Assembly (NCBI GenBank): GCA_903833215.1
Contig: CAILEM010000147.1
Coordinates: forward strand, 1 to 64,000
DNA from: an uncultured Armatimonadota bacterium
GTDB lineage: Bacteria > Armatimonadota > Fimbriimonadia > Fimbriimonadales > Fimbriimonadaceae
DNA: 64,000 nt
Direction of reading: 5' to 3'
Below are positions 1 to 64,000 of this stretch, one piece after another. Position 1 is the first letter of the stretch. The number at the start of each line of letters is the position of its first letter. The notes under the pieces are model-generated. The model did not search any database. It was not told the origin of the DNA and saw only the letters and a list, made by a program, of their open reading frames with translations. The translations under genes were made by a program, and so were the position numbers.

Positions 1-2
1 GC

Positions 3-564
3 AGTGTATCAGATCAGGCTTGGTGCGCATTCCCCAACCTGCTGGCTCCGGTTGAGTCTCAACGACTAAGTGTATCAGATCAGGCTTGGTGCGCATTCCC
101 CAACTCATGTATTCGGTACAGGCGGCTGGTAATAAGTGTATCAGATCAGGCTTGGTGCGCATTCCCCAACAGGTGCTTCCAACATCAAGCTACCGTCAAC
201 AGTGTATCAGATCAGGCTTGGTGCGCATTCCCCAACTAATATAAGCATCACGCTCGTCAGGAGAATAGTGTATCAGATCAGGCTTGGTGCGCATTCCCCA
301 ACTACGCTCGTCACGGGAATGTGCTCATGGTGAGTGTATCAGATCAGGCTTGGTGCGCATTCCCCAACGTCACCCTCTATCTGCTTCCAAGGCCCTGAGT
401 GTATCAGATCAGGCTTGGTGCGCATTCCCCAACCTGCTGTTGCCGATGCAGGACCGGTTACAAGTGTATCAGATCAGGCTTGGTGCGCATTCCCCAACTG
501 TCCTCTTGAATAATCAGCGACGAAAAAGAGTGTATCAGATCAGGCTTGGTGCGCATTCCCCAAC
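3..564. CRISPR. CRISPR array, 9 repeats and 8 spacers, type II-like geometry
   Basis: Nine identical 36-bp repeats begin at 3, 69, 135, 201, 267, 333, 398, 463 and 529. Each starts AGTGTATCAG and ends CATTCCCCAAC. The eight spacers are all different and 29 or 30 bp long, giving a 65-66-bp period. A 36-bp repeat with 30-bp spacers is the usual geometry of type II (Cas9) arrays; on the minus strand the repeat begins GTTGGGG, and a GTT-like start is common in type II repeats. This subtype call is inference, because no cas gene or tracrRNA is visible here. The left end is cut by the window edge, so more repeats and the cas locus may lie upstream. Apparent reading frames across the array encode only the repeated translation of the repeat and are not genes. 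Confidence 0.96.
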
Positions 565-602
565 GCCTACCGATGATTTGCAATCATCGGTAGGCGTTGG
601 GG
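558..602. repeat. Perfect 21-bp inverted repeat closing the CRISPR array
   Basis: Bases 558-578 are the exact reverse complement of 582-602, with a 3-nt loop (TGC). The left arm begins with the last 7 bases of the ninth CRISPR repeat (CCCCAAC), and the right arm ends with their complement (GTTGGGG). The hairpin therefore joins the repeat end to an inverted copy of it through a 31-bp palindrome. It also lies just downstream of the stop of the leftward MocA-type gene, so it could act as a terminator or transcription barrier between that gene and the array. Neither side carries a T-tract, so classic intrinsic termination is not clearly supported. Confidence 0.85.
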
Positions 603-618
603 TTGGGACAAAAGGCAA

Positions 619-1578
619 CTACAGCGTGACGACTTTGCCCGTCTTAGCACTCTCCAGCGCGGCAAGAGCGATCTTCAAGGCAACCAGGCCGTCTTCGCCA
701 GTAATTGGAACAGGGGAGCCGGTTTGAACACTTGCGAGGAATGCTGATAGTTCTAGGAAATACGGATCATCGAACGGTGCGAGAGACGGTTCGTAGGATG
801 ACGATTCGGTCGTTACCGTTTTGAGCGCGGGGGTTTTCTTGCTATCGAATTCGAGCAGCCCTTCACTTCCCGCGATATCGAAATAGGTTCGAAATCCACC
901 TGGATCCATCCATGTTGCCTCAACGTGAGCAACTGCTCCGGACTCAAAAGTGAGGGTTGTGAGAGCATAGTCTGGTCCGTGACCGGTGGTGGCTCCGACC
1001 GATCGACTGTAGAGGAACTTCACGTCACCAAACGTCCATTGAAGCCAATCGAAGTCATGAATCGCAAGGTCAAGAAGGACTCCACCGCTTCGAGAGTGGT
1101 CCATGAACCACCCTGAGCTGCCCGTCGGTGCCGGTCCCCCACGACGCGTTCGGATCGCAGCAGGTTTGCCGACCGATCCACTTTGCACCATCTGCCTGGC
1201 AAGGGCGAACTCGGGGAAATATCGAACGACGTGACCGATCATGAGAGGCACGTTGGCAGCCTTCGCGGCATCCACAATCGCCTGTGCTGCATCAACCGTT
1301 CTTGCGATGGGCTTCTCTAAGAAAAGGGGTTTTCCAGCCTCAATCACCCTATGCGCAAACTCTGGGTGGGCGTCGGTAGGAAGGCAGACATCGATGACGT
1401 CCGCCCAATCCAGCAGTTCCTCGATGGAATTGCAGAGATGGGCACCCCAGTTTTGGCGAAAAGTCTCACCACGCCCCAAGTTCCTCTCGTAATAACCGAG
1501 TTCAACCTCGGACATTTTGTGATACTGCCGGGCATGTGCATTGCCCATTCCGCCGGTGCCAACGACTCCTACCTTCAT
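619..1578 (-). CDS. Gfo/Idh/MocA family NAD(P)-dependent oxidoreductase
   Basis: This 319-residue protein has an N-terminal Rossmann nucleotide-binding fold with GVVGTGGMG at residues 4-12. The EKP motif of the family (LEKPIA, near residue 88) contributes the conserved active-site lysine. A C-terminal alpha/beta substrate domain contains the DLAIHDFDW segment, which matches the conserved H-D motif region. Members oxidise or reduce sugars, inositols or related cyclic compounds with NAD(P); the substrate here cannot be told from sequence. Its ATG overlaps the stop of rseP as ATGA, so it is the last gene of the dxr-rseP transcription unit, although its function does not obviously relate to isoprenoids or intramembrane proteolysis. 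The hairpin at 558-602 lies just beyond its stop. Confidence 0.9.
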   Translation of the reverse strand: MKVGVVGTGGMGNAHARQYHKMSEVELGYYERNLGRGETFRQNWGAHLCNSIEELLDWADVIDVCLPTDAHPEFAHRVIEAGKPLFLEKPIARTVDAAQAIVDAAKAANVPLMIGHVVRYFPEFALARQMVQSGSVGKPAAIRTRRGGPAPTGSSGWFMDHSRSGGVLLDLAIHDFDWLQWTFGDVKFLYSRSVGATTGHGPDYALTTLTFESGAVAHVEATWMDPGGFRTYFDIAGSEGLLEFDSKKTPALKTVTTESSSYEPSLAPFDDPYFLELSAFLASVQTGSPVPITGEDGLVALKIALAALESAKTGKVVTL

Positions 1579-2903
1579 CGAGGAGATTGTGACACGTCTT
1601 TGGAAGGCGAAGGACGAGCGGTTTTTGAGACGGGCGGATCCTTAGGCGGTGAGTTGTTATCAATCATTCGAGTGATGTCTATGTAGAACACCGAGAGGAT
1701 CAAAACCCCCATGAACGCCATCCCAAACAAGTTCACCAAGTTTTGAACATGCATGCTCAAGCGCCTACCGCGACGGAACATCTCAGCAAAGGCCAACACC
1801 ATCTGGCCACCATCAAGCGGCATCACGGGCAGGAGATTCAGGATGCCTACGGAGATGCTTAGGAGCGCGGCGAGTTCAAATATCGGTGCGATACCAAGCT
1901 TCACGGTCTCGTAAGTGGCCGCCGTAATAGAGAGCGGTCCACCCATCTGATCCTTCACCGTAGATGGGTGCCGAATCATATCCAAAAGTCCGGTAACGGC
2001 TTGGATCGGACGAGAAACCGCCATAGAAACGGCCTGACCAAAATCAACGCTCACTCGTTTCGTTCGGAAGTGCGTGTAGAGCTTGGCTTGAGCTCGCTTG
2101 TCTCCTGTAAATTCCAGACCCGGCCCCAAAACGGGGGATGGATTTTTGTCGAGAACCGGAATCACCGTCAACTCAAGGGGCTTGTCGTCACGGAGAATGC
2201 TGAATTTCAGCCTCTTGTCCGCACTGTCTCTCACGATCACATTGATGTCGTAGAACGACTTTACGGCTTTGCCGTCGATTGCCGTGACAACATCCTTCTC
2301 CTTCAACCCTGCTTCGGCAGCCGGTCCCTTTTTGGAAACGGGCCCGATGACTGGGCTGTTATCGAGTTGATCTTTGCCACTCACGATATACAGCGGAATC
2401 AAGATTAGGATTCCCGCAATCACGCTGAACATCGGGCCAGCGAAGAGTACGATCAGCCTCTGCCAAGGCGCCTTGCTATAGAAGCCTCCTGCGATCGTCG
2501 TCTCACTGCCGTCATCTTCGGGAAGCATTCCCTTGATGCGAACAAATCCTCCGAGGGGCCAAGGACGAACGGTAAATCTAGTCGTTTCCTTAAGCGCCTT
2601 TCCTTGAGGAGTATCAATTTCAACCATGTCCTCCGGAGCCCGACGGCCCGTAGACTCAACATCAAAGCGGTTAGGATTCGTGCTCTCAATCTGCGCGACT
2701 TCACCTGGTCGGATAGGGACGATGTAAGTGCGCTTCATCCATTCGTAAATGGTTTGTTTGCCAAAGCCAATGGCAAATTCCTCAACGCCCATATTGAACA
2801 AACGGGCGAAAAGGTAGTGACCGAGCTCGTGGGCAGCAACGAGCAGGGTGAACATCGTAACTAGCACGACGGCGGTTTCTAGGTAATTAAAAAGCGAGCC
2901 CAT
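1575..2903 (-). CDS. rseP: Site-2 intramembrane zinc metalloprotease RseP/RasP
   Basis: The 442-residue protein starts with a membrane segment holding HELGH (about residues 26-30), the zinc-binding HExxH of M50 proteases. A central PDZ domain includes GPAAEAGLKEKDVVTAIDGK. The C-terminal membrane segment holds NLLPVMPLDGGQ, the LDG motif supplying the third zinc ligand. The family cleaves transmembrane anti-sigma factors and signal-peptide remnants in the inner membrane. It lies 5 nt after dxr, a neighbourhood seen in many bacteria. An ECF sigma / anti-sigma pair at 24-25.5 kb is a possible client, but that is inference. The C-terminus extends about 25 polar residues past the last membrane helix. 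Confidence 0.95.
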   Translation of the reverse strand: MGSLFNYLETAVVLVTMFTLLVAAHELGHYLFARLFNMGVEEFAIGFGKQTIYEWMKRTYIVPIRPGEVAQIESTNPNRFDVESTGRRAPEDMVEIDTPQGKALKETTRFTVRPWPLGGFVRIKGMLPEDDGSETTIAGGFYSKAPWQRLIVLFAGPMFSVIAGILILIPLYIVSGKDQLDNSPVIGPVSKKGPAAEAGLKEKDVVTAIDGKAVKSFYDINVIVRDSADKRLKFSILRDDKPLELTVIPVLDKNPSPVLGPGLEFTGDKRAQAKLYTHFRTKRVSVDFGQAVSMAVSRPIQAVTGLLDMIRHPSTVKDQMGGPLSITAATYETVKLGIAPIFELAALLSISVGILNLLPVMPLDGGQMVLAFAEMFRRGRRLSMHVQNLVNLFGMAFMGVLILSVFYIDITRMIDNNSPPKDPPVSKTARPSPSKDVSQSPR

Positions 2904-2908
2904 AGGGT

Positions 2909-4027
2909 TTAAGCGTTGTCGATCAGTTTACGGGCAAAGGCTCGTGCAGTTGCATCGGCTGACAGTACATTATCCAACGTCGCAGCAAGGGGTGCGTGTT
3001 CCCGCATTGTGTTGTTAACCACCTCGGAAATCTGAAGGAACTGCAACTCACCTTTTAAGAAGGCGTTTGCAGCGATTTCGTTCGCAGCATTCATTGCACA
3101 TGGCATCGTTCCACCAATTCTCAAACTTTGTTTAGCGAGCTCAAGACTTGGGAAAGTCTCCTGATCGACCGGCTCAAAGGTCAAATTGGGGGTTTCAATG
3201 GGATTCCAAGGTCGGAGGCTGTTGGGAAGTCGCTCTGGGTAAAGCAGAGCGTATGTGATAGGCAGACGCATGTCGGGCCATCCCATCTGCCCCAATACAC
3301 TTCCGTCCTTAAACCGAACCATGGAGTGAATAACGCTTTGGGGATGAACAACGACATTTACGCGATCGATGTCGACATCGAAAAGCCAACGCGCTTCCAC
3401 TGCTTCAAGGCCCTTGTTCATTAAGGTAGCCGAGTCAATGGTGATCTTCCCACCCATGCTCCATGTTGGATGATTGAGCGCCTGCTGCACGGTCACTTGT
3501 TCGAGGTCGGATCTGCACTTACCACGGAAAGGTCCGCCACTGGCTGTAATCAATAGCTCGTCAATTTGATCGGGCCGGTAGCCCTGAAGGCATTGGAACA
3601 GTGCACTGTGCTCGCTGTCGATTGGCGTCAAGGTCACACCATATTCTCGGATCATCGGCATGACAAGAGCTCCCGCAGCAACAAGGACCTCCTTGCTCGC
3701 GAGGGCAATGTTCTTTTTCGCCTGGATTGCAGCGATCGTCGGGAGGAGACCGATGACTCCGGCAACGCTGATCACCACGATATCCGCCTCTTCGTGGGTT
3801 GCAAGAGCGATCAGCGCATCCATTCCACTGGCAATTCCGCTTCCCGGAACCTCGTGATGGAGGGCAAGATGGCGAACTCCAAACTGCTCTGCCTGCTCTT
3901 TCAGAAGTTTGGCATTCGAATTCGCAGCCAAACCGACGACGCTCAATTCGTTGGGGTGTTGTGAGATGGCATCAAGCGTTTGACCGCCGATGCTTCCCGT
4001 TGAGCCTAGAACGATGACGCGCTTCAT
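2909..4027 (-). CDS. dxr: 1-deoxy-D-xylulose 5-phosphate reductoisomerase
   Basis: This 372-residue protein catalyses the NADPH-dependent conversion of DXP to MEP, the first committed step of the non-mevalonate isoprenoid pathway, in the cytoplasm. The start VIVLGSTGSIGGQTLD is the NADPH-binding GSTGSIG loop. The middle holds ALASKEVLVAAG and LTPIDSEHSALFQCL, the metal- and substrate-binding segments, followed by TASGGPFR and NHPTWSMGGKITIDSATLMNKGLE, all hallmark Dxr motifs. The length is normal for the family. It is transcribed leftward with rseP and the oxidoreductase. Only 39 bp separate it from the divergent lysA, so the two promoters must sit in or near that gap. Confidence 0.97.
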   Translation of the reverse strand: MKRVIVLGSTGSIGGQTLDAISQHPNELSVVGLAANSNAKLLKEQAEQFGVRHLALHHEVPGSGIASGMDALIALATHEEADIVVISVAGVIGLLPTIAAIQAKKNIALASKEVLVAAGALVMPMIREYGVTLTPIDSEHSALFQCLQGYRPDQIDELLITASGGPFRGKCRSDLEQVTVQQALNHPTWSMGGKITIDSATLMNKGLEAVEARWLFDVDIDRVNVVVHPQSVIHSMVRFKDGSVLGQMGWPDMRLPITYALLYPERLPNSLRPWNPIETPNLTFEPVDQETFPSLELAKQSLRIGGTMPCAMNAANEIAANAFLKGELQFLQISEVVNNTMREHAPLAATLDNVLSADATARAFARKLIDNA

Positions 4028-4066
4028 CCGCAGTAGTTTAGCGTCCAGAATGCCATACTTCTAGGA

Positions 4067-5386
4067 ATGATCTCCGCCCCGATCCTGGACACTCGATTTC
4101 GCCTGACTGAGACCGTTGCCCTCGACCTGGCTAAATCGTATGGCACGCCACTGTATGTTGTCGACGAAAAGCATTTTCGAGAGCGTATCCGCACGTATTT
4201 AACCGCCTTCCGAGCCGCTTATGATCGTTCTGAGATTAGTTTTGCGAGCAAAGCTAACTCGACGTTGGCCCTTGTCAAGATAGCATACGAGGAAGGATGC
4301 ACAATCGACGTCGCAAGCGAAGGAGAACTTCGAATTGCACTGGCGGCGGGAGTGCCCGGCAACAAGTGTCACCTGCACGGAAACAACAAGCAGGTTGAAG
4401 AGCTTCAATTCGCCCTCGACAATAGCATCGGGCATATCGTCGCCGACAGCTTCGACGAGATTGAACTTCTCGATGGGATTCTGTCGAACGAGCAGCGGGC
4501 TTCAACCAAAATCGTCCTACGTCTCGCTCCAGGTGTGGATCCTGTCACCCACGCAAAAATTTCGACGGGACAGGCCGATACGAAATTCGGCTTCAACATC
4601 GCGGATGGCTCGGCAGAAAGGGCGGCTCAACGATGCCTGGAACTTGGCTTCAACCTCTACGGTTTCCATTGCCATGTCGGTTCACAACTGCTCGACCCAG
4701 AAGCTCAGCGATCTGGTGGTGAACTTATCGCCAAATTCGCGGTGGACATGAAGGACAAGCATGGGTACATCGCTCAATACCTCAACGTAGGCGGTGGTCT
4801 TGGCGTAGCCTATACCAGTGGCGATCAACCAATGGGCATGCACGAATATTGTCGACTGGTCGTTCAAGCCGTGAATACGGCCCTCGAAGGCACAGGAATC
4901 GACCCGATTCTTGGCCAAGAGCCGGGCAGGTCACTTACCGCCGAAAGTGGCGTCACCCTATACCGAGTCGGCGTCATAAAAACAGTGCCATCCAAAGCTC
5001 TTGGGCAAAGAACCTATGTCGCAGTCGACGGTGGGCTGAGCGACAACCCACGTCCCGCTCTCTACGGTTCGAAGTACACGGTAGAACGTGTTGCACCAGA
5101 AACACAGTCGAGCGATGAACTTAAGAACATGACGGTTTCGGGCAAACACTGCGAAACCGACAAGCTGTTCGATGAGACTCCCCTCCCCGCCGATCTCAAA
5201 GTTGGCGACCTAATTCAAGTGCTCTGCACTGGCGCTTACAACTCCTCGATGGCGAGTAATTACAACCGCTATCCTCGACCGGCGACGGCACTTCTACGCC
5301 TTGATGGTTCGCACTCGCTTATCCAGCGACGCGATTCATGGGACGAGATGCTCGCACGCGAAATCCTTCCGGAAGACTTGGCCTAA
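4067..5386 (+). CDS. lysA: Diaminopimelate decarboxylase
   Basis: This 439-residue fold-type III PLP enzyme decarboxylates meso-diaminopimelate to L-lysine, the last step of lysine synthesis. The PLP-binding lysine is K62 in SFASKAN. The HCHVGSQ segment, the glycine-rich phosphate loop GGGLGVAYT, the EPGRSL motif and the C-terminal CTGAYNSSMASNYN (active-site cysteine and substrate-binding region) are all present. The insertion around EELKNMTVSGKHCETDKLF carries the second conserved cysteine segment. Length is normal for the family. It opens a rightward series with the M50 protease and trpS; the next start is 10 nt after its stop. Together with a murE of the DAP type it indicates meso-DAP peptidoglycan. 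Confidence 0.96.
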   Translation: MISAPILDTRFRLTETVALDLAKSYGTPLYVVDEKHFRERIRTYLTAFRAAYDRSEISFASKANSTLALVKIAYEEGCTIDVASEGELRIALAAGVPGNKCHLHGNNKQVEELQFALDNSIGHIVADSFDEIELLDGILSNEQRASTKIVLRLAPGVDPVTHAKISTGQADTKFGFNIADGSAERAAQRCLELGFNLYGFHCHVGSQLLDPEAQRSGGELIAKFAVDMKDKHGYIAQYLNVGGGLGVAYTSGDQPMGMHEYCRLVVQAVNTALEGTGIDPILGQEPGRSLTAESGVTLYRVGVIKTVPSKALGQRTYVAVDGGLSDNPRPALYGSKYTVERVAPETQSSDELKNMTVSGKHCETDKLFDETPLPADLKVGDLIQVLCTGAYNSSMASNYNRYPRPATALLRLDGSHSLIQRRDSWDEMLAREILPEDLA

Positions 5387-5396
5387 ACCTTTGAAC

Positions 5397-6068
5397 ATGC
5401 CCCCCGTTCCCTCGATGCTCGCCACTGCCATCATCCTCTTTTTGGGGATTGGCCTTCACGAGTACGCTCACTGCAAGTTTGCCGATATGGCAGGGGATCC
5501 AACTCCTGCGTATTACGGAAGGGTCACGCTTGACCTGACCAAGCACTTCGAGATTTCGGGGGTCATTATGATGGTCATCACGACCCTAACCGGATTTGGA
5601 ATTGGTTGGGGCAAACCCTCGCCCGTCAATCCATCCAAGATGAAGAATCCCCGAATGGACTGGTTTGTTTCTGTCGCTGCCGGCCCGGTCTCCAATTTGG
5701 TTCAGGCAACAATCTATGCGTTTTTCCTGCGACTTGCCATCCGAGCCAATCTTTTCGAGCAGATAGGGTCTCTCGACCTGAAGATGTTTGTTGCTTACCT
5801 CCTTATTGGTGGTGTTGCCATTAACCTTGGTCTTGCTTGCTTTAATCTGATTCCGTTCGGCCCGCTCGATGGGCATTGGTTGGTTGGGCTCTTGCTGCCG
5901 GAGAAGCAGCGGTACTATTGGTTTAAGTTCAACCAAAAAGTCGGAATGCCAGGTTTGTTTATCGCCATCATCTTGATGCAATCTTTCAACATTTCACTCT
6001 TAAGCGGCCCAATCAGCGCTCTCTTCCGACTTTTCGTCGGCACGAGCATCAACGATATATTTCAATAA
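5397..6068 (+). CDS. Site-2 protease family (M50) integral membrane protein
   Basis: The 223-residue protein from the ATG at 5397 is a small M50 metalloprotease. HEYAH near residue 19 is the zinc-binding HExxH in the first helix. A C-terminal helix holds NLIPFGPLDGHW, the LDG zinc-ligand motif. Four to five hydrophobic helices are visible and there is no PDZ domain. Small cytoplasmic-membrane proteins of this type (YwhC/FtsH-adjacent family) have unknown substrates. An upstream in-frame ATG at 5301 would overlap lysA by 86 nt and add a non-conserved tail, so 5397 is preferred. It is 10 nt after lysA and 7 nt before trpS, implying cotranscription. Confidence 0.88.
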   Translation: MPPVPSMLATAIILFLGIGLHEYAHCKFADMAGDPTPAYYGRVTLDLTKHFEISGVIMMVITTLTGFGIGWGKPSPVNPSKMKNPRMDWFVSVAAGPVSNLVQATIYAFFLRLAIRANLFEQIGSLDLKMFVAYLLIGGVAINLGLACFNLIPFGPLDGHWLVGLLLPEKQRYYWFKFNQKVGMPGLFIAIILMQSFNISLLSGPISALFRLFVGTSINDIFQ

Positions 6069-6075
6069 CGATTCT

Positions 6076-7056
6076 ATGAAGTCAGAAAAACGAATTCTCA
6101 GCGGTATGCGTTCGACGGGACCCAAGTTGCACATTGGCAACTATGAGGGTGCCCTTCGAAACTGGGTCAAGCTCCAGAGCGACTATAAGGTGTTCGCGAT
6201 GGTGGCTGACTGGCATGCGTTGACGACGCAATTTAACGACCCAAGTGCCATTGCCCGCAACTCCCGCGAGGTTGCGAAGGATTTCGTTGCGGCAGGGATT
6301 GATCCGGAGAAATCTCCGGTGTTTATCCAGTCGCATATCAAAGAGCACGCAGAGCTCCATTTGTTGCTTTCGATGACGACTCCCCTAGGGTGGTTGGAGC
6401 GCGTCCCTACGTTCAAAGAAAAGCAGCAGGACATCGGAGGAGCCGAGCGATCTCCTTATGGCCTTCTGGGATATCCGGTGCTGCAGAGCGCGGACATTTT
6501 GATGTACAAGCCGTATGGTGTGCCGGTTGGTAAGGATCAAGCCCCCCACCTGGAAATCTCCCGTGAGATTGGCCGGCGCTTCAACAATCTGTATGGCGAG
6601 GTCTTTCCGGAATTTGTAAATATCATCGGTGATGAGGCGGTTTTGCCAGGAATCGACATGAGAAAGATGTCGAAGACCTACGATAACTGCATCTACATCA
6701 ATGAGAGCCCGGATGAAACGGCCAAGAAGATCAAGAACGCGTTCACGACTCCTACCAAAATTAAAAAGTCAGATCCTGGTATCCCCGAGGGCTGTGCCGT
6801 TTGCCAGTACCTACGAGTGTATTCGCCTAACTGGAAAGAACTTTGGGATGAAGATCGGCAAGGTTTGAGGGGATGCAGTCAAAACAAGAGCGAGTGCATC
6901 GAAGCTGTCAACGAATTCTTAAGGCCGTTTCGAGAGCGCCGTGCCGAACTTGATGACGATACGATTGAGCAGATCCTTACCAAGGGTGCTGCAGAGGCGC
7001 GAGCGGTCGCACAACAAACGATGCAGCAAGTTCGCGAGGCAATGGGAATTTGGTAA
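6076..7056 (+). CDS. trpS: Tryptophanyl-tRNA synthetase
   Basis: This class I aminoacyl-tRNA synthetase of 326 residues charges tRNA-Trp with tryptophan using ATP. HIGN at residues 19-22 is the HIGH signature and KMSKT at 197-201 is the KMSKS loop. The VPVGKDQAPHLEISREI segment after residue 150 is the conserved tRNA/ATP-binding region of TrpRS. Length is typical for bacterial TrpRS. It follows the M50 protease by 7 nt. Its stop overlaps the presumed TTG start of the HAD phosphatase, so these genes probably form one operon. Confidence 0.97.
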   Translation: MKSEKRILSGMRSTGPKLHIGNYEGALRNWVKLQSDYKVFAMVADWHALTTQFNDPSAIARNSREVAKDFVAAGIDPEKSPVFIQSHIKEHAELHLLLSMTTPLGWLERVPTFKEKQQDIGGAERSPYGLLGYPVLQSADILMYKPYGVPVGKDQAPHLEISREIGRRFNNLYGEVFPEFVNIIGDEAVLPGIDMRKMSKTYDNCIYINESPDETAKKIKNAFTTPTKIKKSDPGIPEGCAVCQYLRVYSPNWKELWDEDRQGLRGCSQNKSECIEAVNEFLRPFRERRAELDDDTIEQILTKGAAEARAVAQQTMQQVREAMGIW

Positions 7057-7814
7057 AAAGCGTACGGGCAATCTACTTTGACCTAGACGACACTCTGTGC
7101 GGGTATTGGAATGCGTCAAAAGTTGGGCTGAAGAATGCTTTCGCGATGCATGGCCCCGAGGAGTGCTCTCCTGAAGAGTGGGTTCGTCACTGGGCTGCCG
7201 CGTTTCGGGAATACGCACCCCAACTGAAACACACAAATTGGTATCAGGGTTACCTGAAGTCCGCAGAACCATCGCGGACCGAGCAAATGAGGCTCACTCT
7301 CGCTCGTCTTGGCATCGAAGATCCTGAGCGGGCGAAGCGACTCAGCCAAGCGTATATGGAAGAGCGCGACGGTGCCCTAAAGCTGTTCGAGGACGCAGTT
7401 ACGGTCCTTGATGCTTTGGCGGTGAAATATCCGTTGGGCTTGATTACGAATGGTCCAGCTGACGTCCAGCGGCAGGAAATTGCGACGCTGGGCATCGGCC
7501 ACTACTTCCAGAATGTCTTCATCGAAGGCGAGATGGGAGAAGGCAAACCCGTACGAGCGGTCTTTGAGCGAGCTGAACAGGCCGTGAATTGCCAGCCGGA
7601 CGAACTGCTCATGGTCGGCAACAGCTACAGCCATGACATTCGACCTGCGCTCGATTACGGATGGCATGCGGTGTGGATTCGCAGAGATTCTGATGTTCCA
7701 CCCAGCGTTGACGGCAAGGATGCAGCCCCTGAGAAGCTACCGGCAGAAGCTCCGGAGCCAGATATGACGATTTCTGAGCTTAGCGAGCTCCTTCCGTTGC
7801 TTTTGAGTTCTTAG
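7050..7814 (+). CDS. HAD superfamily hydrolase
   Basis: The 254-residue protein begins with AIYFDLDDTLCGY, the DxDxT motif I of HAD phosphatases. Motif II is in LGLITNGPAD, the lysine of motif III is in EGKPVRAVFERA, and motif IV is in MVGNSYSHDIRPALDYGWHAVWI. The cap between motifs I and II is helical (C1 type). The fold is that of the YjjG/gph-like phosphatases, acting on a small phosphorylated metabolite that cannot be assigned. A TTG at 7050 overlapping the trpS stop is the only usable start near the motif I strand. The last 40 residues are acidic and proline-rich. Confidence 0.85.
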   Translation: MVKSVRAIYFDLDDTLCGYWNASKVGLKNAFAMHGPEECSPEEWVRHWAAAFREYAPQLKHTNWYQGYLKSAEPSRTEQMRLTLARLGIEDPERAKRLSQAYMEERDGALKLFEDAVTVLDALAVKYPLGLITNGPADVQRQEIATLGIGHYFQNVFIEGEMGEGKPVRAVFERAEQAVNCQPDELLMVGNSYSHDIRPALDYGWHAVWIRRDSDVPPSVDGKDAAPEKLPAEAPEPDMTISELSELLPLLLSS

Positions 7815-7828
7815 GAGATTCTTAACTG

Positions 7829-8056
7829 ATGGCAACTTGGCAGATACAAGAAGCAAAAGCACACCTCGGCAAAGTGATTGAAGCCGCCCAAACTTCCGGC
7901 CCCCAAACCATTACGCGAAAGGGTGTCGCCGAAGCGGTTGTACTTTCCGCGCACGATTACCGAAACCTGGTCTCCCTTCGGCCAGACTACCGATCACAGT
8001 TTTTGGTTCCGCCGATCCAATCAACGATAGATCCTTCCTCCGACGACACGGTTTAA
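7829..8056 (+). CDS. Phd/YefM-type antitoxin without an adjacent toxin
   Basis: This is a 75-residue protein beginning WQIQEAKAHLGKVIEAAQ and continuing with QTITRKGVAEAVVLSAHDY, the DNA-binding N-terminal domain of Phd/YefM antitoxins. Known members bind their own promoter and neutralise a RelE, YoeB or Doc toxin through a C-terminal tail. It has an AGGAG ribosome site 10 nt upstream. The next gene, at 8129, is an ABC lipoprotein; no toxin gene is seen within several kb on either strand. It may be an orphan or a solitary transcription regulator. Confidence 0.82.
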   Translation: MATWQIQEAKAHLGKVIEAAQTSGPQTITRKGVAEAVVLSAHDYRNLVSLRPDYRSQFLVPPIQSTIDPSSDDTV

Positions 8057-8128
8057 CCGGATTTGGAGCATTATATTGGGGTTTGGCCAAAGATGGCCTG
8101 GAGTATTTGAACCTCGGTCACAGTCGAC

Positions 8129-9442
8129 ATGCTCAAACCCGTCTCACGAACTATCCGTTGGGCCTTATTGGCTGCAGTGTGCCTCGCTCTTGGGTGTCGA
8201 CCAGATCCGAACGCCAGTAAAGTCCAGCTTCGCTACATGGCCTGGGGAAACCCAGAGCAAATGGAACTTGAAGAGAAGCTGTGTGAAGAATTCAACGCAC
8301 AGAATCCCGATATTCACGTCAAGTTCTTCAAGGTGCCAGCCGCCGAATATGGGCTGAAGATGATGCTCATGTTGGCATCACATTCGGCCCCCGACGTGAT
8401 GCGTGTCGATCACTACAATTTCCCCAGCCTTGTTGCCAAAGGATATTTTTACGACCTTACCGATTTGGCCGCCAAAGACAAGACGTTTAAGCGATCGGAC
8501 TTTTTTCCTCAGGCGATTGAAGAGTGTGAATACAAAGGCCGCCTCTTTGGCCTAAATGTGCTCTTTGGTGGCGACCTCATTTACTATAACAAATCGATGT
8601 TTCGTGAGGCTGGTCTTGAAGATCCTGCCGAAATGGCTCGAAAAGGGCAGTGGACTTGGGATAAGTTTCGAGAATGCGCCATCAAGATGACTCGGAAAGA
8701 GTCCGACGGTCACTATAAGCAGTTCGGATTCGGCGCGCCAAGTAGCAGCTCGACCTTCCCTATCCTAGCGTCCGCGATTTGGGGATATGGCGGAGATATG
8801 CTGGACAAGCAACTGAAGCACGCAGTATTCGATCAACCGGGTGCGGTCAAGGCATTCCAGATGATCGCAGACTTTCGGTGGAAGGACCATTGCAGTCCAA
8901 CTCAAGCTCAAGGTGCAAATTCCCTGTTCACGTTTGAAAGCGGCAAGCTTGGCATGGTCTTCGAATTCATGGGCATGACGCCTCGCTACCGAAAGACCAT
9001 TCACAAGTTCCAATGGGATGTATGCCCCGTTCCCCGAGGGCCTTTCGGGAACACAACACTTTGCAAGGGCAACCAGCTTGTGATCTATCGCGAAACAACA
9101 CATCCATCGGAGGCTTGGCGATTTGAGCGGTTCATCACAAGTCAATCCACAGAAGAAGAGTTGTACGTCAAGCTGCGCAGGTGTTTCCCTACGCGCAAAG
9201 CGATGGCGTACTCGCCGGAGTACCTGCAAACCAAGCTGCCTCCCTACAATAACTGGGCATTCGTCGATGCGGTGGAGCACAGTCGCCCACTGCCGATCAA
9301 CAATCGTTGGAGCGAGTGGATGCAGGAGTTCGGGTCCGAAATCGACAATCTGATGGCGGGCCGAGAACGAGATGCCGCAACCGTTCTGAAGCGCGCCAAG
9401 GTTAAAGTCGATAAGGTCCTTGCCGATGAGGCGGGCTTCTAG
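8129..9442 (+). CDS. Sugar ABC transporter substrate-binding lipoprotein
   Basis: The 437-residue protein starts with a lipoprotein signal peptide ending LALGC, so C23 is the predicted lipid-modified residue. The mature part starts with QLRYMAWGNPEQMELEEKLCEEFNAQNPDIHV, typical of family 1 extracellular solute-binding proteins (MalE/UgpB type). GLNVLFGGDLIYYNKSMFREAGL is the family's conserved hinge and ligand-binding region. It would capture a sugar or glycerol-phosphate-like solute outside the membrane. It heads a three-gene operon with the two permeases, 2 nt before the first. The solute is not determinable. Confidence 0.93.
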   Translation: MLKPVSRTIRWALLAAVCLALGCRPDPNASKVQLRYMAWGNPEQMELEEKLCEEFNAQNPDIHVKFFKVPAAEYGLKMMLMLASHSAPDVMRVDHYNFPSLVAKGYFYDLTDLAAKDKTFKRSDFFPQAIEECEYKGRLFGLNVLFGGDLIYYNKSMFREAGLEDPAEMARKGQWTWDKFRECAIKMTRKESDGHYKQFGFGAPSSSSTFPILASAIWGYGGDMLDKQLKHAVFDQPGAVKAFQMIADFRWKDHCSPTQAQGANSLFTFESGKLGMVFEFMGMTPRYRKTIHKFQWDVCPVPRGPFGNTTLCKGNQLVIYRETTHPSEAWRFERFITSQSTEEELYVKLRRCFPTRKAMAYSPEYLQTKLPPYNNWAFVDAVEHSRPLPINNRWSEWMQEFGSEIDNLMAGRERDAATVLKRAKVKVDKVLADEAGF

Positions 9443-9444
9443 CA

Positions 9445-10359
9445 ATGCAACCCAATCTCCTTCGACGGGCTCAAAAGCTAACCCATCGACCTGCGTTTTG
9501 GGGATTTCTGTTCATCAGCCCGTGGCTGATAGGGTTTCTGATCTTTACTGCAGGACCGATGCTGACTTCCCTTTACCTTTCGTTTCATAAATACGACCTC
9601 TCAAGCATCACCTACGTTGGAGGCGAGAATTATCGGCGCCTCCTCGTCGAAGATCCTCTGTTCTGGAAGGCACTCAAGAACACACTGTTCTACGCCTCGG
9701 TGTCGGTTCCATTGGGAATCTCGGCTTCGCTAGCGATCGCGCTTCTTCTCAATCAAAACGTCAAGGGACTGAAGCTTTTTCGGACGTGCTTCTATCTGCC
9801 CTCGTTGGTGCCTTCGGTAGCTGCCGCCCTAGTTTGGGAGTGGGTGTTCAACTCGGACAACGGCATCCTCAACACCTCTCTTCGAATGATTGGTGTCACT
9901 GGCCCACAATGGCTTCAGGACGAGCGGGCAACGCCCTGGGCATTTGCGATGATGTCGCTTTGGGGAGTGGGCGGCGCCCGAATGGTGATCTTTCTCGCTG
10001 GACTTCAGGGAATACCAGACAGCTACTACGAAGCGGCGAAACTGGACGGAGCCAGTGGTTGGAAGTGCTTTCGCAACGTGACTCTGCCAATGCTTTCACC
10101 GGTGATGTTCTTCAACTTGGTGCTTGGCATCATCGGCTCATTCCAAGTATTCACTTCCGCCTACGTGATGACGGGTGGTGGCCCAAATCATGCGAGCCTG
10201 TTCTACGCGCTATATCTTTTCCAGAATGCGTTTGAGTACCTGAAATTGGGCAAGGCTTCAGCGATGGCGTGGATTCTATTCAGCATCTTGCTTGTACTCA
10301 CGTATATCCAGTTCCGAACCTCAAAACGATGGGTGTACTACGAAGGGGGTGACAAGTGA
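9445..10359 (+). CDS. Sugar ABC transporter permease, MalF/UgpA type
   Basis: This 304-residue inner-membrane permease has six predicted helices, starting with FWGFLFISPWLIGFLIFTAG. The EAA motif that docks the ATPase is at YYEAAKLDGASGWKCFRNVTLPML (about residues 193-216). C-terminal GSFQVFTSAYVMTGGGP is a second family hallmark. Together with the following gene it forms the heterodimeric channel for the lipoprotein encoded upstream. No ATP-binding subunit is encoded in the cluster, so a shared MsiK/UgpC-like ATPase encoded elsewhere is likely. Confidence 0.93.
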   Translation: MQPNLLRRAQKLTHRPAFWGFLFISPWLIGFLIFTAGPMLTSLYLSFHKYDLSSITYVGGENYRRLLVEDPLFWKALKNTLFYASVSVPLGISASLAIALLLNQNVKGLKLFRTCFYLPSLVPSVAAALVWEWVFNSDNGILNTSLRMIGVTGPQWLQDERATPWAFAMMSLWGVGGARMVIFLAGLQGIPDSYYEAAKLDGASGWKCFRNVTLPMLSPVMFFNLVLGIIGSFQVFTSAYVMTGGGPNHASLFYALYLFQNAFEYLKLGKASAMAWILFSILLVLTYIQFRTSKRWVYYEGGDK

Positions 10360-11204
10360 AGCGAACCCACCGTGATGGCCACCCAGCAACTCGGACCTTG
10401 GTTTACGGACTGCTGATCCTGGGCGCAATCCTGTTTACGGTGCCGTTCGTATGGACACTGGCAACGGCCCTCAAGTCCGGGGAGGAGTTTGCCTCCGACC
10501 CTGGTCGCGTGATCCCCAAACAATTCGTTTGGGACAATTTTCACAAGGCATGGACGGCACTTCCCTTCGCCCGATTCATGGTCAACACGGTCATGATTAC
10601 CGCCATAACGACGGTGGCGAGTGTGATTTCTGGATCGATCGTGGCTTACGGATTTTCTCGGTTCGAATTTCGAGCCAGGAACTTTCTCTTCTACACGATG
10701 CTTGCCACGATGATGCTTCCGGGGCAAGTTACTCAGATCCCGGTATTCATGATTTGGCGTCAACTCCATGCCATTGACACCTACTATCCGCTCATTGTCC
10801 CCGCGTTCTTCGGGGGCGGAGCTTTCAATATTTTCTTGTTGCGGCAGTTTTTCCTCGGGATTCCCAAGGAGTTGGATGAGGCAGCAATGATCGATGGTGC
10901 CAGCTACATCAAGATCTATTGGAGGATCTTAATGCCATTGTCAGGGCCAGTTTTGGCAACGGTAGCACTGTTCTCCTACCTAGGACAGTGGGATAACTTC
11001 GAGGGCCCGCTGATCTATCTCAACACACCTGAGAAGTACACGGTGAGCATTGGCCTACGAATGTTTCAGGACAGTTTCGGCACCAACTTTGAGCAGGTGA
11101 TGGCGGCGTCGGTGCTTCACATCTTGCCGACGATCATCCTGTTTTTCTTCGCCCAGCGTTACTTCCTTCGGGGGATCAACCTTTCGGGAATCGGCGGACG
11201 ATAG
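10356..11204 (+). CDS. Sugar ABC transporter permease, MalG/UgpE type
   Basis: The 282-residue second channel subunit has six helices. Its EAA motif is ELDEAAMIDGASYIKIYWRILMPLSGP in the second half. The GTG start at 10356 overlaps the TGA of the preceding permease, indicating translational coupling. The C-terminus FFFAQRYFLRGINLSGIGGR is the usual ending of this subfamily (RYFLRGI..GA.KG). It completes the importer operon 8129-11204; the next gene is convergent and begins 3 nt later. Confidence 0.93.
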   Translation: MKRTHRDGHPATRTLVYGLLILGAILFTVPFVWTLATALKSGEEFASDPGRVIPKQFVWDNFHKAWTALPFARFMVNTVMITAITTVASVISGSIVAYGFSRFEFRARNFLFYTMLATMMLPGQVTQIPVFMIWRQLHAIDTYYPLIVPAFFGGGAFNIFLLRQFFLGIPKELDEAAMIDGASYIKIYWRILMPLSGPVLATVALFSYLGQWDNFEGPLIYLNTPEKYTVSIGLRMFQDSFGTNFEQVMAASVLHILPTIILFFFAQRYFLRGINLSGIGGR

Positions 11205-11206
11205 CG

Positions 11207-11740
11207 TTAACCTTCCTCTTGAATCTCAAGACCGCATCGGGCCGCCAATTCAAGGAGTAAAAGTTCGTATGGCACTTCGATGCCATTTCGCACCCAACCG
11301 ACGGGCACCTTCACGCGTCCGGCGACAATGTACGCGAATGGTTTGATCACCACATGCCCTTTATCCAGAGTTAGCGTTGCGCGATCACCTCGAAGATGGA
11401 TGGCAAAAACGCGATTGTATGGAATCGTCTTGAGGTTTCCGCCGCTTACGACATCGAACTGGTCGTCTTGAAACACATATTCGCTGTCTTCCGCTTGGCG
11501 ATGCACCATGTCGGCATACGTCCCTTTTCCGAAATCAAAAAGAGCACCCGCTGCGGTCTTGAGATTTTCGCTGAATGTCTTTGAATCGGCGCCTGTCTGC
11601 CGAAGCAGATTAAGCCCACGAGTTTGGGCACCCTTGCGAATATTCTCCGCACCTGTTTCAAGCCACCGGATGGCTTCTCCTGGTCGATAGCGAACCAATT
11701 CCACGATTAAACGACTGTCAAAACCCTTGCGGGGATGCAC
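11207..11740 (-). CDS. Hypothetical protein, start uncertain
   Basis: I do not recognise this family. The open frame runs back to an ATG at 11902, but that would overlap the 5' end of the divergent nadC by 62 nt. In-frame alternatives are GTG at 11740 and others further in, and I list the GTG, giving 177 residues. The sequence is a mixed helical segment (RPGEAIRWLETGAENIRKGA), then a beta-rich C-terminal half with KTIPYNRVFAIHLRGDRATLTLDKGHVVIKPF and a repeated aromatic/hydrophobic pattern. No signal peptide or membrane helix is seen with this start. Its stop is 3 nt from the stop of the convergent permease gene. Confidence 0.6.
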   Translation of the reverse strand: MHPRKGFDSRLIVELVRYRPGEAIRWLETGAENIRKGAQTRGLNLLRQTGADSKTFSENLKTAAGALFDFGKGTYADMVHRQAEDSEYVFQDDQFDVVSGGNLKTIPYNRVFAIHLRGDRATLTLDKGHVVIKPFAYIVAGRVKVPVGWVRNGIEVPYELLLLELAARCGLEIQEEG

Positions 11741-11840
11741 CCTCAGGGCTTTTTTCTTCGAGTTCTGCCGTGCCAGGTTTTTGAACGGTTTGCGGCTAGA
11801 ACACCCGCACTCGACCGATGTGAGGTAAACCTCTACATCT

Positions 11841-12695
11841 GTGAGTATTTGGCTGCAACCTGAGCCCCAAAATTGGTGGCTGATCGTCGATGATGCAATC
11901 ATGGAGGATGTTGGAAGCGGCGACGTAACAGCGGGTGCCCTTCCAGACGACCTTTTGGTGAATTGGCATATAGAGGCTCAAACGGATGGAGTCTTGTCAG
12001 GAGTCGCCATCGCCGAGTACCTGATGGCCCCTTACGGTAACGACCCTGAGAACGCCTTCGTTGAAGTGCACCGCGGCGATGGTGAGTTCGTAACTCGCGG
12101 CGAGCGCATCCTCTCTGGCCACCTTCCCGGGCGAAGGGCACTGATGGCGGAAAGGACCGCCCTCAACTTCCTCATGCATATGGGAGGTATCGCGACTCTG
12201 ACCGATCAGTTTGTTAGGCGAGTTGAGGGTACAAACGCAAAAATCGTCGATACGCGCAAGACGCTCCCGCTTTTGAGAAGCCTCCAAAAGTATGCGGTTC
12301 GTTGTGGTGGAGGTCATAACCATCGAATGGGCCTTTACGACGGAGCGATGCTGAAAGACAACCACATCGCGGCTGCTGGATCTGTCACAAAGGCGATACA
12401 AGTCTTGAAGGGCTATCTATCACACATGACCAAGATTGAGGTCGAATGCGAATCCTTGGAGCAGGTTCACGAGGCAATCCAGGCGGGAGCAGATGTCATT
12501 CTGCTTGACAATATGGATCCGTTCATGATGCGAGAGGCAGTGAAGGCTCACAAGGGCAAGTGCCTGTTTGAAGCGAGCGGCGGCATCAACCTGGATACGG
12601 TACGAGGGGTTGCCCAAACGGGAGTAGACCTGATCTCAATCGGAGCGTTGACCCATTCGGTTCCGGCTATGAACTTTCATATGGAGTTGGAATGA
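11841..12695 (+). CDS. nadC: Nicotinate-nucleotide pyrophosphorylase (quinolinate phosphoribosyltransferase)
   Basis: The 284-residue enzyme makes nicotinate mononucleotide from quinolinate and PRPP in de novo NAD synthesis. LNFLMHMGGIATLTDQFV, DTRKTLPLLRSLQKYAVRCGGGHNHRMGL and DGAMLKDNHI are the QPRTase signatures, the basic residues forming the quinolinate/PRPP pocket. ASGGINLDTVRGVAQTGVDLISIGALTHS closes the barrel. The GTG start at 11841 follows GAGG at 11822-11825 at a long spacing, so the start is likely but not certain. The stop overlaps the birA start by 4 nt. nadA and nadB are not in the window. Confidence 0.95.
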   Translation: MSIWLQPEPQNWWLIVDDAIMEDVGSGDVTAGALPDDLLVNWHIEAQTDGVLSGVAIAEYLMAPYGNDPENAFVEVHRGDGEFVTRGERILSGHLPGRRALMAERTALNFLMHMGGIATLTDQFVRRVEGTNAKIVDTRKTLPLLRSLQKYAVRCGGGHNHRMGLYDGAMLKDNHIAAAGSVTKAIQVLKGYLSHMTKIEVECESLEQVHEAIQAGADVILLDNMDPFMMREAVKAHKGKCLFEASGGINLDTVRGVAQTGVDLISIGALTHSVPAMNFHMELE

Positions 12696-13402
12696 AATCA
12701 CCCACGGCAGGCGGAGAGATCTGGACGGAAGTTCAGGAGGTTGGAACAACCCAGGCGTTGGCGGCCAAATACCTGGCTTCTGGGGAACCCATCGGAGTTG
12801 TTTTCGCTCACGAGCAGACGGCAGGAAAAGGGCGCCTTGGCCGAGTTTGGGTCAGCAAAGAAGGCGACTCACTTACCTTCTCCCTCATTTTCCGAGCCTA
12901 TGCCGACCACAAAAAGCCTTATCTCGTCGGAATGGGAGTTGCACTTGCTGTAGCTGGCGTGCTGCATTGCCAAATCCGTTGGCCGAACGACTTGGTGATT
13001 GGCACGCTGAAAATTGGCGGAATTTTGACCGAACTCATGCCCGACGATCAGGGGCGTTTAGTGCCCGTGGTAGGAATTGGAATTAACCTCAACCAATCGG
13101 AGTTTCCAGAAGAGATTGCCGCGATCGCCACAAGTCTGTCGATGTCCAGAGGCGGAACCTATGATCCGCAACTCATGGCTCACAAGATTGTGGAGCGATT
13201 AGCGGCACTTCCCGAGCCGAACGAGTGGAGCGACCTTCAGCCCATTTGGACGATTTTCGATTTCACTCCTGGCAAGAAATACAAATTGCCTTCCGGGGAG
13301 GAAGCCACTGCACTCGGGATCGGATCTGACGGACAACTTCTTTGCAGCGTAGACGGTGAATCCCGTGCTGTATTGGCTGCAGAAGCGATCTTCGGCGCTT
13401 AA
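12692..13402 (+). CDS. birA: Biotin-[acetyl-CoA-carboxylase] ligase
   Basis: The 236-residue protein activates biotin with ATP and attaches it to the biotin carboxyl carrier protein. GKGRLGRVWVS is the biotinyl-AMP binding loop (consensus GRGRxGRxW), and IRWPNDLVIGTLKIGGILTE is the KWPND..KxxGIL signature. The N-terminal winged helix of E. coli BirA is absent, so this is a monofunctional, non-repressing ligase. A small C-terminal SH3-like domain is present. It is translationally coupled to nadC by a 4-nt ATGA overlap and converges on metX with a 4-nt overlap of stop ends. Confidence 0.93.
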   Translation: MKSPTAGGEIWTEVQEVGTTQALAAKYLASGEPIGVVFAHEQTAGKGRLGRVWVSKEGDSLTFSLIFRAYADHKKPYLVGMGVALAVAGVLHCQIRWPNDLVIGTLKIGGILTELMPDDQGRLVPVVGIGINLNQSEFPEEIAAIATSLSMSRGGTYDPQLMAHKIVERLAALPEPNEWSDLQPIWTIFDFTPGKKYKLPSGEEATALGIGSDGQLLCSVDGESRAVLAAEAIFGA

Positions 13403-14490
13403 TTCGTCGCTAAAAAATCTCGCACCAGGGCGCCTTGGTGCACTCCGTCAAGCAAAAAGGCGTCGTGACCGTAGGGCAGATCGATAATTTTATGTTTGCT
13501 GGAACAACCGGCACTCAGGGCAAGTTGATGCATGGCTTCGCTTTGGTAGCTGGGATATAGCCAGTCTGATGTGAAACTCGTAAACAGGTAATCCGCCACG
13601 GAGCCCTTGAGGGACCTTCGCTCGAAGTAGTCGATCGCTCGCGTCACGTAAAGCAAAGCATTAGCATCGAAGCGCTTCGTGAATTTGCTCCCCTGATATT
13701 TTAGGTAGCTCTCAACCTGGAACTCGGTATCAAAGGTGAAATCAAAGCGATCCTTGTCCTGGAGCCTTCGGCCAAACTTTGCCGTGAATGCCGCATCACT
13801 TAGGAACGAGAGGTGCCCCAGCATTCTTGCCACGCTGAGTCCGCCATCTGGTTGCTCGTCATCGGTGTATTCACCCCTATTCCAGCGTGGGTCCTGCATG
13901 ATCGCCTGGCGGGCAGTTTCGTTGAAGCCCACCTGCATCGCACTATGCGCGGAACAACTGGCGGTAATGAAGGCCTTGCGCACACGATTCGGGAAGCGGA
14001 CGGTCCACTCGAGCGCTTGCATGCCTCCCATGCTCCCACCGGCGACAGCGTAAAGTTGGTCGATCCCCAAATGATCGAGTAGCCGAGCCTGAACTTCGAC
14101 CATATCACCTACCGTCACGATCGGGAACCGCATCGCGTAACGCCTACCATCTGCCGCGAGTGATGCAGGTCCCGTACTGCCCTGACAGCCTCCCAAAACG
14201 TTTACACCGATCACGAACAGCAAATCGGTGTCTATCGGCCTCCCAGGACCTATTAGGCGGTCCCACCAGCCAATAGCGTGTGCATCACCAGTGAGGGCGT
14301 GGCAAACGAGGACGGCATTACTGTGATCGGAATTGAGCGTCCCCCACGTTTCATAGGCGATGGTGACTTGAGGCAATTCACCACCTACCTCGCAACGATA
14401 GGGACCAGTGATCAGGAATTGCCGCTCATCGGCAACCGGGGCCGTACGCTCGTTCTCCTCGAACAAAGCCGGATCAATCAGCACCTTCAA
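13399..14490 (-). CDS. metX: Homoserine O-acetyltransferase
   Basis: The 363-residue alpha/beta hydrolase transfers an acyl group, usually acetyl from acetyl-CoA, to homoserine in methionine synthesis. The nucleophile elbow is GGSMGGM with S153. NAVLVCHALTGDAHA and VIGVNVLGGCQGSTGP are the oxyanion and substrate motifs of the MetX family. The catalytic Asp is in the SDWLYP segment and the His in PYGHDAFLLD near the C-terminus. Some MetX-like proteins use succinyl-CoA; this cannot be settled by eye. It is monocistronic by layout. It may act in one pathway with the MetH-like gene at 60.7 kb. Confidence 0.93.
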   Translation of the reverse strand: MKVLIDPALFEENERTAPVADERQFLITGPYRCEVGGELPQVTIAYETWGTLNSDHSNAVLVCHALTGDAHAIGWWDRLIGPGRPIDTDLLFVIGVNVLGGCQGSTGPASLAADGRRYAMRFPIVTVGDMVEVQARLLDHLGIDQLYAVAGGSMGGMQALEWTVRFPNRVRKAFITASCSAHSAMQVGFNETARQAIMQDPRWNRGEYTDDEQPDGGLSVARMLGHLSFLSDAAFTAKFGRRLQDKDRFDFTFDTEFQVESYLKYQGSKFTKRFDANALLYVTRAIDYFERRSLKGSVADYLFTSFTSDWLYPSYQSEAMHQLALSAGCSSKHKIIDLPYGHDAFLLDGVHQGALVRDFLATN

Positions 14491-14517
14491 AGATTACCGT
14501 GACTCAATGCCTTTGAA

Positions 14518-15765
14518 CTAATCCCTTCGAAATTGAGGTCTGTTTGGCTGACCACGAACACCGGTTACAGGAGGTGGAATCGGAGTTACGTCTGATTCGG
14601 TGCCAACTGGCTTTGCCTGCGCTGCCACCGATGATGGGGACGGGGGTGGGACCGTTCCAGGAGGTGCCTGTGGCTTGGTAGAAACCTGAGGTCGATGCGA
14701 TTGGTCTTGTGAGAGCAGTCGATCGAATTCTTGAGGGTCCTTGGCACGATGGCGGGCGTCTTCTTTGTTAACCAGGCTTCGATCGACGAGACTCGCCAAC
14801 GCTTGATCCAGCGTGTTCATCTTCTGTCGCGAGCCGGTTTGAATCAGCGACCCTATCTGGTAGCTCTTGTTTTCACGAATGAGGTTTCTTACAGCACTTG
14901 AGGCCACCATAACCTCGAACGCGGCGACGCGGCCTCGGCCATCTTTTCGTTTGACCAACGTCTGCGACACAACACCCACCAGATTGACGGATAGCTGCAT
15001 GCGAATCTGCTGCTGCTGATGTGTCGGAAAAACGTCGATGATTCGATCAACGGTTTGGATCGAGTCAACCGTGTGCAAAGTGCCAAATACCAAGTGTCCA
15101 GTTTCCGCGGCAGTGATGGCCAAATGGATCGTATCCAAGTCGCGCATTTCACCGACAAGGATCACGTCTGGGTCCTGGCGCAAAACATATTTGAGGGCGT
15201 TGGCAAACGACAAAGTATCGATGTCCAACTCGCGCTGGTTAATCAACGCATAGTGATCGTCGTGCACATATTCAACGGGATCCTCAACCGTCATGATGTG
15301 AACCGGCTGTGTGCGATTGATCTTGTCGATCATCGCTGCGAGAGACGTCGTCTTGCCAGAGCCAGCAGGACCCGTGACAAGCACTAACCCACGAGGTCGG
15401 TTGATGAAGTCGTAACACGCCGACGGGAGATGGAGGTCCTCCATCGACTGGATTTCGTAGGGGATCACGCGGAAAGCGGCTTGCACATTACCGCGCTGCT
15501 GGTAAACGTTGCCTCTAAATCGGGACAGACCTGGAATTTCGTGGGCAAAGTCAAGCTCGAGGTCCCGATGGAATTTCTCCACCTGGTGGCTTGTCAGGAT
15601 CTGAAACAGCGCCCTTTTGAACTCGTCGTGCGTAAATTCAGGTGCCTCTATCTCGTGCAAATCACCATGCACTCGAATATAAGCCTTACCGGTATCCGTC
15701 TTGAAGTGAAGGTCGGAACCGTCAATCTCGATGCACTTCTTTAGGTAGGCATCAACGGACTCCAC
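14518..15765 (-). CDS. PilT-type twitching motility ATPase with proline-rich tail
   Basis: This 415-residue member of the secretion ATPase superfamily would power type IV pilus retraction. An N-terminal PAS-like domain (residues 1-100) precedes the RecA-like core with Walker A GPAGSGKTT, Asp box, Walker B VILVGEMRD and His box GHLVFGTLHT. It retains VRNLIRE, close to the AIRNLIRE retraction motif of canonical PilT. Its last 65 residues form a Pro/Gln-rich low-complexity tail that PilT (about 345 residues) does not have. It is the last of three tandem paralogues and overlaps the previous one by 14 nt. Of the three it best keeps the retraction motif. Confidence 0.9.
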   Translation of the reverse strand: MESVDAYLKKCIEIDGSDLHFKTDTGKAYIRVHGDLHEIEAPEFTHDEFKRALFQILTSHQVEKFHRDLELDFAHEIPGLSRFRGNVYQQRGNVQAAFRVIPYEIQSMEDLHLPSACYDFINRPRGLVLVTGPAGSGKTTSLAAMIDKINRTQPVHIMTVEDPVEYVHDDHYALINQRELDIDTLSFANALKYVLRQDPDVILVGEMRDLDTIHLAITAAETGHLVFGTLHTVDSIQTVDRIIDVFPTHQQQQIRMQLSVNLVGVVSQTLVKRKDGRGRVAAFEVMVASSAVRNLIRENKSYQIGSLIQTGSRQKMNTLDQALASLVDRSLVNKEDARHRAKDPQEFDRLLSQDQSHRPQVSTKPQAPPGTVPPPSPSSVAAQAKPVGTESDVTPIPPPVTGVRGQPNRPQFRRD

Positions 15766-16849
15766 TTGGCGTCACCTCCACTAATCCCGCGTTCACAGCT
15801 CGTCGATGGAAGTCTTGAGGATTCGAACACTTTGCGAGTGCATGTTCGTAGTCGATTCTTCCCTCCTTTACGAGCTTCAACAAGCTACCGTCAAGAGTTT
15901 GCATACCAAGATCGCCACCTGTTTGGATGTCCAGGTAAAGCTGGTGCGTTTTTCCGTCACGAATAAGAGTTCGGATGGAAGGCGTCACAACCATCACCTC
16001 AAATCCAGCGACGCGCGATTTACCGTCCATTGTCGGAATGAGGGTCTGAGAAATAACGGCCTGCATCGTTACCGAAAGCTGAGTTCGAATCTGGGCGTGT
16101 TGCTCTGGAGAGAAGACATCAACGATTCGATCAATCGTTTGGGCGGCATCGACGGTATGAAGTGTCGAAAGCACCAAGTGACCCGTTTCAGCTGCCGTAA
16201 TCGCCAACTGGATCGTTTCCAAGTCTCGCATTTCGCCGACAAGAATGATATCCGGATTCTGGCGCATCACATGTCGAAGCGCATCGGAAAATGAGTGAGT
16301 ATCGGTGGCCTGCTCGCGTTGGTTTACGATCGAGATTTTGTCCTGGTGGACATATTCGATCGGGTCCTCAATCGTCATGATGTGCGATCGCTTGTTGGTG
16401 TTGATATGGTCAATCATCGCTGCCAACGACGTCGATTTACCGGAGCCCGTAGGGCCGGTAACCAAGATCAAACCACGCGGCATCATCGCGATACGCTTGC
16501 AAACGGCAGGCATCCCAAGTTGATCAATGGTTTTGATCTTGAATGGAATAACGCGAAATACGGCGCCGATGTGGCCCCGCTGCCAAAACATATTTACGCG
16601 GAAGCGTGAAACACCGGGAAGGTTGTAGCTAAGGTCAACTTCTTTGAACTCTTCCAGGCGAGACCGCCTTTCCTCGTTCAGCAGCCCCATCAGCATTTCC
16701 GTATGCCGTTCTACTGATAGGGCGAACTCTGGCACACGGACAAGCTCGCCTCGTACCCGCATGATAGGCGGTTGCCCCGCCTTGAGGTGCAGATCACTGG
16801 CGTCTTTATCGACAAGCGCCTTAAGCAAAGAATCGATCGTTATTGCCAT
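15752..16849 (-). CDS. PilT-type twitching motility ATPase (second paralogue)
   Basis: The 365-residue protein has the full PilT domain order: N-terminal domain with DASDLHLKAGQPPIMRVRGEL, Walker A GPTGSGKST, Walker B IILVGEMRD and His box GHLVLSTLHT. The retraction motif region reads IRTLIRD, a moderate departure from AIRNLIRE. It would form a hexameric cytoplasmic ring at the pilus base. It lies between the other two PilT-like genes, 92 nt after the first and overlapping the third by 14 nt. Sequence alone cannot tell whether it acts in retraction (PilT) or as an accessory ATPase (PilU). Confidence 0.9.
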   Translation of the reverse strand: MAITIDSLLKALVDKDASDLHLKAGQPPIMRVRGELVRVPEFALSVERHTEMLMGLLNEERRSRLEEFKEVDLSYNLPGVSRFRVNMFWQRGHIGAVFRVIPFKIKTIDQLGMPAVCKRIAMMPRGLILVTGPTGSGKSTSLAAMIDHINTNKRSHIMTIEDPIEYVHQDKISIVNQREQATDTHSFSDALRHVMRQNPDIILVGEMRDLETIQLAITAAETGHLVLSTLHTVDAAQTIDRIVDVFSPEQHAQIRTQLSVTMQAVISQTLIPTMDGKSRVAGFEVMVVTPSIRTLIRDGKTHQLYLDIQTGGDLGMQTLDGSLLKLVKEGRIDYEHALAKCSNPQDFHRRAVNAGLVEVTPSGVR

Positions 16850-16941
16850 TCTAGTTCCCGGCTACGTTGACTTGGATTTGAAGGCTACCCATACCCTACT
16901 ACTTCCGGTACAACTGACACAAGACGGATTTCACCTAATAC

Positions 16942-18021
16942 CTATCTTCTGAGCATCTGTTTTAGCTCAGATGCGACGCCAGCGTTCTTCATTGCCGTTT
17001 CTTCGGTGATAATTCCAGCTTTGACGTAACGAACCAGACTCTGGTTCATTGTTTGCATTCCCCAGAACGAACCTTCGTTCATTAGGTGGTACAGATCGCT
17101 GAAGTGACCATCTTCAATCGCTTTGCTGATCGTGGGAGTACAGATCAAGACTTCAATCGCCGCAACACGGCCCTTTCCATCGTCACGTGCAATGAGCTTT
17201 TGGGCGATGATCGCTCTTAGCGAATTACCCATACGTTGGCAGATATGTGCTTTTTCATGAGGTGGGAACATGTTGACAACGCGGTCCATCGTCTCATAGG
17301 CGCTAGATGTGTGAACGGTTGAGAAAACCAAGTGGCCGGTTTCACCAGCCTGAAGGGCAATGCCCATGGTGGTGGTATCGCGCATTTCACCGATGAGAAT
17401 GACGTCGGGCGCTTGTCGTAGCGAGGCGCGAAGTGCGGGTTGGAAGTCCAGGGTATCAATTCCGATTTCGCGCTGGGTTACGTACGATTTCTTCTGCGGG
17501 TGAACGAACTCAAGCGGGTCCTCGATGGTGATCAAGTTACAGGTGCGCTGAGTGTTGATAATATCAAGCATCGCAGCGAGCGTCGTGGTTTTGCCAGATC
17601 CCGTAGGTCCCGTAACCAGAACCAATCCTGTCTGAAGTTTGGTAAGTTCGCTGAGAACAGTCGGAAGACCTAATTCATCGAGGGACTTAATTCTAAGAGG
17701 TACGACGCGGCAGACAGTTGCCATGGAACCCATTTGCCAGTAAACGTTACACCGGACGCGGCATACGCCAGGAACGGTGAAGCCCATGTCCATTTCGAGT
17801 GTCTCGTCAAAGATTCTTCTTTGACGATCCGTCATCATAGACAAGAGCATTCGCGAAATGGTCGGTGCATCAATCACCGGCAAACTTTCATCAAGTGGCT
17901 CGACCTCGTCATATTTCTTGACCATCGGCACACTGCCTGCCTTGACCATCAAGTCGGAGGCATCGATCGCGGCGGCCATGTCGATCAAATGGTGGAGCGT
18001 AAGAGATTCGAGAGTTTGCAT
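16942..18021 (-). CDS. PilT/PilU-like ATPase (first, most divergent paralogue)
   Basis: The 359-residue protein carries DASDLMVKAGSVPMVKKYDEV at the N-terminus, Walker A GPTGSGKTT, Walker B VILIGEMRD and GHLVFSTVHT. At the position of AIRNLIRE it reads ISKAIEDG, so the canonical retraction motif is largely lost. The segment GSFWGMQTMNQSLVRYVKAG resembles PilU-type proteins. It is the promoter-proximal ATPase, 38 nt after a membrane-anchored exported protein. Assigning it as PilU is inference. Confidence 0.88.
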   Translation of the reverse strand: MQTLESLTLHHLIDMAAAIDASDLMVKAGSVPMVKKYDEVEPLDESLPVIDAPTISRMLLSMMTDRQRRIFDETLEMDMGFTVPGVCRVRCNVYWQMGSMATVCRVVPLRIKSLDELGLPTVLSELTKLQTGLVLVTGPTGSGKTTTLAAMLDIINTQRTCNLITIEDPLEFVHPQKKSYVTQREIGIDTLDFQPALRASLRQAPDVILIGEMRDTTTMGIALQAGETGHLVFSTVHTSSAYETMDRVVNMFPPHEKAHICQRMGNSLRAIIAQKLIARDDGKGRVAAIEVLICTPTISKAIEDGHFSDLYHLMNEGSFWGMQTMNQSLVRYVKAGIITEETAMKNAGVASELKQMLRR

Positions 18022-18059
18022 GATTGAAAAATGGGTCTCCTGGATAGTGCTTCTCTAAA

Positions 18060-18800
18060 TTAAAAACGAGCCTTGGGACGCCCCCTAAGCAGGAGCGAGT
18101 ATACCAACGCCCCGACCGCTGCGGCAGCGACCAAAAAGACGGTAATGGCGGTCCAATCGGTTCCCGAGGATTGCGACGGTTTCTTTTCGGGTTGGATCGG
18201 TGCATCTCCTGGTTCTGGGATGTCCATTTTCGATGGATCTTGAGTGAGTAATTTCACGCGAAACTCCACACCCGCCAACCGGGGATCTTTCGTATTCGCG
18301 TAACGCCCCTCTACCACCGCAGATTTACTCCGCCAGAGCTTGATCATTTTATCCGTTGGGACTTCACCTTCGAAGTGAAAATCCAAAGAATTCACAATCC
18401 ACGGCTTTGTACCAGCAGCAAAAGCCTTTGCGAAGGGGTTCAGGCGAACCGATCCGAGTTGACGATTGATGACACCATCGACGGCAAAGGTCGCCTTCGT
18501 GAAGTGCATCGAAGGGTTTCCTTCTTCCAATACGTAATCCCAAACCTGGACAGTACGGGGCTCAGACTTTAGGTAACCGCCGAGGGCTTGGATTTGCGCT
18601 GCGAGGAGCTTTGGTGGATAACCAGCCGCCTTCATCGTAATTTCGACGAGGTCTGGTCCCAGAGGGTGCTTTTTTACGCTAACCGAAACATCTGGCACCA
18701 AAGACGCATACAGGCTAGGTTCAGCTTGGGGAATCGATTGCGACTGTGCAACGGCGACCCGCAATAGTCCGAGAAGCAGAAGCAAAGGCAGAAAACGCAT
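18060..18800 (-). CDS. Exported, C-terminally membrane-anchored protein of unknown function
   Basis: I do not recognise the family. From the ATG at 18800 the protein starts with MRFLPLLLLLGLLRVAVAQS, a clear signal peptide. The next 180 residues are soluble and beta-rich. A proline/lysine linker follows, then one C-terminal membrane helix (ITVFLVAAAAVGALVYSLLL) with a short basic tail. An ATG 7 codons upstream at 18821 is possible but would put charged residues before the signal core. It precedes the three PilT-like genes in the same direction by 38 nt, so it may be part of a pilus or envelope machine; that is inference from position only. Confidence 0.75.
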   Translation of the reverse strand: MRFLPLLLLLGLLRVAVAQSQSIPQAEPSLYASLVPDVSVSVKKHPLGPDLVEITMKAAGYPPKLLAAQIQALGGYLKSEPRTVQVWDYVLEEGNPSMHFTKATFAVDGVINRQLGSVRLNPFAKAFAAGTKPWIVNSLDFHFEGEVPTDKMIKLWRSKSAVVEGRYANTKDPRLAGVEFRVKLLTQDPSKMDIPEPGDAPIQPEKKPSQSSGTDWTAITVFLVAAAAVGALVYSLLLRGRPKARF

Positions 18801-19068
18801 CAAACGTACTGTACACAACATGGAGTCGACTTCGCCGACTGAATGGTTGACGTGTCAAAAACGGCACAAAGTTCAGAACTAGACGGGAAAGATTTTTGAC
18901 GACATTTAGGGTGTTCAGAGCAGATTAACGATCCAATCCAGGTAAGAATGACTAAAAGTTTCCGCTAAAAGCAGATTCCCCGAACATTTGTTGCCCCACG
19001 TTCGTAGGTTGCAGGAGGAGTTTGCGGCTATAATGCCCACTCGGGCCCCTGGAGGCCAACGAAAACGC

Positions 19069-19572
19069 ATGAACGAAGCAGAGATCATCACAGAGCCGCT
19101 AGGCGGAATCTTGCTGACACCCCAAGGGTATCACATGCTGCAAGTCGAGCTGGAACACCTCACCATGGTGAAACGGCCCGAAATTGCAGATCGTATCCGT
19201 GAGAGCCAACAGCACGGGGAATTTAGCGAGGATAACAGCGAGCTAGACGAGGTCAAATTCGAGCAGGCGATGGTTGAAAACAGAATCGCCGAACTCAAAG
19301 GCATGTTTGGCAACGCGCACGTGTTGGAAGAGGATCAAATCCCTACCGACCGTGTCGGTATCGGTTCGCTCGTCACTGTAAACGACTTGCAGTTTGACGA
19401 TCAATTCCAAATCCGGGTTGTATCTAGCATTGAATCCGATCCCACGCGGGACTTGGTAAGCAACGAATCGCCGATGGGGACCGCACTGTACGGTCACAGT
19501 GCAGGCGACGACATCGTGTTTGAAGCGCCCGAAGGCAAAAAACGCTACAAAGTCATTTCGATCACCCGGTAA
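19069..19572 (+). CDS. greA: Transcription elongation factor GreA/GreB family
   Basis: The 167-residue protein rescues stalled RNA polymerase by stimulating transcript cleavage. The N-terminal coiled coil contains RPEIADRIRESQQHGEFSEDNSELDEVKFEQAMVENRIAEL; the tip carries the acidic EDNSELDE, matching the GreA D(N)A.Y.(A/E) tip region with a serine-leucine variant. The C-terminal FKBP-like domain ends SPMGTALYGHSAGDDIVFEAPEGKKRYKVISI. I chose the ATG at 19069 because GGAGG at 19051-19055 precedes it and a TATAAT box at 19029-19034 would start transcription just upstream; the longer frame from 18988 crosses that box. A strong terminator follows. Confidence 0.9.
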   Translation: MNEAEIITEPLGGILLTPQGYHMLQVELEHLTMVKRPEIADRIRESQQHGEFSEDNSELDEVKFEQAMVENRIAELKGMFGNAHVLEEDQIPTDRVGIGSLVTVNDLQFDDQFQIRVVSSIESDPTRDLVSNESPMGTALYGHSAGDDIVFEAPEGKKRYKVISITR

Positions 19573-19620
19573 TCGCGATAGTTCGAAGCTGGGAGCCTGT
19601 CGGATAGTTTCTCACACACG

Positions 19621-19664
19621 AAAGCGGAGGATTTGAGTATCAAACTCAAATCCTCCGCTTTTTT
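19621..19664 (+). terminator. Rho-independent terminator of greA
   Basis: Bases 19621-19638 pair perfectly with 19644-19661 (an 18-bp stem, AAAGCGGAGG at its base) around a 5-nt loop, followed by a run of T at 19659-19664. It lies 49 nt after the greA stop. The opposite strand has a weaker T-run, so it may also stop transcription from the convergent padR gene. Confidence 0.93.
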
Positions 19665-19686
19665 CGGTCAGTAGTTGTCGAATACC

Positions 19687-20271
19687 CTAGTCTTGAGACG
19701 CGCCTACACCGACGGCCTGTTGAACCGTGGTTGGCTTCACTTGGGTTAGCAGGCGACGCAACCACTCGTGCCTGGCTTCTGCGAGATACATCAGATTTTC
19801 GTATCCCATATTTCGGATAGGTTCAGGCGTCTTGCCAGAATCGAGGTCACGCTGGAGATCCGCAATGAACTGCTTACTCTCCTGTAACCAAGCTTTCACA
19901 ACCCGAACACGCTCATTCGGTTTGAGTCGGTGCAAGAAGTAGCAACGCGTCCGAATCGGGTCGACGAGAAACGCCATCTCGCCTCGATCCGGTGGAAACG
20001 TCAACCAACTATGCAAAAGCGCATCGCCGGTACGAGTCAGCTCGTATTCGGTTCTCTCTCGATTCGGCACACCAACTCGGCGCGCCTCGGTCAAGAGACC
20101 ATCCGTCTCGAGTCGTCGAAGAACTCGATAAACAGAACCGCTTTCGGCGCTCCAGCGCCCGCCACGCATTCGGTTCATCTCTTTACGCATTGCGTAACCT
20201 GAGTTGATTCCTTCACCAATCATGGCGATAATCAAATACTCAAGCTCGCTGTAAGGACCAGAAGTACCCAT
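19687..20271 (-). CDS. PadR family transcriptional regulator
   Basis: The 194-residue protein has the PadR winged helix at the N-terminus: SELEYLIIAMIGEGINSGYAMRKEM, then SAESGSVYRVLRRLETDGLLTEARRVGVPNRERTEYELT, the recognition helix and wing. A helical C-terminal dimerisation domain follows (residues 100-180). PadR proteins repress genes for detoxification or efflux in response to small molecules. Its target is not visible; it stands alone between greA and secE. The ATG at 20271 is preferred to the longer frame from 20463, whose extra 64 residues look non-coding. Confidence 0.88.
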   Translation of the reverse strand: MGTSGPYSELEYLIIAMIGEGINSGYAMRKEMNRMRGGRWSAESGSVYRVLRRLETDGLLTEARRVGVPNRERTEYELTRTGDALLHSWLTFPPDRGEMAFLVDPIRTRCYFLHRLKPNERVRVVKAWLQESKQFIADLQRDLDSGKTPEPIRNMGYENLMYLAEARHEWLRRLLTQVKPTTVQQAVGVGASQD

Positions 20272-20486
20272 AGTGTTTCGGCAACCAATAAAACTGCATG
20301 TGGCCAAACCGGCCGCATAGCGCTTTCTACTGTAACCGCAAAACTCAATTTCAGCAAGTTCAGCGATCAAATTCGCAATAGATGCATAACAAAACCACAA
20401 AGGATGCACAACGAGTGAATCCTCTGTGCCTGTTGCGCGGTATGATAGTTTATTCCCCTGCATTTAGAGCACGGGCAACTACGTCA

Positions 20487-20756
20487 ATGGCAGTAACGTC
20501 GATGTCGAACACAAATCAAAATGAGCCTAGCAAAGGCCGAGGCTCTGTCCCTATCCCGAAGTCAAAGCGGGGCCTAAAAGGCTTCGTTAACGAAGTGGGA
20601 CGTGAAATGAAGAAGGTAAGTTGGCCAACTAGGGCTGAAACGAACCGTCTTACCGCTGTCGTGCTTGTCGTCTGCGCAGGCTTGGTCGCTTTATTTACCG
20701 GCCTAAGCGTGGTTTTCGACACCTTGGTCTCGTTGTTAACGAAGGGTTCGGCCTAA
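20487..20756 (+). CDS. secE: Preprotein translocase subunit SecE
   Basis: The 89-residue protein has the SecE core GFVNEVGREMKKVSWPTRAETNRLTAVVLVVC, including the VSWPTR(A/E)E motif, followed by one transmembrane helix. It stabilises SecY in the inner-membrane translocon. Two in-frame ATGs (20487 and 20502) are possible; no clear ribosome site decides between them. A basic N-terminal stretch precedes the core. The gene is one nucleotide from nusG, the usual pairing. No rpmG or tRNA-Trp gene was found just upstream. Confidence 0.93.
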   Translation: MAVTSMSNTNQNEPSKGRGSVPIPKSKRGLKGFVNEVGREMKKVSWPTRAETNRLTAVVLVVCAGLVALFTGLSVVFDTLVSLLTKGSA

Positions 20757-20757
20757 C

Positions 20758-21285
20758 ATGCCCAAAGCCTGGTATGCGGTCCATACGATCGCTGGACATG
20801 AGAACAAGGTCAAGGATGTTCTTACGAGGCGATCGATCGTTGAGGGCGTTTGGGATTTGGATATTTTCCAAGTTCTTATCCCGACCGAACAAGAACTTCA
20901 AACGCGTAATGGCAAGCGATACCTCCGAGACAAGAAGGTATTTCCTGGCTACATCCTCGTTCAGATGTCCCTGACTGACGAAATGTACAAGCTTGTGAAG
21001 TCAACGAGCGGCGTGACTGGATTCGTTCAGAGCGGAAACAAGCCCGTTCCTCTCGAAGAGTACGAAGTACGTCGCATCATGACGAACCTCGAAGCCAGCA
21101 AAGAGGCTCCAAAGGTTTCCTGGACCAAAGGCGACGCAATTCGCGTGGTCGAAGGTCCCTTCAGCGACTTCAGCGGAAAGATCGAAGAAGTCAGCCCCGA
21201 GAAAGAGAAGCTCAAGGTTCTTATCAATATCTTTGGCCGCGATACCCCGGTCGAACTCGACTTCAGCCAAGTCGAAAAACTCTAG
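20758..21285 (+). CDS. nusG: Transcription termination/antitermination factor NusG
   Basis: The 175-residue protein starts with AWYAVHTIAGHENKVKDVLTRR, the NGN domain that contacts the RNA polymerase clamp. FPGYILVQMSLTDEMYKLVKSTSGVTGFV completes it. The C-terminal KOW domain is KGDAIRVVEGPFSDFSGKIEEVSPEKEKLKVLINIFGRDTPVELDFSQVEKL. Length is normal. It follows secE by 1 nt. In most bacteria the ribosomal protein operon rplKA comes next; here a hairpin and recJ follow instead. Confidence 0.96.
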   Translation: MPKAWYAVHTIAGHENKVKDVLTRRSIVEGVWDLDIFQVLIPTEQELQTRNGKRYLRDKKVFPGYILVQMSLTDEMYKLVKSTSGVTGFVQSGNKPVPLEEYEVRRIMTNLEASKEAPKVSWTKGDAIRVVEGPFSDFSGKIEEVSPEKEKLKVLINIFGRDTPVELDFSQVEKL

Positions 21286-21294
21286 CCTTGCACT

Positions 21295-21328
21295 GATGTT
21301 AGGTCGTGAGTAAAGCACACCTAACATC
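21295..21328. terminator. Hairpin after nusG, possible terminator
   Basis: Bases 21295-21304 (GATGTTAGGT) are the reverse complement of 21319-21328 (ACCTAACATC), and an inner GTG/CAC pairing adds three pairs after a bulge. It begins 10 nt after the nusG stop. There is no T-tract, so it may be a processing or attenuating structure rather than an intrinsic terminator. Confidence 0.5.
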
Positions 21329-21352
21329 GGTCCAGAGCCGTCCTTAAACCAA

Positions 21353-23077
21353 ATGACTGAACCTATGTCCGCCCGTTGGAATGTGGCGGATAGAAATCGG
21401 ACGGCGGAACAGAAGCTCCAAAACGAATTGGGGATTCCGATTCTTCTCGCCGCCATCCTTGCTCAACGCGGCTATACAGATCCCGAGCAAGCTCATCTTT
21501 TCCTGAATCCTTCCCTGGATCGCCTGCACGCTCCAAACCTGCTTCCGGACTACGAAAAGGCCAGGGATGCGATTCTAGGGGCGAGAGACCGTCAAGAGCT
21601 CATCTATGTCCATGGCGACTACGACGTTGACGGTGTGACCAGCGCAGCCCTCTTCAATCGCTTTCTACAGGCAATCGGCTGTAAGGTTCACACTCATGTT
21701 CCGCACCGCATGAAAGAAGGCTATGGCATTCATGCGATGGCGATCGAGGCTGCCCATGAAGCAGGAGCAAAGTTGTTTCTCACCTGCGACTGCGGCGTTT
21801 CGGCTCACGAGCAGGTTGACCAGGCTCGCGAGAAGGGCATGTCTGTAGTCATCACCGATCACCACTCCATTGCTGGTGAGTTACCCAACGCCACCGCTGT
21901 GGTCAATCCCCATCGAGCTGATTCCGTCTATCCCTTCGACGAGTTGAGTGGGGCCGGTGTGGTCTTCAAACTTTGCGCGGGCATCAGCGATGAACTAGGA
22001 CATGATCGCGAAAAATACTGCCGAGCCTTTTTGGATCTAGCGGCACTCGGAACCATTGCTGACGTGATGCCATTGGTCGGTGAAAATCGTATCATTGCCA
22101 AGTTCGGCCTGATGCGCCTCGCGGACACACGTAAACCTGGACTCAGGGCGCTCATACAAGCTGCAAACATCGCCGTGGAACTCGGTAAACCGCTGAAGGC
22201 TTCGCACGTCGGTTTCCAACTGGGGCCAAGACTCAACGCGGTTGGCAGGATTCGTGATGCGGCTATGGCGCTAAATCTTTTGCTAGAGAACGATCCAACC
22301 GCTGCCGAAGCCCTTGCCAAACAGATTGAATCCGTAAACACGGAGAGGCGTCAAGAGCAACAGCGAGTGATGGATGAGGCGGTTGAAATCGTCCTCTCTA
22401 CCGAGAGCCAGAAGCGCAACGTCATCTTCGTCGCAAAAGAAGGTTGGCACTCAGGGCTCGTCGGAATCGTTGCTGGTCGATTGGTGGAAATGTTCTGCCG
22501 TCCGTCGTTCGTCCTGACAATCGACTCAAAAACTGGCACGGCCAAGGGTTCCGCACGTACCATTCCCGGCTTTAATCTCGCTGATTCGATCCGTGCTCAC
22601 CCTGACCTCATGAGTGGCGGTGGTCATGCCATGGCAGCAGGTTGCTCGCTACCGGCCGAGAACATTGAAAAGGCTGCTGCCGCCCTCGATGTTTATGCTG
22701 GGCAAATGCTGACACCTGAGGACTTCGTGCCGAGCATCCGGGTCGATATGGAGGTGCTTCCCTCCGAAGTCAGCTTGCAGGCAGCAGAATCGCTCACGAA
22801 GCTTGAGCCGTTTGGCTTTGCCAATCCTGAACCCGTTTTCCTTTCACGGGGGATGACGGTGGCTCAAATACTCCCAACTAAGAATCCGATTCACGTTCGC
22901 GTTGTCCTTCAAACAGAATCGGGCTCAACCGTCCCCGGCATCGCGTTCGGAATCGGAGAGCGGCTCACCCAATCGGGGACAGGCATCGGTGCAAACGTGC
23001 TGTTTCAAGCCAATGTCGACGAGTGGAAGGGTGCTCGCACTCTCAAGTGGCAGATCAAAGACTACGCCAAAGCTTAA
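21353..23077 (+). CDS. recJ: Single-stranded-DNA-specific exonuclease RecJ
   Basis: The 574-residue protein is a 5'-3' single-strand exonuclease of DNA repair. The DHH-domain motifs are visible: DYDVDG at residues 89-94 (motif I), the CDCGVS segment (motif II) and DHH at 169-171 (motif III). The DHHA1 domain has SGGGHAMAAGCSLP (consensus GGH.xAAG). An OB-fold domain closes the protein (LEPFGFANPEPVF and after). Length fits RecJ. The start could also be the ATG 4 codons downstream, at 21365. It converges on the HtrA-like gene with overlapping stop codons. Confidence 0.95.
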   Translation: MTEPMSARWNVADRNRTAEQKLQNELGIPILLAAILAQRGYTDPEQAHLFLNPSLDRLHAPNLLPDYEKARDAILGARDRQELIYVHGDYDVDGVTSAALFNRFLQAIGCKVHTHVPHRMKEGYGIHAMAIEAAHEAGAKLFLTCDCGVSAHEQVDQAREKGMSVVITDHHSIAGELPNATAVVNPHRADSVYPFDELSGAGVVFKLCAGISDELGHDREKYCRAFLDLAALGTIADVMPLVGENRIIAKFGLMRLADTRKPGLRALIQAANIAVELGKPLKASHVGFQLGPRLNAVGRIRDAAMALNLLLENDPTAAEALAKQIESVNTERRQEQQRVMDEAVEIVLSTESQKRNVIFVAKEGWHSGLVGIVAGRLVEMFCRPSFVLTIDSKTGTAKGSARTIPGFNLADSIRAHPDLMSGGGHAMAAGCSLPAENIEKAAAALDVYAGQMLTPEDFVPSIRVDMEVLPSEVSLQAAESLTKLEPFGFANPEPVFLSRGMTVAQILPTKNPIHVRVVLQTESGSTVPGIAFGIGERLTQSGTGIGANVLFQANVDEWKGARTLKWQIKDYAKA

Positions 23078-24159
23078 TCAGCAGCTTTCGCAGGCACGAC
23101 GTTGTCGATCAGAATTTTGCCAGGTCCCCTTTGCACAATGATAGAGAAAGGTTGGCCCACCTTCTTTTGCAGCATCACCTTGGCAAACGTGATTTGGTCG
23201 TCGATCGTGGTTCCTCCGATGTTGAGGAGAACGTCCCCCGCTCGAATACCCGCCTTGTCAGCAGGCAAACCAGGGGTGACTTGTTGAATCAAAGCCCCAC
23301 CTCCGACTGCGTCGATACAAAAGATTCCAAGCACAGCAAATTCTGGTTTATGACTCGGCGACAAGAAGCCGTCGACGACATGCCGAACGAAATCGGTACT
23401 GACGGTATAAGCGACCGTCATTTCATTTGGTCCAGCGTTATTGTATTGGGCTCGGCCAGGTCCACCTTGACCAATTGCTTGATTTGCCCCTTGCCCAAAT
23501 CCACCGTTATTATTGTTGAGGGTCCAGCCTTGACCACTGCCAGCCCCTCCGCGCCCACCAAACACGTTCGCTGACCGCTGCATGCCGCTGTCTTGTCCCA
23601 CCAAAGTCGCGTTCAAAGAGCCAATGAGCTCACCAGTCTCTGAGAAGATTAATGCTCCGCCGACAAGTTCGGGAATCGCTTCAAAACGCATTTCCGTGAG
23701 AGGGACCAAGCGTCGGGTCGTATTCATGACTCCGAGTTTGTGCCGGGTGCCATAAGCCAACCGGATAGGACCAGTCGGCAGCGCCGCGATGAGATTGCCA
23801 GACTCGATTTCTCCTGGCTGAGGCATGCGTAGGGGCTGGGCCGAACCTGAAACCCACGAGTTTGTCTTGAGCAAAACCAGCATGGTGGCCTTGTCTTGGC
23901 TGACAATTGAGAAACTGATCTGCTTGCCAATGAAATCTTTACCAACGACTTGGGGCCCTACCACGCTTGAACTGTGGGCGACAAAGTATCCCGAATCATC
24001 GATCAAGGCGGCAACACCGGTCGCATGACCATGGCCAACGAGGGTGACGATGGCGGGACGAATCTGATTCCACACCGACACTTCCTTGCGCGGCAAGCTT
24101 GCCGCCTGGAAGGTGGCTGTACTTAAAACCACCGCGAACTTAGCCGCCGACAAGAACAT
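23074..24159 (-). CDS. HtrA/DegP-like protein with degenerate catalytic triad and PDZ domain
   Basis: This 361-residue protein has a signal-like N-terminus, a trypsin-like domain, a Gly/Asn/Gln-rich insertion (about residues 195-245) and a PDZ domain (about 265-355: GGGALIQQVTPGLPADKAGIRAGDVLLNIGG). Aligned by eye to HtrA, GYFVAHSSSVV (57-67) replaces GYILTNNHVV, so the histidine becomes S64. DKATMLVLLK (89-98) replaces D..TDLAVLK, so the aspartate becomes M93. ELVGGAL (164-170) replaces GNSGGPL, so the serine becomes V166. It is therefore probably proteolytically dead and may bind peptides or sense misfolding. It overlaps the upstream anti-sigma-like gene by 20 nt in the ECF sigma operon, which suggests a regulatory role. 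Confidence 0.85.
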   Translation of the reverse strand: MFLSAAKFAVVLSTATFQAASLPRKEVSVWNQIRPAIVTLVGHGHATGVAALIDDSGYFVAHSSSVVGPQVVGKDFIGKQISFSIVSQDKATMLVLLKTNSWVSGSAQPLRMPQPGEIESGNLIAALPTGPIRLAYGTRHKLGVMNTTRRLVPLTEMRFEAIPELVGGALIFSETGELIGSLNATLVGQDSGMQRSANVFGGRGGAGSGQGWTLNNNNGGFGQGANQAIGQGGPGRAQYNNAGPNEMTVAYTVSTDFVRHVVDGFLSPSHKPEFAVLGIFCIDAVGGGALIQQVTPGLPADKAGIRAGDVLLNIGGTTIDDQITFAKVMLQKKVGQPFSIIVQRGPGKILIDNVVPAKAAD

Positions 24160-24892
24160 TGCTTGAACTACCTACCTCGGTGGCCTTACAGGCACCTGTT
24201 TGCTCATCCTTGTCCTGGTCAATCAACACGATCGACCCCGACGTTTTTAGGCTTGCCGTTCGAGCGCTACTTAGTAGCGATGTCCGGCTCGCGGTCAGGG
24301 TGTTTCCCTTTGGTGGCTGCACACCTAAATCGGGATCATACGCGGCGTCGGTTGGCTCCATCGAAGTGAGGACACGCGGATCGACCTCGTCCATGTCATC
24401 GGGTTGCTTCGCATCGCCTGTTGTCGTTGCGACCGTCGTTGGCGGAGCTGTGGGACCGATGAGAGTACCTGTCGAGAAGTTCTTAGGGATTTCGATAGGA
24501 TGCGAATTTGACAGTCCCAACGACGCCACTTCGGGCCCCATTACGACCTGTGGCAGAGGTTTCTTGTGCGTCAAGTTGAGGGTAAACATGAGGACGAATC
24601 CCATCGCGCAGGCGGTGGCAGGCATCCACAGCCAACTGCGGCTGGAAATCGGTCGAGTAGGCAATGGCTTGAGTCCTTGGGTCAGGATGGCATCGCGAAG
24701 GCGCTCTTTCGAGAACTGGTCTTCGGGGACGTCCGACAGGCTCTTGAGCCCGGCTCGCATATCCTTATAGAGCGACAACGCGCGAAGAGCCTCGGGGTCG
24801 TTTTGGACCTCTCGCTCCAACTTGGCCGCTTCTTCAGGGCTGAGTTCCCCAAACGCGAGCTTCGCTAATTTGTCTTCAATTTTGCCTTTCAT
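24140..24892 (-). CDS. Anti-sigma-factor-like single-pass membrane protein
   Basis: The 250-residue protein has an N-terminal helical domain (LAKLAFGELSPEEAAKLEREVQNDPEALRAL) typical of the cytoplasmic part of anti-sigma factors. No HxxxCxxC zinc ligands are present. One transmembrane helix lies at about residues 87-107, followed by a 140-residue Thr/Ser/Pro-rich outer region with no recognised domain. It starts on the last base of the ECF sigma gene, so the two are translationally coupled. By analogy it would hold the sigma factor at the membrane; release could involve RseP-type proteolysis, which is inference. Confidence 0.8.
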   Translation of the reverse strand: MKGKIEDKLAKLAFGELSPEEAAKLEREVQNDPEALRALSLYKDMRAGLKSLSDVPEDQFSKERLRDAILTQGLKPLPTRPISSRSWLWMPATACAMGFVLMFTLNLTHKKPLPQVVMGPEVASLGLSNSHPIEIPKNFSTGTLIGPTAPPTTVATTTGDAKQPDDMDEVDPRVLTSMEPTDAAYDPDLGVQPPKGNTLTASRTSLLSSARTASLKTSGSIVLIDQDKDEQTGACKATEVGSSSNVLVGG

Positions 24893-25512
24893 TACCTATC
24901 CTCCCCGAGCAACGGGGCAATTCTTTCTTTCAGCGCTCTGCGGGCACGAAGAACGCGTAATTTCGCGCCTCCGTCCGTGCATCCGAGGATGGCGGCCATA
25001 TCGGGGTATTCCCTTTCTTCGATATCGCGCAGGATGATCACTGATTTGTGGTGCATCGGGAGGGCATTGAGTGCCTTTCGCAATGCGATCTTTCTTCGGT
25101 CTGCTTCGAGATTATTAACTGGGTCCTCAATGTCACCGTTGGTCATCCAGTCCAAGGCGCCAGCAGCTTCCTGCTGTTCCAAGGCGGATCTCCGTTGTGA
25201 CATTCGAGCCTGATCCGTGCAGAGGTTGGTAACGATCCGCAGGAGCCAGGTGGTGAACTTTGCTTCATCTCGATAGCGATGTAAATTTTGATACGCCCGA
25301 ACGAATGCTTCTTGCACCACGTCTTCGGCATCATCGCGTCGAGAGGTCATTTGGTAGGCGAAACGATACACGAGGCTTCGGTGACGATCGAACAGCTGTT
25401 CGAAGGCGCGAAAGTCTCCATCTCGCGCTTTTCGAACCAGCGCGACGTCAGTATCCATTTCCATGCGACCACTTAAGGACGCATCGTATCCCATAACTGT
25501 GCTTTCTACCAC
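24892..25512 (-). CDS. RNA polymerase sigma factor, ECF subfamily (RpoE-like)
   Basis: The 206-residue protein has sigma region 2 (FEQLFDRHRSLVYRFAYQMTSRRDDAEDVVQEAFVRAYQNLHRYRDEAKFTTWLLRIVTNLCTDQAR) and region 4 (LPMHHKSVIILRDIEEREYPDMAAILGCTDGGAKLRVLRARRALKERI). The DDAEDVVQE core and FTTWL segment are hallmark. It would direct polymerase to a small regulon, controlled by the downstream membrane protein. In-frame ATGs at 25512, 25494 and a few codons further are alternatives. It is divergent from moaA across a 75-bp gap. Confidence 0.93.
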   Translation of the reverse strand: MVESTVMGYDASLSGRMEMDTDVALVRKARDGDFRAFEQLFDRHRSLVYRFAYQMTSRRDDAEDVVQEAFVRAYQNLHRYRDEAKFTTWLLRIVTNLCTDQARMSQRRSALEQQEAAGALDWMTNGDIEDPVNNLEADRRKIALRKALNALPMHHKSVIILRDIEEREYPDMAAILGCTDGGAKLRVLRARRALKERIAPLLGEDR

Positions 25513-25587
25513 GAACTGGCCCCATTCATTGCGTACACTCTAAAGAACGGACGTTTATTGTTCGTGATCGTTTCTATCGAGCCATAA

Positions 25588-26661
25588 ATGCCCCTGATCG
25601 ACCCCTTCCAGAGAACGATCGACTACCTACGGGTTTCGGTGACCGACCGGTGCAACTTCCGGTGCGTGTACTGCATGCCCGAGGAGGGCTCGCCTGTTGC
25701 GCCCAAAGAGGAGCTTTTGTCCGCAGACGAATTTGTGCGGATCGTGCGGATTGCAGTCGAGGCCGGAATTCGAAAAGTGCGGCTTACAGGCGGCGAGCCG
25801 CTGGTCCGCAAGGACCTGGTTCAGATTGTACGAGGGATTGCTTCGCTTCCTGGCATAACGGACTTGAGTCTAACCACGAACGGCTATTTGCTGACCGAGC
25901 AGGCACCGGCGTTGGCTGCTGCTGGACTTACACGCATCAATGTAAGCGTCGATACTTTGAGGCCTGATCGATTCAAAGCGATCGCGCGGCGCGGGGAAAT
26001 GGCTTCGGTCATGGAAGGAATCGAAGCGGCTCGTGCCGCCGGTATCGGACCAATAAAGATCAACTGCGTTGCTATGAAGGGAGTGAACGACGACGAAGCT
26101 GCCGACTTCGCTGCGTGGACGTTTCGGGAGGAAGTCCACGTTCGGTTCATCGAGATCATGCCGATCAAATGGAATCTGGACGAAACGACCGGCTTCGATC
26201 CCTTCTCAGCTCATGGCGGTAATGGGTTGATTCAGCTCAAACAGACGAGCGGAAGCATGCTCAGCGATAACGAAATGCGCCGCATGTTCATCTCCGCCGC
26301 AGATTTGAAGGCGATCATCGAAGCGGCACATTCACCTCTTCTGCCGGCCGAGATCGCAACTAACGGCCCCGCCAGAACCTATCGGTTGGCTGGAGCTAAA
26401 GGCACCATCGGCTTTATCAGCCAAATTTCCTCCGACCTCTGCGAAAACTGTAACCGGATTCGGTTGACGTCGGACGGCTTCCTTCGTCCGTGCCTGATGT
26501 CGGATGGGGAGTTGGATATTCGCACAGCACTGCGTTCAGGTGCGTCGGATGAAGATTTGGCCGGACTGATCCACCATGTGGTTGATCACAAGCCGGAACG
26601 GCACTATTTGGCTGAAGGTCAGAAGGTTACCGGACGTGGCATGAGTCAGATTGGTGGCTAG
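25588..26661 (+). CDS. moaA: GTP 3',8-cyclase MoaA (molybdenum cofactor synthesis)
   Basis: The 357-residue radical SAM enzyme converts GTP to 3',8-cyclo-7,8-dihydro-GTP, the first step of molybdopterin synthesis. The N-terminal cluster ligands are C22, C26 and C29 (CNFRCVYC), followed by VRLTGGEPLVRKDL. The C-terminal cluster ligands are in CENCNRIRLTSDGFLRPCL. The protein ends GRGMSQIGG, the conserved GG tail. It is about 25 residues longer than usual, with an insertion around residues 196-230 between the VRFIEIMPI strand and the C-terminal cluster domain. No other moa gene is in the window. Confidence 0.95.
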   Translation: MPLIDPFQRTIDYLRVSVTDRCNFRCVYCMPEEGSPVAPKEELLSADEFVRIVRIAVEAGIRKVRLTGGEPLVRKDLVQIVRGIASLPGITDLSLTTNGYLLTEQAPALAAAGLTRINVSVDTLRPDRFKAIARRGEMASVMEGIEAARAAGIGPIKINCVAMKGVNDDEAADFAAWTFREEVHVRFIEIMPIKWNLDETTGFDPFSAHGGNGLIQLKQTSGSMLSDNEMRRMFISAADLKAIIEAAHSPLLPAEIATNGPARTYRLAGAKGTIGFISQISSDLCENCNRIRLTSDGFLRPCLMSDGELDIRTALRSGASDEDLAGLIHHVVDHKPERHYLAEGQKVTGRGMSQIGG

Positions 26662-26741
26662 GCCCTGTTATCGTCTCACCTTGATACGATTTTGAGATTA
26701 ACCAACCTCTCTCCTGAAACCACCGGACCGTTACCTATATG

Positions 26742-26782
26742 TGATGCCTCCAGCACGCAGCCGTAGGCGGAGGTCTGGAGGC
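26742..26782 (+). repeat. REP-like palindromic repeat, copy 1
   Basis: This 41-bp element starts TGATGCCTCCAG and ends CTGGAGGC, giving an 8-bp terminal stem (GCCTCCAG/CTGGAGGC). It shares ends and part of the interior with two elements at 31879-31915 and 31977-32015. It sits in the 264-bp gap between moaA and the GH172 gene, where I see no other feature. Confidence 0.75.
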
Positions 26783-26925
26783 TTTTCACTAACCAGCCCG
26801 CGACTTTGAACTTCCGAATTTGACCCGAGCAGGTCGCCAGTAGCACTCGCGAACTCACCTTACGGCTCTGGCGTGAGGCAACCGCGCTAGAACGGAATCA
26901 TCATGCTTCATCCCTGGGAGGTTGT

Positions 26926-28986
26926 TTGGCCCGGCGAGACAGTTACTTGGAAATGGAATCCCAATATCGGCCATGCTCTTGGGTGATGCTTCAGGTTTTG
27001 CTTGGCTTGGTATTGGTGGCTCCGCATTCAACAGGGCCGGTCGTGACGATTTCTTCTTTGTTGCGTGAGATGTCGGATCGGGCGAGTTTGGCTCGGACTC
27101 CGGCGATTCCATTCAAGCAACTCCAGGCGAGCAGCTATGACCGGGCGCAGAAGGACCCTAAGGATGCGAAGACTTGGTTTGCCAATGTGGACTATGGGCA
27201 GTTCATTCGAACTGAGCAGCATGACGGCAGAACCGAGTGGGTTGCGATGGAGCATATGGGTGCGGGGGCGATTACACATATTTGGACCCCACTGCTTGGT
27301 GAGAAGGACAAGATGCTCGTGCGGTTCTACTTCGACGGCAGTGACAAACCCGCGATTGAGGAGCCGTTTAACGACTTAATGCGGGGTAAGGGCCTGTTCA
27401 AGCCACCGTTCGCGTACATCTCATGGGCGGAGCCGGGCGTCAACTCGGGGGTCGGCAGCGACTTGTACTTCCCTATCCCGTCTGCCAAGGGCTGCAAGGT
27501 CACTTTCAGCGAGGTGCCGTTCTACTATTCCATCGGCTATCGGGCTTACCCAAAGAACACAAGCGTCGAGACGTTCACAAAGCAATCGGTGACTGAAACA
27601 ACTGGGCTTGCGCAGAAAGTTGGGCAGGATCTGGGCCACACAGAGAACTTCGCGAGTCGCCCAGTACATGACAAGGCTTTGAAGATTCCGGCCAAGGCAG
27701 ACATTTCGATGAAGCTACCTAAAGGGCCGAACGCATTGACGAGACTGAGCCTTCGATTCGACCACACGCTGGATCTCCAGGAGTTAAGAACCACCGTCGT
27801 GGAGATGACCTTCGATGGGGAGAAAACCGTTTGGTGTCCGATCGGAGAGTTCTTTGGCTGCGGAGTTCATAGCCGCCCGGTTTGGGATCGATATCGGTCG
27901 GTGACTAAATCTGGAGAGATGAGTTGCGATTGGAGGATGCCCTATCAACGAAATGCCCAGCTTCGCATCCTCAATCTTGGTAGGAAACCTGTATTTCTTC
28001 GCCTTGCATTGGCGACAGAGGCGTGGCACTGGGATGACCGTTCGATGCACTTTCACGCCTCATGGCGCTACCAGCATCCGCTCGCGACGCGTCCGATGAG
28101 CGACTGGAATTACCTTTCGGCGACGGGTTCGGGAGTGTATGTCGGCGACACCCTAACCGTTTTCAGCCCAGCTGCAGGTTGGTATGGCGAAGGAGATGAG
28201 CGGATCTATGTCGATGGTGAGAAATTCCCTTCCCACCTCGGGACTGGAACCGAAGACTACTACGGATACGCCTGGGGCATGGCGGAGGGCTTTTCGTCGG
28301 CATACATTGCTATGCCAAATCGAGACCTGAAGGGGCGCGAGAATTGGATGGGTTATACAACCACATCGCGGGTCCGGGGGCTCGATGCGATCCCGTTTGA
28401 CAAGTCGATCAAGTTCGACATGGAGATTTGGGACTGGGCGGACTGCAAAGTCGGCTACTCTGCAGCCACGTTTTGGTACGCGCGACCAGGAGCGACTTCG
28501 AACCGAGTTCCATCACCGCAAGACGCGATTGCTCCGTTGCCAGAAACGACTGGATCGATCAATGGCGCCATCGAATGCGAAGACATGAAAGTCCTGACAA
28601 AATCGGACGGACTCCAAGTATCGACGCAATCGGCAGGACTCACCGAAGGGAGTTGGAGCAACAACACTCAACTCTTCCTGCAAGCGAACAAACCCGGCGA
28701 CTTCGTCCAGCTTGAGTTTCCGGTTCAAAAGGCTGGCCGCTATCACGTGTATCTGTACGCCACCAAGAGCTACGACTACGGAATTGTTCGGTTCTCGGTA
28801 AACGGGAGTTTTCCAAAACCCGTCGATTTTTTCAGCGAAAAACCAGTCGCCTCGGGGGTGATTGATCTGGGTGTGTTTGATCTCAAGAGGCCAGTGTCGA
28901 GCCTCCGGGCTGAGGTTGTTGGAACGAATCCAAAGTCAAGAGGATCGCAGTTTTATTTTGGGTTGGACTGCATCGTCGTGAGATGA
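26926..28986 (+). CDS. GH172 (DUF2961) family exported glycoside hydrolase with C-terminal carbohydrate-binding-like domain
   Basis: The 686-residue protein has an N-terminal hydrophobic stretch (VMLQVLLGLVLVAP), then the DUF2961 domain. SSYDRAQ..WFANVDYGQFIR and MEHMGAGAITHIWTP match its first motifs. GTGTEDYYGYAWG at about residues 439-451 and DMEIWDW near 498 supply the two conserved glutamates of GH172. Characterised GH172 enzymes act on fructofuranosides or arabinofuranosides; the substrate here is unknown. Residues 545-686 form a beta-rich module resembling CBM35-type domains. TTG at 26926, behind GGGAGG, is a possible start; ATGs at 26953 and 26986 are alternatives. Its stop overlaps the next ATG as ATGA. 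Confidence 0.88.
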   Translation: MARRDSYLEMESQYRPCSWVMLQVLLGLVLVAPHSTGPVVTISSLLREMSDRASLARTPAIPFKQLQASSYDRAQKDPKDAKTWFANVDYGQFIRTEQHDGRTEWVAMEHMGAGAITHIWTPLLGEKDKMLVRFYFDGSDKPAIEEPFNDLMRGKGLFKPPFAYISWAEPGVNSGVGSDLYFPIPSAKGCKVTFSEVPFYYSIGYRAYPKNTSVETFTKQSVTETTGLAQKVGQDLGHTENFASRPVHDKALKIPAKADISMKLPKGPNALTRLSLRFDHTLDLQELRTTVVEMTFDGEKTVWCPIGEFFGCGVHSRPVWDRYRSVTKSGEMSCDWRMPYQRNAQLRILNLGRKPVFLRLALATEAWHWDDRSMHFHASWRYQHPLATRPMSDWNYLSATGSGVYVGDTLTVFSPAAGWYGEGDERIYVDGEKFPSHLGTGTEDYYGYAWGMAEGFSSAYIAMPNRDLKGRENWMGYTTTSRVRGLDAIPFDKSIKFDMEIWDWADCKVGYSAATFWYARPGATSNRVPSPQDAIAPLPETTGSINGAIECEDMKVLTKSDGLQVSTQSAGLTEGSWSNNTQLFLQANKPGDFVQLEFPVQKAGRYHVYLYATKSYDYGIVRFSVNGSFPKPVDFFSEKPVASGVIDLGVFDLKRPVSSLRAEVVGTNPKSRGSQFYFGLDCIVVR

Positions 28987-29270
28987 GATTTGTGCATCAC
29001 GGGAAGTCTGACCGGTTTGACCGGGATTTCCTCGACATCACGTTCGAGAACGCATGGTTGGGCTATGGCTACTACTGGGACTTTGCGGATCAAAAGGAGT
29101 CAGCTGGGGCCGTGCAAAGTGACGACATTTTTTCGACGGGCGATTTCGGATGGATTACTGGTGACGAAGTGGCCCATCGTATCAGCGTTTGGTCGAATTC
29201 CAAACCTCGATACATCATCAACGGACAACCCCGCGATTGGGTGAAGCCGGCTCGATTGGATTCTAGATGA
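28983..29270 (+). CDS. Small protein with unrecognised domain, paralogous to the next gene
   Basis: The 95-residue protein overlaps the GH172 gene by 4 nt (ATGA), so it is translationally coupled to it. I do not recognise the family. It shares most of its length with the C-terminal part of the gene at 29411-30064: both have LD(I/V)TFE(N/D)AW, GYYW, SDD, the stretch RISVWSNSKPRY and a final VKP. It has no signal peptide or membrane helix and is rich in Trp, Tyr and Asp, suggesting a compact beta domain. Function unknown. Confidence 0.75.
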   Translation: MRFVHHGKSDRFDRDFLDITFENAWLGYGYYWDFADQKESAGAVQSDDIFSTGDFGWITGDEVAHRISVWSNSKPRYIINGQPRDWVKPARLDSR

Positions 29271-29410
29271 GAACGTTGCACACCTTTTCGGCGTTAACTT
29301 ACTCAAACCCGTCCCTATGGCGATGCCATAGGCTAGTCTTGTCACGCGCCTTTGGCACTTACGGATATATATCCCAGTCCAGGGCATTTCAAAGTGCAAT
29401 AGAATAGAAC

Positions 29411-30064
29411 ATGACTGGAGAGACGTTCACATACCTCGGAACCCAATGGTATCCGTGGAACTGGTTGATGCCGCTCTTCTTGCTTTATCCGATATTTCAA
29501 GCTCGCAAACTCACCCAGCGAGTACCGATAATATTCTTCGTTCTGCTTGTTCTCGGCCTTCTGATAGCGTGGTTGAAAGTGCCATCAAGGTATGCCGCCC
29601 CGTATGACTTCTTCGCCTTTATCGTCTGCCTTATTTGGGTGATGGCGATGGACAGTAACCTCAAATCTGGACGCAAGGAACTCCCATCGCCGCAATCATA
29701 TATTTATGTTGCCCTTATAGTCGCCTTTCTACCCAAACCCAGCACCGATCGCCACAAGGTGATCCAACTCAGGGATAAAGACATGATCTTTGCCCAAGAT
29801 GACAAGGTCGAGCGAGTGGATCGACAAGGTCTCGACGTAACATTTGAAGACGCTTGGTCAGGTTCTGGCTACTACTGGGGTTTTGATGATTCAAAGGAAC
29901 GGGGTGGAACAGTGACAAGTGATGATGTGTATTGGACTGGCGGAGTGACCTTGATAACGGGCGCTGAAGTCGCTCGTCGAATAAGCGTCTGGTCTAATTC
30001 CAAGCCTAGATACGTCTTCATAGATGCCCCTCGCGGTGGGGTTAAGCCAACGCCATTAAGATGA
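29411..30064 (+). CDS. Membrane protein with the same unrecognised C-terminal domain
   Basis: The 217-residue protein has three to four hydrophobic segments in its first 115 residues (MPLFLLYPIF, IIFFVLLVLGLLIAWL, FFAFIVCLIWVMAMD, YIYVALIVAFLP). A soluble C-terminal domain of about 95 residues follows. That domain is a paralogue of the whole preceding 95-residue protein (DVTFEDAWSGSGYYWGF and ARRISVWSNSKPRYVF). The gene lies 140 nt after it, beyond a CCTATGGC/GCCATAGG hairpin at 29314-29332. Function is unknown; it may be a recent duplication in which one copy gained or lost the membrane part. Confidence 0.78.
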   Translation: MTGETFTYLGTQWYPWNWLMPLFLLYPIFQARKLTQRVPIIFFVLLVLGLLIAWLKVPSRYAAPYDFFAFIVCLIWVMAMDSNLKSGRKELPSPQSYIYVALIVAFLPKPSTDRHKVIQLRDKDMIFAQDDKVERVDRQGLDVTFEDAWSGSGYYWGFDDSKERGGTVTSDDVYWTGGVTLITGAEVARRISVWSNSKPRYVFIDAPRGGVKPTPLR

Positions 30065-30086
30065 TGCTGATCACTCACCGTCCGAG

Positions 30087-30737
30087 TTAACGCTCGACGA
30101 ATTCGCCGGTGGAGGTTCCTGTATCGCCGATGTACGGGACGAAGCTGCCGAGCCATTTGCCTTGGATTTCGGCTTCGCCGGTCATGCCTTCTCCGGCGTT
30201 GTAGAAGACCGCTAGTGTCGTCTCAAACTCGCCCACCAAGCCGTTGTGGAGCATGCCTCGCACATAGTATTTGGGCTTGTCGGCGTACTCAATGTCGATA
30301 TCCGTGATGAGCAATTGGAAATTCTTGTCCAGGCAAACCCGTGAAAGAACTCGAAAGTTCGGTTCGGTTTGTCGCGTCCCTTCGTTCTGAGTTCGCTCGG
30401 AATAGATTCCGTATGCCAGACCTCCCACCATCATCAGGATTCCGGCAACCGCACCCAGAAGGGTCAGATGAAAGAAATCTAACAGACTTGAAGCACTGGA
30501 ACCTCCTGATGGCCCTTTAATAACGCTTACGGCGACCTGGATACCGATGAGCCCAAAGGAGACAATCGTGAGAACCAGCCCCCCAGCCATAAGGCGTCCG
30601 ATAAGGGCTTCCTTTGATGCCCCAATTTCCCGCCGCCTGCCAAAACCGCTTCGGATGTCCAACCGATTCTCTCCCCTGCCTCGCAATCCCGAGTATCCGC
30701 TATAGGACGTTTTATGGAGACTGCTTTGTTTGCTCAA
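30087..30737 (-). CDS. Hypothetical membrane protein with two transmembrane helices
   Basis: The 216-residue protein starts with a polar, Arg/Gly/Tyr-rich segment of about 45 residues. Two hydrophobic helices follow (LMAGGLVLTIVSFGLIGIQVAVSVI and LLGAVAGILMMVGGLAYGIY). The C-terminal domain of about 95 residues is beta-rich and ends near SFVPYIGDTGTSTGEFVER. I do not recognise the family. It converges on the preceding membrane-protein gene, 22 nt apart, and is probably monocistronic. Confidence 0.75.
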   Translation of the reverse strand: MSKQSSLHKTSYSGYSGLRGRGENRLDIRSGFGRRREIGASKEALIGRLMAGGLVLTIVSFGLIGIQVAVSVIKGPSGGSSASSLLDFFHLTLLGAVAGILMMVGGLAYGIYSERTQNEGTRQTEPNFRVLSRVCLDKNFQLLITDIDIEYADKPKYYVRGMLHNGLVGEFETTLAVFYNAGEGMTGEAEIQGKWLGSFVPYIGDTGTSTGEFVER

Positions 30738-30782
30738 GAATGAATTGGGGCGTCCGTTTTCTTGAGTGACAGAGCCTCAGGC

Positions 30783-31781
30783 TCATCGCGACTTCCACGC
30801 GTGAGCCAGCATTTCTATCGACCGAAGTCTTGCGGCAAGGTCATAGATCCGGGAGGTTACGATGATCTCATCGGCTTGGGTTTCTCGAGCGAACTCGCCT
30901 AGTTCGTGCAAGACCGTTGTCGGACTCCCGACAAAGGCGTATTTCAGAAATCGTTGTACTCCAGCATGCTCCTCCGGTGTCCACGCCAGGTCGACCCCTC
31001 GGACGGGTGGCTGGATCTTCCCTCGCTTCCCTTGAAGCAAGTTCAAAACTCCCTGCTTGGCAGTTGAAAACAGAAAGTTCGCTTCGTCATCCGAATCGGC
31101 TACGACCACATTCGCGGCAACCATGGCGTAGGGTTCGGCCAGCTTCGCAGATGGACGGAACTCTTGGCGATACAAGCGTAGAGCTTCGTGGAGGTGCTCC
31201 GGCGCAAAATGCGAAGCGAAGGCGAATGGGAGGCCCAGTAATCCGGCCAGTTGTGCGCTGTACGTGCTTGAGCCGAGAAGCCAAATCGGCACTTCGAGTC
31301 CATCGCCAGGAAAGGCGCGTACGGAATTTGCGGAGTTCCCTGCACCGAAGTAAAACAATAACTCTTGAACATCCTGGGGAAAGGTATCGGCGGAATCTGG
31401 TCCGAGATTGCGTCGCAGAGCACGGGCTGTTCGCATATCTGTGCCAGGTGCGCGACCGAGTCCAAGGTCGATTCTTCCAGGATAAAGCGACTCTAGCGTC
31501 CCGAACTGCTCAGCGATGACTAGAGGCGCGTGGTTCGGCAGCATCACGCCACCCGATCCGATGCGAATCGAATGGGTACCACCTGCGATAAATCCGAGGG
31601 CGACCGATGTCGCCGCGCTAGCGATTCCTTCCATGTTGTGATGCTCGGCCATCCAAAACCGCGTGTATCCGAGTTCTTCTGCCTTTCGCGCAAGCTCAAG
31701 ACTGTCGAGTAGCGCTTGGCGAGGCGTGTCGACATCGCGCACGAAGGAGAGGTCGAGGATGGAAAGCGGGATTGAGGTCAT
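30783..31781 (-). CDS. LLM class flavin-dependent oxidoreductase (luciferase-like monooxygenase)
   Basis: The 332-residue TIM-barrel protein starts [10 protein letters not shown] and continues [75 protein letters not shown], the diagnostic bacterial luciferase-like region. The MsnO8-type subfamily shares this motif order. Members use reduced flavin and oxygen to hydroxylate or oxidise small molecules. No flavin reductase is adjacent, and the substrate is unknown. It stands alone before an 830-bp non-coding stretch. Confidence 0.9.
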
Positions 31782-31878
31782 TCTTAACTGAGTTCTACGA
31801 AACGTCCGGCGGTCGCAGCATCATCCTGCGATGGACGGCGCCGAGGTCTTGAAGCTGACATCTCGTACTCATCTGCGA

Positions 31879-31915
31879 TGATGCCTCCAGCCGAAGCGAA
31901 GTGGAGTCTGGAGGC
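31879..31915 (+). repeat. REP-like palindromic repeat, copy 2
   Basis: This 37-bp copy starts TGATGCCTCCAG and ends CTGGAGGC, as in the copy at 26742. With the inverted copy at 31977-32015 it forms a head-to-head pair about 60 bp apart, the layout of bacterial interspersed mosaic elements. Confidence 0.75.
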
Positions 31916-31976
31916 CTAAAACCACCTACTTCTGAGAGCGAACGGGCCGTACGCCTGCCGAGCACTCGATTGGCTA

Positions 31977-32015
31977 GCCTCCAGGCTCCGCTTTCAGCTC
32001 CGGCTGGAGGCATCA
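31977..32015 (-). repeat. REP-like palindromic repeat, copy 3 (inverted)
   Basis: On the minus strand this copy reads TGATGCCTCCAGCCGGAGC and ends GGAGCCTGGAGGC, sharing both ends with copies 1 and 2. It faces copy 2. A REP-type pair is inferred from layout; no RAYT transposase gene is seen in the window. Confidence 0.75.
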
Positions 32016-32579
32016 ACGGTGGGGGACGGGCCTGAGAGCCTTCATCCCGGAAATCGTGTTGATTGTATTAGCTTTCCTCCATGCGAGAGAGAATTCGAAT
32101 CTAGTGGCTAGCAGCGATGTGGATGGCGATCATCTTTGGCACGTCTTGCACGTTGATCACGAGTCGGCAATTGTTGAAGACGGTCACGACACGCGGACCT
32201 GTCCTCAAGCATCAGGAGCTTTTTCAGAGTTTCTGGGATGGCTGGTAATGGCTTTCGTTAACGCGTATCACGTCCTTGAGTTCGCAGTGCTAACGTTCCT
32301 TCTTTTGAGACCCATGAGGGGGCGAAAAAAAAGGCAGGCAGAGCGTTTGCACAACTGAATGCTGCCAGCGAAGAATACAACCAGCCGTTTTTTTGCCGTA
32401 GAGGACGCTGGACCGATCTCTTGATCGATGAGATCGGATTTGATTTGGTTTGTATGCCCCAGGAAGTAACACAATCCCGACGGTCTGGCAAAAGACGGGA
32501 AACAATTTCAGATCGGTGAGATGGTCTCCATCGAAATCTCGCGGCGGATTTTCTTTGACGCACAATAGTGACTTATTCC

Positions 32580-32607
32580 TTGCATCTTGGTGTTCTCACT
32601 GTAAACT
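32580..32607 (+). promoter_or_regulatory. Candidate promoter of the VapBC pair
   Basis: TTGCAT at 32580-32585 and TAAACT at 32602-32607 are 16 bp apart, a reasonable sigma-70-type match. Transcription would begin only a few bases before the ATG at 32616, so the antitoxin mRNA may be leaderless. No ribosome-binding site is visible in front of that ATG. Confidence 0.45.
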
Positions 32608-32615
32608 GTCTATTC

Positions 32616-32864
32616 ATGAGGCACACATTAACGTTCGAACCAGATGTGGATGCGGCTTTGGCTGCGACTTGCCGATCAACCGGAAAGCCTCTGAAAGAAG
32701 TTGTCAATTCGCTTTTGAGAACAGGATTAGCCCTGCAGGAAAGCCTCAAAAGCGCACCGCCCTTCGTTATTGAGCCAGTTTCGATGGGAGGGATACGTCC
32801 CGGTATTTCCCTAGACAGTATTTCGGCCCTGGAGTCGCTCATAGAGGAAGACTCGCACCGTTGA
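32616..32864 (+). CDS. vapB: VapB-type antitoxin
   Basis: This 82-residue protein begins MRHTLTFEPDVDAALAATCRSTGKPLKEVVNSLLRTGL, a ribbon-helix-helix DNA-binding pattern. The acidic, flexible C-terminal part should wrap the toxin. It overlaps the VapC gene by 4 nt, the classic translational coupling of such pairs. An upstream frame start at 32568 is less likely because it lies before the candidate promoter. It should neutralise the ribonuclease encoded next and repress the operon. Confidence 0.82.
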   Translation: MRHTLTFEPDVDAALAATCRSTGKPLKEVVNSLLRTGLALQESLKSAPPFVIEPVSMGGIRPGISLDSISALESLIEEDSHR

Positions 32865-33292
32865 GGATCATCGACGCCAACCTACTGATTTATGCGTATG
32901 ACAAAGATGCGCCCCAACATGCATTGGCCAAAGCATGGCTGGAGGACGTCTACAAAAACGATGACCTTGTGGGTCTCCCGCGGCTTGTGCTATTAGCTTT
33001 TCTTCGGATCTCAACCAACCCAAGAATCATGAACACGCCAATCAAGACCGAAATCGCGATGGAAATCGTAGAGAATCTGGTGGCACACGCAAAGACGGTC
33101 GTTGTTGACTGTGGTCCGAATCATTGGAAAGTTTTCAGGGACCTCGTGGTGCGGTCGGGCGTGTACGGGCCCTCTATCACCGATGCGTTTCTGGCATCGC
33201 TTGCGATTGAGCACGGGGCGACCTTGTGCTCATGTGATGCAGGCTTCCGCCGCTACGCTGAATTGAGTCTGGAAATTCCGAAGGTTTCTTAA
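32861..33292 (+). CDS. vapC: VapC-type PIN-domain toxin
   Basis: The 143-residue protein has the PIN-domain acidic residues: the first D in IIDANLLIYAYD, a second acidic patch in the middle, and D in SITDAFLASLAIEHGATLCSCDAGFRRY, which carries the third and fourth positions. PIN toxins cleave tRNA or rRNA and stop growth when unopposed. The TTG start at 32861 overlaps the antitoxin TGA. A run ending AELSLEIPKVS closes the fold normally, so the gene appears intact. Confidence 0.88.
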   Translation: MRIIDANLLIYAYDKDAPQHALAKAWLEDVYKNDDLVGLPRLVLLAFLRISTNPRIMNTPIKTEIAMEIVENLVAHAKTVVVDCGPNHWKVFRDLVVRSGVYGPSITDAFLASLAIEHGATLCSCDAGFRRYAELSLEIPKVS

Positions 33293-33337
33293 ATGATCCC
33301 TGACAGTAATCGTGGGCTCCTTACTTGATTTCGGCGA

Positions 33338-33850
33338 ATGGGTAAATTGAGTTCCAATTCTAGAATACGATCGTGGCTCGCCAAAGCGAAATCGGTTCAT
33401 GATCTTGGGCGTCCCATCTACATTCCAAAACCTGGCCACACTTGGGACGAGGAACGCGAGGAGCGAATTCAAGAGAAATGGCGACAGCTCATTGGAAAGC
33501 CGCTGCCAATTGGCCACGAGTTCAGGGAGTTCTTTGGGACTCGGATGCACGATTCGTGGGTGATTGGTATTGAGCGGACACCTTCACTTCTCAAGGTTCG
33601 CTTGGACTCGATCAACGCAGACATTTTCGCTTTGAACCTCACGGACGAGCTTGGAATTGAGATTGTTCCGAGCCAATGGCCGGTGGAACTCCTTCTGCAT
33701 GATCCGGTTTACGTCCGAGCGGCCAGGCACGATCCGTTTGGCATGTTACGATTTGCGGACCTGCGGTTGATAAAATCGGATGAGCCACAAAAGTGCCCCA
33801 ATTTCTTTACGATTGGTTTATCGAACAAGATGGACGGATTCAGTGGATAG
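33338..33850 (+). CDS. Hypothetical protein, probably the first part of a frameshifted gene
   Basis: The 170-residue frame starts MGKLSSNSRIRSWLAKAK and contains the segments EFFGTRMHDSWVIGIERTPSLLKVRLDS and WPVELLLHDPVYVRAARHDPFGMLRFADLRLI. I do not recognise the family. The coding quality seems to end near residue 152 (IKSDEPQK); after that the frame runs into low-quality sequence and stops. A protein-like continuation opens in the -1 frame at the same point. It lies 45 nt after vapC in the same direction. Confidence 0.6.
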   Translation: MGKLSSNSRIRSWLAKAKSVHDLGRPIYIPKPGHTWDEEREERIQEKWRQLIGKPLPIGHEFREFFGTRMHDSWVIGIERTPSLLKVRLDSINADIFALNLTDELGIEIVPSQWPVELLLHDPVYVRAARHDPFGMLRFADLRLIKSDEPQKCPNFFTIGLSNKMDGFSG

Positions 33851-34155
33851 CTGAAATAGACTCTAGGGGCAAAAGGGGCGGAAAACTCTCGAGTTCCGTG
33901 TATCTGATGGTCGACTGCGCCCGAGTTTCAGCCATCGATCTTCGAGAGAATGCGGTCCGAAAGGCTTACGGCGATGCAGGAGCAGCGCTTTGGCGTGATG
34001 TCACGATCGGAAGCGAAGATTGTCCCCCCTTCAAGGGGATTTGGGGCATGGGAACGATGCGTGATTTCCTACGAGAGCGCATACGGTTTCATAAGTTCGC
34101 AGAGGCTGACTTCATGCCGATTCATCGAGAAGCGGAACACGATTCAACTCAATGA
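33793..34155 (+). CDS. Hypothetical protein, probably the second part of a frameshifted gene
   Basis: The frame can start at the GTG at 33793 and gives 120 residues (PQFLYDWFIEQDGRIQWIAEIDSRGK to the end). The join CACAAAAGTG around 33787-33795 would fuse it to the preceding frame by a -1 shift, making one protein of about 270 residues. Two overlapping genes remain possible. No catalytic motif is recognised; the sequence is a beta-rich domain with SSVYLMVDCARVSAIDL followed by helices. Confidence 0.55.
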   Translation: MPQFLYDWFIEQDGRIQWIAEIDSRGKRGGKLSSSVYLMVDCARVSAIDLRENAVRKAYGDAGAALWRDVTIGSEDCPPFKGIWGMGTMRDFLRERIRFHKFAEADFMPIHREAEHDSTQ

Positions 34156-34234
34156 GTCCTACCCGTGATCCGTACAAATTGTTAAGCGTTCACCTGAACT
34201 GCCTTGGCTGAATTTAAGGGTCAAAGCGGTGATT

Positions 34235-34321
34235 ATGGAAACGATTCTTATCCTTTTGCTCGTGGTGCGTTTGTGCGGTGGTGGTGCCTGGTATTGGCGC
34301 GGATGGCGTAACCTTTGCTAA
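34235..34321 (+). CDS. Possible 28-residue hydrophobic peptide
   Basis: The short frame begins METILILLLVVRLCGGG and ends AWYWRGWRNLC, then a stop. A leucine-rich helix followed by a GGG turn and a Trp/Tyr/Arg segment is the pattern of very small DUF3309-like membrane peptides. There is no strong ribosome site. The rest of 34156-34533 contains a CCTAGCTG/CAGCTAGG hairpin at about 34337-34354 and nothing else I can identify. Confidence 0.35.
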   Translation: METILILLLVVRLCGGGAWYWRGWRNLC

Positions 34322-34533
34322 CGCCCAGAACCATCGCCTAGCTGGACAGCTAGGGCGGAGTTGGTACACCATTTCACCTTCGCCGCCCCAAATTGCTATT
34401 CACAATTTAGAACGCCACGTACCAACGGGGTAATTCGTCCCTACTCAGAGGACAGCGTCAACGAGGGTTTGAGACTGCCCATGACTGGTTCTGACCCCAT
34501 CGTCTGAGTTGAGAACGCTAAACTAGATTCAAG

Positions 34534-34830
34534 ATGGACGCATCAGAAACTGAACAACGTGCTTGTGAACTCGCCTATGAACACGCGCATGGGGTGAAGG
34601 TTGTGTTTTCAGAAATCCCGGCAGAGGAGTGTGAAGTCATCCTGAAGCGGATCCGAGAAAGGGTTCTCCAGATCGAGCAATTTGCGACTCATAACATGCT
34701 TGTGAGAAGGATTGGCGAGCAGCGAAGAACTCCGCAGCGGTTTATGGGGCCAGCGATGGTCACTGCCCTGGCCATGGGCGCGCTCATCCTTTTGGGGCTC
34801 GGGATCATGCAGCTAGTCGCAGGGCATTAG
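34534..34830 (+). CDS. Hypothetical protein with C-terminal transmembrane helix
   Basis: The 98-residue protein has a charged helical region (residues 1-68, with EECEVILKRIRERVLQIEQ) and one membrane helix near the end (MVTALAMGALILLGLGIMQLVAG). The pattern is that of a tail-anchored or small regulatory membrane protein. The family is not recognised. It converges on the HEAT-repeat gene, 9 nt apart. Confidence 0.65.
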   Translation: MDASETEQRACELAYEHAHGVKVVFSEIPAEECEVILKRIRERVLQIEQFATHNMLVRRIGEQRRTPQRFMGPAMVTALAMGALILLGLGIMQLVAGH

Positions 34831-34839
34831 GACGGTCCC

Positions 34840-35565
34840 TCACCCTAAATTCGTTAAGGCAACACGGGCCCTTGTCGCCACTTGCTCATCTGGGTCATTG
34901 ACGAGCGGACGGATAACAGGTTTGAATTTGGGATGCTCTGCAAGAATATCGAGTGCATGGTGGCGCACTAGCGGCGATCGACTTTTGAGGTGCGGCACGA
35001 CATACTCATCCATGAGCTTGTACCGACCTTTCACTTGAGTCAACTGCATCAGAAAAACCCACAGAGCGCAACATACAAGCCACTCGTCGTCCATTCTGAG
35101 AATCGAAAGGATGATCTTGCGGTCGAAGAAATCCTCTTCGTAGCCCATCGCATCGACAGCGCCAGATCTTAGGCGTGCGCTTGGTGAATTCTCAAACACG
35201 GAGCAGAGGAAAGCGTGAGCTTCGGCAGTATTCATCATGCCGATGAGCATCAAGATTTCCCCAACAAAGTTGGCCTCTTCGTTCATCTCAGTCGGGATGG
35301 ACCAAAGGTTTTCGCGATCGATCCCAGTGGCAATCCACTTCTGTTCAAATTCTGCGACAATCCGCTTGAACGAACTGAGGCCACGCTTGTATCCCATCAA
35401 GCACAGATTCGACGCTGCCCGGTTGCGTGACCAGAAGGATTCCCCAATCAGGCACTCCTGGAATAGCCTCCCTTTTCTGGTCTTGACGTCGGGGTACTTC
35501 TCAGCCAGGTCGAGAATAAAGGCTTGCCATTCTGGGCCTAACTTGCTGAATTTGCGTGGTTTCAA
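34840..35565 (-). CDS. HEAT-repeat protein
   Basis: The 241-residue, all-helical protein ends with recognisable HEAT-type repeats: LKSRSPLVRHHALDILAEHP and RPLVNDPDEQVATRARVALTNLG, each a short helix, a D/P turn and a second helix. Earlier helices (AEAHAFLCSVFENSPSARLRSGAVDAMGY) fit the same period. Such proteins are scaffolds for protein contacts; no enzymatic motif is seen. It stands alone. Confidence 0.75.
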   Translation of the reverse strand: MKPRKFSKLGPEWQAFILDLAEKYPDVKTRKGRLFQECLIGESFWSRNRAASNLCLMGYKRGLSSFKRIVAEFEQKWIATGIDRENLWSIPTEMNEEANFVGEILMLIGMMNTAEAHAFLCSVFENSPSARLRSGAVDAMGYEEDFFDRKIILSILRMDDEWLVCCALWVFLMQLTQVKGRYKLMDEYVVPHLKSRSPLVRHHALDILAEHPKFKPVIRPLVNDPDEQVATRARVALTNLG

Positions 35566-35640
35566 CGAACCCTATTCTGCCATGCGACCTCAGTGTTGGC
35601 AATGGCCCCAGTCATCAGGGAAATAACCCCCGGTGACACA

Positions 35641-35676
35641 TGTCCCCGTAGGCGCCGTTTCCGTGGCGACGAGCGG
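35641..35676 (-). repeat. Short GC-rich dispersed repeat, copy 1 (inverted)
   Basis: On the minus strand this reads GTCGCCACGGAAACGGCG followed by CCTACGGGG, very close to the copy at 57925-57960 and to the one at 36604-36644. It carries the hairpin-and-CTACGGGG tail of the family. It lies in the 337-bp gap 35566-35902, where I find no gene. Confidence 0.65.
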
Positions 35677-35740
35677 ACATTTCGTCGCGAACGCATTTCG
35701 ACGGTAAATGGTTAATTTCAATTTTCGGGTTCTTTTGAAA

Positions 35741-35783
35741 GGCTGCAACGCCGGTACGATCACCGACGACTACGGGTCTGGTC
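35741..35783 (+). repeat. Short GC-rich dispersed repeat, copy 2
   Basis: This 43-bp copy starts GGCTGCAACGCCGGTACG and ends GACTACGGG, then TCTGGTC. It matches the copy at 36506-36548 at all but a few positions. The CGCCGG/CCGACG arms can form an imperfect hairpin. Confidence 0.7.
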
Positions 35784-35902
35784 CTTAATTGATAAATTTT
35801 GTTCTGGGGCGTGAGGTAGTGCGCGCCAGACAGTGATTCTGCGTAGATGCAGATGGTCATCAGGCGCTACAATTTAGAATAACTGACTAGGAGGGAACGA
35901 CG

Positions 35903-36136
35903 ATGAGCTTTGATATCCCGCAGTATTTCGAGCCTCAAATCGAAAAATACGCACAAGCCCTTCATATCTCCCACGATGAAGCCGTCATTCGGCTCATCCA
36001 GACGGGCCTGAGCGCGACGCTGCCTCCAGTATCACCTCGTGACATCCTTGGAGCGTTCTCCAGCGCCGACCAAAGTGCAACCATGGACGAGGCTATCGAC
36101 ATCGCGATGAAAGATAGGCAAGTCAGGAACTCCTAG
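35903..36136 (+). CDS. Antitoxin-like protein of a second VapBC-type pair
   Basis: The 77-residue protein begins MSFDIPQYFEPQIEKYAQALHISHDEAVIRLIQTGL, a short helical DNA-binding-like N-terminus, and ends in an acidic tail (ADQSATMDEAIDIAMKDR). A GGAGGG ribosome site precedes the ATG. The damaged PIN toxin gene starts within a few bases of its stop, so it is read as its cognate antitoxin. The assignment rests on context and size more than on a motif. Confidence 0.7.
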   Translation: MSFDIPQYFEPQIEKYAQALHISHDEAVIRLIQTGLSATLPPVSPRDILGAFSSADQSATMDEAIDIAMKDRQVRNS

Positions 36137-36143
36137 GCGCCCG

Positions 36144-36506
36144 ATCCGTAAAGGGCTTCTCGATACTGACATCCTGTCGGAGATCAGCAAAGGAATCAAC
36201 AAATCGGTATTTGCTCGCGCGTCACGATATCTTGACGAACACGGCAACTTCACGTTTACAAGTATTAGGGTTTACGAGGCTCTGTATGGGCTAAAAGCTA
36301 AGCCAGCGCCTTTGCAGGCTGCACGGCTTCTTGAACTTGTGACAATTCACGATGAGATCCTGCCGGATGAAACCGACTATAGGTTGGCTGCAGACATTCG
36401 TGCAGCAATGCATCTCCCAGGTACTGAGATCGGAAGAGCCGATCCGGTCATCGCAGCATGTGCCTATCGGCGGCACCTCGCGATGGTGACCGGCAATACG
36501 AAGTAG
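36144..36506 (+). pseudogene. PIN-domain toxin (VapC) without a standard start and truncated at its C-terminus
   Basis: The frame reads GLLDTDILSEISKG, then VYEALYGLK, then GRADPVIAACAYRRHLAMVTGNTK and stops. These are the PIN acidic motifs of VapC. The open frame upstream, back to 36111, contains no ATG, GTG or TTG; only ATC (36144) or ATA (36114) could initiate. VapC proteins normally extend another 12-18 residues past the VTGNTK strand; here the stop codon is created by the first base of a dispersed repeat (36506-36548). It may be a toxin inactivated by repeat insertion, or one using a rare start. Confidence 0.65.
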
Positions 36507-36548
36507 GCTGCTGCGCCGGTACGATCTCCGGCGACTACGGGGCTGGTC
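36506..36548 (+). repeat. Short GC-rich dispersed repeat, copy 3
   Basis: This 43-bp copy starts GGCTGCTGCGCCGGTACG and ends GGGGCTGGTC, with the CGCCGG/CCGGCG arms pairing around TACGATCT. Its first base completes the TAG stop of the truncated VapC frame. Confidence 0.72.
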
Positions 36549-36603
36549 GGTCATCTGACTTTTTGGGCTAGAACGGCTGGTGGTTAGTGGGTTTTCAACC
36601 AGA

Positions 36604-36644
36604 GGCTGCGGCGACGCCACGGAGACGTCGACTACGGGGCGGGT
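36604..36644 (+). repeat. Short GC-rich dispersed repeat, copy 4
   Basis: This 41-bp copy reads GGCTGCGGCGACGCCACG, then GAGACGTCGACTACGGGGCGGGT. It ends 34 bp before the likely start of the TIGR03790-like gene, so it lies in that gene's control region. Confidence 0.7.
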
Positions 36645-36677
36645 TGGTGGTTGATTGTTTTGGTTTCGGGAGGTGAG

Positions 36678-39137
36678 GTGGTTGGTAAGCTAGCGGGCGT
36701 GTTTGTTCGTCGCGCTTTTGCGGTTTTGCTGTCGCTTGGTTTGCTCACGCTTGCATCGATGTCACTGGCTGGATTGGCGCCTGAGAATGTGGCGGTGGTT
36801 GTTAATGGGGATAGCTGGGCATCGATGACTGTGGCCAATGAGTACCAGCGGTTGCGTGGGATTCCATCATGCAATGTGATCGTGCTGTCAGGACTGACGA
36901 GCGTAGAGACTACGGATGTCGAGCATTTTCGCAAGGAAATCTTAACACCGGTTTTCGGGGCGATCGCGGCACGTGGTTTGACGAAGCAGATCGACTGCAT
37001 CACCTACAGCGTCGATATCCCCTACGCAGTGAACGTGACCTCGGACATGGGGAGCAAGAAGTTCCCGATGGTGATCACGGGGATGGCTTCTACCAACGGG
37101 CTGACCTACCTCCATGAGTGGGTCGAGAAGAAAGACACCGAATACCTCCGACTTGATATCAATCGCTACCATCGACGAACCCTTCCCTTGCCTCGCGGGG
37201 CCTCTTTGACGGAGGCTGAGACTGCGGAGATGGCTCGCGGGCTCGACCTGTACCAGCAGAAGAAGTATGCCGAGTCGGCAGAAGTCCTCAAGAAACTGCT
37301 TGATGTCGGTCGGTCCGATCCTGACATCGCCTACGACCTCGCGTGCAGTTTGGCTTTGGCAGGAAAGGCTACCGAGGCGATCTCAGCGCTCAAGACGGCA
37401 GTGGAATCTGGATGGAGAAACTCGGTACAGACGTCAAGCGATCCTGACCTCAAATCGCTCCAAGGGCGTAGCGAGTTCGTACAGCTTATCGACAAGATGA
37501 AGTCGATGCCTCTCAAAGTGCAAGAGGGTTTCGGGTTTCGATCGCAACGTGCCTGGGGGAGAGATGGAACGCCAGGAGCCTCAGGCCCTCACTACATGCT
37601 CTCCACGATGCTTGGCGTTACTTGCGGTCGCGCCAACTCGGTCAACGAGGTACTTGCTTCCCTAGCCCGATCTGCTACTGCAGATGGCACGTCACCCACG
37701 GGTTCGATTTACTTTCCTCAGAATGGCGATGTCCGATCTACAACCCGAGCTTGGGCATTCAATGCGGCAGCCAATACCTTGAAGCAGCTGGGAGTGAACG
37801 CAGTCGTTGAGAATGGAATCCTGCCCGTAAAGCGTGCGGATGTTGCTGGCGCGATGATTGGAACGGCTGGATTCGATTGGAATGCTTCGGGGAGCACGGT
37901 GCTTCCAGGTGCGATTATCGAACACTTAACGAGCTTTGGCGCGGTGTTGTCCGAGCGGAGCGACCAGACACCCTGCACGGACTTCATCCGGGCGGGAGCC
38001 TCGGGGACTTCAGGCACGGTGACGGAGCCCTACGCCCTTCAGCAGAAATTCCCAACTGCATTCATGCACGTGATGTACTGCCGAGGCTGGACCCTTGCCG
38101 AGTCCTTCTATCAGTCGCTTTTTGGTCCTTACCAGCTACTTGTGATCGGAGATCCACTGTGCAAGCCTTGGGCGAAGTCTGTAAAGGAGTACGTTTCCGG
38201 GCTGCCCTATGGTCCACACCCTAAGGGTCTTCTCAAGCTCAAACCGAAAATCTTTGGGGGCGACAATAATTCAGTGGCAAGCTTTGAGTTCTATGTCGAC
38301 GGCCGACTCTTTACTCCATGTCTGCCAGGGTCGACGTTAAGTTTTGACTCCACTAATTTGGATTACGGCTTTCATGAAGTTTCGATGGTAGCTGTTCACA
38401 AGGGACCGCAGGAGTATCGAAGTCGAACGGCGGCCGCGATTGTAACTCGAAAATCCGCTAAGAACACCTTCACAGTGGCACCAACTGGTAGCCCAGTTGC
38501 TTTGGAAGGCTATGCGGCCCTTTACCTGAGCTGCCCTGGTGCGAAGTCAATAGAGGTAATCCACTATGGCCAAGTTATCGCCAAGTTGACCGGTTCGAAG
38601 GGAGTCATTCAAGTCCCATGTTCGAATCTCGGACTGGGACGAGTTGAACTAGAACCGATTGCTAGAACAGCAAATGGTGCCATCCATGGACCGCCATTCA
38701 TCCTAAACATAGAAGCGACGGTTCTTAGACCCAGCTCACAGGAAATTTCTGGGAATTTGGCTCCCGGTTTGGCTCTGACATTTGATGGCGGGCCTCCTTT
38801 AACGGTTAAGGACACGATCGCCCCGAATTGGCTTTCGAACCTAGTGAAGGGTCCCTCGCAGCACTTCGTGCTATCGGGGTTCTTCGACAGCGCCAAGAAG
38901 GATTTGTATCAGATCCAGATGCGCACGAATACGGGTGCGGCGGTGAAGATTGATGGCCATCGAGTTCTTGGGGCGAACAATGAGTCGCAATTGTTTGCGC
39001 CGGCGCTGCTGAATCCTGGTCGGCATCGAATAGAGATTCTCGGCATCGCGTCACCCGGGGCATTCATGGATATACGCATGGGTGTGAACGGGGTTCAACA
39101 CCTCGCCGAGGGGCAGTTTAAGCATTCAGTTCCGTAG
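36678..39137 (+). CDS. TIGR03790-like exported protein with TPR insertion
   Basis: The large protein (about 819 residues from the GTG at 36678, behind GGAGG) has a signal peptide (VFVRRAFAVLLSLGLLTLASMSLAG). The N-terminal region AVVVNGDSWASMTVANEYQRLRGIPSCNVIVLSG and later GASGTSGTVTEPY and CRGWTLAESFYQSLFGPYQLLVIGDPLCKPW match TIGR03790, an uncharacterised family related in layout to C25-like peptidases. Around residues 190-275 a TPR-type segment (YQQKKYAESAEVLKKLLDVGRSDPDIAYDLA) is inserted. The C-terminal third is beta-rich and of unknown type. A start further upstream at the TTG at 36651 is possible. Function not established. Confidence 0.75.
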   Translation: MVGKLAGVFVRRAFAVLLSLGLLTLASMSLAGLAPENVAVVVNGDSWASMTVANEYQRLRGIPSCNVIVLSGLTSVETTDVEHFRKEILTPVFGAIAARGLTKQIDCITYSVDIPYAVNVTSDMGSKKFPMVITGMASTNGLTYLHEWVEKKDTEYLRLDINRYHRRTLPLPRGASLTEAETAEMARGLDLYQQKKYAESAEVLKKLLDVGRSDPDIAYDLACSLALAGKATEAISALKTAVESGWRNSVQTSSDPDLKSLQGRSEFVQLIDKMKSMPLKVQEGFGFRSQRAWGRDGTPGASGPHYMLSTMLGVTCGRANSVNEVLASLARSATADGTSPTGSIYFPQNGDVRSTTRAWAFNAAANTLKQLGVNAVVENGILPVKRADVAGAMIGTAGFDWNASGSTVLPGAIIEHLTSFGAVLSERSDQTPCTDFIRAGASGTSGTVTEPYALQQKFPTAFMHVMYCRGWTLAESFYQSLFGPYQLLVIGDPLCKPWAKSVKEYVSGLPYGPHPKGLLKLKPKIFGGDNNSVASFEFYVDGRLFTPCLPGSTLSFDSTNLDYGFHEVSMVAVHKGPQEYRSRTAAAIVTRKSAKNTFTVAPTGSPVALEGYAALYLSCPGAKSIEVIHYGQVIAKLTGSKGVIQVPCSNLGLGRVELEPIARTANGAIHGPPFILNIEATVLRPSSQEISGNLAPGLALTFDGGPPLTVKDTIAPNWLSNLVKGPSQHFVLSGFFDSAKKDLYQIQMRTNTGAAVKIDGHRVLGANNESQLFAPALLNPGRHRIEILGIASPGAFMDIRMGVNGVQHLAEGQFKHSVP

Positions 39138-39427
39138 GGTTGCACCCGCCGACAGCCGAAGGTACCAGGGCTGCGCCCTTCGCTATTATGTTGCGCACCT
39201 TTGGTGCTCCCAGAAGCATTCTTAGATTGGAGTGATACCCAAGAGATTGACCACCTGCAGGGTTCCGGGAAGGGAAAGTCCAGCTCGTCTCTCCTCAACG
39301 TCCAGCGGTGCAAGCGACCATTCCAGCAACCAAACAGAACAGAACGAATAGACAAGAAGCGAACCGTTTGGAGGAAAACGCGGGAACCCTGGATTGCGAT
39401 CAAGTTACGCGAAATGAAACCTACCGG

Positions 39428-39877
39428 CTACGGATTCACGTCAATGACGAGGGTGACCGGGCCGTCGTTGACGAGGTGGACTTCCATTTCGCAGCCGAAG
39501 AAACCGGTGGGGACGCCGAAGCCGTGGCTTCGCATGTAGGTTACGAAATGGTAGAAGAGCTCCTTACCTTGATCGAAGGGGGCGCTTTCGGTGAAGCTGG
39601 GGCGGCGACTCTTTTTGGTTTCACCGTAGACGGTGAAATTGGATACGGCTAAAACATCGTGGCCGGGCGAATCGAGTAGCGAGATGTTGATCTTGCCGTC
39701 GGCGTCGTTGAAGATCCTCAGGTTCGCGATCTTCTCGGCGAGCTTTTTTGCTTCGGTTGCGGTGTCCTCGCGGTGAACCCCAACGAGAAGCAATAAGCCT
39801 CGGCCAATTTCGGACCGATTGCCCGTTTCCTTTTCACAAACGGACGCACTGGAGACTCGTTGAACGATAGCTCGCAT
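39428..39877 (-). CDS. dtd: D-aminoacyl-tRNA deacylase
   Basis: The 149-residue protein hydrolyses D-aminoacyl-tRNA and mischarged glycyl-tRNA, protecting translation. It starts MRAIVQRVSSASVCE, typical of Dtd, and has LAVSNFTVYGETKKSRRPSFTESAPFDQG, the SQFTL/ALxDxxKGRRPSF region with local variation. GVPTGFFGCEMEVHLVNDGPVTLVID is the conserved C-terminal NxGPVT motif. It follows ftsA by 7 nt on the same strand, in the place where ftsZ is usually found. The 290 bp beyond its stop hold no gene I can support. Confidence 0.93.
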   Translation of the reverse strand: MRAIVQRVSSASVCEKETGNRSEIGRGLLLLVGVHREDTATEAKKLAEKIANLRIFNDADGKINISLLDSPGHDVLAVSNFTVYGETKKSRRPSFTESAPFDQGKELFYHFVTYMRSHGFGVPTGFFGCEMEVHLVNDGPVTLVIDVNP

Positions 39878-39884
39878 AGGGGGA

Positions 39885-41099
39885 TTACCTGCTGAGAATA
39901 GAGAACAAGCTCTTGACTCGATCTCGCCAAGGGAGTTCCCCTTCGGCAGGCGTCAATTCGTCAAAACACTGAATGGTGAAGCTTGCGAGCCCGACGGCTG
40001 TCGCCATGCCGACCTGCTTTGGTACTTTCTTGCCCAGGCTTGGCTCGGCAATACGCACCTTGAAACGCGGCAAGACGTCCGTAAAGACCTGATCCGTGGC
40101 GGGAAGCGCGCTGCCTCCACCGGTCAAAACAATGCCGCCCGGCAGCAAGGCACCGAGGTTACTAAGATCGATCTGCTTACCGACCAACTTCGCAATTTCC
40201 TTCATTCGGCTCTGGATGATTTCGCACAGAACTTTGCGCTGCATGGGTCGAGCCGATGGTTGGCCGAGTTGAAGCACTTCGACACTGTCCTTATCGTCAA
40301 CTAACTTTGCGAGGGCCGACCCTGACTCGAGTTTCAATCGCTCGGCTTCTTCCGGCGACGTTTTGAGTAACTGACTCAAGTCGCTACTGACGGCGATGCC
40401 ACCGACCGGAATCGAAGCACTAAAAGCAATGGAGCCATTCACAAAAATCGCAACGTCAGTCGTGCTGCCACCAATGTCGACGACGGCAACGCCTAAATCC
40501 ATTTCCTCAGGAGTTAGCACGCCTACTCCAGATGCCAAAGATTGAATCAGCATTTGCTCAACGCGCTTTCCTGCCCCATTGACGCACTGCTCGATGTTTT
40601 GAAGTGAGCTCGATTGTCCGGTAGCGATGTAAGTCAAAACTTCTAGCTTCGAACCGGGCATACCAACTGGCTTGTGGACATTCCGCTGGCCATCGACACG
40701 AAATTCGCGCGGAAGGGACTGGATCTGCTCGCGATCAGCAGGAATGGTGACGGATCGGCTGTGGTTGATCACCTCAAGCACATCCTGGTGCGTTAATTTG
40801 CGTCCGGCCGGAACGATTGGCTTGTAACCTTGTGAACTGATGCCTTCGATATGAGCACCACTGACGCCCACGACGAGAGATTCAATATCCTCTTCGACCC
40901 CCAGTTCCACACGTCGGACGACGTCGGCAATCGCGCGGGAGACCTCGGACATGTCGGCGACCTGGCCTCGACGCATGCCTTTGCAGGGTACGGACGCCAC
41001 GGCATCAATGGTCATACCATCGGCCCCATCGGCGCTGGCAACAAGACAAGTGACCTTGGTAGACCCAAGGTCGAGGACGGCAACTAAATCACTATTCAT
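39885..41099 (-). CDS. ftsA: Cell division protein FtsA
   Basis: The 404-residue actin-like protein tethers FtsZ filaments to the membrane. VAVLDLGSTKVTCLVA is the phosphate-1 motif and VAVVDIGGSTTDVAIFVNGSI is the phosphate-2 motif. GIVLTGGGSALP is the adenosine motif. The inserted 1C domain (about residues 85-165) and the amphipathic C-terminal tail (DRVKSLFSIL) fit FtsA. It overlaps the upstream DUF1290 gene by 4 nt. ftsZ is not adjacent, which is unusual. Confidence 0.93.
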   Translation of the reverse strand: MNSDLVAVLDLGSTKVTCLVASADGADGMTIDAVASVPCKGMRRGQVADMSEVSRAIADVVRRVELGVEEDIESLVVGVSGAHIEGISSQGYKPIVPAGRKLTHQDVLEVINHSRSVTIPADREQIQSLPREFRVDGQRNVHKPVGMPGSKLEVLTYIATGQSSSLQNIEQCVNGAGKRVEQMLIQSLASGVGVLTPEEMDLGVAVVDIGGSTTDVAIFVNGSIAFSASIPVGGIAVSSDLSQLLKTSPEEAERLKLESGSALAKLVDDKDSVEVLQLGQPSARPMQRKVLCEIIQSRMKEIAKLVGKQIDLSNLGALLPGGIVLTGGGSALPATDQVFTDVLPRFKVRIAEPSLGKKVPKQVGMATAVGLASFTIQCFDELTPAEGELPWRDRVKSLFSILSR

Positions 41100-41509
41100 G
41101 GATTGGGCTCAGGCTGTGCAGTTGCGACGGGCTGGGCCTGCGCCTGCAACCGTCGACGCTCGCGAGCGTCCTGCCATTTTGTTAAACCATACCGCCTAAT
41201 AAGGCTCAGGTTAGTAAAGAGTCTTGCACCGAGAACAAGCGCGATCGCAAGAAAAAGGTCAATTTGAATCTGATCGCCCAACCATGCGAGAAAAGAAGCA
41301 ATGATTACGTTGGAGATAAACCCCGTGATAAACACTTCTTGGCGGAATTTATCTTCCAATCCCGCGCGGATTCCACCACAGACGGTGTCGAATCCGGCCA
41401 AGCATGCAACGGCCAAATATTGCCCATAAACTCCCGGAATCGCCGGCGCATGAAATGCAATCGCGACGAATGCTCCCAGGAGCAGGGCAAATATCGGGAT
41501 GAGGATCAC
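41096..41509 (-). CDS. Small basic membrane protein, DUF1290 (Sbp-like)
   Basis: The 137-residue protein has three to four membrane helices with FALLLGAFVAIAFHAPAIPGVYGQYLAVACLAGFDTVCGGIRAGLEDKF, the DUF1290 signature. It lies between ftsQ/DUF881 and ftsA, as in actinobacteria and clostridia, where the function is still unclear. A positively charged C-terminal tail (RERRRLQAQAQ) follows. It is part of a string of 4-nt ATGA overlaps. Confidence 0.88.
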   Translation of the reverse strand: MILIPIFALLLGAFVAIAFHAPAIPGVYGQYLAVACLAGFDTVCGGIRAGLEDKFRQEVFITGFISNVIIASFLAWLGDQIQIDLFLAIALVLGARLFTNLSLIRRYGLTKWQDARERRRLQAQAQPVATAQPEPNP

Positions 41510-42270
41510 TTCGTTGCCCTCGGCGGCTTCGCAATCTTATGGGTTGTATTTCCGACGAATTCAGGCAGTTCCTGGTTCTTCACACCATCGATCTGAACCA
41601 TCGTGGGGTCCGTTGAACGGATTTCGGCAAGGACACCACCAGGCATGTTCATGGCTCCCAGAAGGGTTGAGGTGTCACCTACCGCCCGTATCAGAACTGG
41701 CGAAGCAATCTTAATATCGTTGACTAGGATCGTCGTCCCGACGCAGCGGAAGCTTGTGTTGCCCGCAACCCGGTGATTGTTGACGGAAACGGCTTCGGCA
41801 CCCGATGCGACAAGTTCGTTGACGACTTTGAGGACATCGACGTCGTGGATGATGGCATCAGACGGCAGTCCAAAATTCAGCGTCGTGCCTGGGGTTCCCT
41901 TCTGGCTGTCGCGCAGAGTGACTACGACTCCGGGGCCAACGACTTTGGTGAGTCCCGCAAAGATTTTGAGTTCCTGCAGGCTATCGTTTAAGACTTTGCC
42001 CTGACCACCCTGGCTCGCTAGCGAATATTCCAGCCGCGTCTTGTCAGCCTGAAGCTTGGATACTTCACTCGACATCCGTTGAAATGCGTCGATGTCAACG
42101 CTCGCCTCATTTACCCGGTTTCTCATGTCGGGCGAAAGGAAGCTTTTTCGGCTACTACGCGTCGTCTGGGTCACCCAGGCAAGCGAGATCATGAACCCAA
42201 GCACGAGGCACATTCCTGACACAGGCATGACCCAAGACTGCTTATTAATTTGTGATACAAATGGATTCAC
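41506..42270 (-). CDS. DUF881 family envelope protein
   Basis: The 254-residue protein has one N-terminal membrane helix (VMPVSGMCLVLGFMISLAWV), a coiled-coil stretch (residues 55-95) and an outer domain with NELVASGAEAVSVNNHRVAGNTSFRCVGTTILVNDIKIASPVLIRAVGD, the DUF881 signature. It pairs with DUF1290 in division clusters of gram-positive bacteria. Its exact role is unknown. It follows ftsQ by 5 nt. Confidence 0.88.
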   Translation of the reverse strand: MNPFVSQINKQSWVMPVSGMCLVLGFMISLAWVTQTTRSSRKSFLSPDMRNRVNEASVDIDAFQRMSSEVSKLQADKTRLEYSLASQGGQGKVLNDSLQELKIFAGLTKVVGPGVVVTLRDSQKGTPGTTLNFGLPSDAIIHDVDVLKVVNELVASGAEAVSVNNHRVAGNTSFRCVGTTILVNDIKIASPVLIRAVGDTSTLLGAMNMPGGVLAEIRSTDPTMVQIDGVKNQELPEFVGNTTHKIAKPPRATK

Positions 42271-42275
42271 AGAAA

Positions 42276-42998
42276 CTATTCACCTTTCTTTGGCACGGTA
42301 GCGGGCACAGTCGGCGAAGTTAGGTTCAACTCTTGCACCTGGTCCAACTCCTGAGGATTCCTTTGGAGTCGTGACTCGAGGGTTTTAAGCTTTACGTCGA
42401 GGTCATCGCAAGAGCCAAGGATAACGCGCCCTGAACCTATATTTAAGCATACGACGCCCCTTGCATCCACAGAGATTTTTGATTCTATTTTCGGATAGTG
42501 CTGTCGAGCATAAACTGAGAGCGCAGCGAGGCTTTGCGGCTGCCAATTTCCTGCCAATCCGACCAACGTTGGGGGTCCTCCCCTCGGGAGTCGAAGCGTT
42601 GGCAAATCGAGCGGAAGCTCGCTTGCACGAAATAGAACGCCGTCGATGCTCAGGGCTTCCTCGTCGACGCTTTCGAGTTTCGCGACCGGCACCCGGTACC
42701 GAACGGTGAGCAGGGCGTTGCCGAAGACGTTCCGTGTGAATTCCGCTTTATCGACATCGGGGCTGTTCATCACAGCGGTTTCTACGACGCGTGAGTCGAT
42801 TCGAAAGCATGGAGTGTCTTTAAGTCCGTTTAGGATGAGCTGGATGCGGTCTCGATCGAACGCCTTTACTCCAACGGTGCGGACACGAACAATGCTTGTA
42901 ATTTGGCTGAACATCAGCCCAGCAGACACGTTTAGGATCAAGAGTATCCAAAGAGTCGGCACCAAACCTAGCGGGAATTTCTTACGTTTTGTTCGCAT
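42276..42998 (-). CDS. ftsQ: Cell division protein FtsQ (POTRA-domain)
   Basis: The 240-residue protein from the ATG at 42998 has a basic N-terminus (MRTKRKKFPLGL), one membrane helix (VPTLWILLILNVSAGLMFS) and a POTRA domain (VRTVGVKAFDRDRIQLILNGLKDTPCFRIDSRVVETAVMNSPDVDKAEFTRNVF). The FtsQ-type C-terminal beta domain follows. It overlaps the murC-ddl stop by 17 nt. Frames from further upstream (43061) lie inside murC-ddl and are not preferred. Confidence 0.88.
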   Translation of the reverse strand: MRTKRKKFPLGLVPTLWILLILNVSAGLMFSQITSIVRVRTVGVKAFDRDRIQLILNGLKDTPCFRIDSRVVETAVMNSPDVDKAEFTRNVFGNALLTVRYRVPVAKLESVDEEALSIDGVLFRASELPLDLPTLRLPRGGPPTLVGLAGNWQPQSLAALSVYARQHYPKIESKISVDARGVVCLNIGSGRVILGSCDDLDVKLKTLESRLQRNPQELDQVQELNLTSPTVPATVPKKGE

Positions 42999-45321
42999 GA
43001 TGGGCCAGGGCATCCTCCAGCAAGATTTGGCAAAGCTGATCAAAGCTGATGCCCATTGCACTTGCGCTATTCGGCAGCAGCGATGTTCCCGTCATCCCGG
43101 GCAGCGTATTCACTTCGAGCACGAAAATGCCGTCTTCGCGAACGATCATATCGGTTCGAGTTGCCCCCGAACAGCGTAGCGCACGATGGGCTTGCAGTGC
43201 GATCTTTCGCGATTCCTCGACTTGGTGTTCAGGAATCCGGGCAGGAATGATCTCGACCGTCGCACCAGGGGTGTATTTGCTTTCGAAGTCGTACTTACCG
43301 GTTGCGGGAGCGATTTCTACAGGCAGGAGGGCACGATCCTGAAGGACAGGAACAGAAATCTCGGTTCCCTTGATCCACTCCTCAACGAGCACTTCGGAGT
43401 CGTATTGAAAAGCAGCCAGAAGTGCAGGGCAAAGCTGGTTACGATTCTCCACAAAACTCAACCCAACCGTCGAGCCTTGAGCGTTCGGCTTCACGATCAT
43501 CGGCGGATGAATGTCGAGAGGAGGCTCGGGCTCCGAGAGCAACGCCCCTTTCGGAACCTTCACTCCGTGTTGCATCAGAATCTGCTTTGTCAGGGCCTTG
43601 TCCATCGCGATGGCACTCGCTTGCACGCCAGATCCGGTGTACGGAACGTGTAGGAGTTCTAGCAACCCTTGGATGGCACCATCTTCGGCGCCGGTTCCAT
43701 GAATAGCGAGGAAGGCGACATCAAATCGGTTTGGGCCAACGAATCCGCTGAGATCGGCGCTCTTGAAGAGCAACTCGGTCATGTCTACGAGTTTGCTGTC
43801 GTGCCCCAAACGCTGAAGTGCGGCGTGGACGGCACGTCCCGAGTGAATGCTAACTTCCCTTTCCGCGCTCTCGCCTCCGAACAAAACGGCGACGCTAAGC
43901 TTACGGGAGTTTTTGGCTGGACTCTGTTGACTAGACGATGCGAAGTCGACAGTTCGCTCAAGTTCATGGATCAGCGATGGCCCAAATTCGGATATGTTGC
44001 CCGCACCCATCCCGACGACGACGTCTCCGGGTTGGAGAAGTTTGGCAACGTGCATTGCAAGCAAGTGCCTTGAAGGAACGTAGTGCACGGGCTTCCGGAT
44101 CTTTTCGGCAATTCTCGCCGAGCTAATTCCCGGCATCGGGTCTTCGCGAGCCGGATAGATATCTGTCAGGACAACCTCGTCAGCAACGCTGAGCGCATCG
44201 GCAAATTCGGTAAGAAATTCGGCAGTACGCGAGTAAAGGTGCGGCTGAAAAACAACGATGAGTCGCCCTGTCCGCGGGAATGAAGTCGCAATCGCTTGTA
44301 GGCTCGCCTTGACTTCGGTGGGATGGTGGGCGTAGTCATCAATCACGGTAAATGGCGATTTCGGTTCGCCAAGGAGAACCTGCTGACGTCGTTCGGCCCC
44401 GGTAAAGGCACTGATGCCGTTTGCCGCAAGTTTGGCGTCTGCCCCAAGTTGCTCGGCGACGACGATCGCTCCCGCCGCATTCAGCAGGTTGTGGTTTCCG
44501 CGCTGTTTGGGATTCTTGGTTTCGTCCAGCCCTTCCGCTTGAGTGACACGATAGAAATCCTCGACTCCGTACGAAAAGTTGGCGACGGGCGAGAGTTGAG
44601 CGACCTCTGCGGCACCCGCGTCGGTTCGGCAATAGACCAGACTGCCGCCCTCTGGGATCTTGTTTACGAACCGCAGGACACTCTCGCGGAGGTTCTCGTA
44701 GGTCCCGTGGAAGTCGATGTGATCGAGTTCTAGATTCGTCAGGAGAACGACAAACGGGTCAAGGTCATGAAAGCTATCGTAGGCTTCGCAGGCCTCAACA
44801 ACCGCCCACTCGCCATTGCCTTCGCGAACCGGGCCTCCAAACTGGGCGATATTTGCTCCAACCACGACCAATGGGTCGAGGCCCGCCGCTACAAGGCCCA
44901 TGCCTAGCATGCCGGTGGTCGTCGTCTTGCCGTGGGTACCGGTGACAGCGATGACCTTGCGGCCTTTCAGCAACCATCCGAGAGCTTGGGAACGCCTCAC
45001 AATCGGAATACCCAATTCGCGGCCCTTGTCGAATTCGGGCGAGCGAGTAAGGTCAATCGCATCGGTCAAGACGAGGGCATCGCCGGAATGAATCGCTTCA
45101 CCCGAATGACCGATGTGAACTTCAATGCCTTCTTCAGTCAGGCGCTGCGTCTCGACGGAAGAAGTGGAATCGGTGCCTCGCACACGAAATCCACGATGCT
45201 TCAGCATTCGCGCCAAGGCGCTCATTCCAGCACCGCCGATGCCAACTAAGAAAAAAGAGGAATGGCCGTCCAGCGAGTCTCGGTGTGAGAACTCGGTTCC
45301 GATCTCTTCGCGCATTCTCAT
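42982..45321 (-). CDS. murC-ddl: UDP-N-acetylmuramate--L-alanine ligase / D-alanine--D-alanine ligase fusion
   Basis: This 779-residue protein fuses two enzymes. Residues 1-about 460 are MurC: VGIGGAGMSALARML, the ATP loop VTGTHGKTTT (126-135), EACEAYDSFHDLDP and IDDYAHHPTEV. From about 473, after a Ser/Gln-rich linker, comes Ddl: VAVLFGGESAEREVSIHSG, then IVKPNAQGSTVGLS, the ATP-grasp loop, and VLEVNTLPGMTGTSLLP with the metal ligands. It adds L-Ala to UDP-MurNAc and makes D-Ala-D-Ala. Such fusions are known from Chlamydia; here it takes the place of separate murC, murB and ddl. It overlaps murG by 4 nt. Confidence 0.93.
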   Translation of the reverse strand: MRMREEIGTEFSHRDSLDGHSSFFLVGIGGAGMSALARMLKHRGFRVRGTDSTSSVETQRLTEEGIEVHIGHSGEAIHSGDALVLTDAIDLTRSPEFDKGRELGIPIVRRSQALGWLLKGRKVIAVTGTHGKTTTTGMLGMGLVAAGLDPLVVVGANIAQFGGPVREGNGEWAVVEACEAYDSFHDLDPFVVLLTNLELDHIDFHGTYENLRESVLRFVNKIPEGGSLVYCRTDAGAAEVAQLSPVANFSYGVEDFYRVTQAEGLDETKNPKQRGNHNLLNAAGAIVVAEQLGADAKLAANGISAFTGAERRQQVLLGEPKSPFTVIDDYAHHPTEVKASLQAIATSFPRTGRLIVVFQPHLYSRTAEFLTEFADALSVADEVVLTDIYPAREDPMPGISSARIAEKIRKPVHYVPSRHLLAMHVAKLLQPGDVVVGMGAGNISEFGPSLIHELERTVDFASSSQQSPAKNSRKLSVAVLFGGESAEREVSIHSGRAVHAALQRLGHDSKLVDMTELLFKSADLSGFVGPNRFDVAFLAIHGTGAEDGAIQGLLELLHVPYTGSGVQASAIAMDKALTKQILMQHGVKVPKGALLSEPEPPLDIHPPMIVKPNAQGSTVGLSFVENRNQLCPALLAAFQYDSEVLVEEWIKGTEISVPVLQDRALLPVEIAPATGKYDFESKYTPGATVEIIPARIPEHQVEESRKIALQAHRALRCSGATRTDMIVREDGIFVLEVNTLPGMTGTSLLPNSASAMGISFDQLCQILLEDALAHHANKT

Positions 45322-46382
45322 CGAGCGGCACCTTGAATGAGTTGGTAAATTCGCTCAGCAGCGTCGGGAACATCCCATTCTTGTAGGGATTGGCTTGCCG
45401 CAAGACATTTTTCAGGATGAGTCATCCAGGTGGAGATGCTTGCCGCCATTGCCTCAGGAGAGGCTTCAGATTGTTTCAGGAGCGTTGCTGCGTTCATTTT
45501 CACGAATTCCTCTGCATTATGAGCCTGATGGTCATTCGCAGAGTTGGGGAGAGGCACCAAAACGGACGGCAGGCCGAAAAGGGCTAATTCGGCAACGGTG
45601 CCACCACTTCTTGCTACGACGACTTTGGCTTTACAGTAGGCACCCACCATCTGATCGGTTTGAAGATATGGCACCACTTGGTACCGTTCACCCAATTCGA
45701 GTTTGTCGACTCGTTCGGCAGTTGATTTCAAATGATCGGGTCCGCAGGCGTGCAGAAACCGGGTGGTTCCTGGCATCTGACGGGCGGCCTGGGGCACCGT
45801 TTCGTTGAGAAACGCTGAACCTTGCGATCCACCCACCACAAAGACCAATTCTTCTGGTTCACGCTTCCGCTGCGCGGCGGCACGTAGCTCCCGGCGAATC
45901 GGCTGCCCGGTTCGAACCATGTTCTGACCCTGCATCAAATCTAGGGTGGATCGAAAAGTGCAGGTGAAAGCCGCAGCCTTGTTGGCGAACATGCTTGAAG
46001 ATCGGGCAGGGATGCTGTCGGCGGTGTGAATCGTGTAGGGGATGCCGAGGTCTCGGGCAGCGGCAACAACAGGACCTGCGCTGTAGCCACCGGTGGAGAA
46101 AACCACGTCTGGACGAGAAAGCCTAAGTGCTTTCTTTGCCATGCCCCTTGATCGCTGGAGCATGACGAGGGCTTTAAGTCCCCGAATGGTGCGAATGCTG
46201 TAGAGCGGCTCGGAAGGAAATGCAGTGAATGGGATCGATCGTTCACCGCAGATTTTTGATTCTTGGCCACGGATGGACCCGTAGTACAGAATATCTGCTC
46301 CGTGATCGCTCGCCACCTGACCAACAACCAAGGCTGGGTAAATGTGGCCACCGGTGCCACCACCCGTAATGACTAGCCGCAT
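45318..46382 (-). CDS. murG: UDP-N-acetylglucosamine transferase MurG
   Basis: The 354-residue peripheral membrane glycosyltransferase adds GlcNAc to lipid I. VITGGGTGGHIYPALVV at the start is the donor-phosphate/acceptor loop. VVGGSQGSAFLNETVPQA (the GGSQG loop) and VVARSGGTVAELALFGLPSVLVPLPNSANDHQAHNAEEF are hallmark UDP-GlcNAc-binding segments. It follows ftsW by 21 nt and precedes the murC-ddl gene with a 4-nt overlap. Confidence 0.95.
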   Translation of the reverse strand: MRLVITGGGTGGHIYPALVVGQVASDHGADILYYGSIRGQESKICGERSIPFTAFPSEPLYSIRTIRGLKALVMLQRSRGMAKKALRLSRPDVVFSTGGYSAGPVVAAARDLGIPYTIHTADSIPARSSSMFANKAAAFTCTFRSTLDLMQGQNMVRTGQPIRRELRAAAQRKREPEELVFVVGGSQGSAFLNETVPQAARQMPGTTRFLHACGPDHLKSTAERVDKLELGERYQVVPYLQTDQMVGAYCKAKVVVARSGGTVAELALFGLPSVLVPLPNSANDHQAHNAEEFVKMNAATLLKQSEASPEAMAASISTWMTHPEKCLAASQSLQEWDVPDAAERIYQLIQGAAR

Positions 46383-46403
46383 CCGTCGACCTCGCTCATA
46401 GGC

Positions 46404-47696
46404 TTACACCCTTTCGCGCCGATCGGGCTTTGATGTGACCTTGAGGCGGTTGAGCGTTGTTGAGGACTTTGCCTTGCTTCGGCTCGGGTAACCGCCGAAG
46501 GAGAAACCACCCGACTTAGAAGTCCTCTTCTGCTTGATTTGTTTTGGTTTGTCCTGAACCGGAGCAAGTGTCGCTTGGCAAACACCCAGAGCCATCCACA
46601 GAGCAATAAGACTTGATCCGCCCGAACTTATGAATGGGAGTGGGATACCGATGGCTGGCAAAAATGCATTCGCCATCATCACATTCACGCAGGTTTGAAT
46701 GCCGATCCAGCTACCTACTCCGAAGAGGAGGAGCATATCGAAGCGGTTCTTGGCGATACGTGCCAAGTAAAGTAGCCGGAATACAATGCCACCCAACACG
46801 CTCAGGACGATTACTGAGCCCCAAAGGCCGGATTCCTCACCTACCGTCGCCCAAATGAAGTCGGTGGTGGTCGCCGGCAAAACATGCTTTGCTCGTCCCG
46901 CACCCAAGCCAACTCCAGGAACACCACCAGATGAAATGGCTAGCTCGGCCTGGACGCTTTGGAACTCCAATTCGTCAAAGTTCTCATCCTTCCATCGTTG
47001 GATGTGGTGTGTAAAACGTTGCACGCGATACGGCTCTTTGAGCATCGCGCCGGTGCAAAGAATGGCCGCAACCACGACAGAGGCATAGATGGATTTTGTC
47101 GTCACCCGTGCCGGAAAGAACATTGCAAAGCCAGTGGCAGCGATAACAGCCCCAGTACCCAAATCAGGCTCATATTCGATAAAGGCCACACCAATCATTA
47201 CCCAAATTGCTGGAAAGCAGCGCATGAGCTTCGGAATCCAGACGTTATCCATCTTGGAAATCCAGTGCTTCGGATACTTGATTTTCTGAGGCCAGGCTTT
47301 TCGGTCGGCGAAGTACCCCGCGAGGTAGATAATCGCGGCGAGTTTGGCAAATTCTGCAGGTTGAATCGTGAAAATTCCGTACCCTATCCAACGCTTCGCT
47401 CCATTTAATTGGTGCCCGAAGATCGGGACCGCCATGAGCAGGAGAAGGTTAATCACCCAAGCAAGCTTCGACCACTTCTTCCATGACACCGAAGGAATCG
47501 ACGCTGCCCACCATGAAGCACCGGCTGCAATAAGCAGAAAAATAAGCTGAGATTGAAATTCGGGCGGCAAACCCGTCTTCTGACTTTGGATAGCTCGCGC
47601 GTAGCCCGCATCAAAAATGAACAGCAAACCCAGGCCCGTTGCTACGGCACCTAATATAAGGAGCACCGGATCATAAATCCTGAGTTTCTTCGTCAT
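46404..47696 (-). CDS. ftsW: Lipid-linked peptidoglycan polymerase FtsW (SEDS family)
   Basis: The 430-residue integral membrane protein has about ten helices. AGASWWAASIPSVSW, PAEFAKLAAIIYLAGYF (the conserved lipid-facing P-x-E helix), IEYEPDLGTGAVIAATGFAMFF (the SEDS catalytic aspartate motif QPDxG variant), and FLPAIGIPLPFISSGGSSLIALWMALG are SEDS signatures. I choose the ATG at 47696, which makes a 4-nt ATGA overlap with the murD stop, as elsewhere in this cluster; an ATG at 47708 is also possible. The C-terminal 60-residue basic tail is longer than usual. Confidence 0.92.
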   Translation of the reverse strand: MTKKLRIYDPVLLILGAVATGLGLLFIFDAGYARAIQSQKTGLPPEFQSQLIFLLIAAGASWWAASIPSVSWKKWSKLAWVINLLLLMAVPIFGHQLNGAKRWIGYGIFTIQPAEFAKLAAIIYLAGYFADRKAWPQKIKYPKHWISKMDNVWIPKLMRCFPAIWVMIGVAFIEYEPDLGTGAVIAATGFAMFFPARVTTKSIYASVVVAAILCTGAMLKEPYRVQRFTHHIQRWKDENFDELEFQSVQAELAISSGGVPGVGLGAGRAKHVLPATTTDFIWATVGEESGLWGSVIVLSVLGGIVFRLLYLARIAKNRFDMLLLFGVGSWIGIQTCVNVMMANAFLPAIGIPLPFISSGGSSLIALWMALGVCQATLAPVQDKPKQIKQKRTSKSGGFSFGGYPSRSKAKSSTTLNRLKVTSKPDRRERV

Positions 47697-49225
47697 TTTT
47701 CGAGCCATTCCTTGGCTATGGATTTGAAGACGATCCCGCGGTCCCGGAAGTCTCGGAACTGATCAGTACTCGCACATCCTGGCGCTAACATGATCACTTC
47801 TCCGCTTACCGCGTTCTGTGTTGCGGCTTCAAAAGCCGCTTTCATTGTATCAAAGATGGGGTGATCCCCCCCAAGCATTTCGTTTAATTTCGAGGCGTCG
47901 CTGCCGAATAAATATGCCTTGTGCCGATGGTTTGCCAGGTAGTGCTTGAGAGGCTTGAAGTCGAGTCCTTTGTTGACCCCACCGATCAGTAGGTGGGCCG
48001 CATCCCGCAGGCTGCTTGCAGACTTAATGACAGCATCGGGATTGGTGCACATCGAGTTGTTGATGACTCGAACGCCACTTTTCTCTCCAACATATTCCAT
48101 GCGATGGGCGAGGCCGTGAAACTGTTTCAGTCCGGAGACGATCTCAGGAGGTAGGGCTAGGATCGGCGTATCTGGCAACTTGGCGTCGTAAACGGTTCGG
48201 CCCGATTTGAGACGTGCCAATTCGGCAGATTCGGCATTTTTGAGCAGAGTGGCAGCCGCTGAGTCTGGCATGTGTGCTGCCTTGTTCTTTAGGGCACCAT
48301 AGGTCAATAGGGCGGCCATGCAGGCGTTGAGGTAGTTGTGCGGTTCGGAAAACGGCAGATCCTCAAGTTTGACGTGCTGGGTAAGAATTCGCAGTTCATG
48401 CTCTTCGACCTTTGCATGTTCGCCGGTAGCGCCAAAGGTCAGAACCATGGGTTTCGAGCTGGAAATGCCTTCAGCCTGAGGTGACCTGGTTCGGCGCGGG
48501 CGATACGCGGCTCCACGTCCTCCCGGAGGAACGACGACAGGATCGTTTGCCTTGACGACGGCAAAATCTTCGCCATCCATTCGGTCAAAGATGCGCTGTT
48601 TGGTGGCGGCGTATTCTTCGAAACCCGTGTACCGGTCAAGGTGATCGGGCCAGATATTCGTGATTCCGGCGGCGACTGGTTTGAACGACTTGATCCACTC
48701 AAGCTGAAAAGAGCTGATTTCGGCGACAAGTATTTGCTCCGGCGTTGCGATCAACGCGGCCTCCGTCATCGGCATCTCGTCGTATCCTGAGCCAAAGATA
48801 TTTCCGCACAGGATCGGCTTCTCACCACATGCCTTGAGGCACAGGTAGGTCATCACTGTCGTGGTGCTCTTGCCGTTGGTTCCCGTGATGGCGACGATGG
48901 GTGCCTTCGAGATGCGAAAAGCGAATTCGACCTCGCTGATGACCTCGATGCCGTCGAGCCCGGCTTGTCGAAGGGCGGGATGACGGCGGTCAACAGCCGG
49001 GTTTGCAACGATCAGATCGACTTCGGCGGCATCAAAAGTTCCACTCCATCCAAGAGTGACTTCAATTCCAGCATCGATAGCTTCGTCGTACGCATCGCGT
49101 TTAGGCAGTGCTTCGAGTGTCTTTTGGTCGAAGACCCGTGGTTTGGCACCATGAACCAAAGCCGCCTTACCTATAGCTAGACCCGAACGTCCAAGGCCGA
49201 AGATCGCGATTCGCTTCCCGGTCAC
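47693..49225 (-). CDS. murD: UDP-N-acetylmuramoylalanine--D-glutamate ligase
   Basis: The 510-residue Mur ligase adds D-Glu to UDP-MurNAc-L-Ala. GLGRSGLAIGKAAL is the N-terminal nucleotide fold, VAITGTNGKSTTTVMTYLCL the ATP loop and GITNIWPDHLDRY the central motif. HGLAHRMEYVGEKSGVRVINNSMCTNPDAVIKSASSL lies in the C-terminal domain, near the place where MurD usually has a DSKATN-type motif. It is about 60 residues longer than E. coli MurD, with an Arg-rich insertion near residues 215-240. It overlaps mraY by 4 nt. Confidence 0.93.
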   Translation of the reverse strand: MTGKRIAIFGLGRSGLAIGKAALVHGAKPRVFDQKTLEALPKRDAYDEAIDAGIEVTLGWSGTFDAAEVDLIVANPAVDRRHPALRQAGLDGIEVISEVEFAFRISKAPIVAITGTNGKSTTTVMTYLCLKACGEKPILCGNIFGSGYDEMPMTEAALIATPEQILVAEISSFQLEWIKSFKPVAAGITNIWPDHLDRYTGFEEYAATKQRIFDRMDGEDFAVVKANDPVVVPPGGRGAAYRPRRTRSPQAEGISSSKPMVLTFGATGEHAKVEEHELRILTQHVKLEDLPFSEPHNYLNACMAALLTYGALKNKAAHMPDSAAATLLKNAESAELARLKSGRTVYDAKLPDTPILALPPEIVSGLKQFHGLAHRMEYVGEKSGVRVINNSMCTNPDAVIKSASSLRDAAHLLIGGVNKGLDFKPLKHYLANHRHKAYLFGSDASKLNEMLGGDHPIFDTMKAAFEAATQNAVSGEVIMLAPGCASTDQFRDFRDRGIVFKSIAKEWLEK

Positions 49226-50472
49226 CTCGACGGTCCCTTTCCTATGGGTGGTGCTGTTGCTCGGCTCAGTCCTTGATCGACTCCGAATGGGATGTGCAGA
49301 GGAAGTGGCTGTCCTCTGGTGCTGAATTCCCGCGATTCATGCTGTGACGGGTCGTATCGAAACTGGTTCGCTCCAACGAGCGCAATGGCAATCGCTACAG
49401 CGCTGAGCAACGCTTGGCATCCAGCAAACACAGCAACGACTTTGCCCTCTGGCCAACCTTTGCGCTCAAATGCGTGGTGAATTGGGGTGAAGCTAAATAG
49501 CTTCTTTTTTCGAAGCTTTACGCTTGCGATCTGAAGGGGCACGGGGACGAGCTCAACGATCATCATTCCGCTGACGATGAATAAGCAAACCAGCTTAAAT
49601 GGCATCGTGCCCATGACTGGAAACTCTCTGTGACTCAATATGCCGGCAGTGTCCAATCCGAATGAGTTGCCAAAATCGCCGCTACTGGTAACCGGAAATA
49701 AGATAAGGGCAACGCATAGGCCCAAAAGTGCTCCAATCGGTAATGAGCCAACATCGCCCATGAAGATCTTGGCTTTTGGCTTATTGAGCACCATAAACGG
49801 AATCAGCGCACCCAGTAGTGCCGTCAAATAAGGAACGACATCCGCAACCCCGGCGAGCCCTGCGATGAACATTAAGCCGATGGAGAGGCCAATGAGTAAC
49901 GATCCAGCGAGCCAATCCAGCCCATCCGCAAAGTTGTAAGCATTTGAGAAGAATAGAATCGTGAACACCATGAAGATGGTTTCCATGGATGTCGCATCAT
50001 ACAATTTGAAAGCGCACACGTACGCCAGAACAAGCTGGAGTAGGATCTTTTGCTTCCATCCCAACCCTCGCTTGCCCTTGATCAACCTTGGAACAACGAA
50101 GTCATCAACAAAGCCAATTGTCGAAAAGCCAAGGACTAGCCAAAACACGGGAAGAATGGACCCGAACTGATACGTCGAAATCAGGATCCTGTTGTACGAA
50201 AGCAGGAGAACGGAAAGGAACCCAAAGACCACAATAAGTCCACCCATCGTGGGAGTTCCTTGCTTCTTCTGATGCCCCTCGGGAGCGTATTGGCTCACTG
50301 TTTGCCTGGACTTCAACGCAAGCAGAATCCGATAGATCGGGTAAGCGCCCAGCGATGAGATCACGAGTGCTGGGGTGAAGGCCTGGGAGTAGTGCGCCAA
50401 GATCGCCCGCACGCAGTCAAACACATTCAAGTCGACTGGCGGGCTTCCAATACTAGCGAACAGCTCGGTCAA
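49222..50472 (-). CDS. mraY: Phospho-N-acetylmuramoyl-pentapeptide transferase
   Basis: The 416-residue integral membrane enzyme makes lipid I. EGHQKKQGTPTMGG is the first MraY motif, NAYNFADGLDWLAGSLL the DDxxD-like metal region, and KAKIFMGDVGSLPIGALLG the second aspartate motif. IHHAFERKGWPEGKVV is the conserved cytoplasmic histidine loop. The last 60 residues are an extra polar tail beyond the usual C-terminal helix. It overlaps murF and murD by 4 nt each. Confidence 0.95.
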   Translation of the reverse strand: MTELFASIGSPPVDLNVFDCVRAILAHYSQAFTPALVISSLGAYPIYRILLALKSRQTVSQYAPEGHQKKQGTPTMGGLIVVFGFLSVLLLSYNRILISTYQFGSILPVFWLVLGFSTIGFVDDFVVPRLIKGKRGLGWKQKILLQLVLAYVCAFKLYDATSMETIFMVFTILFFSNAYNFADGLDWLAGSLLIGLSIGLMFIAGLAGVADVVPYLTALLGALIPFMVLNKPKAKIFMGDVGSLPIGALLGLCVALILFPVTSSGDFGNSFGLDTAGILSHREFPVMGTMPFKLVCLFIVSGMMIVELVPVPLQIASVKLRKKKLFSFTPIHHAFERKGWPEGKVVAVFAGCQALLSAVAIAIALVGANQFRYDPSQHESREFSTRGQPLPLHIPFGVDQGLSRATAPPIGKGPSR

Positions 50473-51830
50473 TGCGATGCCTCGTATTCGAGGGAACGCT
50501 CCAGTTCGAGCGCACGACTTCCCTTGATCAACACGGCATCACCCGGCTGCATTCTGTCGAGGAATTCCCTGACTTCCCGCAAGGAGTCGGCCATTGTGAT
50601 TTTCGAGGCACACATTCCATCTTTCAATGCTTGATCGGCAGTAAGCCCGGTAGCAGGGCCGAAGAACACGACGTGATCGAGGTCAGTCTCTCCTAAGAGG
50701 CTCCCGAGGTGTCGATGAGCGGATTCGGAGTACTCACCCAACTCGCGCATTTCCCCGATAATCGCGTATCTCTTTCCGGCGACGGGTAACTCTGCGAGCG
50801 TTTCAATCGCGGCGGTCATGCTGGGAGGGCTCGCATTGTAATTGTCGAGCAAAATTGTCGCTCCATGGCGATCAATCACCTCCATGCGCATGGGCGGCAA
50901 CACCGCTTCATGGATGTGCGAAGCCGCCTCAGCGGGATCAAGGCCAATGACCGCGGCCACCAGCACAGCGGCTGCGGCGTTCAGGGCGATATGTCTGCCA
51001 GCGGCGGGCATTTCCGCTTCCCAAGACTTTCCGAGGCATGTGCCTTTCACCACGGCGGAGTGCCAACTATTCGCCTTGTACTCGGTGATTCGGCAATCCG
51101 CACCGTCCTCATAGCCAAACGTCAAGACTGCAGAGGTTGCCCAAAGTCTGAGCCACTCCAACATGTCATCCTCAAACCACAAAACGGCTGTACCGTAGGC
51201 AGGTAGAGCATCCAGCAGTTCACCCTTCGCAACCGCGATGCCGTGCCGAGATCCCACTAACTCCATGTGGGCAAAGCCGATATTCGTAACCAATCCGACG
51301 GAAGGCTTCGAAAAGGATGCGAGGTGCTTGATTTGGTCAAAACCGCGCATGGCCATCTCAACCACAACCGCTTTGTGGTCCGGTTGAAGCTCTGCCCACA
51401 GGAGGGGACATGTGTATTCCGAATTTCGATTCCCAGGAGTTTTGAGAACGGGGCCAAGAGACGAGACAGCTTGGGCAACGAATTCTTTGCTCGTGGTCTT
51501 CCCTGCGCTGCCTGTAATCCCAATCACAGGCCCGTCAAATTCCGAACGAAAATGGCTGGCCATGTGGCCGAGTGCCAACACGAGATTTTCGACCAGGATG
51601 TGTGGCCCTGGCACAGAATGCTCAGCAACGGAACCTACAGCGCCTGCCGCCAAAACTTGAGGGACGAAATCATGACCATCTACCCTGGCACCTTTGATGG
51701 CCAGGAAAAGGTCGCCAGGTTTGATCTCGTTGCTATCGAGAGCAAAGGTGGAGATTACGGAATTGGGTGGGAAGCCAATTGCGGATCCCCCCATCCATTT
51801 CGCAAATTCCTCTACCGGAGTCGGGTTCAA
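50469..51830 (-). CDS. murF: UDP-MurNAc-tripeptide--D-alanyl-D-alanine ligase
   Basis: The 453-residue Mur ligase adds D-Ala-D-Ala. VIGITGSAGKTTSKEFVA is the ATP loop, LKTPGNRNSEYTCPLLW the conserved GN(x)N.E.G.P motif and VVVEMAMRGFDQIKHL the central Mg region (EMGMR type). NYNASPPSMTAAIETL, with the DNYNA(N/S)P motif, closes it. It overlaps murE and mraY by 4 nt. The substrates come from MurE and the Ddl half of the murC-ddl fusion. Confidence 0.94.
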   Translation of the reverse strand: MNPTPVEEFAKWMGGSAIGFPPNSVISTFALDSNEIKPGDLFLAIKGARVDGHDFVPQVLAAGAVGSVAEHSVPGPHILVENLVLALGHMASHFRSEFDGPVIGITGSAGKTTSKEFVAQAVSSLGPVLKTPGNRNSEYTCPLLWAELQPDHKAVVVEMAMRGFDQIKHLASFSKPSVGLVTNIGFAHMELVGSRHGIAVAKGELLDALPAYGTAVLWFEDDMLEWLRLWATSAVLTFGYEDGADCRITEYKANSWHSAVVKGTCLGKSWEAEMPAAGRHIALNAAAAVLVAAVIGLDPAEAASHIHEAVLPPMRMEVIDRHGATILLDNYNASPPSMTAAIETLAELPVAGKRYAIIGEMRELGEYSESAHRHLGSLLGETDLDHVVFFGPATGLTADQALKDGMCASKITMADSLREVREFLDRMQPGDAVLIKGSRALELERSLEYEASH

Positions 51831-53305
51831 CTTAATGCCTCACGTGCCAGATCCCGGTCATCCATTGGATATTTGGTGCGACCGATAATCTGATAATTTT
51901 CATGTCCCTTTCCGGCAATCACAACGACATCCCCAGGTTGCGCCGCCTTCACGGCATAGGCGATTGCTTCGCGGCGATCGATAATCGCTACCGAATCGCT
52001 GGTTGGAACAATGCCCGCCCTGACTTGCTCTAGGATTTTGGCAGGATCTTCGGTTCTTGGGTTGTCACTTGTGAGAACTGTAAGGTCAGACCGCTCGCTG
52101 GCGGCTCGCCCCATTTTAGGTCGTTTCGTTGTATCGCGATCACCACCACATCCGAACACCGAGATAATTCGATTGGGCTTTAGCTCCCTAACCGAGTCCA
52201 ACAGCTTTTCAAGGGCGTCGGGAGTGTGGGCGTAGTCCACCAAGATCCCGATACCACGATCGTTCTTAACCGCTTCAAATCTTCCCGGAACGGGTCGAAC
52301 CTTAGGAAGAGCCTCTGCGATCGACTTCAAGTCGTAGCCAAGTGCGATCATCCCCGCCACTGCGCTTAGGCAGTTCGAAACGTTGAAGCTGCCACCAAGG
52401 GGAATCTCCACATCTACCGTTCCACGGTAATCCAACCGAAGGTGAATGTGGTCAACCTGTACCTTGAGGGGAGTCCCGACGAGATCGGCTTCACCAAGAA
52501 GACTATAGGTGACGCTTGGGCCGTCTTGTTCGATTGCCCACTTCGCTCCGACCGGATCATCGTTGTTAAATGCCCCAACAAACCGCTTGTCGGTCTGTTT
52601 GGGCAAGGACCGAAACAGCCGGTGCTTTGCCTCGGCGTAGGCTTCCATTGTCCCGTGAAAATCGAGATGATCTTGGGTCAGGTTGGTAAAGACGGCGGCA
52701 TCAAACTCAATACCATCGGATCGGCGCTCATGGAGTGCGTGACTGCTGACCTCCATCGTCAACGCCTGCGTTTTGCGCTGCCGAGCCTCCGCGAGAAGGT
52801 TGTAAAGCTCCACTGCGAACGGCGTCGTGTTCGATAGCTCTCTTTCTTCGCCCGGTAGTTGAATGCCGAGAGTTCCTAAGTAGCCAGCCGGAATTCCCAT
52901 CGCCACCAGCATGTCGCGTATGAGCCAAGCTGTCGTGGTTTTCCCGTTGGTTCCCGTCACGCCGATAACCTGCATGTTATGGGTTGGGTGCCCGAAAAAC
53001 TCGTTGCAGACGCGCCATACCGATTCGTTAAATTCCAGGCGCGTGGGAGCAAACTTGACGGAGGCAATGCCGGCCAGCTTGGCAGCGGAAACTCCATTTT
53101 CGTCGTACACGACAGCTGCAACAGCACCGTTTGAGGCGGCATCCGCAATAAACGACTGGCTATCGGTGTTTGAGCCAGGCATGCATACGAACAAAGCGCC
53201 GGGGGTTGCCCGGCGCGAATCCATGGTTATTGAAAGGATGTCCCCGTCGCCAAATCCATCGACGGGCTCCAATCCGGCTTTCTGGAGCAAAGCGGTTAGG
53301 TTCAA
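51827..53305 (-). CDS. murE: UDP-MurNAc-dipeptide ligase, meso-diaminopimelate type
   Basis: The 492-residue enzyme adds the third residue of the stem peptide. VIGVTGTNGKTTTAWLIRDML is the ATP loop, EVSSHALHERRSDGIEFDAAVFTNLTQDHLDFHGTMEAY the central motif. LTSDNPRTEDP contains DNPR, the motif that distinguishes meso-DAP-adding MurE from lysine types. The carbamylated lysine lies near TNLTQDHLDFH..Y..AK. This fits the nearby lysA. It overlaps ftsI by 4 nt. Confidence 0.95.
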   Translation of the reverse strand: MNLTALLQKAGLEPVDGFGDGDILSITMDSRRATPGALFVCMPGSNTDSQSFIADAASNGAVAAVVYDENGVSAAKLAGIASVKFAPTRLEFNESVWRVCNEFFGHPTHNMQVIGVTGTNGKTTTAWLIRDMLVAMGIPAGYLGTLGIQLPGEERELSNTTPFAVELYNLLAEARQRKTQALTMEVSSHALHERRSDGIEFDAAVFTNLTQDHLDFHGTMEAYAEAKHRLFRSLPKQTDKRFVGAFNNDDPVGAKWAIEQDGPSVTYSLLGEADLVGTPLKVQVDHIHLRLDYRGTVDVEIPLGGSFNVSNCLSAVAGMIALGYDLKSIAEALPKVRPVPGRFEAVKNDRGIGILVDYAHTPDALEKLLDSVRELKPNRIISVFGCGGDRDTTKRPKMGRAASERSDLTVLTSDNPRTEDPAKILEQVRAGIVPTSDSVAIIDRREAIAYAVKAAQPGDVVVIAGKGHENYQIIGRTKYPMDDRDLAREALS

Positions 53306-55098
53306 AGAGTTGCAGGGTCCTTAGGGTTTGTCTTTACCGACGATTCCTCGCTTGAAATCGAGAGTTTTCTTGAAGGCTTGAGAGTAATGGATTCGCTTTG
53401 AGGAAGATTGTAGTGACGAATAACCGCCTTGGCAATTTGGCTGAATACGGGTCCTGCGACGTCGGCACCGTAGTACTTGTTCCCCTTCGGGTTATTTACC
53501 ATCACCAAAATCAAAGCCTTGGGATTAGGCGCGGGCACGAAGCCAACGAAGTTCGATACATATCCATGCACGCCCTTGCCAACCTTCTCTGCAGTACCCG
53601 TCTTTCCAGCCATCCGGTAGCCAGGAATGCGAAGCTTGGCGCCGGTTCCTTCTCCCGACTGGATAACCGCTTCCATACATTTCATTACGGTTTGCGCCGT
53701 ATCAGACTTAACAACACGAATACCAGGTTCTGGCGCAATTACCTTTGATCCAATTCGCTTGATAATTCTTGGTTCAACTCGAATCCCGTCATTACCGATC
53801 ATTCCAAAGGCTCCCAGGAGCCCGACTGGAGTACAAGTGATCGACTGGCCAAAGCCTAAGCACGCGAGTTGAAGCTGTTTCGCGTAATCATCGTAGTTGA
53901 GATTTCCTCTGCGTTCGCCGGGAACATTAAGCTTGCTCGGCCGAGTGACGCCAAGAGATCGAATGAAGTCCAAGAAGTTATCGCGACCGACGTGGGTTGC
54001 CCACATTGCGGCAGAAACGTTACAACTTCGCGCGATGGCATCTACAGTCGTCACCTGACCGTGGGCTCTGGTTCCGTGGTGCTTGTCGCAGTGGATTGCT
54101 TTCGACGGAATCGGATGCCACTCGCCGGAGCAATAAATGGAATCGTTCAAATTGACTTTTCCATCGTCGATGCCCTTGGCAAGGGTCAATATCTTGAACA
54201 TTGAGCCCGGCTCGAGTTGGGCCATGTATGCTGGATTGAATCCAAACTTGCCTTGGCTTCCCGTCGCGCCATTTGGATCGAAGGATGGCCAGTTGGCCAT
54301 TGCCAGGATGTCACCGGTCTTCGGATCCATTACCATCGCCACGCCGTTCTCGGCCTTATTGGATTCGACGGCGGTCCTGATCGACTGGGCAGCCAGGGCC
54401 TGAAGATCGGTATCGATGGTCAAAAGGACATCTTCTCCATCCTTTCGTGGGATCGACGTTTTGTCCATGCGCATTGGGAGAAATGCGCCAAACCGATCGG
54501 TAAGCCCAACTCGGAGGCCATCCTGGCCGGTGAGGGCCTTATTCATGCTCTGTTCCAAGCCAGTCCGGGTCTCTCCCTCGCGATACTTTTTGATGACACC
54601 AACGAGGCAAGAAGCAGCATCACCCAAGGGATAGGTTCGCTGACCGGTGGCGGCAAGGGAAAGGCCGTCGGCGCGCCAGCGTTTGCGCAGATCCATAATC
54701 GCCTTGTAGTGATCTCCAGCGACAGGCTGGAGCCATGTCTTGGGTTTCTTTGAATTCTCCTCGGCAAGGGCTGAGAATTCCGTCGCAGGGATGCCAGTAA
54801 CCTCAGCTAGCTCCATGAAAAAGGCGTCACTGTGAGGCACCTTGGGGAACTTGATGGTGAGCGCGTAAGACTGCTCATCTTGGGCCAACGGTTTCGCATC
54901 AGAACCCAAAATGGCGCCACGATGGGCGATGTCATGAAACGTGAAGTCGAAACGCTTGGAGTCGGTGGCGAGCTTAAGGGTGTGTGATTGCTCCCACGTT
55001 TGAAGTTTTAGCTGGCTAAAGACAGTTACCGCAAAGAGGACGCCCATCAAGTAGACGCCCTTCTTTACGATTTTCGAATCAACGGTTGCTTGCGACAA
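53302..55098 (-). CDS. ftsI: Penicillin-binding protein, FtsI/PBP3 type transpeptidase
   Basis: The 598-residue class B PBP crosslinks septal peptidoglycan. One N-terminal membrane helix (GVYLMGVLFAVTVFSQ) is followed by the dimerisation domain and the transpeptidase domain. EPGSMFKILTLAKG holds the SxxK serine, SCNVSAAMW the SxN motif and MAGKTGTAEK the KTG motif. A TTG at 55098 overlapping the ftsL stop region is the likely start, since an internal ATG at 55047 would cut the membrane helix. It overlaps ftsL by 20 nt and murE by 4 nt. Confidence 0.95.
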   Translation of the reverse strand: MSQATVDSKIVKKGVYLMGVLFAVTVFSQLKLQTWEQSHTLKLATDSKRFDFTFHDIAHRGAILGSDAKPLAQDEQSYALTIKFPKVPHSDAFFMELAEVTGIPATEFSALAEENSKKPKTWLQPVAGDHYKAIMDLRKRWRADGLSLAATGQRTYPLGDAASCLVGVIKKYREGETRTGLEQSMNKALTGQDGLRVGLTDRFGAFLPMRMDKTSIPRKDGEDVLLTIDTDLQALAAQSIRTAVESNKAENGVAMVMDPKTGDILAMANWPSFDPNGATGSQGKFGFNPAYMAQLEPGSMFKILTLAKGIDDGKVNLNDSIYCSGEWHPIPSKAIHCDKHHGTRAHGQVTTVDAIARSCNVSAAMWATHVGRDNFLDFIRSLGVTRPSKLNVPGERRGNLNYDDYAKQLQLACLGFGQSITCTPVGLLGAFGMIGNDGIRVEPRIIKRIGSKVIAPEPGIRVVKSDTAQTVMKCMEAVIQSGEGTGAKLRIPGYRMAGKTGTAEKVGKGVHGYVSNFVGFVPAPNPKALILVMVNNPKGNKYYGADVAGPVFSQIAKAVIRHYNLPQSESITLKPSRKLSISSEESSVKTNPKDPATL

Positions 55099-55615
55099 GG
55101 TTAACTACCTTAGACGTTTGACCAAGCCCATCTGTAGGTCGAAAAGAGTGGGATAGTGCCCAATCTTCAATTGCGCTGGCGCTTGTGAGGGCATCTAGCC
55201 TTCTTTGAACCTCTTGCTCGCCCTTGATCGCGGCTGAAGCGCGCAGCGTTGCGTCGATGCTCAGGTTCCGGCTCTTCTCTACAAGATAGTGCCCAGAAAG
55301 CGTGCTGGCGACGTATGTCAATGCAAACACTCCGCAGAACATCGCCGATTTGACGGCAACGACACGTCCAACGCTCGTCTTCGCCTTCTTTCGAAGCTTG
55401 GCTGGCGCCTCGGTTGGCACATAGACGGGCCGTTCGGACGGCACGTATACGGGCTGTTCAACAGGTACGTATACAGGCGCCTCGACCGGTTGTCGGTAGG
55501 CATCTATCGTGGGCCGGACTTCCGGCGCGACACGAATTCGTGGCTGAACGATCGACTTTGCCTCTGGTTGCGCAGTCGCGGTCTGTGTTCCGGGGCGATC
55601 TAGTACTACACTCAT
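55079..55615 (-). CDS. ftsL: FtsL-like division protein with a PVYVP repeat
   Basis: The 178-residue protein occupies the ftsL position between rsmH and ftsI. It has the FtsL layout: cytoplasmic N-terminus, one helix (about residues 86-106, AVKSAMFCGVFALTYVASTL) and a short outer coiled-coil region (residues 112-160). The N-terminal part is unusually long and contains PVYVP at residues 47-51, 55-59 and 63-67, an 8-residue period, followed by a basic patch. Low sequence conservation is normal for FtsL, so the name rests mainly on position and layout. Confidence 0.75.
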   Translation of the reverse strand: MSVVLDRPGTQTATAQPEAKSIVQPRIRVAPEVRPTIDAYRQPVEAPVYVPVEQPVYVPSERPVYVPTEAPAKLRKKAKTSVGRVVAVKSAMFCGVFALTYVASTLSGHYLVEKSRNLSIDATLRASAAIKGEQEVQRRLDALTSASAIEDWALSHSFRPTDGLGQTSKVVNLVASNR

Positions 55616-55675
55616 CCTTGATTCCTTCTCGCGCCTTGTGGGTCATCCGTGACCCCAGACGCTTCCATGCAATTT

Positions 55676-56668
55676 TTAAGTGAGAACTCTCCTTATCGCA
55701 CGAAGCTTTGCGCTTCGACTTCGGGGGTTTCTCGATATTTCATCTGATTCTGGTTGCCGAGGTTTTCGGTACAAATCTTCAAACTCTTTTGTTGCCGCTA
55801 GCTCTTTGAACGCGTGCTTGGCTTGGCGGTCTTCCCCTGAGTGGTAACTCAATACAATGAGCGTCCCTTTATCGGCGAGGCAGTTTGCTGCATCAACCAG
55901 GGCTTCATCGATACCCTCAAGCTCGTTGTTGACTGCGATTCGAATCGCTTGAAATGTCCTTGTCGCGGGATGTATTCGCTTATCTCTTGCACCCAAAGGC
56001 ACTGCGGCTAAAACGGCATTGACCAAATCCGTGGTCGTTCGTAGAGGAGCCTCTTTGCGCAACTCAACGATCTTCTTGCCGATCGCCTTTGCCCAGCGCT
56101 CATCTGCGTTGTCGAACAATAGCTTTTCAATCTCGTGAGGACTGAGTCGATTGAGTAGCGCTGATGCTGGCTCCCCTCGACTTCTATCCATGCGCATATC
56201 TAATGGTCCTTCTGTGGAAAATGCAATACCGCGAGTAGGATCATCGATTTGCGCGCTGTTCAAACCGAGGTCCATCAAAATTCCGTTCGGAACGAGACCA
56301 AGTTCTCGGATGCATCGGGCAATTTGCCGATAGTCGCTATGAACGAAGTGCTTTGTGACGCCTACCGATTCTGAAAGTCGTGATTTTGCTTCTTCAAGGA
56401 TATCCGCATCCCAGTCGATGCCAAGTAGGGTTCCGCCAGGCTTAATCGCTTCGGCGAAGATCTTGGAGTGGCCCGCCAATCCGAGAGTCGCGTCGACCAC
56501 GGTATCTCCAGGCTTTAGCCCAAAGACCGACATCACCTCACGCACCATGACGGGGTCGTGTCTAAAATTTTCAATTTCTTTACCCCTTAACATGGCGACT
56601 TTCCTCAATCCAATAAACTTCGCGGATGTGCGACGGGTCGACTTACCTTGAAACACGCTGTTTCCCAT
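55676..56668 (-). CDS. rsmH: 16S rRNA (cytosine1402-N4)-methyltransferase RsmH (MraW)
   Basis: The 330-residue SAM-dependent methyltransferase modifies C1402 of 16S rRNA. FRHDPVMVREVMSVFGLKPGDTVVDATLGLAGHSKIFAEAIKPGGTLLGIDWD is the SAM-binding region, and GILMDLGLNSAQIDDPTRGIAFSTEGPLDMRMD the conserved substrate motif. HPATRTFQAIRIAVNNELEGIDEAL and VLSYHSGEDRQAKHAF finish the family pattern. Two ATGs, 56668 and 56593, both have good ribosome sites (GAGGAG and GAGGAAAG); I list the longer. It follows mraZ by 19 nt. Confidence 0.93.
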   Translation of the reverse strand: MGNSVFQGKSTRRTSAKFIGLRKVAMLRGKEIENFRHDPVMVREVMSVFGLKPGDTVVDATLGLAGHSKIFAEAIKPGGTLLGIDWDADILEEAKSRLSESVGVTKHFVHSDYRQIARCIRELGLVPNGILMDLGLNSAQIDDPTRGIAFSTEGPLDMRMDRSRGEPASALLNRLSPHEIEKLLFDNADERWAKAIGKKIVELRKEAPLRTTTDLVNAVLAAVPLGARDKRIHPATRTFQAIRIAVNNELEGIDEALVDAANCLADKGTLIVLSYHSGEDRQAKHAFKELAATKEFEDLYRKPRQPESDEISRNPRSRSAKLRAIRRVLT

Positions 56669-56687
56669 CGGTACTTCTCCTCGTCGA

Positions 56688-57170
56688 TCAGCCTTTCATC
56701 TTGTTGTATGCCTTTTCCATGGCCTCTCTTCGCTCTTTGCCATAGGTATCCGGATACATACAATACTGATCGTATTCTTCGGGATCCCAGACCTCAAGAT
56801 GGTCGTAGCATCCCACGAGAAGAACCTTCTCAGTTAGTTTTCCCAATTCTCGCAACTTCTGCGGAATGACAACTCTGCCCTGCGTATCGCACGACATCTC
56901 ATCATCGGCATAGCCGAAAAACAATCTTGCGTATTGTTGGCGACCTTGATTAATAGGGTCGTATCGGTTAATCTCGTCAAGGCGTTCCTGCCAACGAGAT
57001 TCGGGATACGCACAAATGCAGCCAAGTTCCCCGATAGCCATCGCAAATGTTTCACCAAGACGGTCCCGCTTCTTCTTGCCGAGGAGAATGCGACCTTTAC
57101 TGTCTATGGTCGCTTCGTCGGTTCCAATAAGCGGCTTGAGGTCCGTACCCTTCTCGCCGTCTGCTGCCAT
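56688..57170 (-). CDS. mraZ: Transcriptional regulator MraZ
   Basis: The 160-residue protein has two SpoVT-AbrB-like repeats: EATIDSKGRILLGKKKRDRLG and EMSCDTQGRVVIPQKLRELG, the DxKGR cores of MraZ. MraZ binds repeated TGGGA-type boxes before its own gene and represses the division cluster in several bacteria. It is the first gene of the leftward dcw cluster. Here the candidate boxes overlap the promoter. A GGGCGAC/GTCGCCC hairpin lies in the leader at 57205-57237. Confidence 0.92.
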   Translation of the reverse strand: MAADGEKGTDLKPLIGTDEATIDSKGRILLGKKKRDRLGETFAMAIGELGCICAYPESRWQERLDEINRYDPINQGRQQYARLFFGYADDEMSCDTQGRVVIPQKLRELGKLTEKVLLVGCYDHLEVWDPEEYDQYCMYPDTYGKERREAMEKAYNKMKG

Positions 57171-57315
57171 TTTCGAAGACCTTCATATTCAAGGGGAGAA
57201 AGAAGGGCGACCGCTGCATCCATGCTTGCTGTCGCCCTCTGGAACCTTTGGAAGGATCCGCCCCAATACTGTGAGATTTCGTGCAATCCGTAGCTCTCTG
57301 CCCCACGTGACTGGG

Positions 57316-57371
57316 ATTATATGCGTGAAATCATGGGAATGACAACCACTTTTATGGGAAAACCCTGGGAA
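57316..57371 (-). promoter_or_regulatory. Promoter of the dcw cluster with candidate MraZ boxes
   Basis: On the minus strand TTGTCA (57340-57345) and TATAAT (57316-57321) are separated by 18 bp, a near-consensus sigma-70-type promoter. TGGG cores on the plus strand (TCCCA on the minus strand) lie at 57312, 57334, 57355 and 57366. The steps of 22, 21 and 11 bp are close to multiples of a helical turn. Two flank the -10, one lies between the boxes or just upstream. This is the pattern expected of MraZ autorepression, though the exact consensus for this phylum is not known to me. Confidence 0.65.
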
Positions 57372-57924
57372 CTTATTCCATTTGCGCGCTATGTTTACAC
57401 GCACCTAGATGGGTGTCTACTGCTTATTGGGCAGACTTTAGCTAAAAGTTGGATTCCTACGCGCGAGGGTCTGTTTTAGGGGGACAACCAGTCCCATTTG
57501 TAGATGTGCGGCCTTGTCCGGGTGTTTCGGGGCGGTTGTGCATGTGGACGGTGCGATAGACTTTCGATTTCACAGGGGCTGGATGGCACCGATGGCCTCT
57601 CGAACATCTGAGCCGGAGAGGGTCGGGCGAGGATTATTTCCGTTGATGCAGTCCAAATTGTGTCCTGGCGCAGCCGTGACTCCTAATTTCTGGAAACTCT
57701 CGTGGTTACCGGAAATATGGAGTCTCGACTTCGTCTCGACGCGTTTTATGGACCGGATTTCCCCCGCCAGAGCCTCCCCCGCTCAGACGCTGGAGAGACC
57801 ATCGGTGGCGTCTTGCTCCCGTGACATCGAGGGTTCTCCGTGTTGAGATTTCTTATCCGGCAGAATAGGCGGAGTCCTATTTCAATCCTGGAATCCCGCC
57901 AGTTGGGCTGTGCTTCCAGGTTCC
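57372..57924. other. Non-coding stretch upstream of mraZ
   Basis: I see no convincing gene here. The plus-strand frame 57514-57846 has no start context and reads as low-complexity, Arg/Ser/Pro-rich sequence. The stretch separates the dcw promoter from the ABC exporter gene, which is read toward mraZ. Nothing but the dispersed repeat at 57925 is identifiable in it. Confidence 0.5.
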
Positions 57925-57960
57925 GGACGGCGCCACGGAAACGCCGACTACGGGGCGGGT
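57925..57960 (+). repeat. Short GC-rich dispersed repeat, copy 5
   Basis: This 36-bp copy starts GGACGGCGCCACGGAAACG and ends CGACTACGGGGCGGGT, close to the copies at 36604 and 35641. It lies 46 bp beyond the stop of the leftward ABC exporter gene. Confidence 0.68.
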
Positions 57961-58006
57961 ACGTGGGTCGCGGAGGTGGTGACCATCGCGGGTGGGTACG
58001 GTTGGT

Positions 58007-59863
58007 TTAGACGCTGGTGGGTTGGAGGGCGCTTCGGAATTGCTCTTCATAGAGGTCTTTGTAGATTCCGGGGCGGTTGGAGAGTTCTTCGTGGGTGCCG
58101 ATGTCTTCGATCACGCCGGATTCGATGATGACGATTCGGTCGGCGTGGACGACGCTGGACAGGCGGTGGGCGATGATGAAGGTTGTGCGGCCCTTCATGA
58201 CCTCATCGAGGGCGTCTTGTACCCTTGCTTCCGTTTCTCCATCAAGGGCGCTTGTGACGTCGTCTAGGATCAGAATTCGAGGGTCGGTAACGAGAGCTCG
58301 GGCCAGAGCCAGTCGCTGCTTTTGACCACCGCTAAGCTTTATGCCCTCCTCTCCGATCATCGTGTCGTAACCGTCGGGGAGACCCATCACGAACTCATGG
58401 AGGTCGGCCGCTTTCGAAGACGCTATCGCCTGGGCATCGGTGGCGTCGCGGTTCCCGTACTTGATGTTCTCCATCAAGCTGACACTGAACAGAACGTTCT
58501 CCTGAGCGACCATGCTGACCTGGCGGCGAAGGGTCTCTAGACGTACGTCCTGAAGGTCAAACCCATCGACGCGGACGTGACCAGATGTAGGGTCATAGAA
58601 ACGCATGAGCAGGTTCATCAAGGTGCTCTTCCCTGCCCCGCTGTGACCCACTAACGCGATGATCTCGCCCGGTTTCACGGTCAGACTTAGATCTTTGATG
58701 ATCGCTTGGCCATCGTTGTAGCCGAAGCTCACCTTATCGAATTGAACGGCACCGGAAAGGGTGGGCAGCGCCAACGCACCCGCCTTGTCAGCAATGTCAG
58801 GGCGCGTATCAAGCGTTTCGAACACGCGATCCATCGCCGAGACCGCCCACTGCATCGCGGTGTTGAAGTCCGCGACACGGACGGCGGGGTTGAACACGAA
58901 GCCGATATAGAAGGTCATGGCGACCAGCTTTCCGGTCGTCATCTCGCCATGCTGGACGAGCAAACCGCCATACGAATACACCGCTCCAGTACCTAAGGCG
59001 CTCACCACGGCCGAAACGAGGCCGAGTCGCCGATTGAGGTGAACCTGCTCCATGTCGACGGCGAACTTGTCGCGAACCTTGCCCATAAAGGTCGCTCGCT
59101 CATGATCTTCCTTCACGAAGGCTTTGACGACCGCGATTCCGGCGATCTTCTCGGCAAGAGTTCCCAGCATCGCGTCGTACAGCCGTCGCTGCTCATTGCT
59201 CGTCTCCCGAATCTTCTTCAGGAAGAATAGGTAGCTGACGACATAGAACGGAACCAGCACGAGGATGATCGTCGCCAGCCGCCATTCCAAGAAGAACAGC
59301 ATGCAGATAACGGCGATCAGGGTGACGATATCGCTGATGAACGTGACAAGCTGACCTTGAATGAGGCCCTGGATAAGCTCGATGTCGGCGGTAACGCGCG
59401 CCATGATCTTTCCGGTTTGGGTTTGGTTGTGAAAGGCAAGGCTGAGGCGCTGAAGGTGACGCCAAGTGGCAAAGCGCAAGTCAAACACAAAGCGGTGGCC
59501 AATCCAAGTGACCATGTACGAGTTCGCATAGCTGAACATGTTTCGAAACACGATGACCAGCACTAGCCCAACCGAGGTGATGAGCAGGACGAAGGGGCTT
59601 TGCTTCTCAACCTGGTTCGTGAGCGAAGCTTTCTGGGCGGTTTCCTTCTGCGATTGCTCGGGGGTGACCTTGTGCGGAGTTTGTAGCTCCTTCAGTTGTT
59701 TCTGGGCAGAAAGCGAGGGCCGGATCGCGTTATCGATGGCGACTTGATAAAGTCGAGGCGGCACGATTTGAAGGAGCGTGACGAACAAAGTCATCACCAC
59801 CGCGAGCAAAACGCGTCCCCGATACGGCCGCAAAAAACTGAGGGTGCGGCGAAACGATCGCAC
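58007..59863 (-). CDS. ABC exporter, fused membrane and ATPase domains (MsbA-like)
   Basis: The 618-residue half-transporter has six membrane helices in its first 330 residues and an ATPase domain after. An extra outer loop of about 40 residues, Lys/Gln-rich, follows the first helix. GHSGAGKST is Walker A, LSGGQKQRLALARAL the signature, ILILDDVTSALD Walker B. The usual catalytic glutamate after the Walker B aspartate is D535, so LDDVTSALD replaces LDEATSALD. Homodimers with Asp occur, but it also marks degenerate sites in heterodimers. No partner gene is adjacent; the substrate (lipid or drug) is unknown. Confidence 0.92.
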   Translation of the reverse strand: MRSFRRTLSFLRPYRGRVLLAVVMTLFVTLLQIVPPRLYQVAIDNAIRPSLSAQKQLKELQTPHKVTPEQSQKETAQKASLTNQVEKQSPFVLLITSVGLVLVIVFRNMFSYANSYMVTWIGHRFVFDLRFATWRHLQRLSLAFHNQTQTGKIMARVTADIELIQGLIQGQLVTFISDIVTLIAVICMLFFLEWRLATIILVLVPFYVVSYLFFLKKIRETSNEQRRLYDAMLGTLAEKIAGIAVVKAFVKEDHERATFMGKVRDKFAVDMEQVHLNRRLGLVSAVVSALGTGAVYSYGGLLVQHGEMTTGKLVAMTFYIGFVFNPAVRVADFNTAMQWAVSAMDRVFETLDTRPDIADKAGALALPTLSGAVQFDKVSFGYNDGQAIIKDLSLTVKPGEIIALVGHSGAGKSTLMNLLMRFYDPTSGHVRVDGFDLQDVRLETLRRQVSMVAQENVLFSVSLMENIKYGNRDATDAQAIASSKAADLHEFVMGLPDGYDTMIGEEGIKLSGGQKQRLALARALVTDPRILILDDVTSALDGETEARVQDALDEVMKGRTTFIIAHRLSSVVHADRIVIIESGVIEDIGTHEELSNRPGIYKDLYEEQFRSALQPTSV

Positions 59864-60018
59864 GGCTAAAGATACCCGTCTATTGCCTTCCGGTCGACGT
59901 GAGGTTAGAGTTTGTGAACTTCACGGCTAACCGACCGTTGTGAGCAGCCGAATGCCGAACTATTGCGATGCTGAAACGTATAATCCCTGCGTACGGATGG
60001 ATCGCGCCAGATAGAGCT

Positions 60019-60384
60019 ATGTCGGAGTTTGTAGAAGAGAGAACGAGAATCATGGGGTTCGCCAGGCTGAACTCCGCGCGAGACCTACTCGCGATGAAGA
60101 CGACCATTGAGTACCAGTTGGTCGCCGGTGGGTCCGCGACATCCTGCATGACAGAAGCCACCGGCAATCCGGAGTGTATGTTATACGTATCAGGAGAAAG
60201 CCCTGCATCGGTTGACGTGGTTGCCACCCGGCTTGACTACACCTTTAGTGAACACATCCGCTATGGTGGTGAGACGACGTACCGCATCGTGTGTACTGAA
60301 GACACCGTGGTATTGGACTTCGCGACCTGTGCAAGTGCTCACCTTTTGGTGACCGGGTGCATTGCCATCAACTGCCACGGTTGA
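60019..60384 (+). CDS. Hypothetical protein
   Basis: A 121-residue frame from the ATG at 60019 (an ATG at 59968 extends it by 17 residues). It contains MKTTIEYQLVAGG and ends YRIVCTEDTVVLDFATCASAHLLVTGCIAINCHG, with five cysteines in total. I do not recognise the family and see no signal peptide. A minus-strand frame covers part of the same region but looks less protein-like. Coding status is moderate. Confidence 0.45.
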   Translation: MSEFVEERTRIMGFARLNSARDLLAMKTTIEYQLVAGGSATSCMTEATGNPECMLYVSGESPASVDVVATRLDYTFSEHIRYGGETTYRIVCTEDTVVLDFATCASAHLLVTGCIAINCHG

Positions 60385-60667
60385 GCGTCTGGAGTGGTAG
60401 CGTTTCGGTTTGTAGCTATTCGCATCCGATGCCGATAGGCGTTCACCTATATTAAATGGGTTAGCTGATCCTCCCATCTGCCTTAACGTCCCTTTGCGTC
60501 CTCTGCGCGAGAAATCATCGGGGCTACCGCAAGGAGGCGTTGAAGTCGGTGGACGTGGTTTCGATTCAGAGGTGGGTCGCGAAATTTGGCTCATGGAATA
60601 CGGAGGGGCTGCCACTTCTCATCACGGACGGTACGTGAAGCCCACAATCGCTTAAGGATTCATTCCT

Positions 60668-62632
60668 TTGCCCGCCATAATGTGTGGAATGGATTCTTTG
60701 CTGCTCAATGTGCTGGCTGACCGCGTTCTTGTTTACGACGGCGCGATGGGTACGCAGATCCAGGGGGCTAACCTTACCGACGATGATTTCATTCTGAGGG
60801 CCGACGCTCGACATAGTGCTGCCGTCAATTCGGCTGCAGATCGACTGGGCGGAAAGTTACTCGACGGATGCAATGAAGCACTGGTTTTCACCCGACCCGA
60901 AGTCATCGAGTCGATTCATGGAGCCTATTTTGAGGCGGGATCCGACTTGGTTGAAACGAATACGTTTGGGTCCACCAGCATCGTTCTTGCCGAATATGAG
61001 ATTTCAGAGCTCGTCTATGACGTGTCGCTCGAAGCCGCCAAGATCGCGAAACGGGCAGCGCTGAAATACTCGACTCCCGAAAAGCCACGTTTTGTCGTCG
61101 GCGCGCTCGGACCAGGGACGAAGCTGATCTCGCTTGGCCAAGCGACGTGGGAAGAGATTGAATCGACCTATTCCCTTTCCTTTACCGGCCTTCTTGAAGG
61201 TGGTGCCGATGCGCTGCTGCTGGAGACACTGCAAGACCTGTTGATGGTGAAGGCGGGAATCGTCGCCGCGAACCGAGCGATGGCGGAGACGGGACGTCAG
61301 GTGCCGCTTTTCGTTCAAGTCACGATGGAGCAAACCGGGACGATGCTCCTTGGCTCCGAAATCGGCGCTGCGCTCAACATGATTGAAGCGTTCCCTTCCG
61401 TCAAGGCGATCGGGCTGAACTGTGCAACCGGCCCGATCGAGATGACGCCGCACGTCCGTTTCCTCGGTCAGAACTCCACGCGACCGATATGCGTTCAGCC
61501 CAACGCAGGCCTACCCATCATGGAAGGCGGTCGCGCTGTCTACAAATTGACGCCAGAGGAGCTCGCCGGCCATCACGATCGGTTCGTTACCGACCACGGC
61601 GCAGCGATGATCGGAGGGTGTTGTGGGACGACGCCTGCGCATATCCGAGCGGTTGCCGCTTCGGTGGGCGGTCGCAAGCATGGCAACAACGCTCACTGGC
61701 AAAAGGTGCGAGGACTCTTCCCTGGCTTTGACTTTGAACTGAGAACGGACGAACAAGCCGATGCGCTTTCGCTCGTTGGGTGCTCAAGCCTCTACACGTT
61801 TCAACCATACGTTCAAGATAACTCCTTCCTGATCGTCGGAGAAAAGACCAACGCGAACGGATCGAAAGCGTTTCGCGACATGCTCGCCGCCGAGAACTGG
61901 GATGGCTTGACCGAACTCGCGCGGGAACTGGAAGCAGAAGGATCCCACGTGCTGGACGTATGCACTGCCTACGTCGGTCGCGATGAAGTCAGAGATATGC
62001 GACGGCTCCTCGCCAACTACAACCGACACATCACGGTTCCGCTCATGGTCGACTCGACCGAGTGGCAAGTTGTCGAAGCCGCCCTTCAGTGCGTTGCGGG
62101 CAAGCCGATTGTCAACAGCATCAACTTTGAGGACGGCGAAGCGCGAACTGCCCGAATTCTCGGCTTGTGCCGCCAGTACGGTGCCGCTGTGGTCGCCTTA
62201 ACCATCGATGAACTCGGCATGGCGAAGACGGTCGAAAAGAAGATCGAGATCGCCGACCGCATTCTCGCCCGAACTCGAGAATTCGGTATCCCCGATCACG
62301 ACGTGTTCATCGACTGCCTCACCTTCACCCTCGGGTCAGGCGACGAGGAATTCCGCGCCGCCGGTTACGAAACCATCGAAGCGATCAGCGAGGTGCGAAA
62401 GCGACACCCGCGAGTCAACACGATCCTCGGTGTCTCCAACATCAGCTTTGGCCTTAAAGCCTCCGCCCGCCAGATCCTCAATTCCGCATTCCTTCACTAC
62501 GCCGAAGAAGCCGGACTCACCAGCGCGATCGTCCACTTCAGCAAGATCAAACCCGAAAATCAAATCGACCCCGAAGTCTGGAAAATCGCAACCGACCTGG
62601 TCTACGACCGCCGCGAATTTGCAGTCGCCTAA
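60668..62632 (+). CDS. Methionine synthase MetH-like protein lacking the cobalamin domains
   Basis: The 654-residue protein has the homocysteine-binding domain first: VLVYDGAMGTQIQGANL, LNCATGP and IGGCCGTTPAHI, whose cysteines bind zinc. The pterin-binding domain follows: NSFLIVGEKTNANGSKAFR, VDSTEWQVVEAALQ and NTILGVSNISFGL. It stops at DLVYDRREFAVA, just where full-length MetH (about 1200 residues) begins its cap, B12-binding and activation domains. A separate B12 protein could supply those, or the gene is truncated; the 121-bp tandem repeat begins 55 nt later. TTG at 60668 follows AAGGA by 9 nt; ATGs at 60680 and 60689 are alternatives. Confidence 0.88.
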   Translation: MPAIMCGMDSLLLNVLADRVLVYDGAMGTQIQGANLTDDDFILRADARHSAAVNSAADRLGGKLLDGCNEALVFTRPEVIESIHGAYFEAGSDLVETNTFGSTSIVLAEYEISELVYDVSLEAAKIAKRAALKYSTPEKPRFVVGALGPGTKLISLGQATWEEIESTYSLSFTGLLEGGADALLLETLQDLLMVKAGIVAANRAMAETGRQVPLFVQVTMEQTGTMLLGSEIGAALNMIEAFPSVKAIGLNCATGPIEMTPHVRFLGQNSTRPICVQPNAGLPIMEGGRAVYKLTPEELAGHHDRFVTDHGAAMIGGCCGTTPAHIRAVAASVGGRKHGNNAHWQKVRGLFPGFDFELRTDEQADALSLVGCSSLYTFQPYVQDNSFLIVGEKTNANGSKAFRDMLAAENWDGLTELARELEAEGSHVLDVCTAYVGRDEVRDMRRLLANYNRHITVPLMVDSTEWQVVEAALQCVAGKPIVNSINFEDGEARTARILGLCRQYGAAVVALTIDELGMAKTVEKKIEIADRILARTREFGIPDHDVFIDCLTFTLGSGDEEFRAAGYETIEAISEVRKRHPRVNTILGVSNISFGLKASARQILNSAFLHYAEEAGLTSAIVHFSKIKPENQIDPEVWKIATDLVYDRREFAVA

Positions 62633-62686
62633 GCCATTGAGCGGGCCTTCGGTCCAAAAGTGCGCAAATTGGCGTATCAGGTCCCT

Positions 62687-63007
62687 TCTCCCATTGCCCA
62701 AGGGGAGAAGGCCAGGATGAGGGGTCAGCCATCCCAACGGTTCCGACGCAGTCGGGACAATCCAAATAGAAATCGGCCGACGAAGCGACACCAAAAGAGC
62801 AGTTCAATCTCCCTGGCACCAGGGGCAGAAGGCCAGGATGAGGGGTCAGCCATCCCAACGGTTCCGACGCAGTCGGGACAATCCAAATAGAAATCGGCCG
62901 ACGAAGCGACACCAAAAGAGCAGTTCAATCTCCCCTTACCCAAGGGGCAGAGGGCCAGGATGAGGGGTCAATCATCCCAACGGTGCCGACGCAGTCGGGA
63001 CAATCCA
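62687..63007. repeat. Tandem repeat, 121-bp unit, about 2.7 copies
   Basis: The unit starts TCTCCC at 62687, 62808 and 62929, a period of exactly 121 bp. Copies 1 and 2 are almost identical apart from the first 25 bases; the third is cut off after CAATCCA at about 63007. Each carries a CCCAAGGGG-type stem followed by GGCCAGGATGAGGGG, a hairpin motif widespread in intergenic DNA. Reading frames across it are repeat translations, not genes. Nothing else is recognised in 62633-63149. Confidence 0.9.
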
Positions 63008-63149
63008 CATTTCATTCGACCATAGAAAAAATGAAGCGCCAAAGGCGCGCCCCATCAATAGCCCCTGGCAACGCGATAGGATCTGGAATCACCTGCAATC
63101 CCGCCTATTCTCGTTTAGCCCTGGCGACGATAACCCGTCGGAATTAATG

Positions 63150-63767
63150 TTACCAAGTCTCAGCTGGTGGGGAAATATCAATGTATTTATTGTAAAAGGC
63201 GTCCATCTGCTTTTTCGTAACCCATTTCGTTCGAGCCTTTGCCGGTAGCTCGAATAGCCGAACATCCGACGCGAGCCTCTTCCGCTTTTCGATGTATAGC
63301 GAAGATTCGGAAACTTTCCCATGGTCGTAAATGATGATCGCGATAATGTCGTTTGGATTTGACGTACTCACCCACGCCTCGACGTCCCCCGACCGATAGT
63401 GATAGCAGTCAAAATTAGCGATTCGTTGAACCTTCGTTTTGTGGGGCTTCATCCATGACCGATCGGTCGAGAAATTGTCGACGGTTGGTTTATCCTTCGA
63501 AATCAGAATTTCAGATCCACCTTCCAGCGCCATTTTTCGAATCTTGGTGACGGTGTTAAATTGGCAAACGAGCGTGTGCCCATGGCTTGTCTCACGGGAG
63601 TATTCAATCTTTCCTCCACTAAGAGACAAACTATTTACAACCTCATAGGGCAGACCGGCTTCTGTCTAACCGGTGTGCACAATCACCTGGAATTTCTCAC
63701 TACCAATCCCGTCACGTACGTTGCCCAGATGAATGAGGGCGGTAAAAATTAGCGCGCTCATCATCAT
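63150..63767 (-). pseudogene. Secreted-protein gene interrupted by an in-frame TAG
   Basis: From the ATG at 63767 the frame encodes MMMSALIFTALIHLGNVRDG, a signal-peptide-like start, and continues EKFQVIVHTG to a TAG at 63666-63668. The same frame is open beyond it (TEAGLPYEVVNSLSLSGGKIEYSRETSHGHTLVCQ) to the stop at 63150, a further 170 codons. The downstream part alone would need a TTG at 63629 and would lack a signal. The most economical reading is one gene of about 205 codons with a nonsense mutation, or stop-codon read-through. The family is not recognised; the mature part is beta-rich with a C-terminal YNKYIDI. Confidence 0.6.
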
Positions 63768-64000
63768 CTTATAAAGGAATATAGCCTGAAATGGCTTCGC
63801 GCGACAGCTTCGGCCGTTCGGATGTTCATGTTGCCTGCGAATCTCGTGCCTAATCGGCGACGAACAAGAAATCTGAAGATTTTCGTAACAAATACGTTCC
63901 AAACGAGCCACCCGATTTGCTTTGGAATCGACCTTGGTGCGATTCAGTTATCGACTTCTCTCCAAAGAACCGTATTTTATGTGCATGAGAGATGGCACAT

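What the first reader, a model, noticed from the sequence alone, without database searches (positions are those of the whole stretch)
558..602. Perfect 21-bp hairpin built from the CRISPR repeat end and its inverted copy
The final spacer-sized segment (565-595) is a palindrome, and it is flanked by CCCCAAC on one side and GTTGGGG on the other, so the repeat end is mirrored. The structure might be a terminator or a barrier between the array and the MocA-type gene, or a scar of an odd spacer-integration or inversion event.
Basis: seen in the sequence. Interest (0 to 1): 0.5.

Follow-up and report, generated by a model that had tools for sequence, protein, structure and literature searches.

The report
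Hairpin silencing a CRISPR array's first repeat
A perfect 21-base-pair hairpin sits exactly at the oldest end of a Cas9 (type II-C) CRISPR array and ties up the start of its first repeat, probably to stop the cell making a useless guide RNA from the neighbouring gene; devices of this kind are already published, but this form, which also clamps the repeat itself, looks like a strong variant.

Summary
In detail: window 558-602 is a perfect inverted repeat (21-bp arms, 3-nt loop) whose outer 7 bp are the CRISPR repeat end and its mirror. The array belongs to a type II-C system; cas9, cas1, cas2 and a tracrRNA-like anti-repeat lie on the contig holding the array's other end. In crRNA sense the hairpin lies just UPSTREAM of the first (oldest, 'extra') repeat, and the MocA-type gene reads into it. 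It has no U-tract, and its sequence is not shared by relatives. Yet 7 of 15 testable array ends in the same order carry a hairpin at this spot, with unrelated sequences, and all six stems scoring 19 or more in 520 kb of 53 loci lie there. This fits a published type II-C role: an upstream hairpin that prevents an 'extraneous crRNA' (PMC12080349). The variant is that the stem enters the repeat and is predicted to block tracrRNA pairing. Against it: hairpins abut the other array end about as often, which this role does not explain. Function is inferred; no RNA data were available.

The parts
558..602 (-). perfect 21-bp hairpin (arms 582-602 and 558-578 in crRNA sense, loop 579-581) abutting and entering the first repeat
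529..564 (-). first (extra, inferred oldest) CRISPR repeat, GTTGGGGAATGCGCACCAAGCCTGATCTGATACACT in crRNA sense; nt 1-7 (558-564) lie in the stem
565..588 (-). the 24 nt that would be the guide of an extraneous crRNA; lies within the hairpin
   Evidence: definition of ecrRNA guide from PMC12080349
3..564 (-). nine repeats of the type II-C array; the array continues on contig C146 (L008 37-335)
619..1578 (-). GFO/IDH/MocA-family oxidoreductase gene, same direction as the crRNAs; its stop codon lies 16 nt before the hairpin

Best explanation
The hairpin is an RNA-level insulator of the 5' end of a type II-C CRISPR array. RNA reading out of the MocA-type gene would otherwise join the stretch just upstream to the first repeat; paired with tracrRNA this would become an 'extraneous' crRNA with a meaningless guide. 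Here the would-be guide and repeat nt 1-7 are locked in a 21-bp stem, so the anti-repeat cannot pair with the start of that repeat. The spacers are unaffected if, as published for type II-C, transcription starts inside the repeats. Shown: position, structure, lack of a U-tract, predicted competition with the anti-repeat, recurrence at the same place with unrelated sequences. Inferred: that read-through occurs, that an extraneous crRNA would otherwise form, and that avoiding it was selected.
For: Type II-C gene set and tracrRNA-like anti-repeat. Cofold: repeat 1 nt 1-5 intramolecular at 0.97 or more and nearly unpaired with the anti-repeat, while 6 of the 8 other repeats in the window pair nt 4-7 with it at about 0.6 or more. 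Stem scoring 10 or more abutting the first repeat in 7 of 15 array ends of the order, 0 of 196 internal repeats, 1.35% of 33,643 intergenic positions. All six stems scoring 19 or more in 520,476 bases of 53 loci are at this array end. The mirror follows the repeat: G027 has repeat GTTTTGGG and mirror CAAAAC. The mechanism was tested by others for C. jejuni in a cell-free assay (PMC12080349). In the positives the neighbouring gene reads toward the array (crude ORF calls for four; by eye for L082, L072, L114, where one search's automatic call was wrong or distant).
Against: Hairpins abut the opposite, cas2-side end nearly as often: 6 of 17 in the order, 6 of 15 of a chosen subset of the others; that end has no extraneous crRNA. 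8 of 15 ends of the order lack the feature. 19-23 bp without mismatch is more than blocking needs. Arrays with a hairpin do not significantly more often keep an intact first repeat (5 of 7 against 2 of 8, Fisher p 0.13). Internal repeats 2 and 3 (0-based) of the window also pair poorly with the anti-repeat in the cofold.
Confidence: 0.58

Rival explanations
1. It is the transcription terminator or 3' stabiliser of the MocA-type gene, and the array merely lies behind it.
For: The hairpin starts 16 nt after the stop codon of a gene reading toward it. Some relatives have other hairpins after this gene (L012, L013).
Against: No U-tract on either strand. Stems this long are otherwise nearly absent from 520 kb, while gene 3' ends are many. 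Its outer 7 bp are made of the CRISPR repeat, and in G027 the mirror follows a different repeat. No relative keeps the sequence.
Confidence: 0.18
2. It is a general cap of array ends, acting on DNA (cruciform, protein site, adaptation boundary) or protecting RNA ends, not specifically against extraneous crRNA.
For: Hairpins abut both ends of arrays at similar rates. Perfect arms fit a DNA-level role.
Against: The longest stems of the order (19 or more) are only at the cas-distal end; acquisition in type II-C is reported at the other end (passages).
Confidence: 0.12
3. A functionless scar: template switching in replication folded the end of the array back on itself and left perfect arms.
For: Arms are perfect and unrelated in sequence even within genera. 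The mirror enters the repeat by variable lengths: 7 nt here, 6 in G027, at least 29 at a contig end in G082. Template switching is reported to create and maintain RNA hairpins (PMC8794818; only the search listing and abstract start were seen).
Against: 7 of 15 at one exact position needs selection or a hot spot special to array ends. May be the origin without being the whole story.
Confidence: 0.12

Closest known systems
Hairpin sequestering the extraneous-crRNA guide upstream of type II-C arrays (Feussner et al. 2025, Microlife, PMC12080349)
   Same: Type II-C, upstream of the first (oldest) repeat, helix over the 24-25 nt would-be guide, no terminator needed.
   Different: Here the stem continues 7 nt into the repeat; that paper says earlier work found no upstream-repeat hairpin in II-C. 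The stem is 21 bp without mismatch, and such stems are frequent in one order.
Leader-repeat hairpin of type II-A (Liao et al. 2022, seen only through citing papers) and type VI (EMBO J. 2026, PMC13187072, abstract and passages)
   Same: Upstream RNA pairs with the first repeat and keeps the processing partner off.
   Different: In II-A the first repeat is next to the newest spacer; here it is inferred to be the oldest. Only 7 nt of the repeat are covered.
Rho-independent terminator upstream of type II-C arrays (Feussner et al. 2025)
   Same: Stable hairpin between the neighbouring gene and the array.
   Different: No U-tract; the G-rich repeat start follows at once.

Membership tests
ecrRNA-blocking upstream hairpin of type II-C arrays | System is type II-C: cas9, cas1, cas2, no csn2 or cas4 beside them | tested here: met
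   Cas9 TIGR01865, Cas1 TIGR03639, Cas2 TIGR01573; no further ORF of 100 aa or more on the cas strand between cas9 and the array
ecrRNA-blocking upstream hairpin of type II-C arrays | Lies upstream, in crRNA sense, of the extra repeat | tested here: met
   Orientation from anti-repeat pairing, cas order and the published II-C arrangement; no transcript data
ecrRNA-blocking upstream hairpin of type II-C arrays | Helix of 8 bp or more involving the 25-nt guide | tested here: met
   21 bp; guide paired upstream more than in 99% of shuffles
ecrRNA-blocking upstream hairpin of type II-C arrays | Reduces ecrRNA production or targeting | not testable with these tools
   needs RNA or targeting assays
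Leader-repeat hairpin (as in II-A, VI) | Upstream RNA base-pairs with the first repeat and competes with its partner | tested here: met
   in silico only, repeat nt 1-7
Leader-repeat hairpin (as in II-A, VI) | First repeat is at the acquisition end (true of II-A) | tested here: inconclusive
   II-C reported to acquire at the 3' end; opposite flank conserved in G001/G019; not shown for this array
Rho-independent terminator | Run of T after the stem | tested here: not met
Ordinary CRISPR spacer (565-595) | Direct repeats on both sides | tested here: not met
   only an inverted 7-nt piece follows

The most novel reading that the evidence does not exclude
The long perfect stems (19-23 bp in five arrays of the order) are made to be cut: about two helical turns of dsRNA directly before the first repeat would be an RNase III substrate (recalled property), so the enzyme that matures crRNAs would also behead any read-through precursor. 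Such hairpins would be re-created again and again by template switching at the array end, which would explain why position and length are kept while sequence is not.
Probability: 0.17. Interest if true: 0.62.

Novelty: new variant of a known kind. Interest (0 to 1): 0.44.

Why it matters
Every array with guide-first crRNAs has one repeat too many. How type II-C silences it has been proposed only recently, with modest enrichment across mixed bacteria. An order in which nearly half of the testable arrays carry a long hairpin at exactly that place, a few clamping the repeat itself, gives a clean system to test whether extraneous crRNAs cost immunity and how such perfect hairpins keep being remade.

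Tried and rejected
Genome-wide repeat (REP-like) element: rejected; the inner 31 nt occurs once in the genome. Mobile or phage origin: no match in viral contigs (exact pattern) or phage records (blastn). Known RNA family: only sub-threshold miRNA models. tracrRNA: the anti-repeat lies upstream of cas9. Conserved MocA terminator: 28 relatives examined, none has it. A genome-contig scan with a single Cas9 sequence gave only 5 loci. A hairpin/mutation trade-off was tested and is not significant.

My first background used only the first 12 kb of the window and so missed the 18-bp stem at 19,621; its '0 of 321,929 positions at score 15 or more' and the binomial values printed there should not be used alone (neighbouring positions are not independent; stems of 15-18 do occur elsewhere).

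Rows dropped before the 7-of-15 count: array ends at a contig end in G040, G082, G078, G163; no array on the contig in G020, G016, G064. Outside the order: contig ends L096, L097, L106; no array L102, L104, L108, L109. In one search, 25 of 40 loci had a usable flank (10 contig ends, 5 without array); one of the 25 (L159) is the same array as L107, so the outside total of 31 counts it once. In L078 a lone repeat lies about 700 nt further upstream, so its end is uncertain; in L083, L099, L101, L110, L113, L149, L152 the first repeat is a weak match.

Full report
What is there. Window 558-602 is a perfect inverted repeat: arms 558-578 and 582-602, 21 nt, no mismatch, 3-nt loop. 558-564 is the end of the last repeat copy (529-564) and 596-602 its inverted copy. 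In 500 dinucleotide shuffles of 501-640 no stem exceeds 10; in the 64-kb window only one other stem scores 12 or more (19,621-19,661, 18 bp, followed by a short T-run). The RNA fold is -50.5 kcal/mol, z -5.2.

The system. The contig begins inside the array. Five more repeats stand at the start of contig C146 (L008), followed by cas2, cas1 and a 1,009-aa cas9, confirmed by Pfam and NCBIfam. Upstream of cas9 lies a sequence that pairs with the repeat at -46.1 kcal/mol, taken here as the tracrRNA. With the published type II-C arrangement (promoters in the repeats, spacers added at the 3' end; passages, results), the crRNA sense of this array is the minus strand. The sigma-70 scan itself found no promoter in 1-2000; the likeness of the repeat end TGATACACT to an extended -10 is from recall. 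The order is probably Fimbriimonadales; that name is my inference and comes from no call.

Not an ordinary terminator. No T-run follows the hairpin on either strand (tails). Downstream of 28 related MocA-family genes none shows this hairpin, although L012 and L013 show different ones; for L015 no stop codon was found in the stretch, and for several others the stop lay far off, so these are weak checks. The 31-nt core occurs once in the genome, and none of the other 290 genomes of the phylum comes closer than 3 mismatches to the 21-nt arm.

Recurrence. A Cas9 search of 101 genomes and a Cas1 search of 291 gave type II loci of the same order; 15 cas-distal array ends have usable flank. Seven have a stem scoring 10 or more whose 3' arm ends within 9 nt of the first repeat: the window 21, G069 10, G046 10, G038 23, G027 22, G001 19, G037 19. 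Eight do not: G042, G061, G068, G019, G171, G070, G173, G067. G173 has a hairpin that appears to need G-U pairs. Controls: 0 of 196 internal repeats, and 1.35% of 33,643 intergenic positions. In 520,476 bases of 53 loci of the order, six stems score 19 or more, and all six stand at this end of a type II-C array; one of them, G082, is an inverted copy of at least 29 nt of the repeat at a contig end and could be an assembly effect. Between species of one genus (three pairs) this flank is unrelated, whereas the opposite flank is clearly conserved in one pair (G001/G019), weakly in a second (G061/G171), not significantly in the third.

Outside the order. Seven other ends (five in the same phylum, two on named contigs) had none. 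Of 40 type II loci fetched from the phyla of L107 and L108 (records titled Terriglobia and Planctomycetota), 25 had a usable end and 3 score 10 or more: L126 12, L143 19, L144 17. Counting one array once, that is 3 of 31 against 7 of 15, Fisher p 0.008; the species are not independent.

The repeat itself is clamped. In the window, nt 1-7 of the repeat are in the stem. In G027, whose repeat starts GTTTTGGG rather than GTTGGGG, the mirror is CAAAAC, so the mirror follows the repeat. A cofold of 60 nt upstream plus the repeat with the anti-repeat gives intramolecular pairing of nt 1-5 of the first repeat at 0.97 or more and almost none with the anti-repeat. In 6 of the other 8 repeats nt 4-7 pair with the anti-repeat at about 0.6 or more; in numbers 2 and 3 (0-based) only at about 0.3 and 0.53. 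In one search, repeat nt 1-7 are paired upstream to a degree reached by 2.5% of shuffles or fewer in 3 of 15 ends of the order: the window, G038, G027. The would-be guide is paired to a degree reached by 1.5% or fewer in 8 of 15 (the window, G069, G046, G038, G001, G171, G173, G037) and in 0 of 7 outside.

What is known. Feussner et al. [quoted passage not shown] First-repeat mutations are seen here too, in 8 of the 15 arrays, seven of these within nt 1-3. They state that earlier work found no upstream-repeat hairpin in II-C. The EMBO J. 2026 paper (abstract and passages) describes leader-repeat hairpins in type VI and cites them for II-A. A search for papers holding both ecrRNA and type II-C returned only these two (related searches), in an open-licence library only.

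Against. Hairpins abut the cas2-side end as well: 6 of 17 arrays of the order and 6 of 15 of a chosen subset of the others. That end cannot give an extraneous crRNA in a guide-first system, so part of the pattern may be a general feature of array ends. No experiment was available.

Verdict. A real, strongly non-random element; most likely an insulator that keeps the first repeat from producing an extraneous crRNA; a variant of a recently published kind.

Noticed in passing
cas2-side ends of arrays: L070, L073, L074, L077, L078, L079; also L122, L126, L129, L143, L144, L147: Hairpins (score 10-19) start within 9 nt of the last repeat at the cas2-side end, mostly without a T-run: 6 of 17 arrays of the order and 6 of 15 others. 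Role unknown.
   Followed up: partly
L081 1-71 (G082:C52): The contig starts inside an inverted copy of at least 29 nt of the CRISPR repeat, 13 nt before the first repeat; either a full fold-back of the repeat or an assembly effect.
   Followed up: no
first repeats of L070, L080, L082, L083, L098, L111, L113: Changes in the oldest repeat fall within its first 3 nt in 7 of the 8 mutated first repeats of the order.
   Followed up: partly
window 19621-19661: Perfect 18-bp hairpin with 5-nt loop followed by a short T-run, probably an ordinary terminator.
   Followed up: no
L122 11809-11856 (reverse complement of the locus): A 22-bp hairpin ends 35 nt upstream of the first repeat of a type II array, near it but not abutting.
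   Followed up: no
L111, about 20-55 nt before the first repeat: Hairpin preceded by a run of A, i.e. a terminator-like element pointing away from the array on the other strand.
   Followed up: no

Follow-up and report, generated by a model that had tools for sequence, protein, structure and literature searches.

The HtrA-like protein encoded in an ECF sigma factor operon of Fimbriimonas and its relatives, which are soil and water bacteria of the Armatimonadota, a phylum with little known signalling, was found to lack the cutting site in all species examined, and this loss suggests that the protein holds or shields the anti-sigma factor rather than cutting it. The operon lies in the window, namely the whole stretch of 64,000 nucleotides analysed (positions 1 to 64,000 of contig CAILEM010000147.1), for which an overlapping operon of an ECF sigma factor, an anti-sigma-like protein and an HtrA-fold protein had originally been predicted. 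Three consecutive ORFs were indeed found there, running in this order on the minus strand from 25512 to 23074, and the sigma and anti-sigma genes overlap by 1 nt:

24892..25512, minus strand: ECF sigma factor, 206 aa, GTG start (Pfam Sigma70_r2 E=1.4e-21, r4_2 E=4.2e-9)
24140..24892, minus strand: anti-sigma factor, 250 aa, with cytoplasmic helices, a TM helix, a disordered linker and a conserved tail
23074..24159, minus strand: catalytically dead HtrA-fold protein with one PDZ domain, 361 aa
24140..24159, minus strand: overlap of 20 nt between the end of the anti-sigma gene and the start of the HtrA-like gene, the same in most Fimbriimonadaceae loci

The latter overlap makes translational coupling of the two genes likely.

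The sigma factor consists only of the sigma2 and sigma4 domains, as in ECF sigma factors (Pfam); it shares 66-90% identity with its aligned relatives, and the closest ones among named records were from Fimbriimonas sp. and Fimbriimonadaceae, the window genome belonging to the Fimbriimonas genus group. A putative promoter was located in front of the gene:

25550..25574, minus strand: predicted autoregulated ECF promoter GAAAC-N16-CGTC, with AAC-N16-CGTC at the corresponding place in front of 40 of 45 orthologous sigma genes

The motif GWAAC-N16-CGTC was present upstream of the sigma gene in 40 of 45 orthologous operons (shuffled sequences: mean 0.37, maximum 3), and a scan of spacer lengths across the 45 orthologues gave N16 in 41 and any other spacer in 0-3. 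AAC and CGT boxes together with autoregulation are listed as hallmarks of ECF sigma factors (PMC8103513), and the sigma operon appears to display this combination. Promoter-like sites in its own genome were not in excess (94 vs 116 for the reversed control), and the regulon may therefore be small.

Anti-sigma families matched the product of the second gene weakly and below the cut-off (NF052375 E=1.2e-5). An AlphaFold2 model of this protein has four helices in the cytoplasmic part (aa 2-72) and, beyond the TM helix, is disordered as far as about aa 218; it includes the following elements:

24569..24643, minus strand: TM helix, aa 84-108, a hydrophobic helix in the AlphaFold2 model
24143..24235, minus strand: conserved C-terminal tail, aa 220-250, SIVLIDQDKDEQTGACKATEVGSSSNVLVGG, a proposed docking peptide on the basis of conservation and the model

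Its single TM helix, its position in the operon and the H-x3-C-x2-C zinc motif of its relatives support the assignment of this 250-aa protein as a single-pass membrane anti-sigma factor. The motif, a hallmark of class I zinc anti-sigma factors, is absent from the window protein itself; since a zinc-finger anti-sigma domain carrying it is present in orthologues of other families, it was lost in the window lineage.

The extracytoplasmic linker of the anti-sigma factor is variable, disordered and 82-153 residues long (mean pairwise BLOSUM -0.03), and the tail that follows it proved to be as conserved as the presumed sigma-binding part (mean BLOSUM 1.46 vs 1.36). In Fimbriimonadaceae the tail (~30 aa) reads PIVLI-x4-D-xx-TGAxxATEV-x4-NVxVGG-COOH, and together with family f5 the pattern becomes P-[IV]-[IV]-[LIV]-I-x4-D-xx-T-G-A-xx-A-T-E-V-x4-[ND]-V-x-[VI]-G-G, followed directly by the stop codon. 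A C-terminal GG was present in 34 of 40 tails; Gly-Gly-COOH is an unusual PDZ ligand, which counts against docking of the tail. The tail was modelled as a beta hairpin (aa 221-228/235-240, pLDDT 86-87) within an otherwise unstructured stretch. Its last six residues fall inside the 20-nt gene overlap, and their conservation could stem in part from the start of the neighbouring gene; aa 220-243 lie outside the overlap and are exempt from this effect. Every operon-bearing family has an altered tail, with -SF, -AY, -PW or -AW as the endings in related families: f13 tails contain a YV(M/I)G-like strand, with Y or W as the usual final residue, f19 tails end in VE, and f2 tails end in -(G/C/S)SF or -HSF, similar to the YxF peptides that the DegS PDZ domain binds (PMC8545111).

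The third gene product was divided into the following regions:

24100..24159, minus strand: N-terminal hydrophobic helix, aa 1-20 (helix 2-20 in the model)
23590..24090, minus strand: trypsin-like (pseudo)protease domain, aa 24-190 (family profile vs DegP i-E 4.8e-9; pLDDT mostly >90)
23431..23589, minus strand: low-complexity Gly/Asn/Gln linker, aa 191-243 (pLDDT <50 for aa 201-233)
23092..23352, minus strand: PDZ domain, about aa 270-356 (PDZ_2 E=9.6e-11 at aa 277-345)

The N-terminal helix is predicted from the model to be a secretion signal or a short anchor. By itself, the window sequence gave no match to Trypsin_2 and matched only PDZ models; Trypsin_2 was matched by 18 of 44 HtrA-like orthologues, and the profile built from all 44 matched DegP in the PDZ domain as well as in the protease domain. 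The AlphaFold2 model (pLDDT 85.8, pTM 0.79) was superimposed over about 270-280 residues on Deg1 (3qo6, Z 23.0), M. tuberculosis HtrA (22.6) and DegS (6ew9, Z 22.1), and its best Foldseek match was MucD (8k2y, E=6e-18). The protein has the HtrA/Deg fold, in which a trypsin-like domain is followed by a PDZ domain. The PDZ_2 match, the family profile and the superposition thus bore out the original prediction that fold and PDZ domain are kept, and the comparison with DegS and MucD that it had called for likewise returned an HtrA fold. No sequence or fold relationship of this partner to RseB was found.

The active site was lost at all three positions, where substitutions had been proposed from the sequence alone:

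23968..23970, minus strand: codon of S64, catalytic His position
23881..23883, minus strand: codon of M93, catalytic Asp position
23662..23664, minus strand: codon of V166, catalytic Ser position

In the alignment, the window protein has AHSSSV, TMLVLL and ELVGG where active HtrA proteins have TNNHVV, DLAVL and GNSGG, and the substitutions are located as proposed, with the Ser column falling on V166 or G167 according to the placement of one gap. An intact triad elsewhere in the protein was looked for and rejected, as the positions of its His residues (43, 45, 62, 140, 260 and 270) and the lack of any Ser at 157-172 allow none. H62, which precedes the His column by two positions, is frequent but not universal in Fimbriimonadaceae.

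A triad table of 125 distinct proteins, 100 of them encoded directly behind a sigma gene, was then compiled. The His-Asp-Ser triad of HtrA serine proteases was present in 16 of 16 unlinked HtrA or trypsin-like controls and in none of the 99 sigma-linked copies of the operon type; the one sigma-linked protein with H-D-S (1/100, L080) is encoded in another operon of the same genome. The unlinked rows that lacked H-D-S were operon copies cut from their sigma gene at the edge of the stretch, including L201, which is sigma-linked in a longer stretch. Two HtrA proteins of the window genome (C8 and C163) have intact triads. Among operon copies, the triad positions were occupied by Asp/Glu-Asn-Ser in f13 and f19, Asn-Asp-Ser in f33, Glu/Asp-Gly-Pro/Gln/Ser in f2, mostly Glu-Asp-Gly/Ala/Thr in f5 and mostly Ser-Gln-Gly in f1. 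Loss of the His is common to all operon families, the other positions having probably eroded later. The site-1 proteases DegS and AlgW cleave the anti-sigma factor once a C-terminal YxF/WVF peptide is bound by their PDZ domain; this role was not found for the HtrA-like protein, from which the catalytic residues are absent.

Among the 113 genomes of the class Fimbriimonadia searched, about 100 contained clear HtrA-like orthologues. The exceptions inspected closely were contig ends, save for two genomes (G087 and G088; 1.5 Mb, 97% complete) from which both the sigma gene and the HtrA-like gene are absent. The sigma/anti-sigma/HtrA operon was present in essentially all Fimbriimonadia with enough contig, and in the named genomes with enough contig all sigma orthologues have both partners. 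Operons with the same order of sigma, zinc-motif anti-sigma and HtrA-like genes were also identified in f13, f19 and f33, which are other families of Armatimonadota; the sigma relatives in other phyla (L133-L150) had no adjacent HtrA-like gene of the operon type. In a phylogenetic tree, a branch with an SH-aLRT of 99 set apart the generic HtrAs, among which L201 was still counted, and a topology uniting all chosen sigma-linked rows was not rejected (p-AU 0.42). The simplest reading is that catalysis was lost anciently, before the operon families parted.

The presence of a conserved exported tail and a long-kept dead HtrA beside the anti-sigma factor suggests binding between the two. As read from the comparison of genes, fold, dead site, operon, tail and promoter, the operon may be an envelope-stress switch, in which the non-catalytic HtrA partner would bind the anti-sigma tail and gate proteolysis in a manner similar to RseB/MucB; we hold this reading with roughly even confidence. 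The pseudoprotease, presumably exported, would recognise the tail by its hydrophobic strand, docked in the former substrate groove, by its free C-terminus, bound in the PDZ domain, or by both, and would hold it without cutting, thereby keeping the anti-sigma factor out of reach of a site-1 protease. An envelope signal, perhaps peptides competing for the PDZ domain, would free the tail, whereupon another protease and RseP would degrade the anti-sigma factor, and the sigma factor, once released, would transcribe its own operon. RseP may act in this sigma/anti-sigma/HtrA-like pathway; its gene is located in the window at a separate locus, 21 kb from the operon:

1575..2903, minus strand: RseP-type site-2 protease that may carry out the later cleavage (TIGR00054 E=1.9e-52, above the cut-off)

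Sensing of misfolded or envelope peptides, as suggested earlier, may be a role of the PDZ domain, and the C-terminal tail of the anti-sigma factor itself is ranked first as its partner. Neither this tail nor the promoter had figured in the original prediction.

Shielding is the preferred reading because of two precedents: RseB/MucB shield anti-sigma factors from the site-1 protease (PMC8545111), and the signalling domain of FoxA binds the C-terminal part of the anti-sigma factor FoxR and protects it from proteolysis (PMC11637429). By analogy with the cell-surface signalling system FoxA/FoxR, the partner is proposed here to protect the anti-sigma factor via its C-terminal part, the difference being that the FoxA partner is an outer-membrane receptor domain and the present one has an HtrA fold. 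The operon also resembles the RpoE-RseA-RseB system with DegS of E. coli and the AlgU-MucA-MucB system with AlgW and MucD of Pseudomonas in its ECF sigma factor, single-pass anti-sigma factor, extracytoplasmic operon partner, HtrA-fold PDZ protein in the pathway and RseP in the genome. Unlike in those systems, the HtrA-fold protein of the operon lacks the catalytic residues and the anti-sigma factor has a conserved tail; the window operon showed no member of the RseB/MucB family. The parallel to MucABCD drawn in the original prediction held for the operon logic, but the mechanism would be closer to that of the shields RseB/MucB than to that of the proteases DegS/AlgW/MucD.

Several other explanations were weighed against shielding. 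HtrA proteins bind unfolded chains and many of them are ECF targets, htrA/degP being a target of RpoE (PMC8103513). The dead HtrA, whose PDZ domain and fold are kept, could thus be an output of the stress response, i.e., a non-cutting periplasmic chaperone or scaffold for misfolded envelope proteins that is co-transcribed for induction only. We consider this unlikely, as the HtrA-like gene is fixed in third place, overlapping the anti-sigma gene, whereas generic HtrAs are located elsewhere, and as the conserved anti-sigma tail would be left unexplained. HtrA proteins also form trimers, and two with intact triads are encoded in the same genome; a dead copy might therefore assemble with an active HtrA (e.g. 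C8 or C163) as a non-cutting adaptor, activating it or directing it to the anti-sigma factor, with the tail as the substrate handed over. There is a parallel in MamO, which activates MamE-dependent proteolysis without an active site of its own (PMC4794232). However, no active HtrA is linked to the operon, and the polarity between activator and shield is unreadable from sequence; we regard such an adaptor as decidedly improbable.

Cleavage by the HtrA-like protein through other residues appears very improbable. In the f13 and f19 operon copies read, [D/E]-N-S is uniform and the Ser is kept, as would befit an altered active site, but replacement of the catalytic Asp by Asn normally abolishes activity, and the Fimbriimonadaceae including the window keep 0 of 3 positions, with residues that vary freely and PELVGGAL as the Ser region. 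The loss of all three triad residues might also be taken as the mark of a decaying pseudogene without function, to which we assign a practically negligible probability: the frame is intact, the same operon occurs class-wide, structure and PDZ domain are kept, and every orthologue is dead, which likewise disposes of a lone pseudogene beside active relatives. Because the dead protein is conserved, a non-catalytic role is far more likely than decay.

If the tail-holding switch is extended to the whole phylum, it would constitute a class of ECF switches whose HtrA has been converted from cutter to receptor, with the PDZ domain or the dead cleft reading the anti-sigma C-terminus and envelope peptides competing for the same site. 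The tail ending would have changed by family (-AY/-PW/-AW, -SF, -VGG), and the dead site would have drifted from Asp/Glu-Asn-Ser to Ser-Gln-Gly; we advance this extension only tentatively. An ECF/anti-sigma pathway that includes an HtrA is generally taken for a protease pathway, and annotation would name the present protein a protease, missing that catalysis is impossible. An old, vertically kept pseudoprotease in an ECF operon offers a clean case of a cutter becoming a binder, for which the conserved tail provides a concrete candidate partner site and the promoter motif a read-out of sigma activity.

Both HtrA-fold pseudoproteases and HtrA proteins in ECF pathways are already known. The magnetosome protein MamO is such an HtrA-fold pseudoprotease: its active site is degenerate and it acts in a non-catalytic way (PMC4794232), to which the role of the window protein may be likened; in contrast to MamO, which serves magnetite formation and involves no sigma factor, the dead HtrA described here is tied to an ECF operon. 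In the partial literature searched, no paper was found to describe an ECF operon that combines a fixed dead HtrA with a conserved anti-sigma tail. The gene order sigma, anti-sigma, HtrA presumably also occurs in SigE-RseA-HtrA of M. tuberculosis (Rv1221-1223), whose HtrA was among the best fold matches. Unlike the window protein, this HtrA carries the annotation of a serine protease, and the anti-sigma factor RseA is reported to be degraded by ClpC1P2 (PMC3062566).

Contig C8 of the window's own genome (G000) was found to carry a further operon composed of sigma factor, zinc-finger anti-sigma factor and HtrA genes (L080:1047-3844). The HtrA protein encoded there has an intact H-D-S triad together with two PDZ domains, and this operon is a natural active counterpart of the dead-HtrA operon. 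In the window itself, the following further features were located:

1575-2903, minus strand: RseP-type site-2 protease gene, immediately after dxr
23074-23077: convergent recJ (plus strand) and HtrA-like gene (minus strand), stop codons overlapping

The copies from f13 and f19 (L171-L177, L180-L182, L188 and L192-L200) uniformly had Asp/Glu-Asn-Ser in place of the triad, with the Ser retained, and this arrangement may represent either a modified active site or one that serves in binding. A sigma-linked protein of family f33 showed another combination:

L248:1625-4577 (genome G227): HtrA-like protein, Asn-Asp-Ser at the triad positions

The C-terminal extension of this f33 protein resembled, as judged by eye, a secretin/STN-type domain.

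Both the sigma factor and the HtrA-like gene were missing from the Fimbriimonadaceae genomes G087 and G088 (1.5 Mb each), in line with a joint loss of the two genes. The anti-sigma/HtrA-like pair occurred twice in an f2 genome (G059), on separate contigs (L154 and L155). In addition, a typical Fimbriimonadales operon was encountered on JADZEW010000008.1 (L090), a record titled Methanoregulaceae archaeon, and this contig probably derives from a mislabelled or mixed MAG.
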